64,000 nucleotides of DNA from Bacteroidota bacterium (GTDB lineage: Bacteria; Bacteroidota; Bacteroidia; B-17B0; Aurantibacillaceae), in NCBI GenBank assembly GCA_003153315.1, contig PLYA01000054.1, forward strand, positions 1-64,000, read 5' to 3'. Under the pieces are notes generated by a model that worked only from the letters and a program-made list of their open reading frames with translations, had not been told where the DNA came from and searched no databases. This document shows, piece after piece, positions 1-64,000 of this stretch. Each line of letters opens with the position of its first letter. Within the stretch, counting starts at the first letter, position 1. The position numbers were made by a program, and so were the translations under genes.

Positions 1-549
1 TAAGGAAATCGATTCTTTATCGCTATTATTACGTGAAAAGAAATAATTAGCAAGTGCTTTATTGAAGCTAAATAATAAGTCTTCAGCTTTTTCAAAAGCA
101 AGCATATAGGCAATTTGTTTATTGTATAATTGAGAATAATGATAATATTTATCCGAATAAAAATGTGTTTTTTTTAGGGCACTATATACATTAATTAATT
201 CTTGCGGAATATCATTATCAAAATATTTTTTTTCTAATTGATGAAGTAGCGCTATGGCTGTTTCACGAGGATACTCATGTAGATATTGTATTAAAGGGTT
301 TGTTTCCGGAATGATGTTATTTTCCACTAATAACTCTTGTATTTTAGTAAAAAGCCTCGATTTTAAAACATAATATGCCCCTTCGCTACTTTTAATTGAT
401 TTTCTTATCTTTTCTTCTGTACTAATATCCTCGCGATAGGCTTTTAGTATGGTTAGAAATTTCTTTGATTCATTTTTCTCCAAAGCAGATTTTATTTGAG
501 TAAAATCCTCAACACTTAATTGCTTAATAATCCTTTTAAGTTTTTCCAT
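1..549 (-). CDS. unknown protein, N-terminal 183 residues (runs off the window)
   Basis: An open frame reads leftward from an ATG at 549 to the window edge without a stop, giving 183 visible residues; the C terminus lies outside. It begins MEKLKRIIKQLSVEDF and is charged, Lys/Glu/Tyr-rich and apparently all helical, with no signal peptide or membrane segment. I do not recognise the family; the helical, repeat-like build would suit a TPR-like scaffold, but this is a guess. The response regulator gene ends only 38 bases upstream on the same strand, so the two may be cotranscribed, which would hint at a signalling role. Confidence 0.7.
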   Translation of the reverse strand, partial: MEKLKRIIKQLSVEDFTQIKSALEKNESKKFLTILKAYREDISTEEKIRKSIKSSEGAYYVLKSRLFTKIQELLVENNIIPETNPLIQYLHEYPRETAIALLHQLEKKYFDNDIPQELINVYSALKKTHFYSDKYYHYSQLYNKQIAYMLAFEKAEDLLFSFNKALANYFFSRNNSDKESISL

Positions 550-587
550 CTACAAGTTATCTATTGCATTTTTTTATCACTGCATAA

Positions 588-1019
588 TTAATGGATAGTA
601 GAGAGGCTTTCCTCGTTTAAAGGTTTACTTATAAAAGTAACTTTATTTCCATACTTTAAAGCCCTCCCTTTATCATCATTATTAATAGAAGTGGTAAGTA
701 TAACAAGTTTTGTTTTCTTTTTTATTTTCTCGGGCAATTTCAAAAATTCATCTATAAACTGAAAACCATCCATAAGCGGCATATTAATATCTATAAAAAT
801 TACATTGGGCATTATTTCTTCTGCCAGATTTTCAGTTGCCAGTATATTTTTTAAAAACTCTAAAGCACTTATTCCGTTTGTACTAATGTATATATTTTTA
901 GCGAATAAACTGCTTTCTATAATTTTCTGATTTATAAAGTTATCCATTTCATTGTCATCGACCAGCATAGCCCGATGATATTTATAAATGGGTTCTTTTC
1001 TGCTAATAGGTCTTTTCAT
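588..1019 (-). CDS. single-domain response regulator (CheY-like receiver)
   Basis: The protein has 143 residues and is a receiver domain with no output domain. The acidic pair is D21-D22, the phosphoacceptor is D77 in the stretch IDINMPLMDG, the switch Thr is at 109/110 in LTTS, and the conserved Lys is K132 in ISKPL. This is the usual receiver set, so phosphorylation by a histidine kinase is expected. No kinase is encoded in the window, so the partner is unknown. A stand-alone receiver normally acts by protein contact or in a phosphorelay. The unknown gene 38 bases downstream is the only obvious operon neighbour. Confidence 0.9.
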   Translation of the reverse strand: MKRPISRKEPIYKYHRAMLVDDNEMDNFINQKIIESSLFAKNIYISTNGISALEFLKNILATENLAEEIMPNVIFIDINMPLMDGFQFIDEFLKLPEKIKKKTKLVILTTSINNDDKGRALKYGNKVTFISKPLNEESLSTIH

Positions 1020-1166
1020 GGCTTGATAAATTTCTTTATAAGGTAACTATTATCAAATTAACTCAATAATAATGAAGTTTCAAAACCCCTAAGTAGTTTT
1101 ATCCTTCTACTATTTTGTAAATGCAACAGTAATAACTAATTTAATAAAAAGGCTAAAAAGGAGAAC

Positions 1167-2294
1167 TTATGCCGGAACTACTTTTACCACCGAAGGATGC
1201 ACAGCTATACCTTTATGCACAATTAAACTTCCTTTAGTAATATCTTCATCCATTTCCCATTTAAAGGCATCTTTATCGGCTAAGTGTAATAATAGGGTAG
1301 CCATGTTTTTAGCATATAAATCACTGGCGTTCATTGGTAATAAAGAAGGTAGGTTCCCTTCTCCTATAATAGTAACCCCATGCTTTTGCACAGTTTTGTT
1401 TAACTCGCTTCCAACCACATTTCCACCCTGTTCAACAGCCATATCAACTATGACAGAACCAAAGCGCATAGATTTTACCATCTCTTCAGTAACTAGTAAA
1501 GGTGCTTTTTTTCCGGGGATTAAAGCAGTAGTAATAACTATATCTGCATCTTTAACGTGCTTAGAAACTAATTCCTGTTGTTTCTTTAAGAATTCTTCCG
1601 ATACTCCTTTTACGTAACCGCCTTCCATTTTAATAGAATCATCTCCCTTCATTTCAATGAATTTCCCACCCAATGATTGCACCTGTTCTTTTGTCTCAGG
1701 GCGAATATCACTTACCTCAACCACAGCACCTAAGCGCTTGGCTGTTGCGATGGCTTGTAAGCCTGCTACACCCGCACCAAATATAACTACCTTGCACGGG
1801 CGAATAGTTCCAGCAGCAGTAGTCATCATGGGTAGTATTTTGCCAATCGTATCAGCGGCAAGCATAACAGCTTTGTATCCCCCTAAGTTTGCCTGAGAAG
1901 AAAGTGCATCCATTTTTTGTGCACGGGAAATACGCGGAACAGCATCCATAGAAAAAGCCGTAATACCGGCTTTGCAACATGCATCCACCAATTCAGGACT
2001 GGTAGCTGCCCACATAAACGACATAAGGATAGCATCCTTTTTCATTTTAGTTATTTCGTCTGCAACAGGGGCGTTTACCTTAATTAATACATCAGCTGTA
2101 GAATATACGGTGCTTTTATCAGCAATTTTTGCACCAACCGTTGTATAATTTTCATCATTATAAAAGGAGTTAAGACCAGCACCGCTTTCTATAACAACTT
2201 CAAAACCTTTTTTTACAAGATCTTTTACCACATCGGGTGTAAGTGCTACACGGTTTTCTTTTATTTTGGTTTCTTTAGGTACGCCAAGTATCAT
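1167..2294 (-). CDS. pntA: NAD(P) transhydrogenase alpha subunit, PntA1/PntAA type
   Basis: At 375 residues from the internal ATG at 2294 (MILGVPKETK), this matches the NAD(H)-binding domain I polypeptide of split proton-translocating transhydrogenases. The conserved stretch RISRAQKMDALSSQA lies near 121-135, and the Rossmann motif GAGVAGLQA at 173-181 is followed by an acidic strand end and RPETKEQVQSLGG. The frame stays open 15 codons further upstream, but family homology begins at the chosen Met. The enzyme couples hydride transfer between NADH and NADP to the proton gradient together with PntA2 and PntB. Neither partner is adjacent: the divergent neighbour is a CBS gene and the downstream one a response regulator. 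Alanine dehydrogenase is the related alternative, but the motif details favour PntA1. Confidence 0.88.
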   Translation of the reverse strand: MILGVPKETKIKENRVALTPDVVKDLVKKGFEVVIESGAGLNSFYNDENYTTVGAKIADKSTVYSTADVLIKVNAPVADEITKMKKDAILMSFMWAATSPELVDACCKAGITAFSMDAVPRISRAQKMDALSSQANLGGYKAVMLAADTIGKILPMMTTAAGTIRPCKVVIFGAGVAGLQAIATAKRLGAVVEVSDIRPETKEQVQSLGGKFIEMKGDDSIKMEGGYVKGVSEEFLKKQQELVSKHVKDADIVITTALIPGKKAPLLVTEEMVKSMRFGSVIVDMAVEQGGNVVGSELNKTVQKHGVTIIGEGNLPSLLPMNASDLYAKNMATLLLHLADKDAFKWEMDEDITKGSLIVHKGIAVHPSVVKVVPA

Positions 2295-2371
2295 GCTAAA
2301 TAGTTTTAAGGTGGTAAATGTACAAAATTCAGGTATCATTTAAAATCCGGCTTTAAAATTTAAAATTTCAG

Positions 2372-2379
2372 TATGTTTG
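2372..2379 (+). promoter_or_regulatory. promoter -7 box (TATGTTTG) for the CBS-nadK pair
   Basis: TATGTTTG fits the Bacteroidota TAnnTTTG -7 element and sits 8 bases before the ATG at 2388. An ATG at 2373 is buried inside the box, which argues against it as the start codon. Confidence 0.6.
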
Positions 2380-2387
2380 CAGCAACT

Positions 2388-3050
2388 ATGCTTATTGCCG
2401 ATTTAATAACACACGATATTCCTACATTACAGGATTCTGACACCGTAGAGCAAGCTTTGCTTTGGATGGAAGAATTTAAAATAACACACCTGCCCGTATT
2501 GCACCATAAAAAACTTACCGGACTTGTATCGGAAACAGATTTATTGGATGCAACAAACCCACAAAGTAAAATTGTGGATAATAAGTTTACTTACATCAAG
2601 CCTCAAATACACCAAAGCCAACACGCTTTTGACGCGCTTAAAATCATGTCGGGTTTGCACCTTACGCTTGTTCCTGTTTTAGACGAGAAAGATAATTATT
2701 TAGGAAACATTACCCAGAAAAGTGTATTGGATAGATTGGCAGGCTTATCTGCGGTAATGGAGCAAGGTGGTATAATTGAATTGGAAATAAATAAAAACGA
2801 TTATTCGCTAACGCAAATTGCCAGTATTGTAGAGGGTAACGATGCTAAAATACTAAGCTGTTATGTTAGCTCATTACCCGATACTACCAAAATATTGGTA
2901 ACGCTTAAAATAAATCGTGATGACCTAAGTCGTATCTTGCAGACCTTTTATCGTTATAATTACGAAGTAAAAGCTTCTTACCATCAGGCAGAATATGAAG
3001 ATGATTTAAAGAACCGCTTTAACGAATTTATAAAATACCTGAACGTATGA
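2388..3050 (+). CDS. CBS-domain protein with C-terminal ACT-like region
   Basis: The 220-residue soluble protein has two CBS motifs in about the first 125 residues (THLPVLHHKKLTGLVSETDL and LTLVPVLDEKDNYLGNITQ). A region of ACT-like pattern follows (IIELEINKNDYSLTQIASIVEG and later TLKINRDDLSRILQTF). CBS pairs usually sense adenosyl nucleotides. The gene overlaps nadK by 4 bases (ATGA), so the two are translationally coupled. Such CBS proteins next to NAD kinase are, to my knowledge, recurrent in Bacteroidota, and a role in sensing the nucleotide state for NADP synthesis is plausible but not shown. The start at 2388 is preferred because the ATG at 2373 lies inside the promoter box. Confidence 0.82.
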   Translation: MLIADLITHDIPTLQDSDTVEQALLWMEEFKITHLPVLHHKKLTGLVSETDLLDATNPQSKIVDNKFTYIKPQIHQSQHAFDALKIMSGLHLTLVPVLDEKDNYLGNITQKSVLDRLAGLSAVMEQGGIIELEINKNDYSLTQIASIVEGNDAKILSCYVSSLPDTTKILVTLKINRDDLSRILQTFYRYNYEVKASYHQAEYEDDLKNRFNEFIKYLNV

Positions 3051-3925
3051 CGGTAGCTCTGTATGCCCGTCCGGTAAAAGACAATGTGCCCGATTATGTA
3101 AAAACACTCAGCACGCGTTTAAACAAGGAAGGCATAGGTTTAGTTATCCATAAAGTCTATTTTACTTATCTTAAAAAGGAGTTTGGCTTTAATTTAGACA
3201 TTCCCACGTTTTCATCTTATACTGAGTTAAAAGCATCTAAGCCTGATTATTTAATTTCTTTAGGTGGAGATGGCACCATGCTGGAGACGCTTGAATATAT
3301 TAGAGATACAGGCGTTCCGGTGCTTGGTGTAAACACAGGCAGATTAGGCTTTTTGGCAAGCGTATATAAAGAGGATTACACCAATGCTATTGATAAGTTA
3401 ATCAACAAACAATATACTATAGATGCCCGCGCTTTACTCCAATTGCAAAAGCCAAATAATTTGTTTGAACTGAACTTAGCACTTAATGAATGTACGTTGG
3501 TGAAGAAAGATTCTTCAACCATGCTGAGTATTGAAGTACACATTGATGGCTTGTTCTTAAACTCGTATTGGGCAGATGGCTTAATTATTTCAACACCCAC
3601 AGGCTCTACAGCTTATTCATTAAGTTGCGGCGGACCATTGATGGAGCCAAACTCGGCCAGTATTATTTTAACGCCCATTGCACCGCATAACTTAAATGTG
3701 CGTCCTATTGTGTTGAATGATAATTCGGAAATTTCTTTAAAAATAAAAGGCAGAGAAAAACAATACCTGCTTTCTTTAGATTCTAAACAAGCCACTATTC
3801 AGATAGATGAAGAGGTGATTTTAAAGAAAGCAGATTACCACTTTAATCTGATAAACTTAAACGGGCAAAACTTTTTCAGTACCCTGCGCAACAAATTGAT
3901 GTGGGGTTTAGATAAACGTAATTAA
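3047..3925 (+). CDS. nadK: NAD kinase
   Basis: This is a 292-residue cytosolic enzyme that phosphorylates NAD to NADP. Diagnostic motifs are all present: the ATP/PPi-type loop GGDGT at 73-77, NTGRLGFLA at 96-104, the NE pair at 147-148, and the long signature TPTGSTAYSLSCGGP at 183-197. Length is normal for the family. It is the second gene of a coupled pair with the CBS protein, overlapping it by 4 bases. A truncated haemoglobin gene follows after 47 bases and may be read through from the same promoter, although no stronger evidence for that is visible. Confidence 0.96.
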   Translation: MTVALYARPVKDNVPDYVKTLSTRLNKEGIGLVIHKVYFTYLKKEFGFNLDIPTFSSYTELKASKPDYLISLGGDGTMLETLEYIRDTGVPVLGVNTGRLGFLASVYKEDYTNAIDKLINKQYTIDARALLQLQKPNNLFELNLALNECTLVKKDSSTMLSIEVHIDGLFLNSYWADGLIISTPTGSTAYSLSCGGPLMEPNSASIILTPIAPHNLNVRPIVLNDNSEISLKIKGREKQYLLSLDSKQATIQIDEEVILKKADYHFNLINLNGQNFFSTLRNKLMWGLDKRN

Positions 3926-3972
3926 TTGTACAATGTACCCTGTATATTGTACCCAGACTTGATACAAAATAC

Positions 3973-4338
3973 ATGATACAACATACAGGTAGTTTGCCTG
4001 ATATAGATACCGAAGAGCGTGTAGAGTTTTTGGTAAAAACATTTTATAGCCGTGTGTTGAAGGACGACCTGCTTGCCCCGCATTTTAAGAATATAGATTT
4101 CCTCTCTCACTTCCCTCGCATGATTGCCTTTTGGAGTTTTATTTTGTTGGATAAAGAAGGCTACAAAGGCAATGTGTTTGATAAACATGTGGGTTTAAAC
4201 ATACACCAACCAGAGTTTGACCGCTGGCAGCATTATTTTAACAAAACCGTAAACGATTTCTTTGCAGGAGAAAAAGCAAATCTGGCTAAACAGCGAGCAG
4301 AGTTACTTAAATATACCTTTTTAAGTAAGTTAGGGTAA
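3973..4338 (+). CDS. group III truncated haemoglobin
   Basis: The 121-residue product fits the short 2-over-2 globin fold of group III. Landmarks are the B-helix Tyr (Y25 in LVKTFYSRV), PHF at 36-38, FW at 53-54, and the proximal haem-ligating His, H72 in FDKHVGLNI, placed as in characterised group III globins. The C-terminal helix includes KQRAELLKYTF. The family binds O2 and NO and is tied to nitrosative or oxygen stress. It has no signal peptide and is presumably cytosolic. It lies 47 bases after nadK on the same strand, and the 21-bp array begins 21 bases after its stop. Confidence 0.88.
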   Translation: MIQHTGSLPDIDTEERVEFLVKTFYSRVLKDDLLAPHFKNIDFLSHFPRMIAFWSFILLDKEGYKGNVFDKHVGLNIHQPEFDRWQHYFNKTVNDFFAGEKANLAKQRAELLKYTFLSKLG

Positions 4339-4359
4339 CAGAGTAGCAAAGAGAGAGTT

Positions 4360-4737
4360 TTTAATCCGTTGTAGAGAAACTTTACGCACGGGTAGAGATA
4401 CTTTACCATCACCTACAAATAGTTTACCACCACCTACAAATACTTTACCACTCCCTCAAGTTAGTTTACCACTCCCTCAAGTTAGTTTACCACTCCCTAC
4501 AAATAGTTTAACTCCCCTTCAAGTAAGTTTACCTCCCCGTAGAAATATTATACCTCCCCTTCAAGTAAGTTTACCACTCCCTACAAATAGTTTACCTCCC
4601 CCTCAAATTAGTTTACCCTCCGCTCAAGTTAGTTTACCCTTCACTCAAGTAAGTTTACCCTCACCTCAAGTAAGTTTACCCTTCACTCAAGTTAGTTTAC
4701 CCTCACCTCAAGTAAGTTTACCCTTCACTCAAGTACG
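4360..4737 (+). repeat. 21-bp tandem array 1 (18 units)
   Basis: Eighteen consecutive units of exactly 21 bases fill most of the 489-base gap between the haemoglobin and lipoprotein genes. Nearly every unit starts TTTAC, continues with a pyrimidine-rich middle (such as CACTCCCT or CTTCACT) and ends in AAGTTAG, AAGTAAG or ACAAATAG. The differences are substitutions only; no unit changes length. One frame is open (reading repeats of LPLPQVS), but that follows from a period divisible by three. There are no unique spacers, so this is not a CRISPR. Confidence 0.95.
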
Positions 4738-4788
4738 GGAATCCTTCACTCTAAATGTTAAAAACACCCCTGTTTTACCAAAATAACC

Positions 4789-4796
4789 TATATTTG
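4789..4796 (+). promoter_or_regulatory. promoter -7 box (TATATTTG) for the lipoprotein gene
   Basis: A perfect TAnnTTTG element lies 31 bases before the ATG at 4828, just beyond the end of array 1. No convincing -33 TTTG was found. Confidence 0.6.
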
Positions 4797-4827
4797 TTAT
4801 CAACAAGCCCCGTTAAAACCTTTACTA

Positions 4828-5574
4828 ATGAAAAAACTTGCTGTTTTATGTGTTTTAGGGCTTGTTTTGGCAAGTTCCTGTAAAAAGGATAATGCTATTA
4901 ATAGTGGTGGTGGGGCAACTACTACTTATACGCTTGCAGCTAATGGAGATATAAATGGCACTTATAATGGTGTTTTATTAGAAGAATATAGTTCACCGCC
5001 TTATACTTCTTCATCTGCCGAAGCTTTTTTCTATAATTCTCCTACAGCCTTTCATTGGAGTGCAGTTACATTTGGTCATTTAAGTCCAGCTACAGGAACA
5101 GTAACTTCTGTATATGTTAATAACGTAATGTTAAGTTTTACTTCTTTAGATTTGGATTATCGTAGTACAAACACCTTGACTTTTCCTCCCGGTAATTGGG
5201 TAGTAAATGGTGGTTCTGTTATTCCTTCCTTTAGTTATACTTGTAATACACCTTCTCCATCTTATCCCACAACTAATAATTTACCAACTATAATTAATAG
5301 AAGTCAAAGTTTAAGTATATCTATGAGTGGTATTTTAGGTTATGACCAAGTAGAAGTAGATATTGATGATAATGCAGGACATACTATGTGTATGTATGCT
5401 CCAAATAGTACTTCTTCTGTTATTTTCCCTTCTGATTCTTTATCTAAATTAGTAGCAGGCATTGGTGGTATGACAGTTACGCTAATTAAATATAATCCTC
5501 AAACATTAGGCTCTAAAAACTTTCTGTTTTTGACAACTAATGGATTTAGTAAATCTGGAGTGACTCTGCAATAA
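4828..5574 (+). CDS. lipoprotein of unknown function
   Basis: The 248-residue protein opens with a lipoprotein signal, MKKLAVLCVLGLVLASSC, with the lipobox Cys at residue 18, followed by KKDNA. The mature part is rich in Ser, Thr, Asn and Tyr and looks beta-structured. I recognise no domain or catalytic motif. It has its own promoter box, lies after array 1, and is followed by uppS after 81 bases. Membrane attachment in the envelope is the only prediction that can be supported. Confidence 0.8.
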   Translation: MKKLAVLCVLGLVLASSCKKDNAINSGGGATTTYTLAANGDINGTYNGVLLEEYSSPPYTSSSAEAFFYNSPTAFHWSAVTFGHLSPATGTVTSVYVNNVMLSFTSLDLDYRSTNTLTFPPGNWVVNGGSVIPSFSYTCNTPSPSYPTTNNLPTIINRSQSLSISMSGILGYDQVEVDIDDNAGHTMCMYAPNSTSSVIFPSDSLSKLVAGIGGMTVTLIKYNPQTLGSKNFLFLTTNGFSKSGVTLQ

Positions 5575-5655
5575 ATTAATACTTCACATATTGCCTACGT
5601 AAATCTGCGGCATCTGCGGCGGTATTTTTATTATATTCGCATTCGTTTTTTCAAG

Positions 5656-6408
5656 GTGCAAGAGCTCAAAAAAGAAATCAATCTCAATAAATTACCTCAG
5701 CATGTAGCCATCATAATGGATGGTAACGGGCGTTGGGCTAAGTTGCAGGGTGCCGCCCGTATTTTTGGGCATCAAAACGGGGTTACCTCCGTTAAGGATA
5801 CTGTAGAAGCTGCCGCCGAATTGGGAATAAAATACCTTACCCTGTATGCTTTTAGTACCGAAAACTGGAACCGTCCGGGCGATGAGGTATCTGCCCTGAT
5901 GGAATTGCTGGTAAAAACCATTCATGCCGAAACCCCCACACTAAATAAGAATAATATACGTTTACTTACCATTGGAGATACCAACTCATTACCCGAAAAG
6001 TGCATAAAACAGTTAAAAGAAGCCATGGCTGATACGGCAAAAAACACAGGCCTGTCTTTAGTTTTGGCGTTAAGTTATTCCGGCAAGTGGGAGATAATTG
6101 ATGCCATCAAGCAACTTGCCCAAGAAACTAAAAGTGGCAAATTAGACCCGAAAGATATTACCGAGGCTTTGTTTGAATCTAAACTTTCTACCAAAGGAAT
6201 ACCCAACCCCGAGCTGATGATACGTACCAGCGGGGAACATCGCATCAGTAACTTCCTGTTATGGCAACTGGCTTATGCCGAGTTTTATTTTACCGATGTG
6301 TTATGGCCCGATTTCAGGAAAGAACATTTTTACCAAGCCATTATAAACTACCAACAACGCGAGCGTCGCTTTGGCAAAACAGGCGAACAAATTAAACAAA
6401 ACGCATAA
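5656..6408 (+). CDS. uppS: isoprenyl transferase (undecaprenyl diphosphate synthase)
   Basis: This is a 250-residue cis-prenyltransferase that makes the C55 lipid carrier for peptidoglycan and other glycans. The catalytic Asp is D22 in IIMDGNGRWA, followed by FGH at 37-39. The signatures YAFSTENWNRP at 64-74 and RTSGEHRISNFLLWQ at 190-204 are intact. The start is a GTG (5656-5658). A near-consensus box TATATTCG at 5632-5639 could be its promoter. The gene leads an envelope-biogenesis cluster with bamA and ompH, an order common in Bacteroidota. Confidence 0.95.
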   Translation: MQELKKEINLNKLPQHVAIIMDGNGRWAKLQGAARIFGHQNGVTSVKDTVEAAAELGIKYLTLYAFSTENWNRPGDEVSALMELLVKTIHAETPTLNKNNIRLLTIGDTNSLPEKCIKQLKEAMADTAKNTGLSLVLALSYSGKWEIIDAIKQLAQETKSGKLDPKDITEALFESKLSTKGIPNPELMIRTSGEHRISNFLLWQLAYAEFYFTDVLWPDFRKEHFYQAIINYQQRERRFGKTGEQIKQNA

Positions 6409-8977
6409 ACGCCACTTGAAAAAATACCTGTTTATACTTCTGTTTTTGTGCATAGCCAAATTGGCTTCGGCACAGGTTGTTTTAGGCCAGGATGTTATTG
6501 ATTATGCCAATCCGAAAGAATATAATATTGCCGGTGTTGAGATTGAAGGCATAACCACCTTAGATAAAAACGTATTGAAATTAGTTTCGGGTTTAATACC
6601 CGGGCAACGAGTGAAAGTACCCGGTGAGAAATTCTCTGATGCCGTAAAGAACTTATGGAAACAAGGTTTTTTTGATGATATTCAGGTAAACGTAGATAAG
6701 ATTATTGGCAACGATATTTTTCTAAAAATTATTTTGATAGAAAAGCCCCGTCTTTCTAAGTATACGTTTAAAGGCATTAACAAAAAAACAGAGGCGGATG
6801 AAATCAGAAAAAAAATACACCTGATAACCGGCAAGATTGTTACCGACCAGCTTTTAAGCAGCACCAAAAACATAGTGAAGGATTACTATAAAGATAAAGG
6901 GTACTTCAACGCCCAGGTTGAAATGAAAACGGAACTAGACCCTACTAGTAAGAACAAAGTAACCGTATATATTGTTGTTGACAGGGGAAATAAAGTCAGG
7001 GTTCAGGAAGTTACTTTTCATGGTAATACCGTTGTTAAAACTGGAGGGCTTTTTGGACTTAGAAGAAAGTTAAAAGACACCAAGGCATATCATTGGTACA
7101 CGTTTTTTAACAGCGGTAAATACTTAGAAGATAATCTTGAAAAAGATAAACCTAAAATAATTGATAAATATCTTGCGCTTGGATACAGAGATGCGCGTAT
7201 TGCAAAAGACACGGTTTATTTTGTATCGCCCGAAAGAGTAAAAATTGACATTACCATTGATGAAGGGCATAAATATTATTTCCGTAATATAAATTGGGCA
7301 GGTAACGCCAAATACCGCAGCGGGCAATTAGATACCATTCTTGGAATAAAAAAAGGAGATGTATTTAATCAGGCAACTTTAGACCAAAAACTATACAGCA
7401 ATCCAAGTGGTTATGATATCAGCTCATTATACATGGATGATGGCTATTTGTTTTTTCAAATAACGCCCAGCGAAGTGAATGTACAAAATGATTCTATTGA
7501 TTTGGAAATACGACTATATGAAGGAAAACCTGCTCTTGTGAACCGTGTAACCGTTGTTGGAAACACCAAGACCAACGACCATGTTATTATGAGAGAGTTG
7601 CGTACCAAACCGGGTCAGGTTTTCAGACGCTCTGATATAATGCGTACACAGCGAGAGCTGCAACAACTTGGGTATTTTAATCCCGAAAAAATGGGTGTAG
7701 AGCCCAAACCAAACCCTGCAGATGGAACAGTAGATATAGAATATACCGTGGCAGAAAAGCCAAACGACCAGATAGAATTATCCGGAGGGTATGGTAACGG
7801 AAGGCTTATTGGTACATTGGGCGTAAAGTTTAATAACTTCTCGGCAAGAAGTGTCTTTAAAAAGAATTCATGGAGTCCTCTGCCATCAGGCGATGGACAA
7901 AACTTTAGCATTCGTGTACAAAGCAGTGGTATAAACTACCAAAGCTATAACATGTCTTTTACCGAGCCTTGGTTAGGGGGAAAAAAGCCCAATTCATTAT
8001 CTGTATCAGTTTACTACAATGTGCAAAATTACAACGGACAAAAGCGCGATATTAAAGTAAATGGCGTATCGGAGTTTAACAAAAATGCATCTTACATGAC
8101 TTCTATGACAGGTAGTGTGCATTTTGCCAAACGTTTAAGATGGCCGGATGATTACTTTGCATTTTCTGTTGGCGAAACCTACTCTTATTATACGCTATAC
8201 AGAGCTTCTGTCTTTGCATTCCCTACAGGATATATAAACAACCTTAAAACTAATATTAATATCAGTAGAAACTCTTTGCAGGGAAACCCAATCTTCCCTA
8301 CAGGAGGTTCTGTAGTTAGTCTTACCGGAGTTGTAACACCTCCATACTCATTGCTTAACGGAAAAAATTATGAAGGCTTAACCGCTGAAGCAAAATATAG
8401 ATTCTTAGAATTTCAGAAATATAAATTTACTACAGCATGGTATATGCAGCTTACCAACCAAAAAGCACCCGATGGAAAGGAAGCACGAAATCTTATTTTA
8501 AAAACATCTTTTGGGTTTGGTATTTTAGGCTACTATAATCCTGCTATTGGTGTGGCTCCTTTTGAGCGCTTTTATTTGGGGGGTAGCGGGTTAACGGGTT
8601 ATTCATTAGACGGGCGAGAAATTATTGCCCTGCGCGGATATGCAGATAATTCTATTTCAGGGCCTAATGGCAAAGGCTGTGCTATTATATCTAAATATAC
8701 CATGGAATTAAGGTATCCAATCTCTTTAAATCCGCAGGCAACTATATTTGCTTTGATATTTGCTGAAGCCGGTAATGCCGAACAGGTGTATAAAGATTTT
8801 AACCCCTTTAATGTTAAGCGTAGTGTTGGTCCGGGTGTGCGTATATTTTTACCCATGTTTGGTTTATTAGGGCTTGATTATGGTTGGGGCTTTGATAATA
8901 TCCCTTATAATTCAAGCACAGGTAATGGTAAGGGGCAGTTTCACTTTACTATTGGCGCAAACTTAGGAGAACTATAA
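6371..8977 (+). CDS. bamA: outer-membrane protein assembly factor BamA (Omp85)
   Basis: At up to 868 residues this has the Omp85 layout: a signal peptide, a run of POTRA-like repeats over roughly residues 45-490 (for example YNIAGVEIEGITTLDKNVLK and NRVTVVGNTKTNDHVIMREL), and a C-terminal barrel. The barrel carries ERFYLGGSGLTGYSLDGRE and ends with an aromatic-rich strand. It inserts beta-barrel proteins into the outer membrane. No ATG is available at the 5' end: the longest frame begins at a TTG (6371) inside uppS, while a TTG at 6416, 8 bases past the uppS stop, gives a tidier signal peptide (LKKYLFILLFLCIAKLASAQ). I regard 6416 as equally or more likely. Confidence 0.93.
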   Translation: MAKQANKLNKTHKRHLKKYLFILLFLCIAKLASAQVVLGQDVIDYANPKEYNIAGVEIEGITTLDKNVLKLVSGLIPGQRVKVPGEKFSDAVKNLWKQGFFDDIQVNVDKIIGNDIFLKIILIEKPRLSKYTFKGINKKTEADEIRKKIHLITGKIVTDQLLSSTKNIVKDYYKDKGYFNAQVEMKTELDPTSKNKVTVYIVVDRGNKVRVQEVTFHGNTVVKTGGLFGLRRKLKDTKAYHWYTFFNSGKYLEDNLEKDKPKIIDKYLALGYRDARIAKDTVYFVSPERVKIDITIDEGHKYYFRNINWAGNAKYRSGQLDTILGIKKGDVFNQATLDQKLYSNPSGYDISSLYMDDGYLFFQITPSEVNVQNDSIDLEIRLYEGKPALVNRVTVVGNTKTNDHVIMRELRTKPGQVFRRSDIMRTQRELQQLGYFNPEKMGVEPKPNPADGTVDIEYTVAEKPNDQIELSGGYGNGRLIGTLGVKFNNFSARSVFKKNSWSPLPSGDGQNFSIRVQSSGINYQSYNMSFTEPWLGGKKPNSLSVSVYYNVQNYNGQKRDIKVNGVSEFNKNASYMTSMTGSVHFAKRLRWPDDYFAFSVGETYSYYTLYRASVFAFPTGYINNLKTNINISRNSLQGNPIFPTGGSVVSLTGVVTPPYSLLNGKNYEGLTAEAKYRFLEFQKYKFTTAWYMQLTNQKAPDGKEARNLILKTSFGFGILGYYNPAIGVAPFERFYLGGSGLTGYSLDGREIIALRGYADNSISGPNGKGCAIISKYTMELRYPISLNPQATIFALIFAEAGNAEQVYKDFNPFNVKRSVGPGVRIFLPMFGLLGLDYGWGFDNIPYNSSTGNGKGQFHFTIGANLGEL

Positions 8978-9049
8978 ATATATTATTTGTAAAAACGTAA
9001 TATTAAAAATACTTTTGATTAAAATTTTATAAGAACAAAACATACAAAC

Positions 9050-9628
9050 ATGATGAATATAAAGAAATCAATTTTAATTTTTGCAGGATTAGTAATTGGA
9101 GCCGGCACATCATTTGCGCAAAAGTTCGGGTTTGTAGATACTGAGTTTATCTTAAACCAAATACCCGAGTATAAAGCTGCAAAAGCCGAGTTAGATAAAA
9201 ACTCTGCCGATTGGCAAAAAGAAATTGAAGCTAAATATGCTGAGATTGACAAACTATATAAAACCTACCAGGCAGAACAAATTTTACTTACAGATGATTT
9301 GCGCAAGAAACGTGAAAACGAAATAGTAAATAAAGAAAAAGATGCCCGCGACTTACAAAAACAACGCTTTGGTACCGATGGAGATTTGTTTAAAAAACGT
9401 ATGGAGCTTGTAAAACCCATACAGGATAAAGTATATAATGCCGTAAAATCTGTAGCGGAAAAAGGTGGTTTAGCCATTATTTTTGATAAAGCCAGCGATA
9501 TGATGATGCTTTATGCAAGCCCTAAATATGATAAAAGCGAAGATGTACTTATCTTTTTAGGAGTCTCTAAAACAAAAGCCGGAAGCAGTAGTGGTGGTAG
9601 CAGTACCCATAAAAGCGGTGGTAAATAA
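9050..9628 (+). CDS. periplasmic chaperone of the OmpH/Skp family
   Basis: The product has 192 residues with a clear signal peptide ending at TSFAQ (residue 24). After it comes the family opening KFGFVDTEFILNQIPEYKAA, then a long charged helical hairpin (about 45-130) that forms the tentacles of Skp, then a compact beta segment (GGLAIIFDKASDMMMLY). The tail is Ser/Gly-rich. Skp-like trimers hold unfolded outer-membrane proteins on their way to BamA, which is encoded immediately upstream. ATG codons at 9050 and 9053 are both possible starts. The downstream gene converges from the other strand. Confidence 0.9.
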   Translation: MMNIKKSILIFAGLVIGAGTSFAQKFGFVDTEFILNQIPEYKAAKAELDKNSADWQKEIEAKYAEIDKLYKTYQAEQILLTDDLRKKRENEIVNKEKDARDLQKQRFGTDGDLFKKRMELVKPIQDKVYNAVKSVAEKGGLAIIFDKASDMMMLYASPKYDKSEDVLIFLGVSKTKAGSSSGGSSTHKSGGK

Positions 9629-9645
9629 GTTAGTGAAAAAACTAA

Positions 9646-10656
9646 CTAAGAAACTGCCTCAAACTTCAGCATAAACTCCATTGCCTTTTCTACCATTTGC
9701 GTAGAGCCTATAAACAAAGGCGTACGCTGGTGAAGTTCCTTCATCTGCTTTTCCATAATGCGCCCTTTGCCATCTGTAGCTTTACCACCTGCCTGCTCTA
9801 TAATAAACGCAAGCGGATTGCACTCATATAATAAACGCAGTTTACCTTTAGGAGATTTTGTAGTAGTTGGATAAATATAAATACCACCCTTTAATAAATT
9901 ACGGTGAATATCAGCTACGCCGCTACCTATATAACGAGATGAATACGGACGATTGGTAGCTGCATCTTCTTCTTGACAATATTTAACATACTTTTTTACT
10001 CCATCGGGAAAGTGCAAATAATTTCCTTCGTTTAAAGAATATATACTTCCGTTTTCGGGTGTTTTAATATTTGGGTTTGATAAACAAAATTCACCAATAC
10101 TGGGGTCTAAGGTAAAACCATTTACGCCCTTGCCGGTTGTATAAACCAACATGCAGGAAGAACCATAAATAATATATCCTGCAGCAACCTGCTCGGTACC
10201 ATGTTGCATAAAATCTTCTAAAGTGCCTGGGCCGCTTAAACTAACGCGGCGGTAAATAGAAAAAATAGTGCCCACCGATACGTTTACATCTATGTTGGAT
10301 GAACCATCCAAAGGGTCCATAGCAATTACGTATTTGGCATTTTTAGAAACTTCGTTATCAATAGGTATAATGTCTTCATTCTCTTCAGATGCAATGGCGC
10401 AAACCTCGCCACCTACTTTAAGTGCTGCAATAAACTGATCGTTGGCAAATACATCCAGTTTTTTTACCTGCTCGCCCTGTACATTCACCTCGCCTGTTTC
10501 ACCCAATATTTCTACTAAGCCGGCTTTGTTTACCTCGCGGTTCACAATTTTGGCGGCAATACCTATATCGCGTAATAACCGGGATAGCTCACCTTTTGCA
10601 TACGGAAAATCACTTTGTTTTTCAATAATAAACTGACCTAATGTCTGTACCCTCAT
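9646..10656 (-). CDS. fbp: fructose-1,6-bisphosphatase class 1
   Basis: The 336-residue gluconeogenic enzyme hydrolyses fructose 1,6-bisphosphate to fructose 6-phosphate. The metal-binding signature [10 protein letters not shown] starts at residue 114, preceded by EENED near 91-95. The substrate-site stretch [21 protein letters not shown] follows in the second half, and the C-terminal [14 protein letters not shown] is typical. The start ATG is supported by a promoter box 29 bases upstream. The gene is monocistronic and converges on ompH, with a weak 7-bp inverted repeat around 9629-9647 at the junction. Confidence 0.96.
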
Positions 10657-10685
10657 GCTTTATTTTTTTAGAAAAATGTGGAGGG

Positions 10686-10693
10686 CAAAAGTA
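10686..10693 (-). promoter_or_regulatory. promoter -7 box (TACTTTTG) for fbp
   Basis: Read on the minus strand, TACTTTTG fits the TAnnTTTG consensus and lies 29 bases before the fbp start codon. Confidence 0.55.
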
Positions 10694-10732
10694 AGAAAAT
10701 AACACGAATTTTAAAAGCCATCATCGATTAAC

Positions 10733-10850
10733 GTCATTGCGAATGAAGCGTGGCAATCTTTTAATTAGGAGATTGCTTCGTCGTTTAGCTCATCTTTTTT
10801 ATTTTCTTTTTGTTTCGCTGAGTGCTACGCAATTCACTCCTCGCAATGAC
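10733..10850. repeat. GTCATTGCG palindromic element, copy 1 (long form)
   Basis: The element is bounded by GTCATTGCGAATGAAGCG on the left and TCGCAATGAC on the right, which are inverted repeats. An internal hairpin pairs GCAATCT with AGATTGC around an AATTAG-type loop. Related copies lie at 13055-13126 and 38278-38342. The right half here is longer and more degenerate. The remainder of the 341-base gap between fbp and the next gene shows nothing else recognisable. Confidence 0.85.
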
Positions 10851-10997
10851 AATAGGGGTTACATTTAAAAAATGAGAGATTTAACAACTAAACGGCCATG
10901 TTTCCTTTAATTATTCCCTGACAAAAATCAGCTGCAGAAGTAATACAGGTCATAAAAGCAGTAAACTATTTTTTTGTTCTTTACTTAAAATTAAAAC

Positions 10998-11597
10998 ATG
11001 CAAACAGTAAAAAGTTTAGTTATAGCAACTATAATATTATTACATGGGTTGGGTATGGCCCAAACACCAACCCCAAGCGTAACAAGCGGCATATACTTAA
11101 CAGCCGTAGACTACGAAAAACATAAGCTGATGGAGGAAGTTGAATGCAAAAAAGAGCATGAGGATTTTAAAACACACGACTGGTTCGATAGGCAATCCTT
11201 TGAAGTGTTATATAAAGGCAAAAAAACAACCTATTTAAAAAGTAATATATATGCTTACAGGGACTGCAGCAACAAAACCTGGCGCTTTTTTAATAATAAG
11301 GAATATGAAATACTTGAAATCAGGGATATTTGTGTTTACAAAATAAACAAGGTTGTAATGAATGGCATTGCCGTTGAAAAAGACTTTGTGTATTTTTTCA
11401 GCAAAGGCCTTATGGGAGATATTAAAGAACTAAGCAAGAAAAACCTAAAGACTGTTTTTGCCAATAATAAAGAGTTTTGCCAATTAATAGATACTGAAAT
11501 CAAAGATGATGATGAAGAGAAAGTTATTCATCGCTATGATACTGGCCGGAAAATGTATTACATAAATTACCTTTTTAGTAAGACAAGTGTACATTAG
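10998..11597 (+). CDS. secreted protein of unknown function
   Basis: The protein has 199 residues with a signal peptide (MQTVKSLVIATIILLHGLGMAQ), so it is exported to the periplasm or beyond. The mature domain is mixed alpha/beta, Lys- and Tyr-rich, with several Cys. I do not recognise it. It stands alone between two dispersed repeats, with no operon partner. Confidence 0.72.
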   Translation: MQTVKSLVIATIILLHGLGMAQTPTPSVTSGIYLTAVDYEKHKLMEEVECKKEHEDFKTHDWFDRQSFEVLYKGKKTTYLKSNIYAYRDCSNKTWRFFNNKEYEILEIRDICVYKINKVVMNGIAVEKDFVYFFSKGLMGDIKELSKKNLKTVFANNKEFCQLIDTEIKDDDEEKVIHRYDTGRKMYYINYLFSKTSVH

Positions 11598-11656
11598 TAT
11601 TTTTTATAATTAGCTTTAAACACAGATTATAAATTCATACAAAACAATTTATTTCA

Positions 11657-11725
11657 CGTTAGGGATTGAAGCAAGCTGCCGTGCAGCGCGTAAAGCCCGC
11701 CGCTTGTAAACAAGCGGAACGCCCA
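11657..11725 (+). repeat. GTTAGGGATTG element, copy A (short form)
   Basis: The element starts CGTTAGGGATTGAAGC and ends CGGAACGCCCAA. Between them are two hairpins: GCTGC/GCAGC with a CGT loop, and CCGCTTGT/ACAAGCGG. The conserved middle AAAGCCCGCCG separates them. The other copies (39697-39839 and 49888-49976) keep the ends and the middle but have different stem sequences. It sits just before the purD promoter. Confidence 0.8.
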
Positions 11726-11740
11726 AATAAAAATTTACAT

Positions 11741-11748
11741 TACTTTTG
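11741..11748 (+). promoter_or_regulatory. promoter -7 box (TACTTTTG) for purD
   Basis: TACTTTTG ends 5 bases before the purD ATG, implying a nearly leaderless mRNA. It lies immediately after repeat element copy A. Confidence 0.55.
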
Positions 11749-11753
11749 CCTCC

Positions 11754-13049
11754 ATGAACGTTTTAATACTGGGCAATGGCGGAAGAGAACATGCTTTTGC
11801 CTATAAAATATCTCAAAGTAAGAAGCTGAGTAATTTATATATAGCGCCGGGCAATGCGGGCACGGCACTATGTGGCACTAACGTGGGCATAGCCAGCACC
11901 GATTTTGAAGCTATTAAAAATCTGGTTTGGGAAAAAGATATTGATATGGTGGTAGTGGGTCCGGAAGACCCGCTGGTGAAGGGCATCTACGATTTTTTTG
12001 AAGCCGATGAGGTGTTGAAAGGTATTGCCATTATTGGTCCGAGTAAGGCAGGTGCGCAATTAGAAGGCAGTAAAGATTTCTCGAAAGAGTTTATGATTAG
12101 GCATAATATACCCACTGCTCGTTACCAAACGTTTACTGCTGCAACTTTGCAGGATGGATTGAAATTTTTGGAGACTTTGAATCCACCCTATGTTTTAAAA
12201 GCAGATGGACTGGCAGCGGGTAAGGGCGTAGTAATTCCCGAAACATTAGCTGAAGCAAAAAAGGAATTGACTGAAATGCTTGCCAATGCTAAGTTTGGCA
12301 GTGCATCGGCCAAGGTGGTGATAGAAGAGTTTTTGAAAGGCATTGAGCTTTCTGTTTTTGTACTTACCGACGGTAAAAATTATAAAATACTACCTGCCGC
12401 AAAAGATTACAAGCGTATTGGCGAGGGTGATGTGGGTTTAAACACGGGTGGAATGGGTGCTGTTAGTCCGGTACCATTTGCCGATGCGGCTTTTATTAAG
12501 AAGGTAGAAGAGCGTGTTGCCATACCAACCCTAAAAGGTTTGCAAAAGGAAAATATTATTTATAAAGGCTTTATTTTTATAGGTTTGATGAATTGCGGCG
12601 GAGAGCCTTATGTGATTGAATACAACTGCCGTATGGGTGACCCTGAAACGGAGGTTGTGTTGCCTCGCATAAAAACTGATTTGCTGGAGTTGTTTGAAGC
12701 GGTTGCCAATGAGAAACTGAATACTATTCAGTTAGAAATTGATGAGCGCATAGCCACTACAGTTATGCTGGTATCGGGTGGGTATCCAGAAGAATATGAA
12801 AAGAACAAGCCCATCAGCAACTTAGATAAAACAAAAGACAGTATTGTTTTTCATGCAGGCACTAAACAGGAGAAAGACCATATACTTACCAACGGAGGCA
12901 GGGTAATTGCTATTACTTCTTTTGGAAACAGCATGGAAGAAGCCATTGCCAAAAGCATGAAGAATGCTGAGCTAATTTCATACGATAAAAAGTATTACAG
13001 AAAAGACATTGGCAAAGATTTAATGAAGCTTGAAAAACAAAGTAATTAA
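11754..13049 (+). CDS. purD: phosphoribosylamine--glycine ligase
   Basis: The 431-residue ATP-grasp enzyme joins phosphoribosylamine and glycine to give GAR, the second step of purine synthesis. The N terminus has GNGGREHA (7-14), followed by the PGNAGT stretch. The ATP-grasp core includes PYVLKADGLAAGKGVVIP, VVIEEFLKG and NCRMGDPETEVVLPR, the last being the PurD signature. Length is normal. Its promoter box ends 5 bases before the ATG. It is followed by a palindromic element and then marC on the same strand. Confidence 0.97.
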   Translation: MNVLILGNGGREHAFAYKISQSKKLSNLYIAPGNAGTALCGTNVGIASTDFEAIKNLVWEKDIDMVVVGPEDPLVKGIYDFFEADEVLKGIAIIGPSKAGAQLEGSKDFSKEFMIRHNIPTARYQTFTAATLQDGLKFLETLNPPYVLKADGLAAGKGVVIPETLAEAKKELTEMLANAKFGSASAKVVIEEFLKGIELSVFVLTDGKNYKILPAAKDYKRIGEGDVGLNTGGMGAVSPVPFADAAFIKKVEERVAIPTLKGLQKENIIYKGFIFIGLMNCGGEPYVIEYNCRMGDPETEVVLPRIKTDLLELFEAVANEKLNTIQLEIDERIATTVMLVSGGYPEEYEKNKPISNLDKTKDSIVFHAGTKQEKDHILTNGGRVIAITSFGNSMEEAIAKSMKNAELISYDKKYYRKDIGKDLMKLEKQSN

Positions 13050-13054
13050 TAATG

Positions 13055-13126
13055 CGTCATTGTGAGGAGCGCAGCGACGAAGCAATCTTTCCCTTAGGAG
13101 ATTGCTTCACTTCGTTCGCAATGACG
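13055..13126. repeat. GTCATTGCG palindromic element, copy 2
   Basis: A nearly full-length palindrome. CGTCATTG at the left end pairs with CAATGACG at the right, and AAGCAATCT pairs with AGATTGCTT around a short loop. It fills most of the 90-base gap between purD and marC. Its RNA could fold as a strong hairpin, but no T-run follows, so an intrinsic terminator is not supported. Confidence 0.88.
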
Positions 13127-13139
13127 AAAATAAATTAAC

Positions 13140-13712
13140 ATGGATTTTAATATAGACCTAAAAGAAATTGCCACTGTAACGATGGTGTTGTTTGCCGTAA
13201 TAGATGTGGTGGGTTCTATACCTGTCATCATCGGACTTAAACAAAAGGTCGGCGAGATTCAGGCAGGTAAAGCCTCTTTAGTTTCATTAGCCATAATGGT
13301 TGTGTTTCTTTTTGCCGGAAAATCTATCCTAGAACTTATCGGTCTCACCACTAACGACTTTGCCATTGCAGGTTCACTCGTTATCTTCTTCATCGCCTTG
13401 GAAATGATATTGGGCATACGTCTTTATAAAGATGAGGTGTCGGCTACTGCATCGGTTGTGCCACTTGCCTTTCCATTAATTGCAGGTACAGGTACGCTGA
13501 CAACCCTGCTTTCTATGCGTGCACAATATCATACCATATCCTTATTAATAGGTATAATCATTAATGTGGTAATTGTTTTTGTGGTGCTTAAAAAACTTGA
13601 TTTGTTAGAGAAAATATTAGGGGCAGGCGGAGTAGCTATTCTTCGTAAAGTATTCGGAATTATTTTGCTGGCAATAGCCGTTAAGATTTTCAGAACCAAT
13701 ACAGGCATATAA
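13140..13712 (+). CDS. MarC-family integral membrane protein
   Basis: The 190-residue protein has about six hydrophobic segments, matching the MarC/UPF0056 fold. Family features include the early VLFAVIDVVGSIPVI with its buried Asp and Pro, and PLAFPLIAGTGTLTTLLS in the middle, with polar residues inside membrane helices. MarC proteins are inner-membrane proteins of unproven transport role, and annotation as a drug-resistance factor is historical. Its stop is followed after 2 bases by the rnhA start, so the two are coupled. Confidence 0.88.
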   Translation: MDFNIDLKEIATVTMVLFAVIDVVGSIPVIIGLKQKVGEIQAGKASLVSLAIMVVFLFAGKSILELIGLTTNDFAIAGSLVIFFIALEMILGIRLYKDEVSATASVVPLAFPLIAGTGTLTTLLSMRAQYHTISLLIGIIINVVIVFVVLKKLDLLEKILGAGGVAILRKVFGIILLAIAVKIFRTNTGI

Positions 13713-13714
13713 TC

Positions 13715-14170
13715 TTGACCGATTCTATTCATATCTATACAGATGGTGCTGCCAGCGGAAACCCCGGTCCGGGTGGTTATGGTGCAGTGATGTTGTATAA
13801 AGATAAGCGCAAAGAACTGAGCGAAGGTTTTAAACACACTACCAATAACCGAATGGAACTAATGGCGGTTATTGTTGCTTTAGAACATTTAAAGAATGAA
13901 GGAAGCCATGTTATTGTGTATTCCGATTCGAAGTATGTAGTAGATTCTATCGAAAAGAAATGGATAGACGGTTGGGTAAAAAAGAATTTTAAGAATGTGA
14001 AGAATGTGGATTTATGGTTGCGCTTTTTGGTCCTCTACAAAAAACACCACATCAAGTTTAAATGGGTAAAAGGTCATGCTGATAATATAGAAAACAACCG
14101 CTGTGATGAACTGGCGGTATTAGCATACAAACAACCCCATTTAAAGGTTGATACAGGATATATAAGTTAA
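13715..14170 (+). CDS. rnhA: ribonuclease HI
   Basis: The 151-residue enzyme degrades RNA in RNA:DNA hybrids. All catalytic acids are visible: D10 in IYTDGAASGNPG, E48 in NRMELMA, D71 in VYSDSKYV, and the C-terminal Asp in KGHADNIENNRCDELA. The start is a TTG at 13715, two bases after the marC stop; no ATG fits the conserved N terminus. Length is typical of the bacterial type I enzyme. Confidence 0.95.
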   Translation: MTDSIHIYTDGAASGNPGPGGYGAVMLYKDKRKELSEGFKHTTNNRMELMAVIVALEHLKNEGSHVIVYSDSKYVVDSIEKKWIDGWVKKNFKNVKNVDLWLRFLVLYKKHHIKFKWVKGHADNIENNRCDELAVLAYKQPHLKVDTGYIS

Positions 14171-14221
14171 TCTGCTAGCATCATTCAGAAAACAAATTAA
14201 ATTATCTAATCGATTTCTTTT

Positions 14222-14229
14222 TATATTTG
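14222..14229 (+). promoter_or_regulatory. promoter -7 box (TATATTTG) for the thiamine operon
   Basis: A perfect TAnnTTTG box ends about 11 bases before the first conserved base of the TPP riboswitch, placing the start of transcription just upstream of the aptamer. Confidence 0.65.
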
Positions 14230-14239
14230 TAGTAGAAAA

Positions 14240-14320
14240 CTTTAGGGGTGTCTGCATTGCAGTCTGAGAAAAACCCTTTGAACCTGAACAGGGTAATGCC
14301 TGCGAAGGGAAAAGTGAAAG
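14240..14320 (+). promoter_or_regulatory. TPP riboswitch (THI element)
   Basis: The aptamer consensus is clear. AGGGGTG opens P1/P2, CTGAGA with flanking A-rich bases forms the pyrimidine pocket, ACCCTTTGAACCTGA follows, then the GGGTAATGCCTGCG signature and the closing AAGGGA. It lies 60 bases before thiS and downstream of a promoter box. Binding of thiamine diphosphate would shut off the thi operon. The region after the aptamer (AAATACG...CGTTTCGGTG) could form the expression platform; no long T-run is present, so control of translation is at least as likely as termination. Confidence 0.95.
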
Positions 14321-14381
14321 AAATACGTTTCGGTGTTTCTCTCGCCTCTCTAAATTTTCGTATATAATAAATAAGTACCGC

Positions 14382-14585
14382 ATGACTGTTTTTGTAAACA
14401 ATAACTCTATTAATCTAACAACAGTTGCTACGTTGCATCAGGTATTGGAACAACAGCACTTGCATGAACAACGAGGCATTGCAGTGGCAGTAAACAACCA
14501 TGTAATTCCCAAAGCAGAATGGCAGCAAAAGGTACTAAACAATAATGATAAGATAACTGTTATTCGTGCTACTCAAGGCGGATAA
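14382..14585 (+). CDS. thiS: sulfur carrier protein ThiS
   Basis: The small 67-residue ubiquitin-fold protein ends in Gly-Gly (RATQGG), the site that is adenylated and thiocarboxylated to deliver sulfur for the thiazole ring. It begins MTVFVNNNSINLTT and contains the family stretch RGIAVAVNNHVIPKAEW. It is the first gene after the TPP riboswitch, with thiC 15 bases downstream. Its expected activator is the ThiF-like enzyme encoded at the end of the operon. Confidence 0.95.
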   Translation: MTVFVNNNSINLTTVATLHQVLEQQHLHEQRGIAVAVNNHVIPKAEWQQKVLNNNDKITVIRATQGG

Positions 14586-14594
14586 ATAATTTAA

Positions 14595-16472
<1,878 letters not shown>

Positions 16473-16475
16473 CGT

Positions 16476-16919
16476 ATGCAGGAACTTGTTTCTTATAAGA
16501 TAATAGATAGAGTACAATTATCTCATACAAAAGTTGAGTTGCGTGATGATAACATCATTCAATTCTTTTATGGAGATAACATTAACTATACCATGAAAGA
16601 AACAGAAGAGTTGATAGACGTTACAGTAAAAATGACGAAAGGAATTACACATAAAATGCTGCGCATACCGGGTAAGTTCTCAACCATTGATATAGAAGTA
16701 ATGAAATATATTTCAAGGGGCAAGGGAACCTTATATTCATTGGCAGATTCTTTTGTGCTTTTTTCTATGCCTCAAAGATTACTTGCTAACTTTTATTTAA
16801 AAATCAATTTGCCAATGGTACCAACTATGTTTTTTGATGAAGTAAGTAAAGCTGATAAATGGTTACAATCATTAGATACGGAAGAATTAAGGAGAGGGCA
16901 TAAATTAAGAATTGCTTAA
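16476..16919 (+). CDS. small STAS-like / DUF7793-type protein inside the thi operon
   Basis: The protein has 147 residues, with an N-terminal beta-rich half and a C-terminal segment (SLADSFVLFSMPQRLLANFYLK, then PTMFFDEVSKADKWLQSL). This resembles the SpoIIAA/STAS-like small proteins that Bacteroidota carry in many copies, from memory DUF7793; I cannot verify the assignment here. It has no catalytic motif, signal peptide or membrane segment. It begins 3 bases after thiC and ends 8 bases before thiD, so it is fully inside the thiamine operon although no thiamine role is known for the fold. It may be a regulator or a passenger. Confidence 0.75.
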   Translation: MQELVSYKIIDRVQLSHTKVELRDDNIIQFFYGDNINYTMKETEELIDVTVKMTKGITHKMLRIPGKFSTIDIEVMKYISRGKGTLYSLADSFVLFSMPQRLLANFYLKINLPMVPTMFFDEVSKADKWLQSLDTEELRRGHKLRIA

Positions 16920-16927
16920 ATTAATTA

Positions 16928-17683
16928 ATGATACCGCAAAGAAAATATGTATTAAGTATTGCTGGCTTCGACCCAAGTGGCGGGGCAGGGGTGCTCGCAG
17001 ATATAAAAACGTTTGAGTCTAACAAAGTATATGGACTGGGAGTTATATCAGCAAATACATTTCAGAATGACCAAGAGTTTAAAAAGGTTGATTGGATTGC
17101 GGCAGATAAAATAATCGAACAGATAGATCTACTAAAAAAGCACTTTGAGTTTGAATACATAAAGATTGGATTGATTGAAAGTTTGGAAGTTTTAAATACA
17201 ATCATCTTACATTTTACATCTCATGTCTCAAAACCCAAAATAATATGGGATCCTATTTTAAAAGCAAGCGCAGGCTTCGAGTTTCATAAAGAAGTTGATA
17301 AAGTTTTATTGGAAAGCATTTGCAAAAAGCTTTATTTAATTACACCTAATGTACCCGAAGTTTTATTACTAGGTAACCGGTCAGATGCTAAAGAAAATGC
17401 TAAACATCTTTCTCAATTCTGTAATGTATTTTTAAAAGGTGGTCATGCTGAAAAGAAAGTTGGTTATGATACTTTATTTCTAAAAGAAGGAAAACAATTC
17501 TCCTTTCGCCCTAAGATTAAAGATATATTTCCTAAGCATGGTTCAGGTTGCGTATTGTCAGCTGCTATTACAGCTAATCTCGCCAAAGGAGAGGATTTGC
17601 ATCGTGCTTGCTTAAAAGCAAAACAATACACTGAGAAGGTTCTAAACAGTAATAAAACCTTATTAGGCTTTCATAAATTATGA
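16928..17683 (+). CDS. thiD: hydroxymethylpyrimidine/phosphomethylpyrimidine kinase
   Basis: The 251-residue ribokinase-fold enzyme phosphorylates HMP-P to HMP-PP. The N-terminal VLSIAGFDPSGGAGVLADIKTFE is the ThiD signature. The KIGLIES and WDPILKASAGFEF stretches and the C-terminal catalytic loop KHGSGCVLSAAIT, with its anion-hole GSGC, are intact. It overlaps thiE by 4 bases (ATGA). Substrate preference between HMP and HMP-P cannot be read from the sequence. Confidence 0.93.
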   Translation: MIPQRKYVLSIAGFDPSGGAGVLADIKTFESNKVYGLGVISANTFQNDQEFKKVDWIAADKIIEQIDLLKKHFEFEYIKIGLIESLEVLNTIILHFTSHVSKPKIIWDPILKASAGFEFHKEVDKVLLESICKKLYLITPNVPEVLLLGNRSDAKENAKHLSQFCNVFLKGGHAEKKVGYDTLFLKEGKQFSFRPKIKDIFPKHGSGCVLSAAITANLAKGEDLHRACLKAKQYTEKVLNSNKTLLGFHKL

Positions 17684-18321
17684 TTTCTAAATTACATTAT
17701 ATAACACAAGACGTTGAAGGCAAAACGCATGCACAACTTGCGGAAAAAGCTTGTATAGCCGGAGTTACTTGGGTTCAGTTACGTGTTAAAAACAAACCGT
17801 ATGCTGAATGGAAAGCTATTGCTATAGATACATTAGCTGTTTGCAGAAAACATCATGCAAAACTTATTATTAATGATAATGTTGAATTAGCTAAGGAAAT
17901 ACATGCAGACGGTGTGCATTTAGGTAAAGAAGATATAAGCACTGCCGAGGCAAGAAAGTTATTAGGAAGCAATTTTATTATTGGAGGGACAGCCAACACC
18001 TTTGAAGATATTAAAATGCATGCACCAAATGTGGATTATATAGGCTTAGGTCCTTTTCGTTTTACCTCAACTAAAAAAAAGCTAAGTCCTATATTGGGCA
18101 TTGAAGGCTATGCACAAATAATAAATAAATGCAGAGCTAATAATATTGCAATTCCTATCATTGCTATAGGAGGAATTACCTCAAATGATGTTTTAGCATT
18201 ACTGAATGCGGGTGTTTATGGAATTGCCATTGCAAGTGCTATTACTTTTTCAAAAGATAAAAAAGAAACTATAAAAGAGTTTTTATCACAATTAGAACAC
18301 AACACTATTAAAGCTGATTAA
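17680..18321 (+). CDS. thiE: thiamine-phosphate synthase (canonical)
   Basis: The 213-residue TIM-barrel enzyme couples HMP-PP to thiazole phosphate. It has VQLRVKNK near the N terminus, LIINDNVELAKEIHADGVHLGKED with the metal and pyrophosphate contacts, GGTANTFEDI, YIGLGPFRFTSTKK, and AIGGITSNDVLALLNAGVYGIAIASAI. This is the copy with the full motif set; two divergent homologues lie at 21250-22487. It overlaps thiD by 4 bases, and the thiG ATG follows its stop directly. Confidence 0.95.
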   Translation: MISKLHYITQDVEGKTHAQLAEKACIAGVTWVQLRVKNKPYAEWKAIAIDTLAVCRKHHAKLIINDNVELAKEIHADGVHLGKEDISTAEARKLLGSNFIIGGTANTFEDIKMHAPNVDYIGLGPFRFTSTKKKLSPILGIEGYAQIINKCRANNIAIPIIAIGGITSNDVLALLNAGVYGIAIASAITFSKDKKETIKEFLSQLEHNTIKAD

Positions 18322-19089
18322 ATGAAGCCATTAGTTATAGCAAACAAAACATTCAATTCCCGTTTATTTACCGGAACGGGTAAGTTTAGTTCTTCTGCTC
18401 TTATGGAAGAGGCTTTGTTGGTTTCAGGTTCTGAGTTGGTTACAGTTGCCTTAAAAAGAGTGGATGTAAAGAATACCGATGATGATATTCTAACACATCT
18501 TTCTCATCCTCAGTTTAATTTATTACCCAATACATCGGGTGTTCGTAATGCTAAAGAAGCTGTATTTGCAGCCCAAATGGCAAGAGAAGCCTTAGAAACC
18601 AATTGGTTGAAATTAGAAATACATCCCGACCCAAAATATTTGTTACCCGATGCCATTGAAACTTTAAAAGCAGCTGAAGAATTAGTGAAACTTGGCTTTG
18701 TTGTTTTACCATATATACATGCCGATCCTGTTTTATGCAAACGATTAGAAGAAGTGGGAGTGGCAGCCGTTATGCCACTTGGTTCTGTTATTGGCAGCAA
18801 CAAAGGTTTACGTACGCGCGAGTTTTTAGAAATAATTATTGAACAAAGTAAAGTGCCCGTAGTGGTTGATGCCGGTATTGGCGCACCCTCTCATGCAGCA
18901 GAAGCAATGGAAATGGGAGCCGATGCAGTTTTAGTAAACACCGCTATTGCTGTTTCCCAAAACCCGGTACAAATGGCTTTAGCTTTTAAAATGGCAGTAG
19001 AAGCGGGGCGAATAGCCTTCGAAGCTAAGTTAGCCAAACCAAAAAACTTTGCAGAAGCAAGTAGTCCGTTAACTGCCTTTTTAGATTAG
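18322..19089 (+). CDS. thiG: thiazole synthase
   Basis: The 255-residue barrel enzyme forms thiazole phosphate from DXP, dehydroglycine and ThiS thiocarboxylate. The N terminus has [14 protein letters not shown], the Schiff-base Lys lies in VTVALKRVD, and later motifs are [29 protein letters not shown], and [23 protein letters not shown]. All are typical. The ATG abuts the thiE stop, implying coupled translation, and thiH follows after 5 bases. Confidence 0.97.
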
Positions 19090-19094
19090 TAAAA

Positions 19095-20222
19095 ATGTTT
19101 AAAGAGGTATTCAACACATACAATTGGGATGAAGTAAAGCAAAGTATACTTGCTAAAACAAATGTCGATGTATTGCAGGCTTTGCAAAAAGATAAACGCA
19201 CCTTAGAAGATTTCAAGGCATTAATTTCTCCGGCTGCCATGCATTATTTAGAGCAGATGGCGCAACTAAGCCATGCGCTTACACAAAAACGTTTTGGTAA
19301 AACCATACAAATGTATGTGCCGCTTTATTTAAGTAACGAGTGTCAGAATATTTGCACCTATTGCGCATTTAGTTTAGATAATAAAATAAAACGAAAAACA
19401 CTTACTGATGAGGAGATTCTGCAGGAAGTAAAAGTCATCAAGCAAATGGGTTACGACCATGTGTTGCTGGTTACCGGCGAAGCCAATCAAACAGTAGGCG
19501 TTAATTATTTGCAACATGCCATTCAATTAATTCGCCCGTATTTTTCTCATATCTCTATTGAGGTGCAACCGCTCGATCAAACCGATTATGAAACCTTATT
19601 AGCCGAAGGTTTAAACACCGTGTTGGTGTATCAGGAAACATATCATCGCGATAATTACAAAACACATCACCCTAAAGGCAAAAAATCTAACTTCGATTAC
19701 AGATTGGAAACCCCCGACAGGCTGGGCAAAGCAGAAGTACACAAAATAGGGTTGGGTGTTTTAATTGGATTGGAAGATTGGCGTACCGATTGCTTTTTTA
19801 CCGCCCTGCATTTAGATTATTTGGAGAAGACCTACTGGAAAACCAAGTACTCTATTTCTTTTCCTCGCTTACGACCTATAGAAGTTGGCACGCAAAATAA
19901 TTCGTTGATGAGATCTTTTACCTCTTTTATGAGCGATAAGGAATTGGTGCAACTAATTTGTGCGTATCGCATTTTTAATCCCGAGGTTGAGTTATCTATT
20001 TCTACACGAGAGGATGAAAACTTCCGCAACCATATTATTAAACTGGGCATTACCAGCATCAGTGCAGGCTCTAAAACCAACCCCGGTGGTTATGTGGTAG
20101 AACCTCAATCCTTAGAGCAGTTCGAGATATCAGATGAGCGCAGCGCCCAACAAATTACTACCCTAATAAAACAACAAGGCTACGAACCCGTTTGGAAAGA
20201 TTGGGATAGAATATTAAGCTAA
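19095..20222 (+). CDS. thiH: 2-iminoacetate synthase (radical SAM)
   Basis: The 375-residue radical SAM enzyme cleaves tyrosine to dehydroglycine for the thiazole ring. The [4Fe-4S] cysteines are C83, C87 and C90 in NECQNICTYCAFS. The LVTGEANQTVG and EVQPLDQTDYETL stretches and the late ISAGSKTNPGGY are family features. Use of ThiH instead of the oxygen-dependent ThiO means the thiazole route works without O2. It is the seventh gene of the operon, 5 bases after thiG. Confidence 0.96.
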   Translation: MFKEVFNTYNWDEVKQSILAKTNVDVLQALQKDKRTLEDFKALISPAAMHYLEQMAQLSHALTQKRFGKTIQMYVPLYLSNECQNICTYCAFSLDNKIKRKTLTDEEILQEVKVIKQMGYDHVLLVTGEANQTVGVNYLQHAIQLIRPYFSHISIEVQPLDQTDYETLLAEGLNTVLVYQETYHRDNYKTHHPKGKKSNFDYRLETPDRLGKAEVHKIGLGVLIGLEDWRTDCFFTALHLDYLEKTYWKTKYSISFPRLRPIEVGTQNNSLMRSFTSFMSDKELVQLICAYRIFNPEVELSISTREDENFRNHIIKLGITSISAGSKTNPGGYVVEPQSLEQFEISDERSAQQITTLIKQQGYEPVWKDWDRILS

Positions 20223-20227
20223 TACAA

Positions 20228-21298
20228 ATGTTATCTGAACAAGAAAAAAAACGCTATGCCCGTCACATTATACTACCTGAAGTAGGCTTAAAAGGTCAAC
20301 AAAAACTAAAGCAGGCAAAAGTTTTGGTTATTGGTGCAGGTGGTTTGGGTTGCCCTGTGTTGCAATACATAACTGCCGCAGGTATTGGCACCATAGGCAT
20401 AGTAGATTTTGATACAGTAGATGAAAGTAATTTACAAAGACAGGTTTTATATGCAACCGAAGATATAGGGAAACATAAAGCAGCAGTAGCCAAAGAAAAA
20501 TTACAAAAACAAAACCCATATATCAGTTTTATAGCTCATATCTCGCATCTCACATTTGTCAATGCTTTAGATATAATTTCAGGGTACGATATGGTAGTAG
20601 ATGGTTCTGATAATTTTGCCACACGCTATTTAGTGAATGATGTCTGCGTAATGCTGAATAAGGTTTTAGTGTTTGGTTCTATCTTTAAATTTGATGGGCA
20701 AGTAAGTGTATTTAATTATAATGGCGGTTCAACCTATCGTTGTTTATATCCCGAACCTCCCGCCGCAGGAGAAGTGCCTAATTGTGCCGAAACAGGCGTA
20801 ATTGGTGTATTACCGGGCATAACCGGAACCTTAATGGCAAACGAAATAATAAAACTAATTACTCATGTGGGCGAAGTACTTAGTGAAAAGCTCTTAACTT
20901 TTGATGCTTTAACTATGCAGTTCAATACGTTTACAATAAAGCCTAACCCTTCAAATAGAAGCATAAAAGAACTGATTGATTATGATATTTTTTGCGGAAC
21001 GATAAATGAAATTTCTGCCGAAGAACTAAAAGAAAAATTAAAATGTAAAGAAGATTTTCAATTAGTGGATGTACGTGAACTACATGAATACGAAATAAAA
21101 AACATTGGAGGAATACTTATTCCCTTAAATCAACTTGAGGATAGGTTGACTAAGTTAAATAAAGAAAAAGAAGTTATCGTTCATTGTGCGAGCGGAGCAA
21201 GAAGTAAAAAAGCTATTGCAATCTTAAAGGAACATGGTTTTACTAAAGTCTATAATCTACAAAACGGCTTACTTGATTTTGAAACAAGTTTTTTATAG
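20228..21298 (+). CDS. ThiF/MoeB-type adenylyltransferase fused to a rhodanese domain
   Basis: The protein has 356 residues. The E1-like domain (1-245) has the nucleotide loop GAGGLGCP at 36-43, the SNLQRQ arginine at 71, DGSDNFATR at 125-133, and the transfer Cys C186 in VPNCAETG. The rhodanese domain (about 262-356) has active-site C320 in VIVHCASGARSKKA. One polypeptide can therefore activate the ThiS C terminus and hand it sulfur, so no separate ThiI is needed. The CxxC zinc pairs of MoeB are incomplete: only RCLYPE and one late Cys (C256) are seen. It may also serve MoaD. Its last 49 bases overlap the 3' end of the converging gene. Confidence 0.92.
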   Translation: MLSEQEKKRYARHIILPEVGLKGQQKLKQAKVLVIGAGGLGCPVLQYITAAGIGTIGIVDFDTVDESNLQRQVLYATEDIGKHKAAVAKEKLQKQNPYISFIAHISHLTFVNALDIISGYDMVVDGSDNFATRYLVNDVCVMLNKVLVFGSIFKFDGQVSVFNYNGGSTYRCLYPEPPAAGEVPNCAETGVIGVLPGITGTLMANEIIKLITHVGEVLSEKLLTFDALTMQFNTFTIKPNPSNRSIKELIDYDIFCGTINEISAEELKEKLKCKEDFQLVDVRELHEYEIKNIGGILIPLNQLEDRLTKLNKEKEVIVHCASGARSKKAIAILKEHGFTKVYNLQNGLLDFETSFL

Positions 21299-21855
21299 CT
21301 CTCAACAGGCTTTTTACTTTCCCAAATAAAACCTAAAGCTGCTGCACCGGAAAAGTTTAGCTGCTTAACTTCTTTGATATTTTTATCATCTATACCACCT
21401 AAAGCAACTACGTGTTGTTTAGTTTTCTTTAAGAATACTGTCAGCTCATCGGAAGTGAAATTACTTTTATATCTATATTTACTTATACTATCAAAAACCG
21501 GACTTAAAAGAACATACTCGTATTTTCTTCTGTTTTTTAAAATATCTTTTGTAGAGTGAAATGAGGCGGAAACAATTTTTAGATGATTGTTTCTAAACTT
21601 TAACTTTTTCGCTTTCTCGCTAAGATGAATTCCTTTAAGATTAAATTCTTTTGCTAATTCATAATGAGAATGTATAACAATCTTCTTATGGAATTGTTTG
21701 GGAATATGTTGTATATAATTTCTTAATTCATTTAAAGAGGCGTTAGATTTCCTTAGATGTAATGTTTTTAAACCGACCTCAAATAACCTGCAAATAACTT
21801 TAGTTTCTTTTAGAAAATCGGTTTCCGGAGTAATTACAATAATTTCAAAACTCAT
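21250..21855 (-). CDS. ThiE/TenI-like thiamine-phosphate synthase homologue (copy 2)
   Basis: At 201 residues it has the short TIM-barrel build of TenI/ThiE relatives. Shared signatures are GLKTLHLRKSNAS, KKIVIHSHYELAKEFNLKGIHL, YVLLSPVFDSISK and VVALGGIDDKNIKEV. Compared with the canonical copy, the pyrophosphate loop after the Asn-Asp motif is replaced by IHSHYELA, so thiazole tautomerase or another barrel activity is possible. It overlaps copy 3 by 4 bases and ends 49 bases inside the ThiF-rhodanese gene, tail to tail. It is the last gene of the sfp-pcrB operon. Confidence 0.82.
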   Translation of the reverse strand: MSFEIIVITPETDFLKETKVICRLFEVGLKTLHLRKSNASLNELRNYIQHIPKQFHKKIVIHSHYELAKEFNLKGIHLSEKAKKLKFRNNHLKIVSASFHSTKDILKNRRKYEYVLLSPVFDSISKYRYKSNFTSDELTVFLKKTKQHVVALGGIDDKNIKEVKQLNFSGAAALGFIWESKKPVESYKKLVSKSSKPFCRL

Positions 21856-22487
21856 GATTCAACAGGAATACCAAGTTCTTTGCAACGATGTACAACTTTT
21901 AAATATTCTTCTACCGGATTTTCCCTATCCCACAAACTGCTGTATAATGCCATGCCATAAAAACCCAACTCATTTATTTTTTCAACACGTGTAACATCAA
22001 CACCTCCACGGGCAATTATTTTTTTTCCTGTTTTTTGTATAGCAGCTATAATACTGTCTTCATAAAAACCACTTTGGTATTTACCTGTTATCGTATCAAA
22101 AATGGGCGATAAAAAAACATAATCAAATTGCATTTCTTCGGTATCATATAAAGAAGCAAGCTTACCATGCGAGGTTGTTTTGACAAAATTACCTGTAGAT
22201 ATACGTAATAATTTTTCTCTCCACCAATTACGAAAGTTAGGCTCTAAATGTTTTTTTGTATAATGGACACCTTGTAAATTATATTTGCGAGCCAAATTAT
22301 GATGAGAATGTATTACAATACGATTATGAAATTGTTTGGGAATTTTTTCAATATATTCTTTTAATTGCGCAGTACTGAATTTGGGTTTACGTAAATGATA
22401 GGATTCTAAACCCGCTTCAAACATCAGGATAACATTTTTTATTTCTTCTTCCTTTATTTTTGAAGGGGATATGACGATAACTTTCAT
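21852..22487 (-). CDS. ThiE/TenI-like thiamine-phosphate synthase homologue (copy 3)
   Basis: The 211-residue protein is a paralogue of the downstream gene. It has FEAGLESYHLRKPKFS, NRIVIHSHHNLARKYNLQGVHY, DYVFLSPIFDTITGKYQSG and IIARGGVDVTRVEKINELGF. The tandem pair presumably arose by duplication, and both lack the canonical ThiE phosphate-site residues. Four bases separate it from pcrB upstream and it overlaps copy 2 by 4, so the four genes form one transcript. Genomic linkage to the thi operon supports a thiazole or salvage role, but the enzyme activity is unproven. Confidence 0.82.
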   Translation of the reverse strand: MKVIVISPSKIKEEEIKNVILMFEAGLESYHLRKPKFSTAQLKEYIEKIPKQFHNRIVIHSHHNLARKYNLQGVHYTKKHLEPNFRNWWREKLLRISTGNFVKTTSHGKLASLYDTEEMQFDYVFLSPIFDTITGKYQSGFYEDSIIAAIQKTGKKIIARGGVDVTRVEKINELGFYGMALYSSLWDRENPVEEYLKVVHRCKELGIPVES

Positions 22488-22491
22488 TAGA

Positions 22492-23211
22492 TTATTTTTT
22501 AAATAATAAAGACAGTTGAGTAAGTAGATGAATGTTTTTTTCTAATACATTCCCCACTACTAGCATATTTGAACCAGCCTTGATTGTTTGTTCAGCTTTT
22601 GCAACATTATCAATTCCTCCACCAACAATTAATGGAATGTTAATATTCCGTTTTACTTTTTTAATTAGTGTTATGTTTATGTTTTTCTTTGCCCCGCTCC
22701 CTGCTTCCAAATATACGATTTTAAACCCCAATAATTCAGCGGCAATAGCGGTATTAATAATTGATTCCGTACTATTTAAAGGCTGGGTATTCGTAATTTT
22801 TTGTGTAGCAGATTTTTTATATCCTTCTACCAAAATATAAGCGGTTGATATACACTCAATTTTTTTCTTCTTAATGAATGGTGCGGCTAAAACTTGTTTG
22901 CCAATCAAATAGTCTGGGTTTCTACCTGATAATAAGGACAAAAATAATATGGCATCTGCTTTGGCACTTAACTGCTTTTCATCTCCCGGGAAAATAATAA
23001 TGGGAATTTTAGAGTGTTTTTTTATAATTGATATTGTTTTCTCTATACTTCCGTTTGTAAGCTTGCTTCCGCCAACAAAAAAGTAATGTACATTACAAGA
23101 GTTTGCCAGTTTAATTAATTGCAAATTAAATTTATCAGGGTCGATTAGGACAACTAATTGCGGTTGGTTCTTTTTGTAGGATGAGCTGATTTTTTGATAG
23201 ATATTACTCAC
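22492..23211 (-). CDS. pcrB: geranylgeranylglyceryl/heptaprenylglyceryl phosphate synthase
   Basis: The 239-residue barrel enzyme transfers a prenyl chain to glycerol-1-phosphate. Signatures are VLIDPDKFN near the N terminus, FFVGGSKLTNG, PIIIFPGDEKQLS, FLSLLSGRNPDYLIGKQ, YLEAGSGAKKNI and LIVGGGIDNVAKAEQTIKAGSNMLVVGN. Bacteroidota carry such enzymes, possibly for unusual ether lipids. It lies 2 bases after the phosphopantetheinyl transferase stop and 4 bases before copy 3 of ThiE. The chain length of its substrate cannot be read from the sequence. Confidence 0.92.
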   Translation of the reverse strand: MSNIYQKISSSYKKNQPQLVVLIDPDKFNLQLIKLANSCNVHYFFVGGSKLTNGSIEKTISIIKKHSKIPIIIFPGDEKQLSAKADAILFLSLLSGRNPDYLIGKQVLAAPFIKKKKIECISTAYILVEGYKKSATQKITNTQPLNSTESIINTAIAAELLGFKIVYLEAGSGAKKNINITLIKKVKRNINIPLIVGGGIDNVAKAEQTIKAGSNMLVVGNVLEKNIHLLTQLSLLFKK

Positions 23212-23213
23212 TA

Positions 23214-23813
23214 TTAATTGTCGGTATAAACCAAAATATATTCATTTAAAACTTGGTAATGCAAAGTATAATTTTTTTTAATATCGGCATCTTGTACAAA
23301 TGTATTTATTTTACCTCCATTTTGTGAATAAGTAAAATTTTCTATAAAGATATGTTCTTCAAAAATTAACCCAATCTTGCCAACTGCTTTATAAACAGCT
23401 TCTTTAACAGCCCAATAAGTAATATACTTCTCAATAGAAGCATCTTTTAAATCTTGTAATTCTTTTTTTGATAAGTATTTATCCTTGATATTTAAGATTT
23501 TATCGCGTACTTTTTCAATATCTACTCCGATTTCTATCCCATTAAAAGAAAATAGTACAGTTAGCCAATCATAAGAATGAGAAATGGAAATTTTTATATC
23601 GTTTGTTAGATAAGGTTTTCCGTTTTCTTGATATAAAATTTCGATCGTATCATCCTTTAAAACACTTCTTATAACATATAATGCAGCTTGTTTTTCAATA
23701 GTTCTTTTATCTGTTAAGTTAGCATACAGAGCAAACTCATTTAAATTAAGGATTGCTAATTTTAATTGTTTGTTAAGAACGGTATGCTTTATTTGAGGGC
23801 TTTGTATGGGCAA
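23214..23813 (-). CDS. 4'-phosphopantetheinyl transferase, Sfp family
   Basis: The 199-residue enzyme transfers the phosphopantetheine arm of CoA to acyl-carrier proteins. It shows ISISHSYDWLTVLF (the substrate-side SxSHS), IGVDIEKVRDKI with the metal-binding Asp and Glu, and WAVKEAVYKAVG (the WxxKEA motif). The start is a TTG at 23813: the resulting N terminus MPIQS fits the usual MPL... opening and no ATG is available. A TACCTTTG sequence covers that codon, so its real promoter must lie further upstream, in the 70-base gap shared with ahcY. Confidence 0.9.
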   Translation of the reverse strand: MPIQSPQIKHTVLNKQLKLAILNLNEFALYANLTDKRTIEKQAALYVIRSVLKDDTIEILYQENGKPYLTNDIKISISHSYDWLTVLFSFNGIEIGVDIEKVRDKILNIKDKYLSKKELQDLKDASIEKYITYWAVKEAVYKAVGKIGLIFEEHIFIENFTYSQNGGKINTFVQDADIKKNYTLHYQVLNEYILVYTDN

Positions 23814-23820
23814 AGGTATG

Positions 23821-23852
23821 TTTGTGTTTTAATAGGGTTTGCCGTATATTTG
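23821..23852 (+). promoter_or_regulatory. full Bacteroidota promoter (-33 TTTG, -7 TATATTTG) for ahcY
   Basis: TTTG at 23821-23824 and TATATTTG at 23845-23852 are separated by 20 bases, close to the ideal spacing. The ATG follows 31 bases after the -7 box. This is the best promoter match in the window. Confidence 0.75.
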
Positions 23853-23883
23853 CACGAATATAACCATTTAAAAAATAATTATC

Positions 23884-25203
23884 ATGTCTACAACAACTGT
23901 TGCACAGTACACAAAGTACAAAGTAAAAGATTTATCGTTAGCCGAATGGGGCAGAAAAGAAATTAAGTTAGCTGAGGTAGAAATGCCAGGCTTAATGGCA
24001 CTTCGCAAGGAATATGGTGCAAAGAAACCTTTGGCAGGCGCACGTATTGCGGGTTGTTTGCATATGACGATACAGACTGCTGTATTGATTGAAACCTTAG
24101 TTGAACTAGGTGCTGAAGTTACCTGGAGTTCTTGTAATATTTTCTCGACACAAGACCATGCTGCTGCTGCTATTGCTGCTGCAGGGATATCGGTTTATGC
24201 ATGGAAAGGCATGAATGCTGAGGAGTTTGACTGGTGTATAGAACAAACGCTTTGGTTTGGTGAGGACCGTAAGCCTTTGAATATGATTTTGGATGATGGC
24301 GGCGATTTAACTAATATGGTATTTGATAAATATCCTGAATTAGCTGCCGGTATCAGAGGATTATCAGAAGAAACTACTACAGGTGTACACCGTTTACATG
24401 AGCGCATGAAAAATGGAACTTTGTTAATGCCTGCTATTAATGTAAATGATTCGGTTACCAAATCTAAATTTGACAATAAATATGGTTGCAGAGAGAGTTT
24501 GGTAGATGCTATTCGCAGAGCAACTGATATTATGATGGCCGGTAAAGTAGCTGTGGTGGCAGGATATGGTGATGTTGGAAAAGGTTCGGCGCAATCATTA
24601 AGTTCTCAAGGGGTACGCGTTATTGTTACGGAGATTGACCCTATTTGTGCATTACAAGCTGCTATGGATGGTTATCAAGTAATGAAAATGGATAATGCGG
24701 TGAAGATTGCTGATATTGTTGTTACTACAACCGGTAATAAGGATATTGTTGTTGGTCGTCATTTTGAAGCTATGAAGCATAATGCGATTGTTTGTAACAT
24801 AGGGCATTTTGATACAGAGATTGATATGGCCTGGTTGAATAAAAATCATGGTAAATCAAAAGATGTTATTAAACCTCAGGTAGATAAATATACTGTTAAT
24901 GGTAAAGATCTTATTGTATTAGCAGAAGGACGTTTGGTTAACTTAGGTTGTGCTACAGGGCATCCAAGTTTTGTGATGAGTAACTCGTTTACTAACCAAA
25001 CTTTGGCTCAATTAGAGTTATGGACTAATACGAAAGCTTATGAAAAGAAAGTTTATACGCTTCCTAAGATATTAGACGAAAAGGTTGCTCGTTTGCACCT
25101 TGGTAAAATTGGCGTTGAGTTAGATACTTTGACTAAAGAACAAGCTGAATATATTGGTGTGAAGGTTGAAGGGCCATTTAAACCTGAAGCTTACAGATAC
25201 TAG
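23884..25203 (+). CDS. ahcY: adenosylhomocysteinase
   Basis: The 439-residue NAD-dependent cytosolic enzyme splits S-adenosylhomocysteine into adenosine and homocysteine, relieving product inhibition of methyltransferases. Signatures include [41 protein letters not shown], and the Rossmann loop [26 protein letters not shown] with the active-site Lys and the C-terminal KPEAYRY, which reaches into the neighbouring NAD site, are also present. It is monocistronic, with a strong promoter and an intrinsic terminator, and divergent from the Sfp-pcrB operon. Confidence 0.98.
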
Positions 25204-25242
25204 GAATCAGGTAGTATTCTTTTAAAGTAGAGTTTTATTACA

Positions 25243-25270
25243 AATCCCCCTCTTTTTGAGGGGGATTTTT
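25243..25270 (+). terminator. intrinsic terminator after ahcY
   Basis: AATCCCCCTC pairs with GAGGGGGATT across a TTTTT loop, followed by a T-run. It lies 40 bases after the ahcY stop and is the strongest terminator seen here. Confidence 0.92.
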
Positions 25271-25293
25271 GCATTTGGAGGCTTTTAGTAGGG

Positions 25294-25629
25294 TTTACTT
25301 TACTTGCAAGAGCTCATATTATACTTGATAATGGGAGTTTTGACGTTGCCAAGGCTTATATTATACCTGACGGTGCTTGTATTATACCCGACTGCGCTTA
25401 CATTATACTTGACGGTGCCTATATTATACCCGACGATGCTTATATTATACCTGACTGCGCCTATATTATACCTGACGGCGCTTGTTTTATGCCCGACGGT
25501 GCTTATATTATACCTGACCGTGGCTGTTTTATACTTGACTGCACCTATATTATACCTGACGGTGCTTATATTATATTTGACTGTGCCTATTTTATACCTG
25601 ACGATGTTAATATTACACTTGCAGGAGGA
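25294..25629 (+). repeat. 21-bp tandem array 2 (16 units)
   Basis: Sixteen units of exactly 21 bases, most beginning TATATTATACCTGAC followed by six bases such as GGTGCT, TGCGCT or GATGCT. After GAC the pattern is one variable base, then purine-pyrimidine (GT, GC or AT), as in arrays 3 and 5. The first three units and the last are the most degenerate. The array lies between two intrinsic terminators in a convergent gap. Two frames are open across it only because the period is a multiple of three. Confidence 0.95.
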
Positions 25630-25642
25630 AGTTTTGGATATA

Positions 25643-25672
25643 AAAAAGCCCCCTTTTTCGAGGAGGCTTTTT
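25643..25672. terminator. intrinsic terminator between array 2 and the protease gene
   Basis: AAAAAGCC pairs with GGCTTTTT, with extra C-G pairs inside around a TTTTTCG loop. T-runs occur on both strands, so it can act in both directions. For the protease gene it lies 24 bases past the stop. Confidence 0.82.
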
Positions 25673-25695
25673 GTTTTTAGATGATTTATTAAGGA

Positions 25696-28035
25696 TTATT
25701 GGATAATAATCTTCTTAATAGTTTTGTTGTTATTGTTATCGGTAATGTTTGCGTAATAAATACCTTTTGCAAGGTGCGATAAATCGCAGCTTAATATGGC
25801 ATTTGAAACATTATTTTCGGCTTTAGTGTAAACAACTTGTCCGAGCATATTTACAACAGTAAAGTTTAGGTTAGTTGGTTCTGTTAAAGTAATGGCAAAG
25901 CTAAACTGACCATTGTTAGGATTAGGAAATAAATTAATAGAATTAGCTAAATGATTGTTTTGAGGTATTCCTATACCTAAGCCCGGGCCACAGCCAATTG
26001 GGAAAAGGAAGTTATCGATACTTGCTGAATAAACAGTACTATAAGCATTCCATGAGTTATCACTCCATTGTTCGAAGCCTGCATTGGCAATTCCGTTTGT
26101 ACCATCATTAGTTGCTACTGCAATGGTATCTCCACTTGCACCAGAAGGTATATTGAAGCCCACATAGAAAGTAGTTGGAGGAGCTGTTGTGAATGTATAT
26201 GGAGTTGAGAGTGTAACGATATTATAGCCATTTGTTAAGCTGCTTAAAGAAACTGTTTGAGAAGCTACTACAGTACCCGGAGCACCAGAATTGTCATTCC
26301 AAACATTAAAAGTTACTGCAGCAGTACCTTTTACATATAAATAAGCTTGTATTTTTTTAATTTGATAGTTGGCAGAAGTTACCGTATATTTTTCTGCTTT
26401 TGCCAAATCTCCATAAGCATTTGTACCAAATGCATAACCCGAGTCATGAGGAGCTACATTATCTGCATAATAAATATGGGGGGTGGCTAAATCTGCTGTG
26501 GTAACATTTCTCATTGTATCACAGGTATTGGCACAAACCGTAACTGTTACTACATGAGATATTGAGTTGCTACCTGCAGAGTTAGAAACCGCATCAGTTA
26601 CTGTATAGGTACCTGCTGCTGTAAAAGTAATAGTTGGATTTGCAACTGTATTGGTAGTAATGGTTACTCCAGTATTTGGGCTAACGCTCCAGTTCCATGA
26701 TGTTGGAGGGCCGGAAGAAGCATCGGTAAAGGCTGCTCCTGCATTTGTGCAAATACTTGTTGGAGGCGTAAAAGCGGCTACAGGTGTGCTTACGGTTATG
26801 TTGCATAAGTTTGCAGCAGAAGCTGTTAAACCACTTCTCCAAGGAGATAAAGACAAAGCTGAATGAAAGCGATTAACCTGATCGGTAGTAAACATATACA
26901 TGGCACAATCATCACTATAATCCATAAAATTCATAAACATTTCTCCATCGGGTCCATTTCCAGTAGGAGGAGTACCAGCACAACTATTAGGCATATACGG
27001 ATATGTTGTTGGACATGAAACATAATTAGCAGCGGTTGCAGGTGGTGTATCATTGCAATAATCGGTAGCACAGTTACCATCACCCCAAATGTGACGAAGA
27101 CCAAGCCAGTGACCTGATTCATGTGTTAGTGTACGTCCCAGATTATAGGGTGCAGCGGCTGTGCCTGTATTTCCTAAAGCATTATAAGCCATCCAAACAC
27201 CATCGGTAGTTGAAACACTACCTACAGTTTCGCCCCAAGAAGGAGTTATTGCAGAACTGGCTGATGCAGGAGGAAAGGTAGCATATCCTAATAAACCCGA
27301 TGTACCACCATCACTTACCCATACGTTAAAGTACTTGGTAGGGTCCCAAATAGTGGCCGGTTTAATCGTATTATCCATTAGAGTTTGCACGCTAGAAGAA
27401 GCCGGATTTGTAGCACCTGAAATACTCTCCCAGGTAACACGGTCAATACCAGGTTCGGCTATAGTAGTCCCGCTTGGGTTTTTTGTAGCCAAGCAAAAGG
27501 TAATACCTGAACTGCCTATTACCACTCCATTATTATCGGGTGCAGGTAAGCCGGCTGCTACAGCATAATCATAAAACGCAGGATGGCCACTTAAAGTACA
27601 GCTTGCATAATTACTTGAGTTAACACCTGTACCATTATAATCTGCATTTAATATACCTATTTGTGAATTTACCTGTGCCTGAGAAACATTATGGCTGCCA
27701 CTAGCTCCTTCTACTTCACCTGTTGAATAAATAATATGGAATACAACAGGAATGGTATAGGTGGTAGATGTGGTTCTGCCGGTAGCTACATTCTGTTTGT
27801 GTGTTTCAACCATTTGGTTAAAGGCTTCGTCCCATGCTTTGCCCGGAACTTTAGTGCCACAACCACGAGTGGGTAATTGCCCTGCTTTTAAATTAGGTTC
27901 AGAAAGATCTCTTGTTGTTGCAGATGTATTTGCTTTAGAAATACCTCTATGTTTTAGCTTTCCTGAAGAATTTTGAGCCATTAAACCTGCACTAAGCAAA
28001 GCAACAGCCGATGTTATAAATAGTGTTTTTTTCAT
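25696..28035 (-). CDS. secreted M43-type metalloprotease with PKD domain and T9SS sorting domain
   Basis: The 779-residue product starts at the ATG at 28035, giving the signal peptide MKKTLFITSAVALLSAGLMA; the frame extends 10 codons upstream without a better start. The catalytic domain has HESGHWLGLRH at 305-315, the zinc site of pappalysin/cytophagalysin-type M43 proteases, and a Met-turn region MNFMDYSDDCAMYMF. A PKD-like domain follows near 420-500 (AGTYTVTDAVSNSAG), then a beta-sandwich. The last 80 residues (NLFPNPNNGQFSF ... KGIYYANI) form a type A sorting domain. It is therefore exported and released or anchored by type IX secretion. Confidence 0.93.
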   Translation of the reverse strand: MKKTLFITSAVALLSAGLMAQNSSGKLKHRGISKANTSATTRDLSEPNLKAGQLPTRGCGTKVPGKAWDEAFNQMVETHKQNVATGRTTSTTYTIPVVFHIIYSTGEVEGASGSHNVSQAQVNSQIGILNADYNGTGVNSSNYASCTLSGHPAFYDYAVAAGLPAPDNNGVVIGSSGITFCLATKNPSGTTIAEPGIDRVTWESISGATNPASSSVQTLMDNTIKPATIWDPTKYFNVWVSDGGTSGLLGYATFPPASASSAITPSWGETVGSVSTTDGVWMAYNALGNTGTAAAPYNLGRTLTHESGHWLGLRHIWGDGNCATDYCNDTPPATAANYVSCPTTYPYMPNSCAGTPPTGNGPDGEMFMNFMDYSDDCAMYMFTTDQVNRFHSALSLSPWRSGLTASAANLCNITVSTPVAAFTPPTSICTNAGAAFTDASSGPPTSWNWSVSPNTGVTITTNTVANPTITFTAAGTYTVTDAVSNSAGSNSISHVVTVTVCANTCDTMRNVTTADLATPHIYYADNVAPHDSGYAFGTNAYGDLAKAEKYTVTSANYQIKKIQAYLYVKGTAAVTFNVWNDNSGAPGTVVASQTVSLSSLTNGYNIVTLSTPYTFTTAPPTTFYVGFNIPSGASGDTIAVATNDGTNGIANAGFEQWSDNSWNAYSTVYSASIDNFLFPIGCGPGLGIGIPQNNHLANSINLFPNPNNGQFSFAITLTEPTNLNFTVVNMLGQVVYTKAENNVSNAILSCDLSHLAKGIYYANITDNNNNKTIKKIIIQ

Positions 28036-28104
28036 GATGGTTATTTTAGTGACACAATTATACAAAAAATAATAAATTAATCAAAGTAATAATTTCATTA
28101 CTAT

Positions 28105-28797
28105 TTATAAAAGATTCTCATCGGCAAAACTATAATAACTTGTATCTCCAATAATAATATGGTCTATTATCTGTATATCAAATAGGGCAGAGGCTTGTTT
28201 AATTTTATGAGTAAGGTTGATATCTTCTTTACTGGGTTGCAAATTACCGGAAGGATGGTTATGCGCTAATACAATGGATGATGCCAAATGGTCGACAGCG
28301 CTTTTCATTATTAAACGTACATCAGCTACCGTGCCTGATATCCCACCTCTTCCTATAAACTCTGTTTTTATAATTTTATTACTTCGGTTAAGTAATAGTA
28401 TCCAAAATTCTTCGTGAGGTAAATCAATTAATTTAGGGGCTATATGTGCATAAGCATCTTTACTGGTTTTAATAACTTCTTGCTTGGTTGTTTCAATATC
28501 TTTTCTTCTTCTGCCCAGTTCAAGTGCAGCCATGATGGTTATGGCTTTAGCTTCGCCTATGCCTTTGAACTTCTTTAAATCATTAATAGATAATTTAGCT
28601 AACTCGTGTATATTGTTTTTATGGGTGGTTAATATCCGTTGAGCAAGCTGCACGGCTGATTCATTTTTTGAACCGGATGCAATTAAAATGGCAATTAGTT
28701 CGGCATCAGATAAAGCTTGCTTGCCTTTAGTTACAAGTTTTTCGCGTGGCCTGTCGTCTTCTGACCAGTTTTTTATGGAGATATGTGGTTGTTCCAT
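28105..28797 (-). CDS. radC: RadC-family JAB-domain protein
   Basis: The 230-residue protein has an N-terminal helix-hairpin-helix region (INDLKKFKGIGEAKAITIMAALELGRR) and a JAB/MPN domain with the JAMM motif AHNHPSGNLQPSKED, so it is a metal-dependent hydrolase fold. Despite the name, a direct DNA-repair role is doubtful. Start at the ATG at 28797 (MEQPHIS); the open frame begins three codons earlier at a TTG. It follows its own short upstream gap, divergent from the MFS gene. Confidence 0.93.
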   Translation of the reverse strand: MEQPHISIKNWSEDDRPREKLVTKGKQALSDAELIAILIASGSKNESAVQLAQRILTTHKNNIHELAKLSINDLKKFKGIGEAKAITIMAALELGRRRKDIETTKQEVIKTSKDAYAHIAPKLIDLPHEEFWILLLNRSNKIIKTEFIGRGGISGTVADVRLIMKSAVDHLASSIVLAHNHPSGNLQPSKEDINLTHKIKQASALFDIQIIDHIIIGDTSYYSFADENLL

Positions 28798-28834
28798 TAG
28801 CAACAAATAAAAGGCAATTTAGCTAAAGTTCCTT

Positions 28835-28842
28835 TACCTTTG
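28835..28842 (+). promoter_or_regulatory. promoter -7 box (TACCTTTG) for the MFS gene
   Basis: TACCTTTG lies 13 bases before the ATG at 28856 in the gap shared with the divergent radC. Confidence 0.6.
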
Positions 28843-28855
28843 CAAGCAATTTATA

Positions 28856-30112
28856 ATGAGCCATTCTGCAAAGCCTTCTTTACAAATACTTAAGATAAAG
28901 AATTTTCGGCGGTTTATTTTGGGCAGGTTTTTTACTACGCTTGCCATACAAATGCAAATGACAACTATTGGGTTGCAGGTTTATTATGAATATACTCATA
29001 GTGCATTTTCGTTGGGTTTAACTGGTCTGTTTGAAGCAATTCCATTTATTGGAGCTTCTTTCTTTTCAGGATACATTTCAGATAAATACAATCGTAAAAA
29101 TATCATTATAAGTACACTTTTAGCTTTAGTATTATGCTCAGTGTTTCTATTTATAATCAGTTTGCATAAAATTTCTTTTATAGAAAGCATTAGTTACTAT
29201 GCTATTTTTGGAGTAATAATTTTAGTGGGAATTATCCGCGCTTTTTTTGCTGCCACAATGAACCCCTTGTTGAGTCAATTAGTAGATAGAGAATTATACA
29301 CCATTTCCGCTACATACAACAGTACGGCATGGCATATTGGTGCTATTACTGGACCTATACTGGCGGCTTTTTTGTACGGAATGAGCGGTACTTACCATGC
29401 CGAGAAAATTTATTTCGTAAACATTTTATTATTCCTGGCAGGGGCATTTTTTTTCACCTTAATAAGGTATCAACGCCCTTTAATACATCAGGTAAAAGAA
29501 GGTATTTTACAAAGCTTACAGGTGGGGGTAAAATTTGTGTTTAAACAAAAAATGCTTTTATCTGTTATATCATTGGATTTGTTTGCTGTATTTTTTGGCG
29601 GAGCTGTAACCATATTACCTGCTTTTACCGATCAGGTTCTTCACGCCACTCCGCAAGATTTAGGTTTACTACGCACAGCTCCTGCTATTGGCGCAGTATT
29701 AATGGCTTTTGTATTAACAGTTAAACCTCCTGCAAAGGATGCCGGTAAATTATTGCTTTGGGCAGTAGCTATATTTGGTTTGTTTACCATAGCTTTTGGC
29801 TTTTGCACTAATTATTGGATAGCATTTACGATGTTATTATTTTCTGGTGCCTTTGATAACATAAGTGTAGTAATCCGTTCATCTATTTTGCAACTAATGA
29901 CACCTGATGAAATGCGTGGGCGCGTATCTGCTGTTAATAGTGTGTTTATCGGTTCATCGAATGAAATTGGTGGATTTGAATCTGGTTTTGCAGCAAGACT
30001 GATGGGTTTGGTACCCTCAGTAATTTTTGGAGGGGGAATGACTATTGTGGTTGTAGCTGTAATCAATAAGCTTAATCCCTTGCTTAAAAAATTAGATCTA
30101 TCGAAGGTTTAA
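28856..30112 (+). CDS. MFS transporter of the EntS/MFS_3 type
   Basis: At 418 residues it has about twelve hydrophobic segments and the MFS loop motif SGYISDKYNRKNIII between helices 2 and 3. A second copy-like charged loop (PDEMRGRVSAVN) in the C-terminal half is typical of the MFS_3 group that includes enterobactin exporters. It is predicted to be an inner-membrane exporter; the substrate is unknown, and no siderophore genes lie nearby. It is monocistronic with its own promoter box. Confidence 0.88.
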   Translation: MSHSAKPSLQILKIKNFRRFILGRFFTTLAIQMQMTTIGLQVYYEYTHSAFSLGLTGLFEAIPFIGASFFSGYISDKYNRKNIIISTLLALVLCSVFLFIISLHKISFIESISYYAIFGVIILVGIIRAFFAATMNPLLSQLVDRELYTISATYNSTAWHIGAITGPILAAFLYGMSGTYHAEKIYFVNILLFLAGAFFFTLIRYQRPLIHQVKEGILQSLQVGVKFVFKQKMLLSVISLDLFAVFFGGAVTILPAFTDQVLHATPQDLGLLRTAPAIGAVLMAFVLTVKPPAKDAGKLLLWAVAIFGLFTIAFGFCTNYWIAFTMLLFSGAFDNISVVIRSSILQLMTPDEMRGRVSAVNSVFIGSSNEIGGFESGFAARLMGLVPSVIFGGGMTIVVVAVINKLNPLLKKLDLSKV

Positions 30113-30256
30113 ACAGTAAAGTATTATCTCTACTTTAGAATTGGTGTTTTATATCTTAGAATAACTAACAGATAAAAAATTATGATTTTACTATGCAATC
30201 TATAACATATTTTAAGATTTTGGGCATAAAAAATTAGTATTTTTACCCCTTACCTT

Positions 30257-33200
30257 ATGTGTTTTATAAAGAAATATTTTCTTATAGTTGCTCTTTTGCT
30301 TCCTGCGTTCTATTATGGACAGTTCTATTATGGTTTGCAGCAAGAATTTGGTAAAAGCAGGGTGCAGTACCAACCTTTTTATTGGACTTATTATGACTAT
30401 GATAATTACCAGGTTTATTTTTATGAAGGATGCCGGGATATTGCCAAATATGTCTCTTATCGAGCCGAGTTTCATTTAAAGGATTTACAAAAGAAATTAG
30501 ACTACCAAAACAGTACCAAGTTGCAAATACTTACCTATAGCAATCAGGGAGATTTTAGACAAACTAATTTAGGACTAACAACTGATATTACAGCCAATAC
30601 AGGTGGTACCACAAAAATTGTAGGTACTAAATTAAGTGTATACTTCAATGGGAATTTGGCCGCTCTTGACAGGCAGATCAGGGCAGGTATTGCCGAGGCA
30701 CTTATTAATGAAATGTTATTTGGAGGGCGTACCAGAAATGTTTTAATAAACTCGACGTTTTTAAATTTACCCGATTGGTACACAAAAGGATTGATAGCTT
30801 ATCTTTCTGAAGGATGGAACACGGGTATTGATAATATTGTAACGGATGGCATAACCTTTGATAGGTATTTTAGCCTGAATAGATTAAGTGATAAAGATGC
30901 CGTTATTATAGGGCAGGCAATGTGGCAGCATGTTGCCGATGCATACGGAGAATCGAGTATTGCGAATATTTTATATATGACCAAAGTTTCGCGCAATGTA
31001 GATAATGCATTTATGTTTGTGGTAGGCAACGATACAAAAGGTTTATTGTACGAATGGATTGACGCTACTGCCAGAAATAACTCGAAGAAGGATACTTCAC
31101 AAACTTTTCCTAAACAAGACCCTATTGTTTTAAAACCAAAAGCCAGGCGGGACTATTACCAGTTAAAAATCAGTCCAGATGGAAAGCAGGTTATATACGC
31201 TCGCAATGAAATGAGTCAGCATCGTATTTATTTACAAGATTTAACAACCGGAAAAAAAACACGCATAGCTAAATGGGGTCCAAAAATAGATAGGATTAAT
31301 GATCTTACTTATCCTTTATTAGCATGGCATCCAAATGGCCAGGCCTTTGCCGCTATACATGAAAAGAAAGGGGTGATTTATTTATCTGTATATAATATCG
31401 GAGATAAAGACAAGGTTGACAAACCTATTACCGGTATAGAAAAAGTAAAGTCTTTTGCTTATAGTCCGGACGGAAAAAAGATTGTGATGAGTGCCGTAAA
31501 AAAAGCAAAAGGACAAAGTGATATTTTTATTTATCAGATAAACGCAGGCGGACTGGAACAAATAACCAATGATATCTGGGATGATGAAACACCATGTTTT
31601 ATAAACAAAGGGCATCAAATTGCTTTTGCATCTAACCGTACACATGATACTATTAAAGAAAGTGATAATGGTAAGTTTGAATTTGAGCAATCAAGATTTC
31701 ATAATATGTTTTTATATGATTGTAAAACAAAGTCTAAAATACTTTATCGGGTAACAGATACTAAAAACATTCAGGAAAGCGAACCAACCGATTTTTATGA
31801 CGGGTACTTTACTTACTTAAGTGATCAAAATGGAATTAAAAATCGCTTTGTGGCAAAGTTGGATAGTGTGATATCCTTTGTAGATACTACCGAACATTAT
31901 AAATATGTTTTCAACGCACACCCAATCTCGAATTACAAAACAAGTATATTAGAACAAGATGTAAACATAAAAGCCAATAAAGTAGCTGAAGTGTTTTATG
32001 TAAACGGACTTGAATACATGTATATTAATCCGATTAATAAAAGTGATGTAAATAAAAATTACAGTTTAAAAAACACTTATTATAGGCGTGCTCAACTTTA
32101 CGCAGCTAAAGCCAAAACACCTTCTGGAATAAACTCTTCTTCAGGCAACCAACCGGAAACTACTACTACAACACAGCAGAATAATTCTGGAGCGGTTGAT
32201 ATTAACAACTATTCTTTTAAGGATAATAATGCGACAGGTAACAACTCGACTGATACTCCTAAATCACAAACAGGTACTATTACGGCCAATTCAAATATAG
32301 GCACAACCTCTAATCAAAAAAGCCAAGGTTTTCAACTTCCTATACAAAAAAATTACTATGTGAATTTTGCTATAGATCAGGTAATAGCGCAAGTGGATAA
32401 TTCTTTTTTAAACCAAACCTATCAAAAATTTACAGGCTATTATGTGAACCCAGGACTTAACGGATTCTTAAAAGTTGCTACCAGTGATTTATTTGAGGAT
32501 TACCGTATAACTGCAGGTATGCGTATGGGATTTAATTTGAATAATGAATATTTTGTGAGTGTAGAGAACAGAAAAAAATTATGGGATAAACAACTCGTGC
32601 TTCATAGACTTTCATTACCATCAATAAGTGATAACGGATATAGCATTAAGATTCTTACACATGATGTGCAGTACAAGTTAAAATACCCAATTAATGAGGT
32701 TTCAAGTGTTAAAGGAACTTTCAGTTATCGAAATGATAAGACTATTTATAGTGCACAGGATGACCCATCCTTAAGACAAGCAAATGCTTTTGATAACTGG
32801 GTAGGTTTTAAAACAGAGTATGTGTTTGATAATACCCGACCTAAGGGATTGAATTTATATAATGGCTGGCGGTTAAAAGTATTTGCAGAATATTATGAAG
32901 GAATAAATATTCATAAACTCGAAAATCGTCAAAACATGGTTAATGCCGGATTTGATGTGAGGCATTATTTAAAAGTACATCGAGATTTAATTTGGGCAAA
33001 CCGTATAGCTGGGGCTTCATCTTGGGGTACAGATAGGATTTGCTATTATTTAGGTGGTGTAGATAATCAAATAGCTCCTAAATTTAATGGTGATGAACAA
33101 ATTAAACACCCCGATACGTATGGCTTTCAAGCTATAGCTACCAATATGCGTGGCTTTACACAAAATGCCCGCAACGGAAATAATTTTGTAGTTTATAACT

Positions 33201-33538
33201 CTGAACTGCGCTTCCCAATTTTTAAATACTTTTCAAATCATCCCATTCGTTCAGCTATTATAAATAATTTTCAAATCATTCCATTTTTTGATTTAGGCAT
33301 GTGTTGGTATGGAGCTAATCCCTTTAGTAAAGAAAATACAACCAACCAATTTTCTTTTTACCAAAACCCAATAACAGTTATAATCAACGAACCTAAACAA
33401 GCTATAATTGCCGGATATGGTTTTGGTCTTCGCACACAGATATTTGGGTATTTCATTAGGGTAGATTTCTCTTGGGGAATTGATAACCAAGTGCATAAAA
33501 AGGAAGTGACTTATTTCTCTCTTACTACTGATTTTTAA
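30257..33538 (+). CDS. degenerate peptidase + TolB-like propeller + outer-membrane barrel protein
   Basis: The 1093-residue secreted protein has three parts. Residues 1-21 are a signal peptide. About 22-290 resembles a gluzincin peptidase (LPDWYTKGLIAYLSEGW), but the expected HExxH is absent (AEALINEML instead), so it is probably inactive. About 300-560 carries PD40/WD40-like propeller repeats (KISPDGKQVIYARN, FAYSPDGKKIVMSA, IAFASNRTHDTI). After a Thr/Asn/Gln-rich linker near 630-690, the last 400 residues look like an Omp85/surface-antigen-type barrel (YNSELRFPIF, FGLRTQIFGYFIRVDFSWGI). I infer an outer-membrane protein with a periplasmic propeller. The stop overlaps the start of the next gene (TAATG). 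Confidence 0.82.
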   Translation: MCFIKKYFLIVALLLPAFYYGQFYYGLQQEFGKSRVQYQPFYWTYYDYDNYQVYFYEGCRDIAKYVSYRAEFHLKDLQKKLDYQNSTKLQILTYSNQGDFRQTNLGLTTDITANTGGTTKIVGTKLSVYFNGNLAALDRQIRAGIAEALINEMLFGGRTRNVLINSTFLNLPDWYTKGLIAYLSEGWNTGIDNIVTDGITFDRYFSLNRLSDKDAVIIGQAMWQHVADAYGESSIANILYMTKVSRNVDNAFMFVVGNDTKGLLYEWIDATARNNSKKDTSQTFPKQDPIVLKPKARRDYYQLKISPDGKQVIYARNEMSQHRIYLQDLTTGKKTRIAKWGPKIDRINDLTYPLLAWHPNGQAFAAIHEKKGVIYLSVYNIGDKDKVDKPITGIEKVKSFAYSPDGKKIVMSAVKKAKGQSDIFIYQINAGGLEQITNDIWDDETPCFINKGHQIAFASNRTHDTIKESDNGKFEFEQSRFHNMFLYDCKTKSKILYRVTDTKNIQESEPTDFYDGYFTYLSDQNGIKNRFVAKLDSVISFVDTTEHYKYVFNAHPISNYKTSILEQDVNIKANKVAEVFYVNGLEYMYINPINKSDVNKNYSLKNTYYRRAQLYAAKAKTPSGINSSSGNQPETTTTTQQNNSGAVDINNYSFKDNNATGNNSTDTPKSQTGTITANSNIGTTSNQKSQGFQLPIQKNYYVNFAIDQVIAQVDNSFLNQTYQKFTGYYVNPGLNGFLKVATSDLFEDYRITAGMRMGFNLNNEYFVSVENRKKLWDKQLVLHRLSLPSISDNGYSIKILTHDVQYKLKYPINEVSSVKGTFSYRNDKTIYSAQDDPSLRQANAFDNWVGFKTEYVFDNTRPKGLNLYNGWRLKVFAEYYEGINIHKLENRQNMVNAGFDVRHYLKVHRDLIWANRIAGASSWGTDRICYYLGGVDNQIAPKFNGDEQIKHPDTYGFQAIATNMRGFTQNARNGNNFVVYNSELRFPIFKYFSNHPIRSAIINNFQIIPFFDLGMCWYGANPFSKENTTNQFSFYQNPITVIINEPKQAIIAGYGFGLRTQIFGYFIRVDFSWGIDNQVHKKEVTYFSLTTDF

Positions 33539-33927
33539 TGAACGATATAACTAAAAAATTAACTATGAATGAAATTGCAATTTTACTGCTGGTTGGACTG
33601 GCTGCAGGTTTTTTAAGTGGAATGGTTGGCGTTGGCGGTGGCATTATTGTAGTACCAGCTTTAGTTTATTTTTTAGGTTTTTCACAACATTCTGCACAGG
33701 GCACTACACTTTTTATGTTTTTATTTCCTATAGGTATTTTAGCCGTATTGAATTATCATAAAGCCGGTTATGTAGATTGGAAGGCTGCTTTATTTATTTG
33801 TACCACGTTTGTCGCGGGAAGTTATTTTGGCTCCAGGTTAGCAGTAACAATAGACCAACAAACTGTAAAAAAAATATTTGGTTCCCTGATTATCATTATG
33901 GGAATTAAGATGCTATTAGGAAAATAA
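33538..33927 (+). CDS. half-size TauE/SafE-family permease
   Basis: The 129-residue membrane protein has four hydrophobic segments and one copy of the family motif GFLSGMVGVGGGIIVVPAL. Full TauE/SafE proteins contain two such repeats in about 250 residues, so this half-unit must dimerise to form a transporter, if it is functional. The substrate of the family is usually a sulfur oxyanion or organic acid; nothing nearby settles this. The ATG overlaps the preceding stop; an internal ATG at residue 10 is an alternative start. Confidence 0.87.
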   Translation: MNDITKKLTMNEIAILLLVGLAAGFLSGMVGVGGGIIVVPALVYFLGFSQHSAQGTTLFMFLFPIGILAVLNYHKAGYVDWKAALFICTTFVAGSYFGSRLAVTIDQQTVKKIFGSLIIIMGIKMLLGK

Positions 33928-33934
33928 TTTTGCG

Positions 33935-35140
33935 ATGATAGATTTAACTGAACTCATCAAGCAAAAAGCAAAACAACATTTTTCTTATTTGGTAGATGTC
34001 AGAAGGCATTTACACGCACATCCTGAATTGTCTTTCAAGGAGATAGAAACTTCTCGATACATCAGTACCCAACTTATTAAACATCGAATCGAGCATCAAG
34101 CAGGTATTGTAAACACAGGTATTGTGGCACTTATCAAAGGAAAAAATCCCGATAAAAGGTGTGTTTTGTTGCGTGGGGATATGGATGCTTTACCCATTAT
34201 CGAAAAGAATGAAGTGCCTTACAAATCTGTTCATGAAGGGGTGATGCATGCTTGTGGACATGATATACATAGCACCTGTGTATTAGGCGCTGCCATTATT
34301 TTAAATGAGTTGAAGGATAGTTTTGAAGGAACCATAAAAATAATTTTTCAACCTGGGGAAGAAGTGTTACCCGGTGGTGCATCATTAATGATTGAAGAAG
34401 GTATTTTACAAAACCCTAAAGTAGATGTGGCTGTTGCGCTTCATGTATTTACAGATCTAAATGCCGGACAAGCTGGTTTTAGAAGCGGTATGTATATGGC
34501 AAGTACAGACGAGATTTATATAGATATAATTGGCAAAGGCGGTCATGCTGCCATGCCTTCAGAATACAACAATCCTATTTTAATTGCTTCCGAGGTATTA
34601 CAGGCATTAAGTAAAGAGTTTCCAAATCAGTCCGCTCTTTCATTGGATAAAAATAACGTGCCAACTGTTCTTGCCTTCGGGAAGGTAACGGCTAATGGTG
34701 CTACCAATGTAATTCCTGAAAAGGTTTCTATTGAAGGTACCTTCCGAACTATGGATGAAAACTGGCGTAAACAAGCACATGAAAGAATAACAAAATTAAC
34801 CACTGACATTGCAACTTCAAAAAAGGCAAAGGCTGAGGTAAAAATAATAAGAGGTTATCCTTTTTTGGTAAATGATGCCCAGGTTACAACCCAAGCAAAA
34901 AACACCGCTATACATTATTTAGGAAAAGAGAATGTTGTAGAACTTCCCCTGCGTATGACGGCAGAAGATTTTGCCTTTATTTCTCAGCAAGTACCCTCTT
35001 GCTTTTTCAGACTTGGTACAGGTAATAAACAACAAGGTATCACATCAGGTGTACATACGGCTACTTTTAATATTGATGAAAACTCTATTGAAACAGGTAC
35101 TACCCTTTTAGCTGCTATGGCTATTGATTTATTGAAATAA
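33935..35140 (+). CDS. M20D amidohydrolase (hippurate/IAA-amino-acid hydrolase-like)
   Basis: The 401-residue dinuclear-metal amidohydrolase has RRHLHAHPELSFKE at 23-36, LRGDMDALPI, and the metal-site HACGHDIHST. IIFQPGEEVLPGGASLMIEEG carries the catalytic Glu, a lid domain contains GKGGHAAMPSEYNNP, and the last His lies in VHTATFNID. It should split N-acyl amino acids in the cytosol; the acyl group cannot be predicted. The gene begins 7 bases after the TauE-like gene and converges with trmH. Confidence 0.93.
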   Translation: MIDLTELIKQKAKQHFSYLVDVRRHLHAHPELSFKEIETSRYISTQLIKHRIEHQAGIVNTGIVALIKGKNPDKRCVLLRGDMDALPIIEKNEVPYKSVHEGVMHACGHDIHSTCVLGAAIILNELKDSFEGTIKIIFQPGEEVLPGGASLMIEEGILQNPKVDVAVALHVFTDLNAGQAGFRSGMYMASTDEIYIDIIGKGGHAAMPSEYNNPILIASEVLQALSKEFPNQSALSLDKNNVPTVLAFGKVTANGATNVIPEKVSIEGTFRTMDENWRKQAHERITKLTTDIATSKKAKAEVKIIRGYPFLVNDAQVTTQAKNTAIHYLGKENVVELPLRMTAEDFAFISQQVPSCFFRLGTGNKQQGITSGVHTATFNIDENSIETGTTLLAAMAIDLLK

Positions 35141-35145
35141 CAATA

Positions 35146-35826
35146 CTAAGTATTCTTTAGTATAAAATCCTTCACAATCAAATCACTTTTCCTAATTGAC
35201 TTTAAAAGCCATTGTGTATATATATCTTGCTGTTCTTGCGGAGATAAATAAGGTTCAGGTATCTGCTTTCGTATCTTATTACTAAACTCGTTCATACACA
35301 TAGCCGCACAAACACTTATATTGAAGCTTTCGGTGAAACCATACATAGGTATTTTCACAAACTCATCAGCCATGTCAAATATGTCTTGCGAGATGCCTTC
35401 TTTTTCAGTTCCGAAAACAAGGGCAAACTTTTGCGTTACATCAAAATCGTAAATGGTTTTATCATTTTTATGCGGCGTAGTGGCTACAATTTTAAAGCCT
35501 TGTTGCTTTAATTCGGTAAGAGTTTGACGAGTGTTTTTATGTCGGTGAATAGTTAACCACTGTGATGCGCCCAAAGCCACGTCATCAGATACTTTATAAA
35601 AATTACGTGTCTCAATAAAGTGTACGTTTTGTATACCAAAGCAATCTACACTGCGCAATACGGCGCTGGCATTATGTGCCTGATAAATATCTTCCAATAC
35701 AATGTGCATGTGGTTAATGCGCTCTGCAATAACTTTATCAAAGCGTTGCAAACGTTCATCGCTTACAAAGGTTTTTAAATAAATAAGGAGTGCCTGCTTT
35801 TGTGAGGAGTTGAAATTCTCTAACAC
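35146..35826 (-). CDS. trmH: tRNA (guanosine-2'-O-)-methyltransferase, TrmH/SpoU type
   Basis: The 226-residue SPOUT enzyme methylates the ribose of tRNA G18. The three SpoU motifs are visible: NASAVLRSVDCFGIQNVHFIE (motif 1), FALVFGTEKEGIS (motif 2), and IPMYGFTESFNISVCAAMCMNEF (motif 3). The C-terminal extension matches TrmH rather than RlmB. The start is a GTG at 35826. Its start lies 9 bases after the aldehyde dehydrogenase stop, so both may be on one transcript with deoC. Confidence 0.93.
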   Translation of the reverse strand: MLENFNSSQKQALLIYLKTFVSDERLQRFDKVIAERINHMHIVLEDIYQAHNASAVLRSVDCFGIQNVHFIETRNFYKVSDDVALGASQWLTIHRHKNTRQTLTELKQQGFKIVATTPHKNDKTIYDFDVTQKFALVFGTEKEGISQDIFDMADEFVKIPMYGFTESFNISVCAAMCMNEFSNKIRKQIPEPYLSPQEQQDIYTQWLLKSIRKSDLIVKDFILKNT

Positions 35827-35835
35827 AAGAATAAA

Positions 35836-37302
35836 TTAAAATTTCAGATAAGGCATTAAACCATGCAAACCGCCTTCGCGCCCAAAGCCGCTTTCTTTAT
35901 AACCGCCAAAAGGAGAAGTAGGATCAAATTTATTATACGTGTTTGCCCAAACAACACCTGCACGCAATTTGCTCGTCATGTTAAATATTTTAGAGCCTTT
36001 GTCTGTCCAAACACCTGCACTTAAACCATAAGGTATGTTGTTAGCTTTTTCAATTACTTCCTCTATAGTTCTAAAAGTTTGCACAGCTAATACAGGTCCG
36101 AATATTTCTTCCTGAACAATTCGGTGGGATTGTGATGCGTGAAGGAACAAAGTAGGTTTACAGAAGTATCCTTTTTTAGGAATAGCACAAGATGCCTGAA
36201 ACAAGTCAGCTCCTTCATTTACTCCTAATTTTATGTAATGATTTATTTTATCCAGTTGTTCTTTAGAATTGATAGCACCCACATCGGTATTCTTATCTAA
36301 GGGGTTACCCACAATAAGAGTTTCCATGCGGTCTTTCAGCTTACGTATCAACTCATCGGCAATGCCTTCTTGCACAAATAAACGAGAGCCTGCGCAGCAA
36401 ACATGCCCTTGGTTAAAGAAGATGCCATTCACAATTCCTTCCACGGCTTGGTCTATAGGGGCGTCTTCAAACACAATGTTGGCAGCTTTACCACCTAATT
36501 CAAGTGTTATTTTTTTATCGGTACCCGCAATAGATTTTTGTATAAGCTTGCCTACATCGGTGCTTCCTGTAAAGGCAACTTTGTTCACATCAGGATGATT
36601 AACAATAGCAGCACCCGTTTTGCCAAAGCCGGTAATAATGTTTACCACACCATCGGGTAAACCACTTTCCTGAATAATCTCTGCAAGCTTTAAAGCCGTT
36701 AACGGAGTGGTTTCGGCAGGTTTCAATACAACGGTATTACCTGTAGCTAAAGCTGGTGCAATCTTCCAGGCAGCCATTAACAAGGGGAAGTTCCATGGAA
36801 TAATTTGTCCGGCAACACCTAATGATGTTGGGTTTCTTCCCGGAAAGGCGTACTCCAGTTTATCTGCCCAGCCTGCATAATAAAAGAAATGGCTAGCGGC
36901 CAAAGGCACATCTATATCCCTGCTCTCACGAATAGGTTTACCACCATCCATACTTTCTATAACAGCCAGTTCGCGCGAACGCTCTTGTATCATTCTCGCT
37001 ATGCGGAAAATATATTTTGCACGCTCTTTGGCAGGTATCTTTTTCCACACCTTTTCATAAGCATTACGTGCAGCTTTTACTGCAAGGTCAACATCTTTTT
37101 CATCGGCTTCGGCAACCTCGGCTAACTTCTCTTCGGTAGATGGAGAAAAGGTATCAAAGTATTTGCCTTTGCCGGGCTTTACAAACTTACCGCCAATAAA
37201 TAAATCGTATTTTTTATTCAGCTTAATGTGTTTGCTGTCTTCTGGTGCCGGTGCGTAAGTCCAGTTACCCATCAGATCTAATGTATGTTCTGTTTTCGAC
37301 AT
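35836..37302 (-). CDS. aldehyde dehydrogenase
   Basis: The 488-residue NAD(P)-dependent enzyme has GQIIPWNFPLLMAAWKIAPAL, VAFTGSTDVGKLI, the catalytic Glu in LELGGKAANIV, the catalytic Cys in FNQGHVCCAGSRLF, and EEIFGPVLAV. It is full length. It lies 9 bases downstream of deoC; DeoC releases acetaldehyde, so oxidation of acetaldehyde to acetate is a reasonable inference for this copy. The family itself does not prove substrate. Confidence 0.92.
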   Translation of the reverse strand: MSKTEHTLDLMGNWTYAPAPEDSKHIKLNKKYDLFIGGKFVKPGKGKYFDTFSPSTEEKLAEVAEADEKDVDLAVKAARNAYEKVWKKIPAKERAKYIFRIARMIQERSRELAVIESMDGGKPIRESRDIDVPLAASHFFYYAGWADKLEYAFPGRNPTSLGVAGQIIPWNFPLLMAAWKIAPALATGNTVVLKPAETTPLTALKLAEIIQESGLPDGVVNIITGFGKTGAAIVNHPDVNKVAFTGSTDVGKLIQKSIAGTDKKITLELGGKAANIVFEDAPIDQAVEGIVNGIFFNQGHVCCAGSRLFVQEGIADELIRKLKDRMETLIVGNPLDKNTDVGAINSKEQLDKINHYIKLGVNEGADLFQASCAIPKKGYFCKPTLFLHASQSHRIVQEEIFGPVLAVQTFRTIEEVIEKANNIPYGLSAGVWTDKGSKIFNMTSKLRAGVVWANTYNKFDPTSPFGGYKESGFGREGGLHGLMPYLKF

Positions 37303-37311
37303 AAAATAGGT

Positions 37312-38217
37312 TTAATCAATACTTATATAATCCTTCGAGTAGTATACACCTTTGGCTTCTTTCTCTAATTGTAAAATAATATCATTAGCCAAACTACTGG
37401 CACCAAATCGGAACCACTCATTCGTCATCCATTTAGAGCCTAAAGTTTCACTCACCATTACCAAATATTGCAGAGCCCCTTTAGCGGTAGATATACCACC
37501 GGCGGGTTTCATACCAATCATAATTCCGGTTTTGTAATAGTAATCTTTAATGGCTTGCAACATCACCAGGGTAACGGGCATAGTAGCGGCAGGCTGAATT
37601 TTTCCGGTAGATGTTTTTATAAAATCAGCTCCGGCATACATCGCAATATCACTTGCACGACGAACATTATCTAAGGTAGATAGTTCTCCCGTTTCCAAGA
37701 TTACTTTCAGGCGGGCTTTACCACAAGCCTTTTTAATAGACGCAATTTCATCAAACACAAAATTGTAATTACCCTCTAAAAATTCCCCGCGGGATATAAC
37801 CATATCAATTTCATCCGCACCGTTATCAACGGCAAATTTGGTGTCAGCAAGTTTCACCTCTAAAGTAGAATTACCACTTGGAAAAGCCGTTGCTACAGAA
37901 GCCACTTTTACCTTGCTGCCCTTCAAGGCATCTTTAGCTGTTTTTACGTGGGTAGGATACACACACACTGCTGCAACAGTTGGCAGGTTGGGCAGCGAAT
38001 CGGCAACGTGCATAGCTTTATAACACATTTGCCTTACCTTGCCTTCGGTATCTTTACCTTCCAGCGTGGTTAAATCAATCATGTTCAGCGCAAGCTTTAA
38101 ACCTTGCAGTTTGGTCTCCTTTTTAATACTACGGGTATTAAAACGGGCCACCCGCTCCTCAATGCTTACCTGGTCTATGGTTGGCGATTGTCTGAAATTT
38201 GGAATTGTCTTACTCAT
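37312..38217 (-). CDS. deoC: deoxyribose-phosphate aldolase
   Basis: The 301-residue class I aldolase cleaves 2-deoxyribose 5-phosphate into acetaldehyde and glyceraldehyde 3-phosphate. The Schiff-base Lys is K201 in ADFIKTSTGKIQPAA, and GADEIDMVISRGEFLEG and KVILETGELS match the family. It is longer than the 220-260 residues of the short class because of an N-terminal extension of about 40 residues and belongs to the longer DeoC class. First gene of the deoC-aldehyde dehydrogenase(-trmH) operon, with a promoter box 14 bases upstream. Confidence 0.95.
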   Translation of the reverse strand: MSKTIPNFRQSPTIDQVSIEERVARFNTRSIKKETKLQGLKLALNMIDLTTLEGKDTEGKVRQMCYKAMHVADSLPNLPTVAAVCVYPTHVKTAKDALKGSKVKVASVATAFPSGNSTLEVKLADTKFAVDNGADEIDMVISRGEFLEGNYNFVFDEIASIKKACGKARLKVILETGELSTLDNVRRASDIAMYAGADFIKTSTGKIQPAATMPVTLVMLQAIKDYYYKTGIMIGMKPAGGISTAKGALQYLVMVSETLGSKWMTNEWFRFGASSLANDIILQLEKEAKGVYYSKDYISID

Positions 38218-38231
38218 AATTTTAGCGAAAC

Positions 38232-38239
38232 CAAAAGTA
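38232..38239 (-). promoter_or_regulatory. promoter -7 box (TACTTTTG) for deoC
   Basis: Read on the minus strand, TACTTTTG lies 14 bases before the deoC start codon. Confidence 0.55.
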
Positions 38240-38277
38240 ATAATTATTTAGCCACAGATGGTACAGATTTTTGTTTT

Positions 38278-38342
38278 GTCATTGCGAGCGAAGCGTGGCA
38301 ATCTTTTAATTAGGAGATTGTTTCGCTATGCCCGTAATAACG
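38278..38342. repeat. GTCATTGCG palindromic element, copy 3
   Basis: The element begins GTCATTGCGAGCGAAGCG. Its core matches copy 1 almost base for base (GTGGCAATCTTTTAATTAGG), and it ends with a decayed right arm. The rest of the 401-base gap between deoC and the next gene holds array 3a and a 7-bp inverted repeat ACACCTG/CAGGTGT at 38483-38505 followed by TTTTG, a possible weak terminator. Confidence 0.82.
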
Positions 38343-38519
38343 ATAAGAAGAATGAATAGTTTTGTTTTCATGCTATTGTATTTACTACCAAAGATATAAA
38401 TTCCTTTAAATAAGTATCTTTTAAAAAAATAATTTCAACTTGATACAATAAACTAAAATACCTTCCGTTTTACACATATAACACACCTGATAGCGCAACA
38501 GGTGTTTTGTTAAGACCCG

Positions 38520-38582
38520 GACAACCGTATCTCTGCGATAGACAACCGCCTCTTTGTTATAGACAACCGTAACTCAGACTCT
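38520..38582 (+). repeat. 21-bp tandem array 3a (3 units)
   Basis: Three perfect-length 21-base units each begin GACAACCG and end in ATA or a variant. They lie 36 bases upstream of the gene at 38619, between it and the divergent deoC. The unit pattern matches array 3b on the far side of the same gene. Confidence 0.85.
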
Positions 38583-38618
38583 ACAGGTTCTATTAGTAAT
38601 TTCTTAAATTAAAACACC

Positions 38619-39335
38619 ATGAAAAACACCATCATTTGGGTAAAAGCCGCTAAAGATTATCACAATAAAACATCGGAGCAATTGGTGCCTTTTGCTACCG
38701 CATTAATTAACCAACTGGCTATAGATACCGATGTGCCCGTGGGCGGTATGCCTGCACCACTTACAACCGCCACCTATAACACCATGATTGGCGGTTTGAA
38801 TACCGATGTGGTAGCCAGGCAAACCACACGTGCTGCCACGCTTACATCTGATGAGCTGAGCAAAGGAAGCATCCTGTTGCACAATACCGATATACTGATA
38901 AATTATATTGAGAGTACTTGCAACCAAAAGTTTCCGGGCGATGTTGCCCACATAACCACTATTTTTGCCCGTTTTGGACTAAGCCCCGTTGGGAAAGGGC
39001 ATGGGCATAAACATATCTTTAGAATTTTAAGCGTTGCAGGAGGCTCTGCAACAATAGAAGCGCCCGCAGTGGGTGTTGGTGCAACTTATCATTGGAGGCG
39101 GAGCACTGACCAGGTTACCTGGCATCAGGTAAAATCTTCCCACAAAAGCACCATGATTATTAATAACCTGCCGCACGATGTGAGGGTATATTTCCAGTAT
39201 GACTTTTCCCCTCCTGTGGGTAAAGGCGTTTACCCAACCGCAAGCGCCAACGCCGATGATTATCATTGGAGCAGCTCCATATCTGAGGTTATACCCGCAT
39301 CTACCACCACGGGCAATACGCTTAATCCGCTATAA
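38619..39335 (+). CDS. array-linked helical/Fn3-like protein, paralogue 1
   Basis: The 238-residue protein has no signal peptide, membrane segment or catalytic motif. Residues 1-130 look helical (IIWVKAAKDYHNKTSEQLVP, then LTSDELSKGSILLHNTDIL). Residues 130-238 look like a fibronectin-III-type sandwich (ATYHWRRSTDQVTWHQV, LPHDVRVYFQYDFSPPVG) with a Ser/Thr-rich tail. About four in five residues match the gene at 62092 by eye. It is flanked by 21-bp arrays on both sides (3a and 3b). The function is unknown; the build suggests a binding or structural protein. The start ATG follows an A-rich leader, and no clear promoter box was found. Confidence 0.82.
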   Translation: MKNTIIWVKAAKDYHNKTSEQLVPFATALINQLAIDTDVPVGGMPAPLTTATYNTMIGGLNTDVVARQTTRAATLTSDELSKGSILLHNTDILINYIESTCNQKFPGDVAHITTIFARFGLSPVGKGHGHKHIFRILSVAGGSATIEAPAVGVGATYHWRRSTDQVTWHQVKSSHKSTMIINNLPHDVRVYFQYDFSPPVGKGVYPTASANADDYHWSSSISEVIPASTTTGNTLNPL

Positions 39336-39397
39336 ACCATTCGGAATTATGAATGCTGTCCTTCTACAAGCTTGGGATGACAGCTGAATTCGGAATA

Positions 39398-39691
39398 AAC
39401 AACCGTCTTTTACGATTAGACTATTGTTCTTTGCGAATGAACAATCGTTCTTTGCGAATAGACCATTGTTCTTTACGATTAGACAATCGTCCTTTACGAA
39501 TGCATAACCGTTCTTTACGATTAGACTATTGTTCTTTGCGAATACACAACTGTTCCTTGCGAATAGACGGTTGTTCTTTACGAATAAACAATCGTTCCTT
39601 GCAAAAAAACCATCGTTGTTTGCGAATGAACAATTGTTCTTTACGATTAGACTACCGTTCTTAACGAATAGACGGTTGTTTGTATGATAAG
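39398..39691 (+). repeat. 21-bp tandem array 3b (14 units)
   Basis: Fourteen 21-base units follow the array-linked gene. The typical unit begins GACNATCGTTCTTTGCGA or a close variant and ends ATA, TTA or ATG. Positions 2-9 form a dyad-like ACnRYYGT core, including the perfect palindrome CAATTG in one unit. The last unit runs to within 6 bases of the GTTAGGGATTG element. The array is open in one frame with an ATG (repeats of RLDYCSL), but the stop falls inside unit 13, so coding is not supported. Confidence 0.95.
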
Positions 39692-39696
39692 GGCTG

Positions 39697-39839
39697 CGTT
39701 AGGGATTGAAACGAAAATCCTTTTGCGGTAATCGGCAAAAGATTGAAGTGAAAAGCCCGACGGCGAAATGCTTTTTCAGCATTCAGCGAAGCCAAAATAA
39801 AAAACTAAAACGATTGAGCTAAATCGCCGGAACGCCCAA
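39697..39839 (+). repeat. GTTAGGGATTG element, copy B (long form)
   Basis: Begins GCGTTAGGGATTGAAACG, then a hairpin CTTTTGC/GCAAAAG, the conserved ATTGAAGTGAAAAGCCCG, a second hairpin ATGCT/AGCAT, a small CGATT/AATCG stem, and the terminal GGAACGCCCAA. It lies between array 3b and the gcdH promoter, filling the remainder of the 561-base gap. Confidence 0.83.
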
Positions 39840-39869
39840 ACATTTAGCATTAAACATGCAACATTTCCT

Positions 39870-39877
39870 TATATTTG
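39870..39877 (+). promoter_or_regulatory. promoter -7 box (TATATTTG) for gcdH
   Basis: A perfect TAnnTTTG box lies 19 bases before the ATG at 39897. Confidence 0.65.
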
Positions 39878-39896
39878 CGCCGTTAAAAAAACCACT

Positions 39897-41075
39897 ATGG
39901 CTTCAGATAATTTTCAGTTTCACGACTACTATTTGGTAGATGATTTACTAAGTGATGAACACAAACTAATTAGAGAAACTGCCCGTGCCTGGGTAAAAAA
40001 GGCGGTAACCCCTATTGTAGAAGAGGCTTGTCAAACCACCACCTTTCCCAAACAATGGATAAAAGGCCTGGCAGAGATTGGTGCTTTTGGTCCTTATATC
40101 CCTACTGAATATGGTGGTGCCGGTTTAGACCAGATATCATACGGTATTATTATGCAAGAGATTGAGCGTGGTGATAGCGGCTTGCGCTCTACCGCATCGG
40201 TACAAAGCTCGTTGGTGATGTACCCTATTTTTACGTATGGAACCGAAGAACAAAAACGTAAGTACTTACCTAAATTAGCTGTCGGAGATATGATGGGTTG
40301 CTTTGGATTGACGGAGCCCGACCATGGTTCTAATCCAAATGGAATGATTACCAACTTTAAAGATAAAGGAGATTATGTGTTGCTGAATGGTGCTAAAATG
40401 TGGATTAGCAACGCACCCTTTGCCGATATTGCTGTTGTGTGGGCAAAAGATGAAGCAGGCGATATACGCGGACTGATTGTAGAACGCGGCATGGAAGGCT
40501 TTACAACGCCCGAAACACATGGCAAATGGAGCTTACGTGCCAGTGCCACCGGAGAGTTAGTATTTGATAACGTGAAGGTTCCTAAAGCAAATTTATTTCC
40601 AACCATCAAAGGATTAAAAGGTCCGTTGGGTTGTTTAAACTCTGCGCGCTATGGCATTGCATGGGGTGTTATTGGTGCCGCTTTAGATTGCTACGATAGT
40701 GCTTTGCGTTACAGCAAAGAGCGTGTGCAGTTTGGCCGACCTATTGGCGGTTTCCAATTAACCCAAAAAAAATTAGCCGAAATGATTACCGAAATTACCA
40801 AAGCACAACTATTGGTTTGGCGCTTGGGTGTGTTGAAAAACGAACATCGTGCTACGCCTCAGCAAATATCGATGGCTAAACGCAATAACGTAAACATGGC
40901 TTTGCAAATTGCGAGAGAAGCTCGTCAAATACATGGTGGTATGGGCATTACAGGAGAATTTCCTATTATGCGACACATGATGAATTTAGAAAGTGTAATT
41001 ACTTACGAAGGCACACACGATATACATTTATTAATTACAGGACAGGATATTACAGGTCTTAACGCTTTTGTTTAA
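39897..41075 (+). CDS. gcdH: acyl-CoA dehydrogenase, glutaryl-CoA dehydrogenase type
   Basis: The 392-residue flavoprotein has SVQSSLVMYPI in the substrate-side region, CFGLTEPDHGSNPNGM (flavin loop), KMWISNAPFADI, RYGIAWGVIGAALDCYDSAL, and the catalytic Glu in ITYEGTHDIHLLITG. These match glutaryl-CoA dehydrogenase, which oxidises and decarboxylates glutaryl-CoA to crotonyl-CoA in lysine/tryptophan breakdown, better than other acyl-CoA dehydrogenases. It is followed after 6 bases by a biotin-carrier gene. Confidence 0.9.
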   Translation: MASDNFQFHDYYLVDDLLSDEHKLIRETARAWVKKAVTPIVEEACQTTTFPKQWIKGLAEIGAFGPYIPTEYGGAGLDQISYGIIMQEIERGDSGLRSTASVQSSLVMYPIFTYGTEEQKRKYLPKLAVGDMMGCFGLTEPDHGSNPNGMITNFKDKGDYVLLNGAKMWISNAPFADIAVVWAKDEAGDIRGLIVERGMEGFTTPETHGKWSLRASATGELVFDNVKVPKANLFPTIKGLKGPLGCLNSARYGIAWGVIGAALDCYDSALRYSKERVQFGRPIGGFQLTQKKLAEMITEITKAQLLVWRLGVLKNEHRATPQQISMAKRNNVNMALQIAREARQIHGGMGITGEFPIMRHMMNLESVITYEGTHDIHLLITGQDITGLNAFV

Positions 41076-41081
41076 ACCAAC

Positions 41082-41579
41082 ATGTATAAAGTAAACGTAG
41101 ATAATAAATTCAATTTCAATTTCGAAAAAACGCAAGGAGTATGGCAGTTAGAAGGCAAGGATTTTGCTTTTGACATGATTGAAATCAATCAAAGAACCTT
41201 TCATGTGTTGAAAGACAACAAATCGTACAACGTTGAAATTGTAAATCATAACCCAACCGAAAAAACCCTTCAGATAAAAGTAAACCAAACTACCTACAAC
41301 CTTAGCGTAAAAGATAAGTATGATGCCCTTTTGCATGAATTGGGTTTAGATAAAGCTATGTCTAAGAAATTAGCCAACATTAAAGCGCCCATGCCCGGTA
41401 TGGTATTAAATATATTGGTAGAAGAAGGACAGGATGTGAAAAAAGGAGATGCTTTGATAATTTTAGAGGCTATGAAAATGGAGAATATTTTAAAATCTCC
41501 TGCGGATGGCAAAGTGAAAAAGGTGGCTGTTAAGAAAGGTATAGCTGTTGAGAAAGGTCAGATACTGATTGAGTTCTAA
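41082..41579 (+). CDS. biotin/lipoyl-carrier protein of an acyl-CoA carboxylase
   Basis: In this 165-residue protein the last 75 residues form a biotinyl domain with the carrier Lys in ILEAMKMENIL and the preceding IKAPMPGMVLNILVEEGQDVKKGD. The first 80 residues are a beta-rich linker domain. It resembles the carrier subunits of propionyl/methylcrotonyl-type carboxylases rather than the short AccB of fatty acid synthesis, which is encoded separately at 54556. Its carboxylase partners are not in the window. Possibly cotranscribed with gcdH. Confidence 0.88.
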   Translation: MYKVNVDNKFNFNFEKTQGVWQLEGKDFAFDMIEINQRTFHVLKDNKSYNVEIVNHNPTEKTLQIKVNQTTYNLSVKDKYDALLHELGLDKAMSKKLANIKAPMPGMVLNILVEEGQDVKKGDALIILEAMKMENILKSPADGKVKKVAVKKGIAVEKGQILIEF

Positions 41580-41582
41580 TAA

Positions 41583-41987
41583 ATGCCTTCGCTTATTTTA
41601 TTGAGAGGATTGCCCGGCAGCGGAAAAACAACCTTGGCCAATCTTTTAAGCGAAGAAGGTAAATACCCCATTCATTCTATCGATTCTTATTTTACGGATT
41701 CAAAAACAGGAACATATAATTTTGAATTTGATAAGAACCACCTTGCTTACAAACAATGCGAAGAGCAAACTGAGCAAAGCATACAACAAGGCATCGAAAA
41801 GATATTTATAGATAATACATTTACTATAGAGTGGGAGTTGGAGCCCTATTTTAAACTGGCTTCGAAATACGGGTACAGCATATTTGTTCTTACAGTTGAG
41901 AACAGACACGGCGGTAAGAACATACATCATATTAGCGAGGATCAGATACAAAAGATGGCTGCTAAGTATAAGGTAGTATTGTATTAG
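41583..41987 (+). CDS. P-loop kinase-like NTPase, AAA_33/N4BP2L1-like
   Basis: The 134-residue protein begins MPSLILLRGLPGSGKTTLAN, a Walker A loop, followed by HSIDSYFTD and KIFIDNTFTIEWELEPYF (the Walker B-like Asp region). The C-terminal NRHGGKNIHHISEDQI is typical of small P-loop kinases. The substrate is unknown; family members phosphorylate polynucleotides or small molecules. It starts 3 bases after the biotin-carrier stop and converges with aroK. Confidence 0.85.
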   Translation: MPSLILLRGLPGSGKTTLANLLSEEGKYPIHSIDSYFTDSKTGTYNFEFDKNHLAYKQCEEQTEQSIQQGIEKIFIDNTFTIEWELEPYFKLASKYGYSIFVLTVENRHGGKNIHHISEDQIQKMAAKYKVVLY

Positions 41988-41990
41988 GCT

Positions 41991-42509
41991 TTAACCCTTT
42001 TGAATATAGCTAAAGATTTCCTCAACAATATCTTTTTTACTTCTGGTCTTAGTGTCAATCTTTTGATGCGCCTTCAAGTAAAAAGGTTCTCTTTCTTTTA
42101 CTAATTGAGAGATTTTATCCCTTAGTTCATCTTCATTTAACCCTGCAAATAAAGGGCGCTTTGTAACACCTCTTATAATCCTTGAAATAATTACATAATC
42201 AGGGGCATTTATATAAAAAACCATACCTGAGGAAAGTATTACATCCATGTTATTATAAAAGCAGGGCGTTCCACCACCCAATGAAAGAATGGTGTTTTCT
42301 TTTGTCTGAGAAACTTCTTTAAGGTATTTGCTTTCTGTTTCTCTGAAGTAAGACTCTCCCTTTTCCCGAAACAATTGTTGAATGCTTATTTCTTCTTTAG
42401 CAGAAATAACCTCATCTAAATCAAGAAAAGTGAAGTTTGCTTTTTTTGCTAATTGTTTTCCTATGCTGGTCTTTCCGGCAGCAGGCATACCAATTAAATA
42501 AACCATCAT
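41991..42509 (-). CDS. aroK: shikimate kinase
   Basis: The 172-residue enzyme phosphorylates shikimate in the chorismate pathway. The P-loop is GMPAAGKTSIGKQ, FLDLDEVI carries the shikimate-binding Asp, FREKGESYFRETESKYL has the substrate Arg, and LSLGGGTPCFYNN is the GGG loop. The lid arginine lies in TKRPLFAG. Overlaps the upstream DUF983 gene by 4 bases. Confidence 0.95.
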   Translation of the reverse strand: MMVYLIGMPAAGKTSIGKQLAKKANFTFLDLDEVISAKEEISIQQLFREKGESYFRETESKYLKEVSQTKENTILSLGGGTPCFYNNMDVILSSGMVFYINAPDYVIISRIIRGVTKRPLFAGLNEDELRDKISQLVKEREPFYLKAHQKIDTKTRSKKDIVEEIFSYIQKG

Positions 42510-42889
42510 GCTTTATCGACGGCTTTTGTTTTATCGTATTTTATAAAAAGGTTTATCCATATTATGCGTGCCTTTCTAAAAATAATAGTCCATAGTAGTA
42601 AAAGCGAACCAACAAACAACGCTAAAAAGACCGTGGTCCCCCAACTGAAAATAACATTGCTTAACACAAACAAGGCAACACCCAGTGCAATATCCAAAGC
42701 ATAACTAACATACATGGCACCATAATAAAAACCATTCTCGGGCATATAACTGCCATGGCATACAGGGCAATGCTCATGCTGCTTATCAAAAGTTGAAGGG
42801 TTATATGGGTTGTTGCTCAGAAAGAAATCTCCCTCATGACAATAAGGGCATTTATTATGTAAAATGCTATATAATTTTGTCTGTTTCAT
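42506..42889 (-). CDS. DUF983 membrane protein with CxxC pairs
   Basis: From the ATG at 42889 it has 127 residues, beginning MKQTKLYSIL. Two zinc-ribbon-like pairs, KCPYCHEGD and HCPVCHGSY, precede two or three membrane helices (about 55-105), matching DUF983. Function unknown. The frame extends upstream into the preceding gene, but this Met begins the homology and leaves an 11-base gap. Coupled to aroK by a 4-base overlap. Confidence 0.88.
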   Translation of the reverse strand: MKQTKLYSILHNKCPYCHEGDFFLSNNPYNPSTFDKQHEHCPVCHGSYMPENGFYYGAMYVSYALDIALGVALFVLSNVIFSWGTTVFLALFVGSLLLLWTIIFRKARIIWINLFIKYDKTKAVDKA

Positions 42890-42900
42890 AATCTTAAAAT

Positions 42901-44304
42901 TTAAGCATTTGCACAAGTAACAGCATAAGCCTCAGCCGGAATAGCTGTTTTTGCAATGGCTCCAAAACCACCTGCAACATCAATCAGGTTTTTATACCCT
43001 TTAGCTTTTAAGATAGATGCTGCAATCATACTGCGATATCCTCCTGCACAATGTATATAGTAGTTCTTATTCTTATCTAAAGTATCCTGCCAATCCCTTA
43101 TAAAGTCAAGAGCCTGATGACTTACTTTGTTTAAATGTTTGGCATTATATTCACCCGGTTTACGAACATCTAACACGGTAGTATCTTCCTTATCATATAC
43201 CTTTGAAAACTCCTCTGCACTGACAGAGGTAATTGTATCTACATGTTTGCCCGCTTGTTTCCAAGTATCAAAACCACCTTGTAAATAACCTAAGCAATTA
43301 TCATACCCCACACGAGATAAACGCATAACCGTTTCTTCTTCTTTACCTTGGGGAGTAACTAAAATAATAGGTTGTTTTAAATCAGTAATGATGGCACCAA
43401 CCCATGGAGCAAATTGCCCATCTATACCAATAAACAAGGCATTGGGTATATGCCCCTGTGCAAATTCGTTTGATTTACGCACATCTAATACCAAGGCACC
43501 ATTCTTTATATGATTTTCAAAATCAGTTACTGATAAAGGCTTGTTTCCCTTTTGCATTACTTCATCAAAAGAATGATAACCATCTTTATTTAAAGCAGCA
43601 TTTTTAGCAAAGTATTGCGGTGGTGGCAAAATGCCAGTGGTTAATTCTTTAATAAACTCTGGTTTAGAAATATTTGCAAGCGCATAGTTTGCTTTCTTTT
43701 GATTGCCCAGTGTATCAAAAGTTTCTTTACTCATGTTTTTACCACAGGCAGAACCGGCACCATGCGCAGGATAAACCAATACCTCATCAGGCAATGTCAT
43801 GATTTTGTTTCGTAAAGAATCAAACAACATACCGGCTAAATCCTCCTGTGTAAGGTCAGATTTAATAGCCAAATCAGGGCGACCAACATCTCCGATAAAC
43901 AAGGTATCTCCGGTAAAAATGCAATGTGGTTTTTTGTTTTCATCTAACAATAAATAGGTAGTAGATTCTAAAGTGTGTCCGGGAGTATGCAACACCTTAA
44001 TGGTAAGTTTACCTACTTTAAACTCTTCATTATCTTTTGCAATATGGCTTTTATAAGATGTTTGTGCTTCTGGACCATACACTATTTGTGCATTGGTTTT
44101 ATTAGCTAAATCAACATGACCTGAAACAAAATCAGCATGAAAATGCGTTTCAAAAATATACTTTAAAGTAACTTTATTTTGTACAAGCAGGTTTAGGTAT
44201 GGCTGTGTTTCTCTCAATGGGTCTATAATAGCAGCTTCTCCCTCGCTCATAATAAAATAAGCGCCTTGCGCTAAGCACTGTGTATATAATTGCTGTACTA
44301 ACAT
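42901..44304 (-). CDS. MBL-fold hydrolase with two rhodanese domains
   Basis: The 467-residue protein has an N-terminal persulfide-dioxygenase-like metallo-beta-lactamase domain with ETHFHADFVSGH, HTPGHTLES and FTGDTLFIGDVGRPDL. Two rhodanese domains follow at about 260-360 and 370-467. The first has no Cys in its active loop (ILVTPQGKEEET); the second has YIHCAGGYRS and should be active. The arrangement suits glutathione-persulfide or sulfane-sulfur oxidation. It has its own promoter box on the minus strand. Confidence 0.93.
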   Translation of the reverse strand: MLVQQLYTQCLAQGAYFIMSEGEAAIIDPLRETQPYLNLLVQNKVTLKYIFETHFHADFVSGHVDLANKTNAQIVYGPEAQTSYKSHIAKDNEEFKVGKLTIKVLHTPGHTLESTTYLLLDENKKPHCIFTGDTLFIGDVGRPDLAIKSDLTQEDLAGMLFDSLRNKIMTLPDEVLVYPAHGAGSACGKNMSKETFDTLGNQKKANYALANISKPEFIKELTTGILPPPQYFAKNAALNKDGYHSFDEVMQKGNKPLSVTDFENHIKNGALVLDVRKSNEFAQGHIPNALFIGIDGQFAPWVGAIITDLKQPIILVTPQGKEEETVMRLSRVGYDNCLGYLQGGFDTWKQAGKHVDTITSVSAEEFSKVYDKEDTTVLDVRKPGEYNAKHLNKVSHQALDFIRDWQDTLDKNKNYYIHCAGGYRSMIAASILKAKGYKNLIDVAGGFGAIAKTAIPAEAYAVTCANA

Positions 44305-44319
44305 GGAGTAATTTTAATA

Positions 44320-44327
44320 CAAAGTTA
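44320..44327 (-). promoter_or_regulatory. promoter -7 box (TAACTTTG) for the MBL-rhodanese gene
   Basis: On the minus strand TAACTTTG lies 15 bases before the start codon at 44304. Confidence 0.6.
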
Positions 44328-44382
44328 CTACTAAAATGAAGGATTATGAATGAAAAATTAAGAGATTTTTACCCTGTTTTTA

Positions 44383-45729
44383 TTAAGGGTTGGCTTGCTT
44401 CCAATTACGGTGAAAAGCGCAACCTTTGTACTCATCATCTATACGAACGTAAATAGACCTAAGTTTTTTATTGACCCAAGTATCTACCGTAGTTTTTTGT
44501 TTATATGCCTGTGCCATATTCTGTAGTCGCTGGTAATCATCCTTTAAGTTGGCTTTATGTGGCTCTGTTCGGCTTTTTAAATATATTATTCTGAATGATG
44601 GTTTATCAGCAGCTTGATCTAACATCGGTTTACTTATATCTCCTACCTGCATTTTATCAAGCATAAACACTAATTTTTCATCTTTACCAAGCTCTTCAAT
44701 TTCAAAACGTGTACTTCCCGCAGCCGTATTTTGTATAGCACCGCAATTGTTTTTTGTGTCTTTATCATCACTATATTTTGCACAGGCATTACAAAAAGTT
44801 AGCCTGCCATCTTGTATCTTTTGGTAAATAGTATCTAAAGAAGTTTTAGCATCTGTAATATCCTGAGGAGACACTTTTGCTGTAACCAAAATATGGCGTA
44901 CATCTACCAACTCTCCTCTACGCGCAATAAGTTCTATAAAATGAAACCCGAAAGAAGATTCAAAAATTTCAGATATTTCTCCGGGTTTTAATCTAAAAGC
45001 AACTGCTTCAAACTCAGGCACAAATGCTCCGCGTGCAATACCATCATAACGCCCTCCCGTTTTAGCAGAACCAGGATCTTCTGTATAAAGTGATGCCATT
45101 GCAGCCATGCTCATCTCCCCACTTATAACACGTTGTCGGTATCCCTCCAGTTTTTCTCGGGCAGCCTTTTTCGCTTCATCAGTTACGGAAGGTCTTTTTA
45201 CTAACTGGCATATTTCAACCTCGGTATTAATAAGAGGCAGACTATCCGAGGGGATTGAATTATAATAGGTACGTATATCAGCAGGAGACACTTTAATTTC
45301 ACTTACCACTTTGTTTTGCATTTGCTGAGCTACCAATATATTTCTGATGTCATCGCGCATTTCTTCTTTGTATTGCTTAACGGTTTTTCCATAAAAGGCT
45401 TCAAATTTTTCTTCAGAACCAAATTGCCCTAAATAGTAATTCATACGCCTGTCCATCTCTCCGTCAACTTGCTCTTCTTTAACATGTATGCTATCCTTAT
45501 CTGCCTGAGCCAATAATAACTTTTGATATAATAATTCGTCAAACATGCTACAGCGTAATGAATCGGTAATTTTCATGCCATTAGCAGTAGCTCCTTTAAG
45601 TTCTCTTTCTAACTCAGAGCGCAATACAATATACTTACCCACCACAGCAATGGTTTTATCAATATTTTGCTGAGCAAAGGAAACTAAAGACAATTGCAGA
45701 AAAACTATATAGATAAAACACTTCTTCAT
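44383..45729 (-). CDS. SurA-like periplasmic peptidyl-prolyl isomerase
   Basis: The 448-residue protein has a signal peptide (MKKCFIYIVFLQLSLVSFAQ), a SurA-type N-terminal chaperone region to about 170 (VVGKYIVLRSELERELKG), and two parvulin domains. One shows VKRPSVTDEAKKAAREKL ... YTEDPGSAKTGGRYDGIARG, the other DVRHILVTAKVSP. It assists folding of outer-membrane proteins. Starts 6 bases after the neighbouring lipoprotein gene's stop, so the two are one operon. Confidence 0.92.
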   Translation of the reverse strand: MKKCFIYIVFLQLSLVSFAQQNIDKTIAVVGKYIVLRSELERELKGATANGMKITDSLRCSMFDELLYQKLLLAQADKDSIHVKEEQVDGEMDRRMNYYLGQFGSEEKFEAFYGKTVKQYKEEMRDDIRNILVAQQMQNKVVSEIKVSPADIRTYYNSIPSDSLPLINTEVEICQLVKRPSVTDEAKKAAREKLEGYRQRVISGEMSMAAMASLYTEDPGSAKTGGRYDGIARGAFVPEFEAVAFRLKPGEISEIFESSFGFHFIELIARRGELVDVRHILVTAKVSPQDITDAKTSLDTIYQKIQDGRLTFCNACAKYSDDKDTKNNCGAIQNTAAGSTRFEIEELGKDEKLVFMLDKMQVGDISKPMLDQAADKPSFRIIYLKSRTEPHKANLKDDYQRLQNMAQAYKQKTTVDTWVNKKLRSIYVRIDDEYKGCAFHRNWKQANP

Positions 45730-45735
45730 TAAGAA

Positions 45736-46590
45736 TTAATAGACTTCAAAGTTATTATTTTCTTTGGCTTGACTAAAAATAGACTGTTTCATTTGTTCAA
45801 TCAGGCTTAGTTTGCGCTTGTTAATAATTATGTGGCGGATATTTTCTTTTTCGAAACTTAAAGGAGAGGGGTTGTTTTTAATTTTAAATTCTTTAATATT
45901 CAAATAGTAATTAAACAAAGTATCGCTTAACTCTATTTGTCTGCTGGTTTTTAAAAGCAACTCGGGGTTGTAATCGCGTAAGGGAATTTCTTTCATCACA
46001 TCATCTAATAACAACCAGGTATTATCATCTAAAAAAAAGTTGTCGGCATATTGTATGCAATATTTTTTAAGACTTTCCTGGTCCTTTGTATCTTTTGAAG
46101 TATACCATTTTTTAACCTTATCCACGTTAGGTACTTTTTTATTTATCTTAACGTAAGTTACCTTTACAATATTGTCTTTAAGCATAAAATTTTGTTCATG
46201 CTCTTTATAATAAGCCTCAATATCTTGCTCACTAACAGCAGTATCTAACTTTTGATGTACCAACTCTGTTTCATATCTATATACTAATAAGTTCTTCCTA
46301 TATTCTTCAATTTCTTTCTGAATATCTTTATCATCATTCGATAAATTGCTTTCTGCCTGATGCAAAATCAACTCATTGGTAATCCATTGTTGGATATATG
46401 ATTTCACAAATATCTCGCTATCCTTTGGGTTACTGTTTTTAGGAAGAATTAATTTAATGTCCTCGGAATACAGTTTTTTTTCAAATACACGGGCAATAGG
46501 TTTTTCTTTGGCATCGGTATCTTGTTGCTTCTCTGTTTTACAAGCAAAAAAAAGCAAGACAATACCAAGGATGATAAGTTTAAGGTTCAT
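45736..46590 (-). CDS. SurA-related lipoprotein without parvulin domain
   Basis: From the ATG at 46590 the protein has 284 residues with the lipoprotein signal MNLKLIILGIVLLFFAC (Cys at 17). The rest is charged and helical, like the chaperone part of SurA, with no parvulin domain visible. In Bacteroidota such truncated foldase lipoproteins often sit next to SurA homologues. The TTG codon at 46599 is covered by the promoter box, which supports the ATG. Confidence 0.85.
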   Translation of the reverse strand: MNLKLIILGIVLLFFACKTEKQQDTDAKEKPIARVFEKKLYSEDIKLILPKNSNPKDSEIFVKSYIQQWITNELILHQAESNLSNDDKDIQKEIEEYRKNLLVYRYETELVHQKLDTAVSEQDIEAYYKEHEQNFMLKDNIVKVTYVKINKKVPNVDKVKKWYTSKDTKDQESLKKYCIQYADNFFLDDNTWLLLDDVMKEIPLRDYNPELLLKTSRQIELSDTLFNYYLNIKEFKIKNNPSPLSFEKENIRHIIINKRKLSLIEQMKQSIFSQAKENNNFEVY

Positions 46591-46596
46591 GTGCAA

Positions 46597-46604
46597 CAAA
46601 GATA
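46597..46604 (-). promoter_or_regulatory. promoter -7 box (TATCTTTG) for the foldase pair
   Basis: On the minus strand TATCTTTG ends 6 bases before the ATG at 46590, implying a nearly leaderless mRNA. Confidence 0.6.
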
Positions 46605-46645
46605 CACTTAAAGAAAATAGCCAATTCCGAATTAGAAAACAGTTA

Positions 46646-47488
46646 TTATTTAAGCTCCTTTTTTATGAAAGATATGGCATTTTTCATAGCATTATCAGCA
46701 AACTCTTTATTGTATTTTGGATTACTTGGGTTTGCAAAAGCATGGTCGGCATCGTATTTTTTTACTTCCAAAGTTTTATTTGCAGTTTTCATGTTGGTTT
46801 CAAACTTACCCACTACATCTTTGTTTATCCACTGGTCTTTTTCGGCAAACACAAACAAAACAGGTGCATTAAGCTCTTTTAGTTTTTCCTGCTTTTCTTC
46901 GGGCATACCATAATACATTACACAGGCTTTACCCTGCTTACCGGCTAATATACTTGCCTGCAATGACCAACCGCCTCCAAAACACCAACCAATGGTTGCT
47001 ATATTTGCTTTGCTTCCTACATATGTTAAAACACCTTTTATAATAGCTTCTCCTCTTTCAGTTTTTAAACTATTCATGTATTTACCCGCCGAATCTCGGG
47101 TGGTAGCTATTTTCTTATCATACATATCAAGTGCTATGATGTTTACATTACCCAATTCTTTGTATATTTTTTCCGTTTCCTGTTTGATATAATCATTCAA
47201 ACCCCACCATTCATGTATTACAAACACATAGTTATTTGTAGGCTTTTGCGCTTTAATTTCATAACCATAACCTTGTTTGTCATCGGGGGTTTTAAACGTA
47301 ATTTCATTACCCAAAGGGTTAGTTAAAGTAAAAGGTTCAGGATCTAAATGCGAAGCCACAAATTTTTTATCGTGACTAAACAAAGCAAAAGCAGTAGTTG
47401 ATGGCGGGTTTGAGCAACATGATAATTGAGCAAAACTGTTAGTTACAGATGCTAATAAAAAGGTAATTGAGATGATACTGTTTTCCAT
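46646..47488 (-). CDS. secreted dienelactone hydrolase-family protein
   Basis: The 280-residue alpha/beta hydrolase has a predicted signal peptide ending near VTNSFAQ. The catalytic set is that of dienelactone hydrolase: nucleophile Cys in IGWCFGGGWS, Asp in FAEKDQWINK and His in YDADHAFANPS, plus the early HEWWGLN oxyanion stretch. Export sets it apart from the cytosolic aromatic-degradation enzymes; no catabolic genes are near. The natural substrate is unknown. Confidence 0.9.
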   Translation of the reverse strand: MENSIISITFLLASVTNSFAQLSCCSNPPSTTAFALFSHDKKFVASHLDPEPFTLTNPLGNEITFKTPDDKQGYGYEIKAQKPTNNYVFVIHEWWGLNDYIKQETEKIYKELGNVNIIALDMYDKKIATTRDSAGKYMNSLKTERGEAIIKGVLTYVGSKANIATIGWCFGGGWSLQASILAGKQGKACVMYYGMPEEKQEKLKELNAPVLFVFAEKDQWINKDVVGKFETNMKTANKTLEVKKYDADHAFANPSNPKYNKEFADNAMKNAISFIKKELK

Positions 47489-47506
47489 GTTTAAGATTTT
47501 AAGAAC

Positions 47507-47514
47507 AAAGGTAT
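47507..47514 (-). promoter_or_regulatory. promoter -7 box (TACCTTTG) for the dienelactone hydrolase gene
   Basis: On the minus strand TACCTTTG lies 18 bases before the start codon at 47488. Confidence 0.6.
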
Positions 47515-47574
47515 AAATTCCCTCTTTACCCTAAGTAACCTAACCTTAAAACCAAAGACAGAAAGCTACTGCTC

Positions 47575-49770
47575 TTAAAAATCAAATTTGGCTTTATGGT
47601 CTTCTATGCTTGCCATTGTTTTAAGTGCTTCCGTTGCTTCATAATCTACGCGAGAAGAAAGACCCGTATTGGTAGCGTTTTGAATAGCCTTAGAGTAAGC
47701 CCCACCGGAAGCCTTTTTTTCGTTAACACAAATTACATACACTGCGTTTTGTCCTTTTATAGGTTTAGAAAGGGTATTTGGTTTTACGGCAACAATTGCT
47801 CCACACATGGCATCTTCTTTACCTAATCCGGTAACAGCATAACTGCTGAATGAAAGCCCACTCATATTCTCAGCGCTCAATTTCATTTTAGAGGTTAAGT
47901 CATCCGTATTTTTGCAACCCGGAAGATTTGTTTCAAACTCTTTTATAAAACCTTCTGCTTTCTTTTCCTTTTTTGCTAAAAGTGTTACGTTATCTTTTAC
48001 CTGATCAAGCGGAGCAATACCTTTATCCTTCACTTCGGTTAGCTTAGCTACCACAAAACGGTTTCCAAACTGAAATGCTGAAGAAACATCTCCCTTTTTA
48101 GCCTGATAAATCCAACGTACCAATTCCTTAGGGTTTTCCATGCCGGGTACTTGTTTATCACCTTCTTTAATATTATCCGCAAGACGTTTGTTTAACTTAT
48201 TCTCTTCGATACCTTTATCAAAAAGTTCGGTAGTATTATATTTACCCGCAAACTCGCTGGCTTTAAGGTTAATATCATTAAGTGTTTTTTCGCTGGGCTC
48301 TATTTTACGTTGTATGGTAGCTAATTTATATTTTAAAGACATGCCTTTGCTCACATCTGTAACTTCCATAATATGGTATCCGAATTGAGATTCAACCACG
48401 CCCAACTCCCCCTTTTTACTTTGCAAGCCAAAATCTTTAAAGGATTGTACAAAACCACTTTTTTCATTTACCCAACCATAATCACCACCTTTACCCATAT
48501 ACTCTTCATCAGCCTTTTTGTTGGGTGGCGGGTTTTTGCCAACATCATCAGAGAAATTCTTTACATATTCAGGAAACAATTTTATGTCTTTTTTTAGAAG
48601 TGCAAACAAACTATCCGCCATTTTCTTTGCCTGAACTTTGCTACGTTTAGCATCCTTATCTGCACCTGCACCTGCATAGGTAATTAGTATGTGGCGCACT
48701 TTAGCAGAATCAAGCACATCAACCTTACCTTCTAATTTAATGACTTTAATAAAACGATTCTCCTGATAAGGGCCATAAACAGTACCTTTTTCTGCAGCAA
48801 AAATGGAAGAGTCTACCTCAGGGCTAACCATGTTCTTTTTAAATAAGCCAAAATCAATTTTATTTTCATCATTCTCTGCCTGCATTAAAGCAGAATCTTC
48901 GCCTAATGTTTTTTTATTTTTCCAATCATTAGCAATATCAGTCATTTGCTTTTTTAAGTCTGTAATATCTTCAGCAGTAGGAAAAGCATCAAAAGCCACA
49001 TAATCAATTTTACGGGTAGTTTCGGGGTTTTTAAATAAATAAGAATGGTTGTTATAAAAAGCCTGAATATCGTCATCACTTATTTTAACTGCCGAATCAG
49101 ATAGGGTGCTATATCGTTTAGCTACAAAACTTACGTTATAACTTGTGCTTTGCTTATCAAACTCAGCTTTGCCTTCGGCTTCTGTTGTGTATAAACCTTT
49201 TTTAAGTAAGCCATTATACTTCTCTGCCATGCGGGTATCATGCACATAGTCTTCTACTTTTTTCCAATAAGCTTCCTGTTCAGGGGTCATTTGTTGCACA
49301 AAGCTGGCAAGTTTAGCGGGGTCAAGGCTGCCATCCGGCTTGGCAAAGTTAGGGTATGCCTTACCGGTTTGTTTATCGCTTAGCTGAGAAACCACAATTT
49401 GGTGCGGGTGGGTAACCATCAGGTCGTACATTTCATCTTCGCCTACATTTACGCCTACTGTTTTATAACTTACCTTTAATACATTATCGGCAATAAACTC
49501 GTTCCATACTTGGTCTACCAAATTTTGCTTGGTTGCATCATCTACTTTTTGCCCGTTTTGCTCATAGTTTTGCATGGCAATGGCAAGCTTTGCCTGAAAA
49601 TCATTATAATCTATATTCTTTCCGGCAATGGTACCCACGGTACGCTCATTGGTTCCAAACAAAGAACGCCCCGAACTAAGTGCGCTTTCTAACACAAAAA
49701 TTATTAGGGCTAAGGCAATAATACCTACTAGTAGGCCTGTTTTATTACGAATTTTTTCTAATACGCTCAT
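47575..49770 (-). CDS. PpiD-type membrane-anchored peptidyl-prolyl isomerase
   Basis: The 731-residue protein has one N-terminal membrane anchor (GLLVGIIALALIIFVLESAL at about 12-31), then the SurA/PpiD-type N-terminal chaperone region, and parvulin domains. One includes VDVLDSAKVRHILITYAG; GKGGDYGWVNEKSGFVQSF and FGYHIMEV also match. It should fold newly exported proteins at the inner membrane. Together with the SurA pair 3 kb downstream and BamA/OmpH earlier, this window is rich in outer-membrane protein assembly factors. Confidence 0.92.
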   Translation of the reverse strand: MSVLEKIRNKTGLLVGIIALALIIFVLESALSSGRSLFGTNERTVGTIAGKNIDYNDFQAKLAIAMQNYEQNGQKVDDATKQNLVDQVWNEFIADNVLKVSYKTVGVNVGEDEMYDLMVTHPHQIVVSQLSDKQTGKAYPNFAKPDGSLDPAKLASFVQQMTPEQEAYWKKVEDYVHDTRMAEKYNGLLKKGLYTTEAEGKAEFDKQSTSYNVSFVAKRYSTLSDSAVKISDDDIQAFYNNHSYLFKNPETTRKIDYVAFDAFPTAEDITDLKKQMTDIANDWKNKKTLGEDSALMQAENDENKIDFGLFKKNMVSPEVDSSIFAAEKGTVYGPYQENRFIKVIKLEGKVDVLDSAKVRHILITYAGAGADKDAKRSKVQAKKMADSLFALLKKDIKLFPEYVKNFSDDVGKNPPPNKKADEEYMGKGGDYGWVNEKSGFVQSFKDFGLQSKKGELGVVESQFGYHIMEVTDVSKGMSLKYKLATIQRKIEPSEKTLNDINLKASEFAGKYNTTELFDKGIEENKLNKRLADNIKEGDKQVPGMENPKELVRWIYQAKKGDVSSAFQFGNRFVVAKLTEVKDKGIAPLDQVKDNVTLLAKKEKKAEGFIKEFETNLPGCKNTDDLTSKMKLSAENMSGLSFSSYAVTGLGKEDAMCGAIVAVKPNTLSKPIKGQNAVYVICVNEKKASGGAYSKAIQNATNTGLSSRVDYEATEALKTMASIEDHKAKFDF

Positions 49771-49793
49771 ATCTTACTTAAAATTAAAGTTTG

Positions 49794-49801
49794 CAAAGGT
49801 A
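49794..49801 (-). promoter_or_regulatory. promoter -7 box (TACCTTTG) for the ppiD-like gene
   Basis: On the minus strand TACCTTTG lies 23 bases before the start codon at 49770. Confidence 0.6.
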
Positions 49802-49887
49802 AAAAAACACCCGAATTGCAAAAATTTAATTATTCGTTCGTTTAGTTATTGTTTAATTGTACTCATGTATTCGCTTCGCTCGGCTAT

Positions 49888-49976
49888 TGGGGCGTTCCGT
49901 TGGTTACAACGGCGGGCTTTTCACTTCAATCTTTTGCCGATTACCGCAAAAGGATTTTCGTTGCAATCCCTAACGC
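49888..49976 (-). repeat. GTTAGGGATTG element, copy C
   Basis: On the minus strand it begins GCGTTAGGGATTGCAACG, continues with the same CTTTTGC/GCAAAAG hairpin and ATTGAAGTGAAAAGCCCG as copy B, then a short hairpin CCGTTG/CAACGG, and ends GGAACGCCCCAA. Its first bases touch the stop codon of the small gene at 49976-50428, so the element lies directly downstream of that gene in the same direction. Confidence 0.83.
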
Positions 49977-50428
49977 TAAGGATTATTCTGCTTAATAATT
50001 TCTTGGTTATATAAATCGACGCTTTTATTTATATGCTCTATAGATTTTGCCTGTACCTTATAAAAAATAGCTGTAATACCAGTCTGAGCACCTATTAATC
50101 CAAATACAGTAAGTGCTGGTGGTATAATGTTATGCGCACCTATAGCAAGTACAACACCAACAACAAGAGCAGTTTCTCCAACAATAAGTATTGGAATTCT
50201 CCACCGTTTGTATTTTTTACATAACCTTAATTCATCAGCAGCAGACTTAAACATTTTTAAATGATCATAAGCTTGCTTGCTACTAATTACCTTTTTGCCC
50301 ATTAAATACCAATATTTATTACCAAGATGACAGAGTTCGATAGTAGAATCAGATTTATTAATTGATGGCACCTCTTGCCCCAAGAAATAATTAGGGATAA
50401 AGATTAATATAAATAAAATGTATTTCAT
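49976..50428 (-). CDS. small exported membrane protein of unknown function
   Basis: The protein has 150 residues: a signal peptide (MKYILFILIFIPNYFLGQ), a short polar region, and a hydrophobic hairpin at about 80-115 (IPILIVGETALVVGVVLAIGA, PPALTVFGLIGAQTGITAIF). I recognise no family. It is monocistronic, with its own promoter box, and ends at repeat element C. Confidence 0.75.
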   Translation of the reverse strand: MKYILFILIFIPNYFLGQEVPSINKSDSTIELCHLGNKYWYLMGKKVISSKQAYDHLKMFKSAADELRLCKKYKRWRIPILIVGETALVVGVVLAIGAHNIIPPALTVFGLIGAQTGITAIFYKVQAKSIEHINKSVDLYNQEIIKQNNP

Positions 50429-50437
50429 TTTTCAAAG

Positions 50438-50445
50438 CAAATATA
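50438..50445 (-). promoter_or_regulatory. promoter -7 box (TATATTTG) for the 150-residue gene
   Basis: On the minus strand a perfect TATATTTG lies 9 bases before the start codon at 50428. Confidence 0.62.
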
Positions 50446-50513
50446 CTCAAAAAACACCGTGCCTATAAAACAGGCAGCCCCAAACCGGTTTTTGCAAAAA
50501 CAAAGTGTTAGCC

Positions 50514-50701
50514 GGATGCCCCTACATGCCATAGGGATGCCCCCGGAACATGTAGGAACGCCCTTACATTACGTAGGGATACCCCTACAATACATAGGGA
50601 TGCCCTATAAAATACAGAGATGCCCCTGCATCACTCAGGGACGTCCCTACATCATTCAGGGAAGCCCCTGCATTAAATGGGGATATTCCCGGAACATATA
50701 G
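50514..50701 (+). repeat. 21-bp tandem array 4 (9 units, one of 20 bp)
   Basis: Nine units begin GGATGCCCC or a close variant and end in TACATAG, ATTCAG or similar, followed by one decayed unit to about 50722. The fifth unit is 20 bases, the only length exception among all the arrays. That one-base loss shifts the reading frame midway, so the open frame across it has no constant peptide repeat. The array lies between divergent genes, 86 bases before the gene at 50788, and fills most of that 359-base gap. Confidence 0.93.
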
Positions 50702-50787
50702 AGGCGTCCGTATTTGATAAAATAATGTTAAAAATCTTTGCATAATCAACCAAAAGTGCTAACTTGCATATACCAAAACAAAACATC

Positions 50788-51528
50788 ATGTCAGTCATAA
50801 AATATTATATGCCCGCCGATGATGCAGGGCGTCAAACCTGGCTAAACAACTTTGCCGGAAAAATAAATAACTACGCGGCTTTGTTTAATATAACTGCTGT
50901 AGATATTACGCAAGTGCAAAATGATGCCTCTGACTGGAGCAAAATGCTTGCCTATCAAGAGGCACTTAAAGAATACAAGCACAACGTTACCACCTACAAA
51001 AATCATCTTAACCACACGGGCAAAACCACCGTGGTATTAACTGCGCTAACCTTAGCCCCTGCATTGCCCGTTTTTAGCAGCACCATAAAAGCCGATATAT
51101 TTGGGCGTGCCGCACAAATGGTGCAAAGCATAAAAGCCAATAAAAACTATACCGAAAACATAGGGAAAGATTTAGGCATTATTGGTGCCGAGCCGACTCC
51201 AGCCCCACACACCGGAGGCAATTTACCAACCGAGCGCGCAGCAGAATTGAAACCAGTATTAAAAATTAAACTAAACAAAGGTGGCCGCCCTTGGATAAAA
51301 TGGAAAAAAGGACAAACCCATGCCCTTAGAATAGAGGTAGACCGTGGCGATGGCAAAGGCTTTATATTGCTTACCATAGCTACCCACCATACCTATACCG
51401 ATATGTTTGCATTGCCATTAATAAACACAACCGCCATTTGGAAATACCGCGGCATATACCTTGATAACCATGAAGAACAAGAAGGACAATGGAGCGAGCT
51501 AGCGCAAATAACCGTTACCGGAATTTAA
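50788..51528 (+). CDS. array-linked helical/beta-sandwich protein, third gene
   Basis: From the ATG at 50788 it has 246 residues (MSVIKYYMPADDAGRQTWLN); the frame opens 8 codons earlier at a TTG. Residues 1-150 are helical, and about 155-246 form a beta-sandwich-like domain (GGRPWIKWKKGQTHALRIEV, then TAIWKYRGIYLDNHEEQEG). The layout matches the two paralogues at 38619 and 62092, but sequence similarity is weak. It has no signal peptide. From memory, such D-x-x-x-W-L-N-F proteins recur in Bacteroidota and Verrucomicrobia without a known role. A 21-bp array lies directly upstream. Confidence 0.82.
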   Translation: MSVIKYYMPADDAGRQTWLNNFAGKINNYAALFNITAVDITQVQNDASDWSKMLAYQEALKEYKHNVTTYKNHLNHTGKTTVVLTALTLAPALPVFSSTIKADIFGRAAQMVQSIKANKNYTENIGKDLGIIGAEPTPAPHTGGNLPTERAAELKPVLKIKLNKGGRPWIKWKKGQTHALRIEVDRGDGKGFILLTIATHHTYTDMFALPLINTTAIWKYRGIYLDNHEEQEGQWSELAQITVTGI

Positions 51529-51590
51529 GCTAAGCTAAAAGCATCTGTCGGTAGGAGGCAGGTTTCTTTGTTTTTACCTGATTAAAATAT

Positions 51591-51620
51591 TTTGCGTTTT
51601 TAATTAAAGTAGTATCTTTG
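51591..51620 (+). promoter_or_regulatory. promoter (-33 TTTG, -7 TATCTTTG) for yceD-rpmF
   Basis: TTTG at 51591-51594 and TATCTTTG at 51613-51620 are 18 bases apart. An AGGAG ribosome-binding sequence (51633-51637) precedes the ATG, which is unusual in this genome. Confidence 0.7.
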
Positions 51621-51642
51621 CCCTCCTTTTTTAGGAGTACAG

Positions 51643-52167
51643 ATGGCAGAAAGGAAGTTTATTATCCGCTTAAACGGATTGCCTGTAGGAAACCACCTGT
51701 ACGAATTTAAAGTAGATAACTCGTTCTTTGATACCCGCGATTATTCAGACATTAAAGGCGCCAACGTATATGTGGAAGTAGAGTTGCTAAAGCAAAACAA
51801 CCTTATAAACCTTACTTTTACTATTAGTGGAACCCTAAGCGTTTTGTGCGACAGATGCACCAAACCTTATGATGTGGAGATAGACTCGGTAGAAAAAATG
51901 CACCTGCGTTTTGGAAACCCAGACGAACCACATGCCGAAGATGTATTTGTTTTGCCACACGGCGAAAACGAACTGGATATATCGCCACCGCTTTTTGAGT
52001 TTATCAGTCTTGCATTGCCAACCCGTTTGGTACCCTGCGAAGAAGATAAAACCTTTAAATGCGATTATGAAACACTAAGTAAACTAAACAATATTTCTGT
52101 GGATGAATCCGAGCCAAAACCGGAAACAACTATTTGGGATAAATTAAAAAACATAAATAATAACTAA
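51643..52167 (+). CDS. DUF177/YceD family protein
   Basis: The 174-residue cytosolic protein has the YceD pattern: a beta-rich N terminus, then ISGTLSVLCDRCTKPYDVEID with the CDRC pair, and a late acidic region PHGENELDISPPLFEFISLALP followed by PCEEDKTFKC with two further Cys. YceD genes are almost always next to rpmF, as here (15 bases). A role in 23S rRNA or ribosome biogenesis is inferred in the literature. Starts from a good promoter and a real Shine-Dalgarno. Confidence 0.92.
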   Translation: MAERKFIIRLNGLPVGNHLYEFKVDNSFFDTRDYSDIKGANVYVEVELLKQNNLINLTFTISGTLSVLCDRCTKPYDVEIDSVEKMHLRFGNPDEPHAEDVFVLPHGENELDISPPLFEFISLALPTRLVPCEEDKTFKCDYETLSKLNNISVDESEPKPETTIWDKLKNINNN

Positions 52168-52182
52168 TAAAAAAAATAAGCC

Positions 52183-52371
52183 ATGCCAAATCCTAAACGA
52201 CGCCACTCGAAAGCACGCACACGCAGCCGCAGATCTACCTATAAAGGAGCAGTTCCAACGCTTGGCGTTGACCAAACCACAGGCGAAGCCCATTTATGGC
52301 ACCGTGCGCATTGGTACGAAGGAAAACTTTATTACAAAGGAAAAGTAGTAATGGAAAAAGCCATTAAATAA
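52183..52371 (+). CDS. rpmF: 50S ribosomal protein L32
   Basis: The 62-residue basic protein starts MPNPKRRHSKARTRSRRS, typical of L32. The zinc-binding CxxC pairs seen in some L32 proteins are absent (only HLWHRAHW remains), so this is the C-minus form, insensitive to zinc. Cotranscribed with yceD and followed by an intrinsic terminator. Confidence 0.97.
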   Translation: MPNPKRRHSKARTRSRRSTYKGAVPTLGVDQTTGEAHLWHRAHWYEGKLYYKGKVVMEKAIK

Positions 52372-52389
52372 GAAACAAGCAAAAACATC

Positions 52390-52417
52390 AAAAACAGGCT
52401 AAAAACCTGTTTTTTTG
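52390..52417 (+). terminator. intrinsic terminator after rpmF
   Basis: AAAACAGG pairs with CCTGTTTT around a CTAAAAA loop, with a seven-T tail. It separates yceD-rpmF from plsX. Confidence 0.85.
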
Positions 52418-52547
52418 CTTTAAAAGTGTTTTTTTTAATAAAAAGTCGGAGTTTTTATGTTAAAAACTAAAATATTTCCGATAGGAATTTTATAAAAAAA
52501 TTAGTTCCTTAGCCCCCGCTTAAAAAAACCAGATTATTTAGTTAAAC

Positions 52548-53486
52548 GTGAAGATAGGATTAGATATTATGGGCGGCGATTTTGCCCCCAGTAACGAACT
52601 TGAGGCCACCATCTTAGCCTCTAAAGAATTACCCTCTGATATAAAAATTGTTCTTTTTGGCGATAGTGATGCAGCTAAAAAATACCTCACTCAAAAAGGC
52701 GTAGAGTCAAATACGTTTGAATACGTTCATACCACCGATGTCATTCAAATGGGAGAACATCCCACCAAAGCATTAGGTCAAAAACCAAACTCAAGCATAG
52801 CCTTAGGTTTTAAGTACCTAAAAGAAAACAAAATAAATAGTTTTATTAGCGCTGGCAACACGGGTGCCATGATGGTAGGTGCCATGTTCTCGGTTAAGGT
52901 AATTCCGGGTGTTATTCGCCCCAGTATTGGTACTATTCTTCCTAAAGAAAGTGGCAAAATAGGCTTTATGTTAGATGTGGGTACTAATGCAGATTGCAAA
53001 CCCGATGTGCTATACCAATTTGGTATTTTAGGTTCTCTCTTTGCACAACATGTATATAAAGTAGATAAACCCAAAGTAGCCCTTTTAAACATTGGAGAAG
53101 AAGCCGAGAAAGGAAATCTGGTATCGCAAGCCGCTTATAATCTAATGAAGGATAGTAAAGATTTTAACTTTATCGGAAACATAGAAGGGCGCGATTTATT
53201 TAATGATAGAGCTGATGTGGTAGTCTGTGAAGGTTTTACCGGAAATGTTCTTTTAAAAGCCTGCGAATCATTTTACAGTACGATAAAAAGAAGAAACAAA
53301 TCAGATGAGTTTTTTGATAGAATGAATTACGAAATATATGGTGGAACACCCATACTGGGCATTAATTCTACTGTAATTATATGCCATGGTATATCCACTC
53401 CAATAGCTATAAAAAACAGCATATTATTAGCTAAAGATATTTCGGATGCCAACCTCCCTGAAAAAATAAAAGAAGCGTTTAATTAA
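52548..53486 (+). CDS. plsX: phosphate acyltransferase PlsX
   Basis: The 312-residue enzyme makes acyl-phosphate from acyl-ACP, the first step of phospholipid synthesis in most bacteria. Signatures are IGLDIMGGDFAPSNELEA, SFISAGNTGAMMVGAM, LDVGTNADCKPDVLYQFG, and ALLNIGEEAEKGN. The start is a GTG at 52548. It lies after a terminator but no clear promoter box was found in the 130-base gap. Followed after 2 bases by fabH. Confidence 0.96.
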   Translation: MKIGLDIMGGDFAPSNELEATILASKELPSDIKIVLFGDSDAAKKYLTQKGVESNTFEYVHTTDVIQMGEHPTKALGQKPNSSIALGFKYLKENKINSFISAGNTGAMMVGAMFSVKVIPGVIRPSIGTILPKESGKIGFMLDVGTNADCKPDVLYQFGILGSLFAQHVYKVDKPKVALLNIGEEAEKGNLVSQAAYNLMKDSKDFNFIGNIEGRDLFNDRADVVVCEGFTGNVLLKACESFYSTIKRRNKSDEFFDRMNYEIYGGTPILGINSTVIICHGISTPIAIKNSILLAKDISDANLPEKIKEAFN

Positions 53487-53488
53487 AT

Positions 53489-54472
53489 ATGATAAGAGCA
53501 GCCATAACTACAGTTGCAGGCTATGTGCCAGACTATATTTTAACTAACCAGGAGTTAGAGAAAATGGTTGATACTACCGATGAGTGGATTATTAGCCGCA
53601 CAGGTATTAAAGAACGTCGTATATTAAAAGAACCTGGCAAAGCTACTTCCGATATGGCAAGCGCGGCCGTTTTAGAATTATGTAAAAAGCGAGGCATCTC
53701 TCCAAAAGAAATAGATCTTCTTATATGTGCCACCGTTACACCTGATATGGTGTTTCCGGCAACCGCTAATATTATTTGTGATAAAGTAGGCGCTACTGAA
53801 GCCTGGAGTTATGATGTATCGGCCGCTTGCAGCGGGTTTTTATATAGTTTGGTTACCGGAGCCCAGTTTATACAAAACGGAACCTATAAAAAAGTAGTCA
53901 TTGTAGGCGCTGATAAAATGAGTGCTATTTTAGATTACGAAGACCGATCTACTTGTGTTATTTTTGGTGATGGTGCAGGGGCGGTATTACTTGAACCGAC
54001 AACCGAAGATATAGGCATACAAGATTTTATTTTAAAAACTAACGGTGCCGGCCGGCAACATTTGCATATGAAAGCGGGTGGCTCATTAATGCCAGCTTCT
54101 CATGAAACCGTAGATAAAAAATTGCATTATGTTTATCAAGAGGGGCAACCTGTATATAAACATGCTGTTTATAATATGTCAGAAGTATCAGTTGAGATAA
54201 TGAAACGTAATAAATTAAGTTCGGATGATATAGCTTATTTGGTTTCTCATCAGGCTAATAAGCGTATTATAGATGCTACCGCAGAACGGATGGGACTTGG
54301 TTCAGAAAAAGTTTTAATGAATATTCAGCGTTATGGTAATACTACCGCAGGCACCATCCCGCTTTTATTAATGGATTACGAAAAAAAGTTTAAAAAGGGA
54401 GATAGCCTTATACTTTCCGCCTTCGGCGGAGGGTTTACCTGGGGAGCTATCTGGTTAAAATGGGCTTATTAA
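53489..54472 (+). CDS. fabH: beta-ketoacyl-ACP synthase III
   Basis: The 327-residue enzyme starts fatty acid synthesis by condensing acetyl-CoA with malonyl-ACP. Catalytic triad: C114 in DVSAACSGFLYS, H254 in VSHQANKRI, and N284 in RYGNTTAGTI. RTGIKERRI near the N terminus binds CoA. Full length. It is the second gene of plsX-fabH-accB-accC. Confidence 0.97.
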   Translation: MIRAAITTVAGYVPDYILTNQELEKMVDTTDEWIISRTGIKERRILKEPGKATSDMASAAVLELCKKRGISPKEIDLLICATVTPDMVFPATANIICDKVGATEAWSYDVSAACSGFLYSLVTGAQFIQNGTYKKVVIVGADKMSAILDYEDRSTCVIFGDGAGAVLLEPTTEDIGIQDFILKTNGAGRQHLHMKAGGSLMPASHETVDKKLHYVYQEGQPVYKHAVYNMSEVSVEIMKRNKLSSDDIAYLVSHQANKRIIDATAERMGLGSEKVLMNIQRYGNTTAGTIPLLLMDYEKKFKKGDSLILSAFGGGFTWGAIWLKWAY

Positions 54473-54555
54473 TTAATGATAGATTTTTGCGTTATGGAAT
54501 TATAGATTAAAGACACAAAACAATACATCAACTAACAAAACATAAAAACATAAAC

Positions 54556-55059
54556 ATGAAACTAACTGAAATCCAAGATCTAATAAAATTTGTAGCTAAG
54601 TCGGGTGTAAGCGAAGTAGAGCTTGAAACCAAAGAAGTTAAAATTGTTATAAAAACTCCTGCAGGTAGAAAGAATGAGGCACAAGTAGTTTATCAGCAAG
54701 CTATGCCTGCTCAACAATATATTCAGGCAGCAACGCAACAAGCAGTTCAACAACCCTCAACAGAAGTTAAAGCTCCTGCAACAACTCCACCCATAGCTTC
54801 AGGGAATGACGAGAGTAAATACCTAACTATTAAGTCGCCCATGATAGGAACCTTTTATCGCTCTTCGGGTCCTGATAAACCTTTGTTTGTAAATGTTGGC
54901 GATGAGGTTGGTCCAGGTAAAGTGGTTTGTATTATTGAGGCGATGAAATTATTTAACGAAATAGAAAGTGATATAAAAGGTAAAATAGTAAAAGTGTTGG
55001 TAAACGATGCTACGCCTGTTGAGTACGACCAACCGCTTTTCTTGGTTGACCCCAGTTAA
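54556..55059 (+). CDS. accB: biotin carboxyl carrier protein of acetyl-CoA carboxylase
   Basis: The 167-residue protein has an N-terminal helix (LTEIQDLIKFVAKSGVSEVELE), a Pro/Ala/Gln-rich linker at about 45-90, and the biotinyl domain with Lys in CIIEAMKLFNEIES and the thumb loop SPMIGTFYRSSGPDKPLF, which marks AccB for fatty acid synthesis. Paired with accC 68 bases downstream. Confidence 0.97.
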   Translation: MKLTEIQDLIKFVAKSGVSEVELETKEVKIVIKTPAGRKNEAQVVYQQAMPAQQYIQAATQQAVQQPSTEVKAPATTPPIASGNDESKYLTIKSPMIGTFYRSSGPDKPLFVNVGDEVGPGKVVCIIEAMKLFNEIESDIKGKIVKVLVNDATPVEYDQPLFLVDPS

Positions 55060-55127
55060 TTTGTTATCGGTATTACTGATATCAATCGTATAATTATTTT
55101 AATGTTTAATCATCAAATTGAATATCT

Positions 55128-56468
55128 GTGTTTAAAAAAATATTAATTGCCAACCGTGGAGAAATTGCACTACGTGTTTTGCGTACCTGCAGAGAAATGG
55201 GTATTAAAACAGTAGCCGTTTATTCCACAGCTGATAAAGATTCTTTGCATGTAAAGTTTGCTGATGAAGCAGTTTGTATCGGCCCTCCACCAAGCAAAGA
55301 TTCTTATTTAAGTATGTCGAGCATTATAGCCGCTGCAGAAATTACCAATGCAGATGCTATTCACCCAGGTTATGGTTTTTTATCAGAGAATGCCAAGTTT
55401 TCTGAAATATGCCGCCAGAACAATATTAAGTTTATAGGTGCGTCGCCCGAAATGATTAATGCCATGGGCGATAAAAGCAACGCAAAAGCTACCATGATAA
55501 AAAACGGTGTGCCTTGTGTGCCCGGTTCTGAGGGGTTATTGGAAAGTGCCGACCAGGGTAAAGAATTAGCTAAAGATATTAAGTACCCTGTTATTATAAA
55601 AGCTACTGCCGGTGGTGGTGGTAAGGGTATGCGTATCATTTGGAAGGAAGAAGACTTTCAGTCCGCATGGGATAGTGCTACGCACGAAGCTTCTGCGGCT
55701 TTTGGGAACGGTGCCATGTATATGGAAAAATACATTGAAGAGCCACGCCATATAGAAATACAAATTGTGGGCGACCAATATGGTAAAGCCTGTCATTTAA
55801 GTGAAAGAGATTGCTCGGTACAACGCCGTCACCAAAAACTTGTAGAAGAAACTCCTTCTCCGTTTATGACTCCCGAATTGCGCGATGCCATGGGCGATGC
55901 TGCCGTTAAAGCAGCATTATCTATAGGATATGAAGGTGTAGGTACTATTGAGTTTTTGGTTGATAAACACCGTAACTTCTATTTCATGGAGATGAATACC
56001 CGTATTCAGGTGGAGCATCCTATTACTGAAGAGGTTATTGATTATGATTTAATACGCGAACAAATATTGGTTGCTGCCGGTGTGCCTATCTCTGGTAAAA
56101 ATTATTACCCGCAACTGCATGCTATTGAGTGTCGTATTAATGCAGAAAACCCTTTTGATAATTTTAAGCCATCTCCGGGTAGAATTACAACATTACATAC
56201 TCCCGGTGGGCATGGAGTGCGTGTAGATAGTCATGTTTATAGTGGTTATTCTATTCCTCCCAACTATGATAGCATGATTGGTAAGCTTATTACTGTGGCG
56301 CAAACCCGCGAAGAAGCCATTGCCAAAATGTATCGTGCATTAAGCGAATATGTAATAGAAGGAATAAAAACTACCATTCCTTTCCACATGAAACTAATGC
56401 AAAACGAAGACTTTAAAAAAGGAAACTACACTACTAAGTTTTTAGAGACCTGGGATTTTAAAGAGTAA
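55128..56468 (+). CDS. accC: acetyl-CoA carboxylase biotin carboxylase subunit
   Basis: The 446-residue ATP-grasp enzyme carboxylates biotin on AccB. Signatures: [33 protein letters not shown], the glycine-rich lid [30 protein letters not shown], and [17 protein letters not shown]. The start is a GTG at 55128; no ATG fits. Last gene of the plsX-fabH-accB-accC cluster, with the MBOAT gene starting only 8 bases later and thus probably cotranscribed. Confidence 0.97.
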
Positions 56469-56476
56469 AAGAACTC

Positions 56477-57886
56477 ATGCTTTTTAACTCCCTACATTTT
56501 TTACTATTTCTTCCTATTGTAATAACTCTTTACTATTTACTTCCTTTTAAATACCGTTGGATTTTAATTTTTGTTGCAAGCTGCTATTTTTATATGGCAC
56601 TTATTCCTGCCTATATTTTAATTCTGTTTTTTATAATTTGTGTAGATTACCTCTCAGCCCTTGTAATAGAGCGTTTGCAGGGCAGGTTGCGAAAAGTAGT
56701 TTTAGCCGTAAGTATAATTGCCAATGTAAGTTTACTAGCATTTTTTAAGTACTTTAATTTTGCCAACGAAAATATTACCTGGATAATGCAACACTTGCAT
56801 ACGGCAAATCCTGTAAGTAACTTAAATATCTTATTACCCATCGGCTTATCTTTTCATACTTTCCAATCAATGGCATATACCATTGAGGTTTACAGGGGTA
56901 ACCAAAAAGCAGAAAGGCATTTGGGTTATTTTGCCAATTATGTACTGTTTTTTCCGCAAATGGTGGCAGGTCCTATAGAGCGTTATGAGCGTTTGGGTAA
57001 TCAGTTAAAACTTAACCATGTTTTCGATTATCAAAATTTTTCAAAAGGTTTTTGTTTACTCTTATTTGGTTTTTTTACCAAAGTTACCATTGCCGATAAT
57101 TTAGCACCTGTTGTAGATATGGTTTATGCCAATCCACAGCAATATAATTCCTTAAGTATTTTTATTGCCTTGGTGTTTTTTTCTTTTCAGATTTACGCCG
57201 ATTTTTTCGGTTATTCCTTAATAGCTATGGGGGCTGCAAAATTAATGGGTATTAACCTGATGGAAAATTTTAAGACCCCCTACTTAGCCAAAAATATAAA
57301 TGACTTTTGGAAACGCTGGCACATATCATTAACCACTTGGTTTACCGATTATTTATACATACCGTTGGGTGGCAACAGAGTGCCACAAGCAAGATGGATA
57401 TTAAATATTATGATTGTATTTGTAATAAGCGGACTTTGGCATGGGGCCAGCTGGGCGTTTGTAATATGGGGTGCTTTGCACGGTATCAGCTATTTAATAG
57501 AAAGTCTTACAAATAAAGCGCTGCATATTAACACAAAAAGTACGAACGTATTTTTTAATGCATTTAGAATAGCAAAAACATTTTTGTTCGTAAGCCTCAT
57601 TTGGGTTTTCTTCCGTGCAGAATCTATGCAAAAAGTAAAATTAATTTTTAAGTCATTATTGCATAATCATACGGCTGCGTTTCAAACTATAAAGGTAGAT
57701 TACAGGGTATGGGGCTTGCTTGTATTTTTTATATTTTTTGATGTGCTATTGTTCAATAATCGCATTGATAATTGGGCAGGCAAAAAACCTGTTTATATAC
57801 GATGGAGTGTGTATGCCCTTTTGTTGTTTGGCCTATTGGCTATGGGTGGTGTAGATAATGTTCCGTTTATTTATTTCCAGTTCTAA
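56477..57886 (+). CDS. MBOAT-family O-acyltransferase (AlgI/DltB-like)
   Basis: The 469-residue polytopic inner-membrane protein has about ten to twelve hydrophobic segments. The active-site His lies in ISGLWHGASWAFVIWG, and FFPQMVAGPIERY and NDFWKRWHISLTTWFTDYLYIPLGG are the MBOAT signatures. Such proteins pass acyl groups, usually acetyl, across the membrane for polysaccharide O-acetylation. Its stop overlaps the start of the next gene by one base, which encodes a matching SGNH-like partner. Lies 8 bases after accC. Confidence 0.93.
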   Translation: MLFNSLHFLLFLPIVITLYYLLPFKYRWILIFVASCYFYMALIPAYILILFFIICVDYLSALVIERLQGRLRKVVLAVSIIANVSLLAFFKYFNFANENITWIMQHLHTANPVSNLNILLPIGLSFHTFQSMAYTIEVYRGNQKAERHLGYFANYVLFFPQMVAGPIERYERLGNQLKLNHVFDYQNFSKGFCLLLFGFFTKVTIADNLAPVVDMVYANPQQYNSLSIFIALVFFSFQIYADFFGYSLIAMGAAKLMGINLMENFKTPYLAKNINDFWKRWHISLTTWFTDYLYIPLGGNRVPQARWILNIMIVFVISGLWHGASWAFVIWGALHGISYLIESLTNKALHINTKSTNVFFNAFRIAKTFLFVSLIWVFFRAESMQKVKLIFKSLLHNHTAAFQTIKVDYRVWGLLVFFIFFDVLLFNNRIDNWAGKKPVYIRWSVYALLLFGLLAMGGVDNVPFIYFQF

Positions 57887-59154
57887 TGGAGTTAGCAAAA
57901 AAAATATCCATAAGATTGGTATTGTTAGTGGTGATTTTTTTACTGGCTAATTTTATTTACAAAAAAACTTTCTGGCAAAAAGATTTAGAAGCAAGTAATG
58001 GAGAAATTTTAACCGATTTATTAAATGCACAAGATTCTGCTGATGTGATTTACATGGGAGAGTCTTCTAATTTTACAACATATAAGAACGATACTTGTAA
58101 AAAAAGTATTAGTGATTTTACGGCAGATTATTTTCCATCTCTGGTTTTTAAGTCTGTAAACAAAGGAGCTGTTCATGCAGGAACCTATCTTGCATTACTT
58201 AAACAGATGAAAAATAATTGCCGCACAAAAACGCTTGTAATTACACTTAACTTGCGCTCATTTGATGCAGACTGGATAAACTCCAAGCTTGAAACATCTT
58301 TATTACGTACAAATATTCTATTTCAGAAATACCCTCCGTTAGTTAATAGATTTTTACTTTCATTAAATGCTTATAATAAAAAAACAGAAAAGCAACGTCA
58401 GGAAGATTTATTAGCTCAATTAAAAACTGATCCGCTAAATTTTCCCTATGAGTTTAAATATAAAACGGCTCATGAGTGGGATGCCGCTATGGCAAATGGT
58501 GGTTATTTAAATACTGATGGGTCTTGGAATATGCCCAAAATAGAGCTTGCCTGCCATTACATTAAAACCTATGGCTTTCAGATAAATACACAAACAAACC
58601 CTCGGATAAAAGATTTTGATGAAATTGTAAATATATGTAAACATAAAAATATCAATCTTGTTTTTAATCTATTGGCAGAAAACATTCAATATGCAGACTC
58701 CTTAGTTGGAAAGGATTTAGTATACCTTATGAAACAAAACCGAGATTTATTAGTAAACAGATATAATAAAGATGGCGTATTGGTAGCAGATAATTTAGAG
58801 CTGGTATGCGGAAAGGATTATATCGATAAAGACTGGACAACTGAGCATTATATGCAAAACGGCAGGTTAAGAATTGCAAACAACTTGGCAAATTCTTTAA
58901 AGAAAAATTATCCCAAAGAATTTAAGGATATAAAAATTACTATTAAACCCTGTTTTTCCAATTCTCCAACATCAACAGATACTACTTTAATTAGTAAAGC
59001 TTTAAATGATATAGAAAAAAGAATCAGACTAACACCGGAGTGGATGCAACAAATCAAAGCGAAAGCCACTGAAAAAAATATTACGATAGATGAAATGATA
59101 AAACTAGATGCAAAGTATATATACGATACCGAGGTAAAACCTAAAATACAGTAA
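57886..59154 (+). CDS. membrane-anchored SGNH/DltD-like partner of the MBOAT enzyme
   Basis: The 422-residue protein has one N-terminal membrane anchor (LVLLVVIFLLANFIY). A GES motif at 58-60 (VIYMGESSNFT) gives a possible nucleophile S60, and DWTTEH at 316-321 could supply the Asp and His of an SGNH-type triad, as in DltD or AlgX/AlgJ-like partners. The coupling to the MBOAT gene (1-base overlap) supports a two-protein O-acetylation system facing the periplasm. The family is less certain than the context. Confidence 0.8.
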   Translation: MELAKKISIRLVLLVVIFLLANFIYKKTFWQKDLEASNGEILTDLLNAQDSADVIYMGESSNFTTYKNDTCKKSISDFTADYFPSLVFKSVNKGAVHAGTYLALLKQMKNNCRTKTLVITLNLRSFDADWINSKLETSLLRTNILFQKYPPLVNRFLLSLNAYNKKTEKQRQEDLLAQLKTDPLNFPYEFKYKTAHEWDAAMANGGYLNTDGSWNMPKIELACHYIKTYGFQINTQTNPRIKDFDEIVNICKHKNINLVFNLLAENIQYADSLVGKDLVYLMKQNRDLLVNRYNKDGVLVADNLELVCGKDYIDKDWTTEHYMQNGRLRIANNLANSLKKNYPKEFKDIKITIKPCFSNSPTSTDTTLISKALNDIEKRIRLTPEWMQQIKAKATEKNITIDEMIKLDAKYIYDTEVKPKIQ

Positions 59155-59214
59155 ATAATAGGTTTATCTGATTGCTAGATTGTTCGGATCACATCTACAG
59201 ATTTGAAGTTTGTA

Positions 59215-60327
59215 TTAAACTTTATTTTGTGCTTTTAAATAAGGAAAATATCTCTTTAAATTATTTATTGGGTTTTCCATCACTACCCAAGAGACATGAG
59301 CCAAAACAAAAGTTATTATGTAAAACAAAACACATGCAGTGTATTTATTAGTTACATCCAACCCAATTTTAGAAGATAAATAACCCCAAAAGAAATTAGG
59401 TACAAATAAGTGAAAAACATACAAGCCGTAAGAAATCTTTCCTGAATAAACCACAAACTTATTTTCTAAAATGTATTTCATAACACCTTCGAATTTATTT
59501 TTTGAAGCGTAATTTATGACGATGGCAGACATGATAGCAAAAAGCAGATTATCTACAATTTCATGAACCCAGTTTATTTTATGATAATATTCGAAGTAAT
59601 GAATAGAAAAATAGGCAATTACACTCACGTAAACCCAGTTGAATTTTGTGAAATAGATAATCAGGTTGGGCCTGTAGATATTCCAATAAGAAATTAAAGC
59701 GCCTATACCCAAAGCATGCATACAGCTTAAGGTAAAATAAGAATTTGCCATCCATTTATCGGGATGATAAACAAATAAATAGATTTTAGTAAGTATAGAA
59801 AGAGCAATTAATCCGATAATTATTTTCTCGGTATGTTTTGTAGGAATTAAAATGATAAGCCAAGGCCAGAATAAATAAAATTGCTCTTCAACGGCTAAGG
59901 ACCAAAAGTGATTAAAATCGCCTATGAATGTATTGTGTATAGACTGGTATATGTTAGAAGTAAACGTAATAAGCCAGGGAAAAAGTTCGCGGGTATTCTT
60001 GTATGAAATAAGAAAAAGAAAAAGGATGGTGGCAAAATAAAGAGGAAATATTCTTAATACCCTTCGCATATAAAAAGATTTTAGCAGCGCTATTTTAGGA
60101 AGAGAAAACTCGATGTATTTAATTTTATTTTTTAATAAGATATCGGTAATCAGGTATCCGCTTAAAACAAAAAATAAGGTAACTCCATTGCCGAAAGGAA
60201 AGCCCCGAACAATAGGCTGGTTAATTTGCCATTGCAACCAATGCCCAACCATAACCGAAAGAATGGCTATAAAACGCAGCCCATCCAGCTGAATGATATA
60301 GGCATTGTCTTGTTTTGTATCGCTCAT
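59215..60327 (-). CDS. acyltransferase 3-family membrane protein
   Basis: The 370-residue protein has about ten membrane helices. It opens with QLDGLRFIAILSVMVGHW, the R and H of the family active site, then FPFGNGVTLFFVLSGYLITDIL, RRVLRIFPLYFATI and FWSLAVEEQFYLFWPWLI. Family members O-acylate cell-surface glycans. It is coupled to the GH-like gene (gap of 4 bases) on the minus strand and faces the MBOAT pair tail to tail. Confidence 0.9.
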   Translation of the reverse strand: MSDTKQDNAYIIQLDGLRFIAILSVMVGHWLQWQINQPIVRGFPFGNGVTLFFVLSGYLITDILLKNKIKYIEFSLPKIALLKSFYMRRVLRIFPLYFATILFLFLISYKNTRELFPWLITFTSNIYQSIHNTFIGDFNHFWSLAVEEQFYLFWPWLIILIPTKHTEKIIIGLIALSILTKIYLFVYHPDKWMANSYFTLSCMHALGIGALISYWNIYRPNLIIYFTKFNWVYVSVIAYFSIHYFEYYHKINWVHEIVDNLLFAIMSAIVINYASKNKFEGVMKYILENKFVVYSGKISYGLYVFHLFVPNFFWGYLSSKIGLDVTNKYTACVLFYIITFVLAHVSWVVMENPINNLKRYFPYLKAQNKV

Positions 60328-60331
60328 GCTT

Positions 60332-61807
60332 TTAGTTTGGCAGTTGCAAAGGAAATAATTTTATAGTTCCCACATTATAGGTAGGTATGCCATTTTCGGT
60401 AGTAAGGGGTACTTTATCCCAATCATATTCCTGACGAACACAGGTCATTTCGGTTGCCGAAGTAATAGAGTGGTAAAGCTTATAATTTCCGTAAATAGTA
60501 AACGTACCGTCTGCTTTTGAAAAAGTAATGTTTGATTTTCCAAAATACTGATCCCAAGCTACAACACCTCCTCCTTCTATAGCTTGTCCGGTTTTTGCGT
60601 TTACCAATTTACCCTTAACGGCATATTGGTTAAGCCCATCATAATTATAATAATTATCGCGGCAGGTACATTCTTCAGTTTTTTGTTTGGTATCAAAATC
60701 TTTAAACACATACCCGGCAGGCTTTACGGTACCTGTAATAACCAGGTCTTTGTTAGAAGTGGGAGTAGTTGCTTTATTATTTACCAAGCCTAAAAAGTTA
60801 GACTGAAACTCATACCACAGTACATCTTTATATTGCCACCACGAGAAACCGCTTGCCCCGCAGTTTACAGCACGGTGCAAGAATTTTAGAGCATAGGCTT
60901 TTTGCACATCGTAACTGATAGAATCGTTATCAGCAGAGAAACCCGTTTCGCCTATTATCCAGGGTTTCTTTACATATTTGCCATACCAGTAAATTTCGTT
61001 TTCAACTTCTCCTTTATGAAACTCGTAGGGATGTATGGAAAGAAAATCTACATCCAAAATGTTGGGGTCCCACTCAAACATCTCGCGGGTACCGGTTAAC
61101 CCAAGGGTGAGTAAATGGTTGGGGTCGTATATGCGGGCAAATTTTTTCCAGTTCTTTACAATAGTATACACATCTTCTTTCTTTCTTTCGGGGCCATCAA
61201 AATACAGGGGCTCATTAAAGAAGTCCCAGGCCAGGATGGCTTTCTCTTCTTTAAACCGCTGCAGGAGTTTTGACACATAGGTATCGCACAGTTCGTTTTT
61301 ATCGGGTTCTTTTTTTGTAAGTACTATGGCTTTTAGGCCAACCTCATCAAGCGCTTTAAACAAATCGCCCAGGGCCTGATAGTATTTTTCTAAAACTTCT
61401 CCTGCTAAAACAAGGGTGGTGTCTTTCCCCGCATCGGCAAATTTAATAATGGCATTATCTTTTACCTTATACTCGGTTATGCCATATAATCTTACGGCAT
61501 TAAAGCCAAGGTCTTTTATCATTTGCAAGTCGGCCCGAAGTTTTAACAACGCCGACTCTTTGGTGTATTTCAGTTTTTTTTCGTCAAGGCCTGTATTAGA
61601 CGGCCTTACCCACAAGCTATTATTGCCCGCCATTAATTCTATACCGTAATTCAATATCATGGGATAAAAATCCTTTCTATCAAGCTTAAAGGTTTTACCA
61701 TCCATATATACAAAACCGGGTTTGTGCGGAATATCGGGATGGCAAGAGGCAAAGCACAGAATAGACAGACAAATAAAAAGATTGTAGATAGCTAATTTAC
61801 GAACCAT
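60332..61807 (-). CDS. GH5-like glycoside hydrolase lipoprotein
   Basis: From the ATG at 61807 the protein has 491 residues with a lipoprotein signal (MVRKLAIYNLFICLSILCFASC). A TIM-barrel glycosidase follows: LGFNAVRLYG near 100, the acid/base Glu in LAWDFFNEPLYFDGP, YEFHKGE, the nucleophile Glu in PWIIGETGFSADND, and SGFSWWQYKDVLW. A C-terminal carboxypeptidase-regulatory-like domain (VKGKLVNAKTGQAIEGGGVVA) closes it. It is probably active on a beta-linked glycan at the cell surface; substrate unknown. ATG 61822 is an alternative start. Confidence 0.85.
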   Translation of the reverse strand: MVRKLAIYNLFICLSILCFASCHPDIPHKPGFVYMDGKTFKLDRKDFYPMILNYGIELMAGNNSLWVRPSNTGLDEKKLKYTKESALLKLRADLQMIKDLGFNAVRLYGITEYKVKDNAIIKFADAGKDTTLVLAGEVLEKYYQALGDLFKALDEVGLKAIVLTKKEPDKNELCDTYVSKLLQRFKEEKAILAWDFFNEPLYFDGPERKKEDVYTIVKNWKKFARIYDPNHLLTLGLTGTREMFEWDPNILDVDFLSIHPYEFHKGEVENEIYWYGKYVKKPWIIGETGFSADNDSISYDVQKAYALKFLHRAVNCGASGFSWWQYKDVLWYEFQSNFLGLVNNKATTPTSNKDLVITGTVKPAGYVFKDFDTKQKTEECTCRDNYYNYDGLNQYAVKGKLVNAKTGQAIEGGGVVAWDQYFGKSNITFSKADGTFTIYGNYKLYHSITSATEMTCVRQEYDWDKVPLTTENGIPTYNVGTIKLFPLQLPN

Positions 61808-61837
61808 AGTAGGGTAATACATACCATTTTAAGTTGC

Positions 61838-61845
61838 CAAAAATA
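61838..61845 (-). promoter_or_regulatory. promoter -7 box (TATTTTTG) for the GH-acyltransferase pair
   Basis: On the minus strand TATTTTTG lies 30 bases before the ATG at 61807 (15 before the one at 61822). Confidence 0.5.
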
Positions 61846-62091
61846 ACAATTTATTGCCAAGTGCCATGGCAACCCATAAAGTGATTATTAGTGTTTTTGG
61901 CATGGGGTATAAACAAACAAAAACTAAAATTTGGCTTTGCTGTTTTTTTGAGTTTTTAGCTCTTTTTGACCAAAAAATGACCGCTTATCGAAAAAATGCT
62001 ACCGTTTAAAAAGTTGATGTAAAAAAAGCTGTTTTCTGATTTATCTTTACGTAAAGGCAACAAAATATAAACCAATTAAAACAAAAAAACC

Positions 62092-62811
62092 ATGAAAAAT
62101 GCAATAACTTGGGTAAAAGCCGCAAAGGATTACCACGACAAAACATCTGAACAATTAGTGCCATTTGCCACTGCTTTAAAAAATCAGTTGGCTATAGACC
62201 CCGATGTGCCTGCCTCGGGCATACCGGCGCCGCTTACCATACCCATTTATACTACCAATATTGGCGATTTGAATACCGATGTGGTAGCAAGGCAAACCTC
62301 CCGCTCAACCAATCTTACCTCTGATGAACTTAGCAAAGGAAGCACCCTGCTGCATAATACCGATATATTGGTAAATTATATCGACAGCGTTTGCAACCAA
62401 AAATTTCCGGGCAATGTAGCCCAGATTACTACTATTTTTGCCCGTTTCGGGCTAAGCCCGGCAGGGCACGGAGGGGTAGGACATAAACATATTTTCAGGA
62501 TAATGGAAACCGCTGGAGGCTCTGCTACAGTGGAAGCACCCGTTAGCGGCACCGGTGCCGTTTACCACTGGAGATGGAGTATCGACCAGGTAACTTGGAA
62601 ACAGGTAAAATCTACCCACAAAAGCACGGTTACTATTATTAACCTGCCGCATGATGTAAGAGTGTATTTTCAATATGACTTTTCGCCACCCGTAGGCAGG
62701 GGCATTTACCCAACAGGAGACGCAAATGCCGCCGATTTTCACTGGAGCAGCTCCATCTCTGAGGTTATACCTGCATCTACCACCACAGGCAATAGCCCAA
62801 GTCCGCTATAA
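62092..62811 (+). CDS. array-linked helical/Fn3-like protein, paralogue 2
   Basis: The 239-residue protein is aligned almost without gaps with the one at 38619 and shares roughly four in five residues, including the N-terminal TWVKAAKDYHDKTSEQLVPF, HKHIFRI in the middle, and LPHDVRVYFQYDFSPPVG. It has no signal peptide or catalytic motif. Its upstream 280 bases contain only a near-consensus box TATCTTTA at 62042-62049, and array 5 starts 41 bases after its stop. The paralogues differ mainly at residues 37-57 and 110-160, so these may be the variable binding faces. Confidence 0.83.
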   Translation: MKNAITWVKAAKDYHDKTSEQLVPFATALKNQLAIDPDVPASGIPAPLTIPIYTTNIGDLNTDVVARQTSRSTNLTSDELSKGSTLLHNTDILVNYIDSVCNQKFPGNVAQITTIFARFGLSPAGHGGVGHKHIFRIMETAGGSATVEAPVSGTGAVYHWRWSIDQVTWKQVKSTHKSTVTIINLPHDVRVYFQYDFSPPVGRGIYPTGDANAADFHWSSSISEVIPASTTTGNSPSPL

Positions 62812-62852
62812 ATAACAGGTAGCGGGTTACAGGTAGCCGGTAAAACCTAATA

Positions 62853-63125
62853 TACAACCATTCTTTACAAATAGACCGCGGTGCTTAGCGAATACACCGC
62901 GGTCTTTAATGAATACATCATGGTGTTTAACGAAAAGACCGTGATCTTTAACGAATACACCACGGTGTTAATCAAATAGACCATGGTGTTTAACCAATAC
63001 ATCGTGGTGTTAAATGAAAAGACCATGGTATTTAACGAATAGACCACGGTGTTAATCAAATAAACCATGGTATTAATCAAAAAGACCGTGGTGTTTAACG
63101 AATAGACCACGGTGCTTAACGAATG
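62853..63125 (+). repeat. 21-bp tandem array 5 (13 units)
   Basis: Thirteen units of exactly 21 bases. Most begin GACC and carry the 8-base core ACCRYGGT: ACCGCGGT and ACCATGGT are perfect palindromes, and ACCACGGT and ACCGTGGT are each other's reverse complement. The second half is TTTAACGAATA or a variant (TTAATCAAATA, TTTAACGAAAA). The pattern is close to arrays 3a and 3b. It follows the second paralogue and, with the HTH remnant, occupies the 444-base gap before the LRR gene. Confidence 0.95.
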
Positions 63126-63179
63126 GACTATAATTTTACCTATTATAGGCCTTAAAAGAGGTATAAAGCTCTTTTATTC

Positions 63180-63256
63180 TTAAAAATCAAACAGGTCTTT
63201 TACAGAAACCTTTAAGGCTTTGGCGATATAGAAATGAGTATATTTGATGTGCAAAA
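63180..63256 (-). pseudogene. remnant of an HTH (Xre/Cro-CI type) regulator, C-terminal end only
   Basis: The minus strand reads HIKYTHFYIAKALKVSVKDLFDF followed by a stop at 63180-63182, split here only for description. IAKALKVSVKDLFDF is the characteristic ending of Xre-family regulators. Upstream codons (towards higher coordinates) run straight into the LRR gene start with no HTH core, so about 22 codons of a lost gene remain. Confidence 0.6.
63239..63246 (+). promoter_or_regulatory. promoter -7 box (TATATTTG) for the LRR gene
   Basis: TATATTTG lies 9 bases before the ATG at 63256 (24 before the one at 63271) and overlaps the HTH remnant on the other strand. Confidence 0.6.
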
Positions 63257-64000
63257 TGAAATCCCTGAAAATGAAAAAGCTATTATTTATACTTTTAATT
63301 GCACTTGCTTTGGAGAGTAAAGCACAGTATGTAACGATACCCGATGCCAATTTTGCAACTTACTTGCAAGGGCTTATACCTGCTGCTATGAGTGGTACCC
63401 AATTGGATACTACAAGTTTACTTGTTACAACGACAACACATACAATTAATGTCACTGGTTTGACAATTTCAAATTTATTTGGCGTTCAATTTTTTAAAGC
63501 ATTAACTAATTTAGGTTGTGGCACTAATCCTTTAACAAGCCTCCCTTCTTTACCTGCTTCGCTAATTTATCTATTTTGCGTTGGTAATAATACTTTATCA
63601 AGCCTCCCCACTTTACCTGTTTCGCTAAAATATTTAGATTGTTCTCATAATTCTATAACTACTCTTCCTACTTTACCTAATTCGCTTGATACTTTAAACT
63701 GCATGGCAAATCAATTAACGAGCCTTCCGACTTTACCCAATACACTCATTTATTTAAATTGTGGGGCTAATTCTTTAGCTACTCTTCCGACTTTACCAAA
63801 TAATCTTACTTATTTAGAGTGTTCTTTTAGTGGTTTAACTTCACTTCCTAAACTTCCTAACTCATTACAGTACTTAGATTGTTATACTGATAATATAGCC
63901 TGTTTCCCTACTTTTCCCAATTCTATTAATAATTTGCAATTAGGTGGTAACCCGTTTAATTGTTTGCCCAATTATATACATGCTATGGGTTCTGATACAA
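63256..64000 (+). CDS. secreted leucine-rich-repeat protein, N-terminal part
   Basis: The frame is open to the window edge; 248 residues are visible. Starts at 63256 (or 63271, which gives MKKLLFILLIALALESKA as the signal peptide). After a short PDANFATYLQGLIP region, about seven LRR units follow. Each has about 21 residues of the YopM/IpaH-like type: LPTLPNSLDTLNCMANQLTS and LPTLPNTLIYLNCGANSLAT. Such surface proteins mediate protein contact; in Bacteroidota most end in a type IX sorting domain, which here would lie outside the window. The 21-residue repeat is unrelated to the 21-bp arrays. Confidence 0.85.
   Translation, partial: MKSLKMKKLLFILLIALALESKAQYVTIPDANFATYLQGLIPAAMSGTQLDTTSLLVTTTTHTINVTGLTISNLFGVQFFKALTNLGCGTNPLTSLPSLPASLIYLFCVGNNTLSSLPTLPVSLKYLDCSHNSITTLPTLPNSLDTLNCMANQLTSLPTLPNTLIYLNCGANSLATLPTLPNNLTYLECSFSGLTSLPKLPNSLQYLDCYTDNIACFPTFPNSINNLQLGGNPFNCLPNYIHAMGSDT

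Follow-up and report, generated by a model that had tools for sequence, protein, structure and literature searches.

Inspection of the window (the whole stretch of 64,000 nucleotides that we analysed) revealed a gene for a protein of 1093 aa in which a gluzincin-fold domain that has lost its peptidase site is followed by a beta-propeller and an Omp85 barrel (positions 30257-33538, + strand; identified by open reading frame, Pfam and AlphaFold2). Relatives of this protein outside the class of the window's genome carry an intact site, members inside the class form a dead clade, and the dN/dS values of the dead domain point to constraint. Taken together, these observations indicate that a pseudopeptidase has been retained on an Omp85 barrel throughout the class.

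Architecture of the fusion protein

The anatomy of the protein, as predicted from homology and structural models, is strongly supported. The sequence-only reading of this DNA had proposed that three regions are fused in a single chain, and the open reading frame, the Pfam matches and the predicted folds all agree with this. The full-chain AlphaFold2 model, built from an alignment of 50 sequences, displayed a mean pLDDT of 82.9. A putative signal peptide was read from the sequence at residues 1-21 (30257-30319, +), and since no cysteine occurs at the likely cleavage site, we do not regard the fusion protein as a lipoprotein.

The N-terminal domain (residues 30-275; 30344-31081, +) was assigned to the gluzincin fold, without the catalytic residues, based on AF2, VIA-align and a sub-threshold match to PF13485. 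Residues 20-292 scored 17.2 bits against Peptidase_MA_2, below the cut-off of 32.4 bits, while 17 of the 43 members of the alignment matched this profile at 0.1 or better (best 7.7e-7). Among the five intact-site relatives that were scanned, four exceeded the cut-off for Peptidase_MA_2 and two exceeded that for Omp85. Folded alone by AF2, the domain reached a pLDDT of 77.8. Its best structural match was the collagenase of Grimontia (Z 14.0, rmsd 3.5, 228 residues), and matches to lugdulysin (Z 12.7) and to M1 aminopeptidases (Z up to 12.6) were also obtained, so structure prediction bears out the gluzincin-like fold that had been suggested for this region. The absence of HExxH was likewise confirmed. 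In the segment that corresponds to the former HExxH helix (residues 143-147; 30683-30697, +), A-G-I-A-E replaces H-E-L-V-H, and the former third ligand, the Glu of NEG, is Lys at residue 177 (30785-30787, +). The His, Glu and His of the HExxH of intact relatives align to A143, G144 and E147, and the distal Glu aligns to K177. Judged from this alignment, the catalytic residues of the domain are lost in the window protein.

The propeller occupies residues 295-592 (31139-32032, +) and was recognised both by Pfam (PD40, 1.6e-7) and by its structural match to TolB (residues 284-573 of the model; Z 22.7, rmsd 2.6, 238 residues). Meanwhile, the fusion protein scored 58.7 bits against the TolB equivalog TIGR02800, far under the cut-off of 343 bits. 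The C-terminal region (residues 700-1093; 32354-33535, +) is a predicted BamA-like Omp85 barrel. On their own, residues 690-1093 matched Pfam Omp85 (PF01103) with 28.5 bits against a cut-off of 24, and when the AlphaFold2 model was compared with solved structures, residues 706-1093 matched the BamA of Deinococcus (Z 26.6, rmsd 3.6, 317 residues aligned) and the BamA of Flavobacterium johnsoniae (Z 24.0). Thus, the C-terminal region does model as a barrel of the BamA type, and the proposal that a TolB-like propeller sits covalently on an outer-membrane barrel finds support in the profile and structure matches of both parts. The alignment of 50 sequences also placed an RGF motif at residues 965-967 (33149-33157, +), in which R965 and G966 were invariant; we take this RGF or RG(F/Y) to be the loop-6 signature of Omp85 proteins.

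Between propeller and barrel, at the position that POTRA domains would occupy, lies a low-complexity linker that is predicted to be disordered (residues 623-689; 32123-32323, +), with pLDDT below 50 at residues 623-648 and 650-689 of the whole-chain AlphaFold2 model. No POTRA domain was detected in the Pfam scans of the window protein and of the scanned intact-site relatives, and no patatin domain was matched in the Pfam scan of the fusion protein. A match to CdiA_C at residues 402-438 (0.022, below cut-off) was dismissed as a chance overlap with the propeller, and matches of the barrel and N-terminal domain profiles to MHC and chlorophyll proteins were also attributed to chance.

Distribution of the fusion in the phylum

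The three-part fusion is an old and common family of the phylum and is not peculiar to the genome of the window. Matches were found in 180 of the 198 genomes of the class, some of them short and covering the propeller only, and a profile search across the phylum retrieved matches in 231 of 247 genomes, short propeller-only matches included; among the phylum matches listed, most span most of the profile. Class families such as f54 and f22 displayed only weak matches or none, hence assembly cannot depend on the fusion in every member of the class. A collection of plasmids yielded one weak match, from Salinibacter ruber. The sequence-only reading had regarded the three parts as usually found in separate proteins. 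This view has to be given up, as the same domain order recurs across the phylum and fusions of propeller and Omp85 barrel were published in 2014 (PMC4104836).

The window's own genome holds a second copy on another contig (C36, locus L068), 79% identical and cut by the contig end. This copy matched a congener (G002) with 88% identity over 4,409 bases, flanking sequence included, and the contamination listed for the assembly is 6.21%. The match to the congener, which extends into the neighbouring sequence, speaks against a paralogue, and together with the listed contamination it suggests that C36 is most likely a contaminating contig of this congener.

Probable loss of the peptidase site near the base of the class

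The state of the site was scored in 218 near-complete rows, after dropping sequences of 700 residues or fewer, those spanning 600 or fewer model positions, and those starting late in the model. HExxH and the distal Glu were intact in all 28 phylum sequences from outside the class (27 genomes of 20 families), as well as in a further 78 of 78 outside-class sequences, titled mostly Ignavibacteria, Ignavibacteriales, Melioribacter or unplaced Bacteroidetes. Inside the class, the site was missing in 106 of 112 sequences (these 106 representing 105 genomes of 38 families), the 112 being best-match loci plus hand-picked regions and not a random sample. One intact-site sequence of the outside set bears the label 'Bacteroidia bacterium HBSIN02' (L147). 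It shares 57% identity with L110, the row that heads query A4, and is absent from the tree, which renders its class label doubtful, though not disproved.

The six class sequences with an intact site (L248-L253; families f41, f63 and f31) represent a separate and distant paralogue. Five of them clustered in the tree with a distant intact paralogue that is found outside the class too, while the sixth (L250) was omitted from the tree for being too similar to an included row and belongs to f41, as do three of the other five. The class holds at least six sequences of this intact paralogue. The four f41 genomes that carry it yielded no dead-site form, and a search of the window's own genome with the paralogue as query retrieved no intact copy.

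Phylogenies provided insights into the history of these states. In a FastTree phylogeny of 101 rows with the site columns masked, a single branch with support of 100 divided 59 dead from 42 intact sequences, amounting to one change. An IQ-TREE phylogeny under LG+C20, rooted on the intact paralogue and restricted to 53 of the 101 rows (six long-branch rows were removed and the remainder was thinned), recovered the dead clade with support of 100 and its intact sister group with 96. Because the two trees agree and one of them is rooted on the intact paralogue, the intact state is likelier to be ancestral and the loss to be a single event. Judged from these sequences, the peptidase site appears to have been lost once, near the base of the window's class. 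The search for homologues that retain HExxH, put forward by the sequence-only reading, had a divided outcome: such orthologues do exist, but all of them lie outside the class in our sample, indicating that the loss affected the class of the window while the site stayed intact elsewhere. We consider this evolutionary pattern, intact outside the class and a dead clade inside it, to be strongly supported.

Constraint on the dead domain

Strong constraint continues to act on the dead domain. Compared with three congeneric orthologues and the C36 copy, its dN/dS was 0.04-0.09, against 0.03-0.06 for the propeller and 0.035-0.07 for the barrel in the same pairs, values that are to be read with care, since dS is about 1 or higher and thus close to saturation; for two pairs at greater distance no value was obtained. 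The linker was the fastest-evolving part, with dN/dS of 0.15-0.22 where computable. The alignment of 35 live and 59 dead rows was also inspected for positions that reach 80% conservation or more among intact sequences and are still kept in the dead clade. The N-terminal domain keeps 40 of 103 such positions, the propeller 31 of 69 and the barrel 44 of 92, indicating that the N-terminal domain has relaxed only somewhat more than the other parts. What the dead clade keeps in this domain are mainly structural glycines and aromatics, whereas the catalytic centre was lost, as were positions including E181, Y216 and R217 in the P0001 numbering of the intact form. W223 is present in 54% of live rows and in 100% of dead rows. 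The length of the domain is steady at 268-277 residues in 67 of 68 aligned sequences, the window protein included, and is 289 residues in the remaining one.

Gene neighbourhood

The fusion gene is followed by genes for a half-size TauE/SafE membrane protein of 129 aa (33538-33927, +; Pfam; an alternative ATG nine codons in is possible) and for an M20 family amidohydrolase of 401 aa (33935-35140, +; Pfam and equivalog scan). The TAA of the fusion gene and the ATG of TauE overlap by one base, and a gap of 7 bases precedes M20. Both genes had been named from the sequence, and the description of TauE as half-size was accurate, since it matches only positions 126-237 of the 237 of the profile. A TauE of similar length, 130 aa, occurs in another locus (L059), so the half size is conserved and does not reflect a broken gene. 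Such a protein may work as a dimer.

The coupling of these two genes to the fusion, which had also been claimed, stands within the class only. Among 39 class loci, which were picked for spread and are not a random sample, TauE lies downstream in 19, M20 in 21 and both in 16, whereas neither was found downstream in any of 20 loci outside the class. Thus, this recurrent operon is not a general part of the fusion system and appears to be younger than the fusion. A functional link of TauE and M20 to the fusion protein is putative at most.

On the other side of the fusion gene, 18 of 59 loci carry a divergent gene with a THCHVDH motif, presumably a hydrolase of the metallo-beta-lactamase fold, and the window has an MFS transporter gene at this place. 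No envelope-assembly partner was found in the genomic context of the loci compared. Nearby, the window encodes a secreted metzincin-like protein (25696-28065, - strand) with THESGHWLGLRH in its translation and a type IX secretion sorting domain (TIGR04183). Taken with the named relatives of the fusion, this sorting domain assigns the window to Bacteroidota and presumably to Bacteroidia.

A proposed role in outer-membrane assembly

Omp85 barrels are conventionally read as devices for protein insertion or translocation at the outer membrane, and in BamA and TamA it is the POTRA domains that handle clients. We propose, with a probability of about 0.5, that the fusion is an outer-membrane assembly factor of the WD40-Omp85 type, in which protease and propeller stand in place of POTRA domains, and whose peptidase was inactivated once in the class and kept without proteolysis. 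Its mechanism is a guess that we rate at about even odds. The C-terminal barrel would reside in the outer membrane, where it would help substrate proteins to insert or to pass through, while the gluzincin domain and the TolB-like propeller would hang in the periplasm, replacing POTRA and holding substrates or partner proteins. The ancestral fusion was probably an active Zn-peptidase that would cut clients that failed to assemble, and it might be seen as a one-chain counterpart of three proteins of E. coli, namely the peptidase BepA, the propeller protein BamB and the barrel protein BamA. The peptidase would then have been inactivated once, in the ancestor of the class, and the domain retained for binding or scaffolding. 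In this proposal we infer the activity of the intact form, the periplasmic side, the handling of clients, the assembly role and any link to the BAM complex. A broader version, in which the fusion is a phylum-wide one-chain machine of outer-membrane quality control whose protease arm turned client-binding at the root of the class, in one event, and was kept in dozens of families, is a tentative idea that we find doubtful.

The behaviour of BepA offers some orientation. This periplasmic Zn-metallopeptidase of E. coli is described as either promoting LptD assembly or degrading LptD, probably while at the BAM complex; both activities are said to involve an edge strand adjacent to the active site (PMC8423444). 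In Bacteroidota, outer-membrane biogenesis was only recently seen to differ from that of E. coli, and the sections drawn on here of the paper on the BAM complex of F. johnsoniae do not mention a protein such as ours (PMC12611786). This silence counts against the proposal, as do the absence of a recognised POTRA domain, the class families with weak matches or none, and a genomic context in which no envelope-assembly partner was found.

An alternative is that the N-terminal part is a passenger placed on the cell surface, in the way that PlpD is described as placing its lipolytic domain there (PMC4104836). The passenger-like N-terminal part, the long disordered linker at residues 623-689 and the Omp85 barrel would all suit such an arrangement, but about 560 residues, which make up two folded domains, would need to pass the outer membrane in an unfolded state, and the propeller resembles the periplasmic TolB; we regard this reading as possible though unlikely. 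The TolB-like propeller could also act as an envelope tether, replacing TolB and joining Pal or a peptidoglycan partner to the barrel where canonical TolB is missing. TolB_N was matched in none of 60 class genomes, that of the window included, in which the fusion gene itself is the best match to the TolB propeller. However, the TolB_N model is short and was matched in a control Bacteroides genome, the 58.7 bits of the propeller do not come near the cut-off of 343 bits, a nearly complete Tol-Pal set has been described in Bacteroidetes (PMC8871954), and no recurrent Tol or Pal-like neighbour was recognised in the loci, which were judged by eye. A tether of this kind thus seems quite improbable to us. 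Across the phylum, TolB_N was found in 7 of 138 genomes: four of family f73 (frames of 446-476 residues), one of f72 (a frame of 326 residues) and two of f85 (three matches in frames of 1037-1093 residues). Family f73 displayed only weak matches to the fusion protein in the phylum profile search, and a complementary distribution of TolB (f73; L264 and L265) and the fusion protein is possible.

The remaining alternatives concern the fate of the domain itself. Its strong constraint, and the rise of W223 to 100%, would be in line with an enzyme whose site was remodelled, for example into a metal-independent one, yet 63 of the 103 positions that live forms conserve have been given up, and the four former site positions vary widely across the dead clade, unlike a new catalytic centre at those places. 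We deem a remodelled enzyme very improbable. Ordinary decay, which would make the peptidase part a relic without a role, could account for the loss of catalytic and second-shell residues, but it is hard to reconcile with the steady length of the domain and with a dN/dS close to that of the barrel; this reading was already disfavoured and we give it almost no credence.

The fusion is a widespread Omp85 protein in which a peptidase-fold domain and a propeller occupy the position of POTRA, and our literature searches found no experimental study of any member of the family. The intact site outside one class and the dead site inside it offer a clean natural comparison, through which experiments can ask what a peptidase does at the outer membrane and what stays useful without it.

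Comparison with known systems

The closest described relatives are the WD40-Omp85 proteins, a subfamily of propeller-barrel fusions described by Heinz and Lithgow in 2014, who drew a comparison between the propeller and TolB and saw in the protein a resemblance to a fusion of BamA and BamB (PMC4104836). The window protein is assigned to this subfamily by that description, sharing a TolB-like propeller N-terminal to an Omp85 barrel and the lack of POTRA. It differs in that it carries a dead peptidase domain, whereas the subfamily was described there without a peptidase domain, active or dead; the word 'peptidase' is absent from the main text of that paper, and a literature search on the subfamily name found nothing beyond it. 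With BamA and TamA the window protein shares the barrel fold, the Omp85 domain and the RGF motif, but it has a propeller and a pseudopeptidase and no POTRA. Its propeller has the fold of TolB; in contrast to TolB, it lacks TolB_N, is attached covalently to a barrel and falls under the TIGR02800 cut-off.

For the N-terminal domain, the fold is that of the bacterial collagenases (M9), lugdulysin (M30) and the M1 aminopeptidases, although HExxH and the distal Glu of these enzymes are absent from the window protein. PlpD, a patatin-like Omp85 protein, is similar in having an enzyme-type N-terminal domain on an Omp85 barrel, but that domain is lipolytic, while the window protein has a pseudopeptidase plus a propeller. 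BepA (M48) may be a functional analogue, as a metallopeptidase fold at the site of outer-membrane assembly with a role partly beside proteolysis; BepA is separate and active, whereas the window protein is one chain with a dead site. Thus, the propeller-barrel subfamily is already known, if little studied, and what is unexpected is a class-wide pseudopeptidase derived from a form with an intact site.
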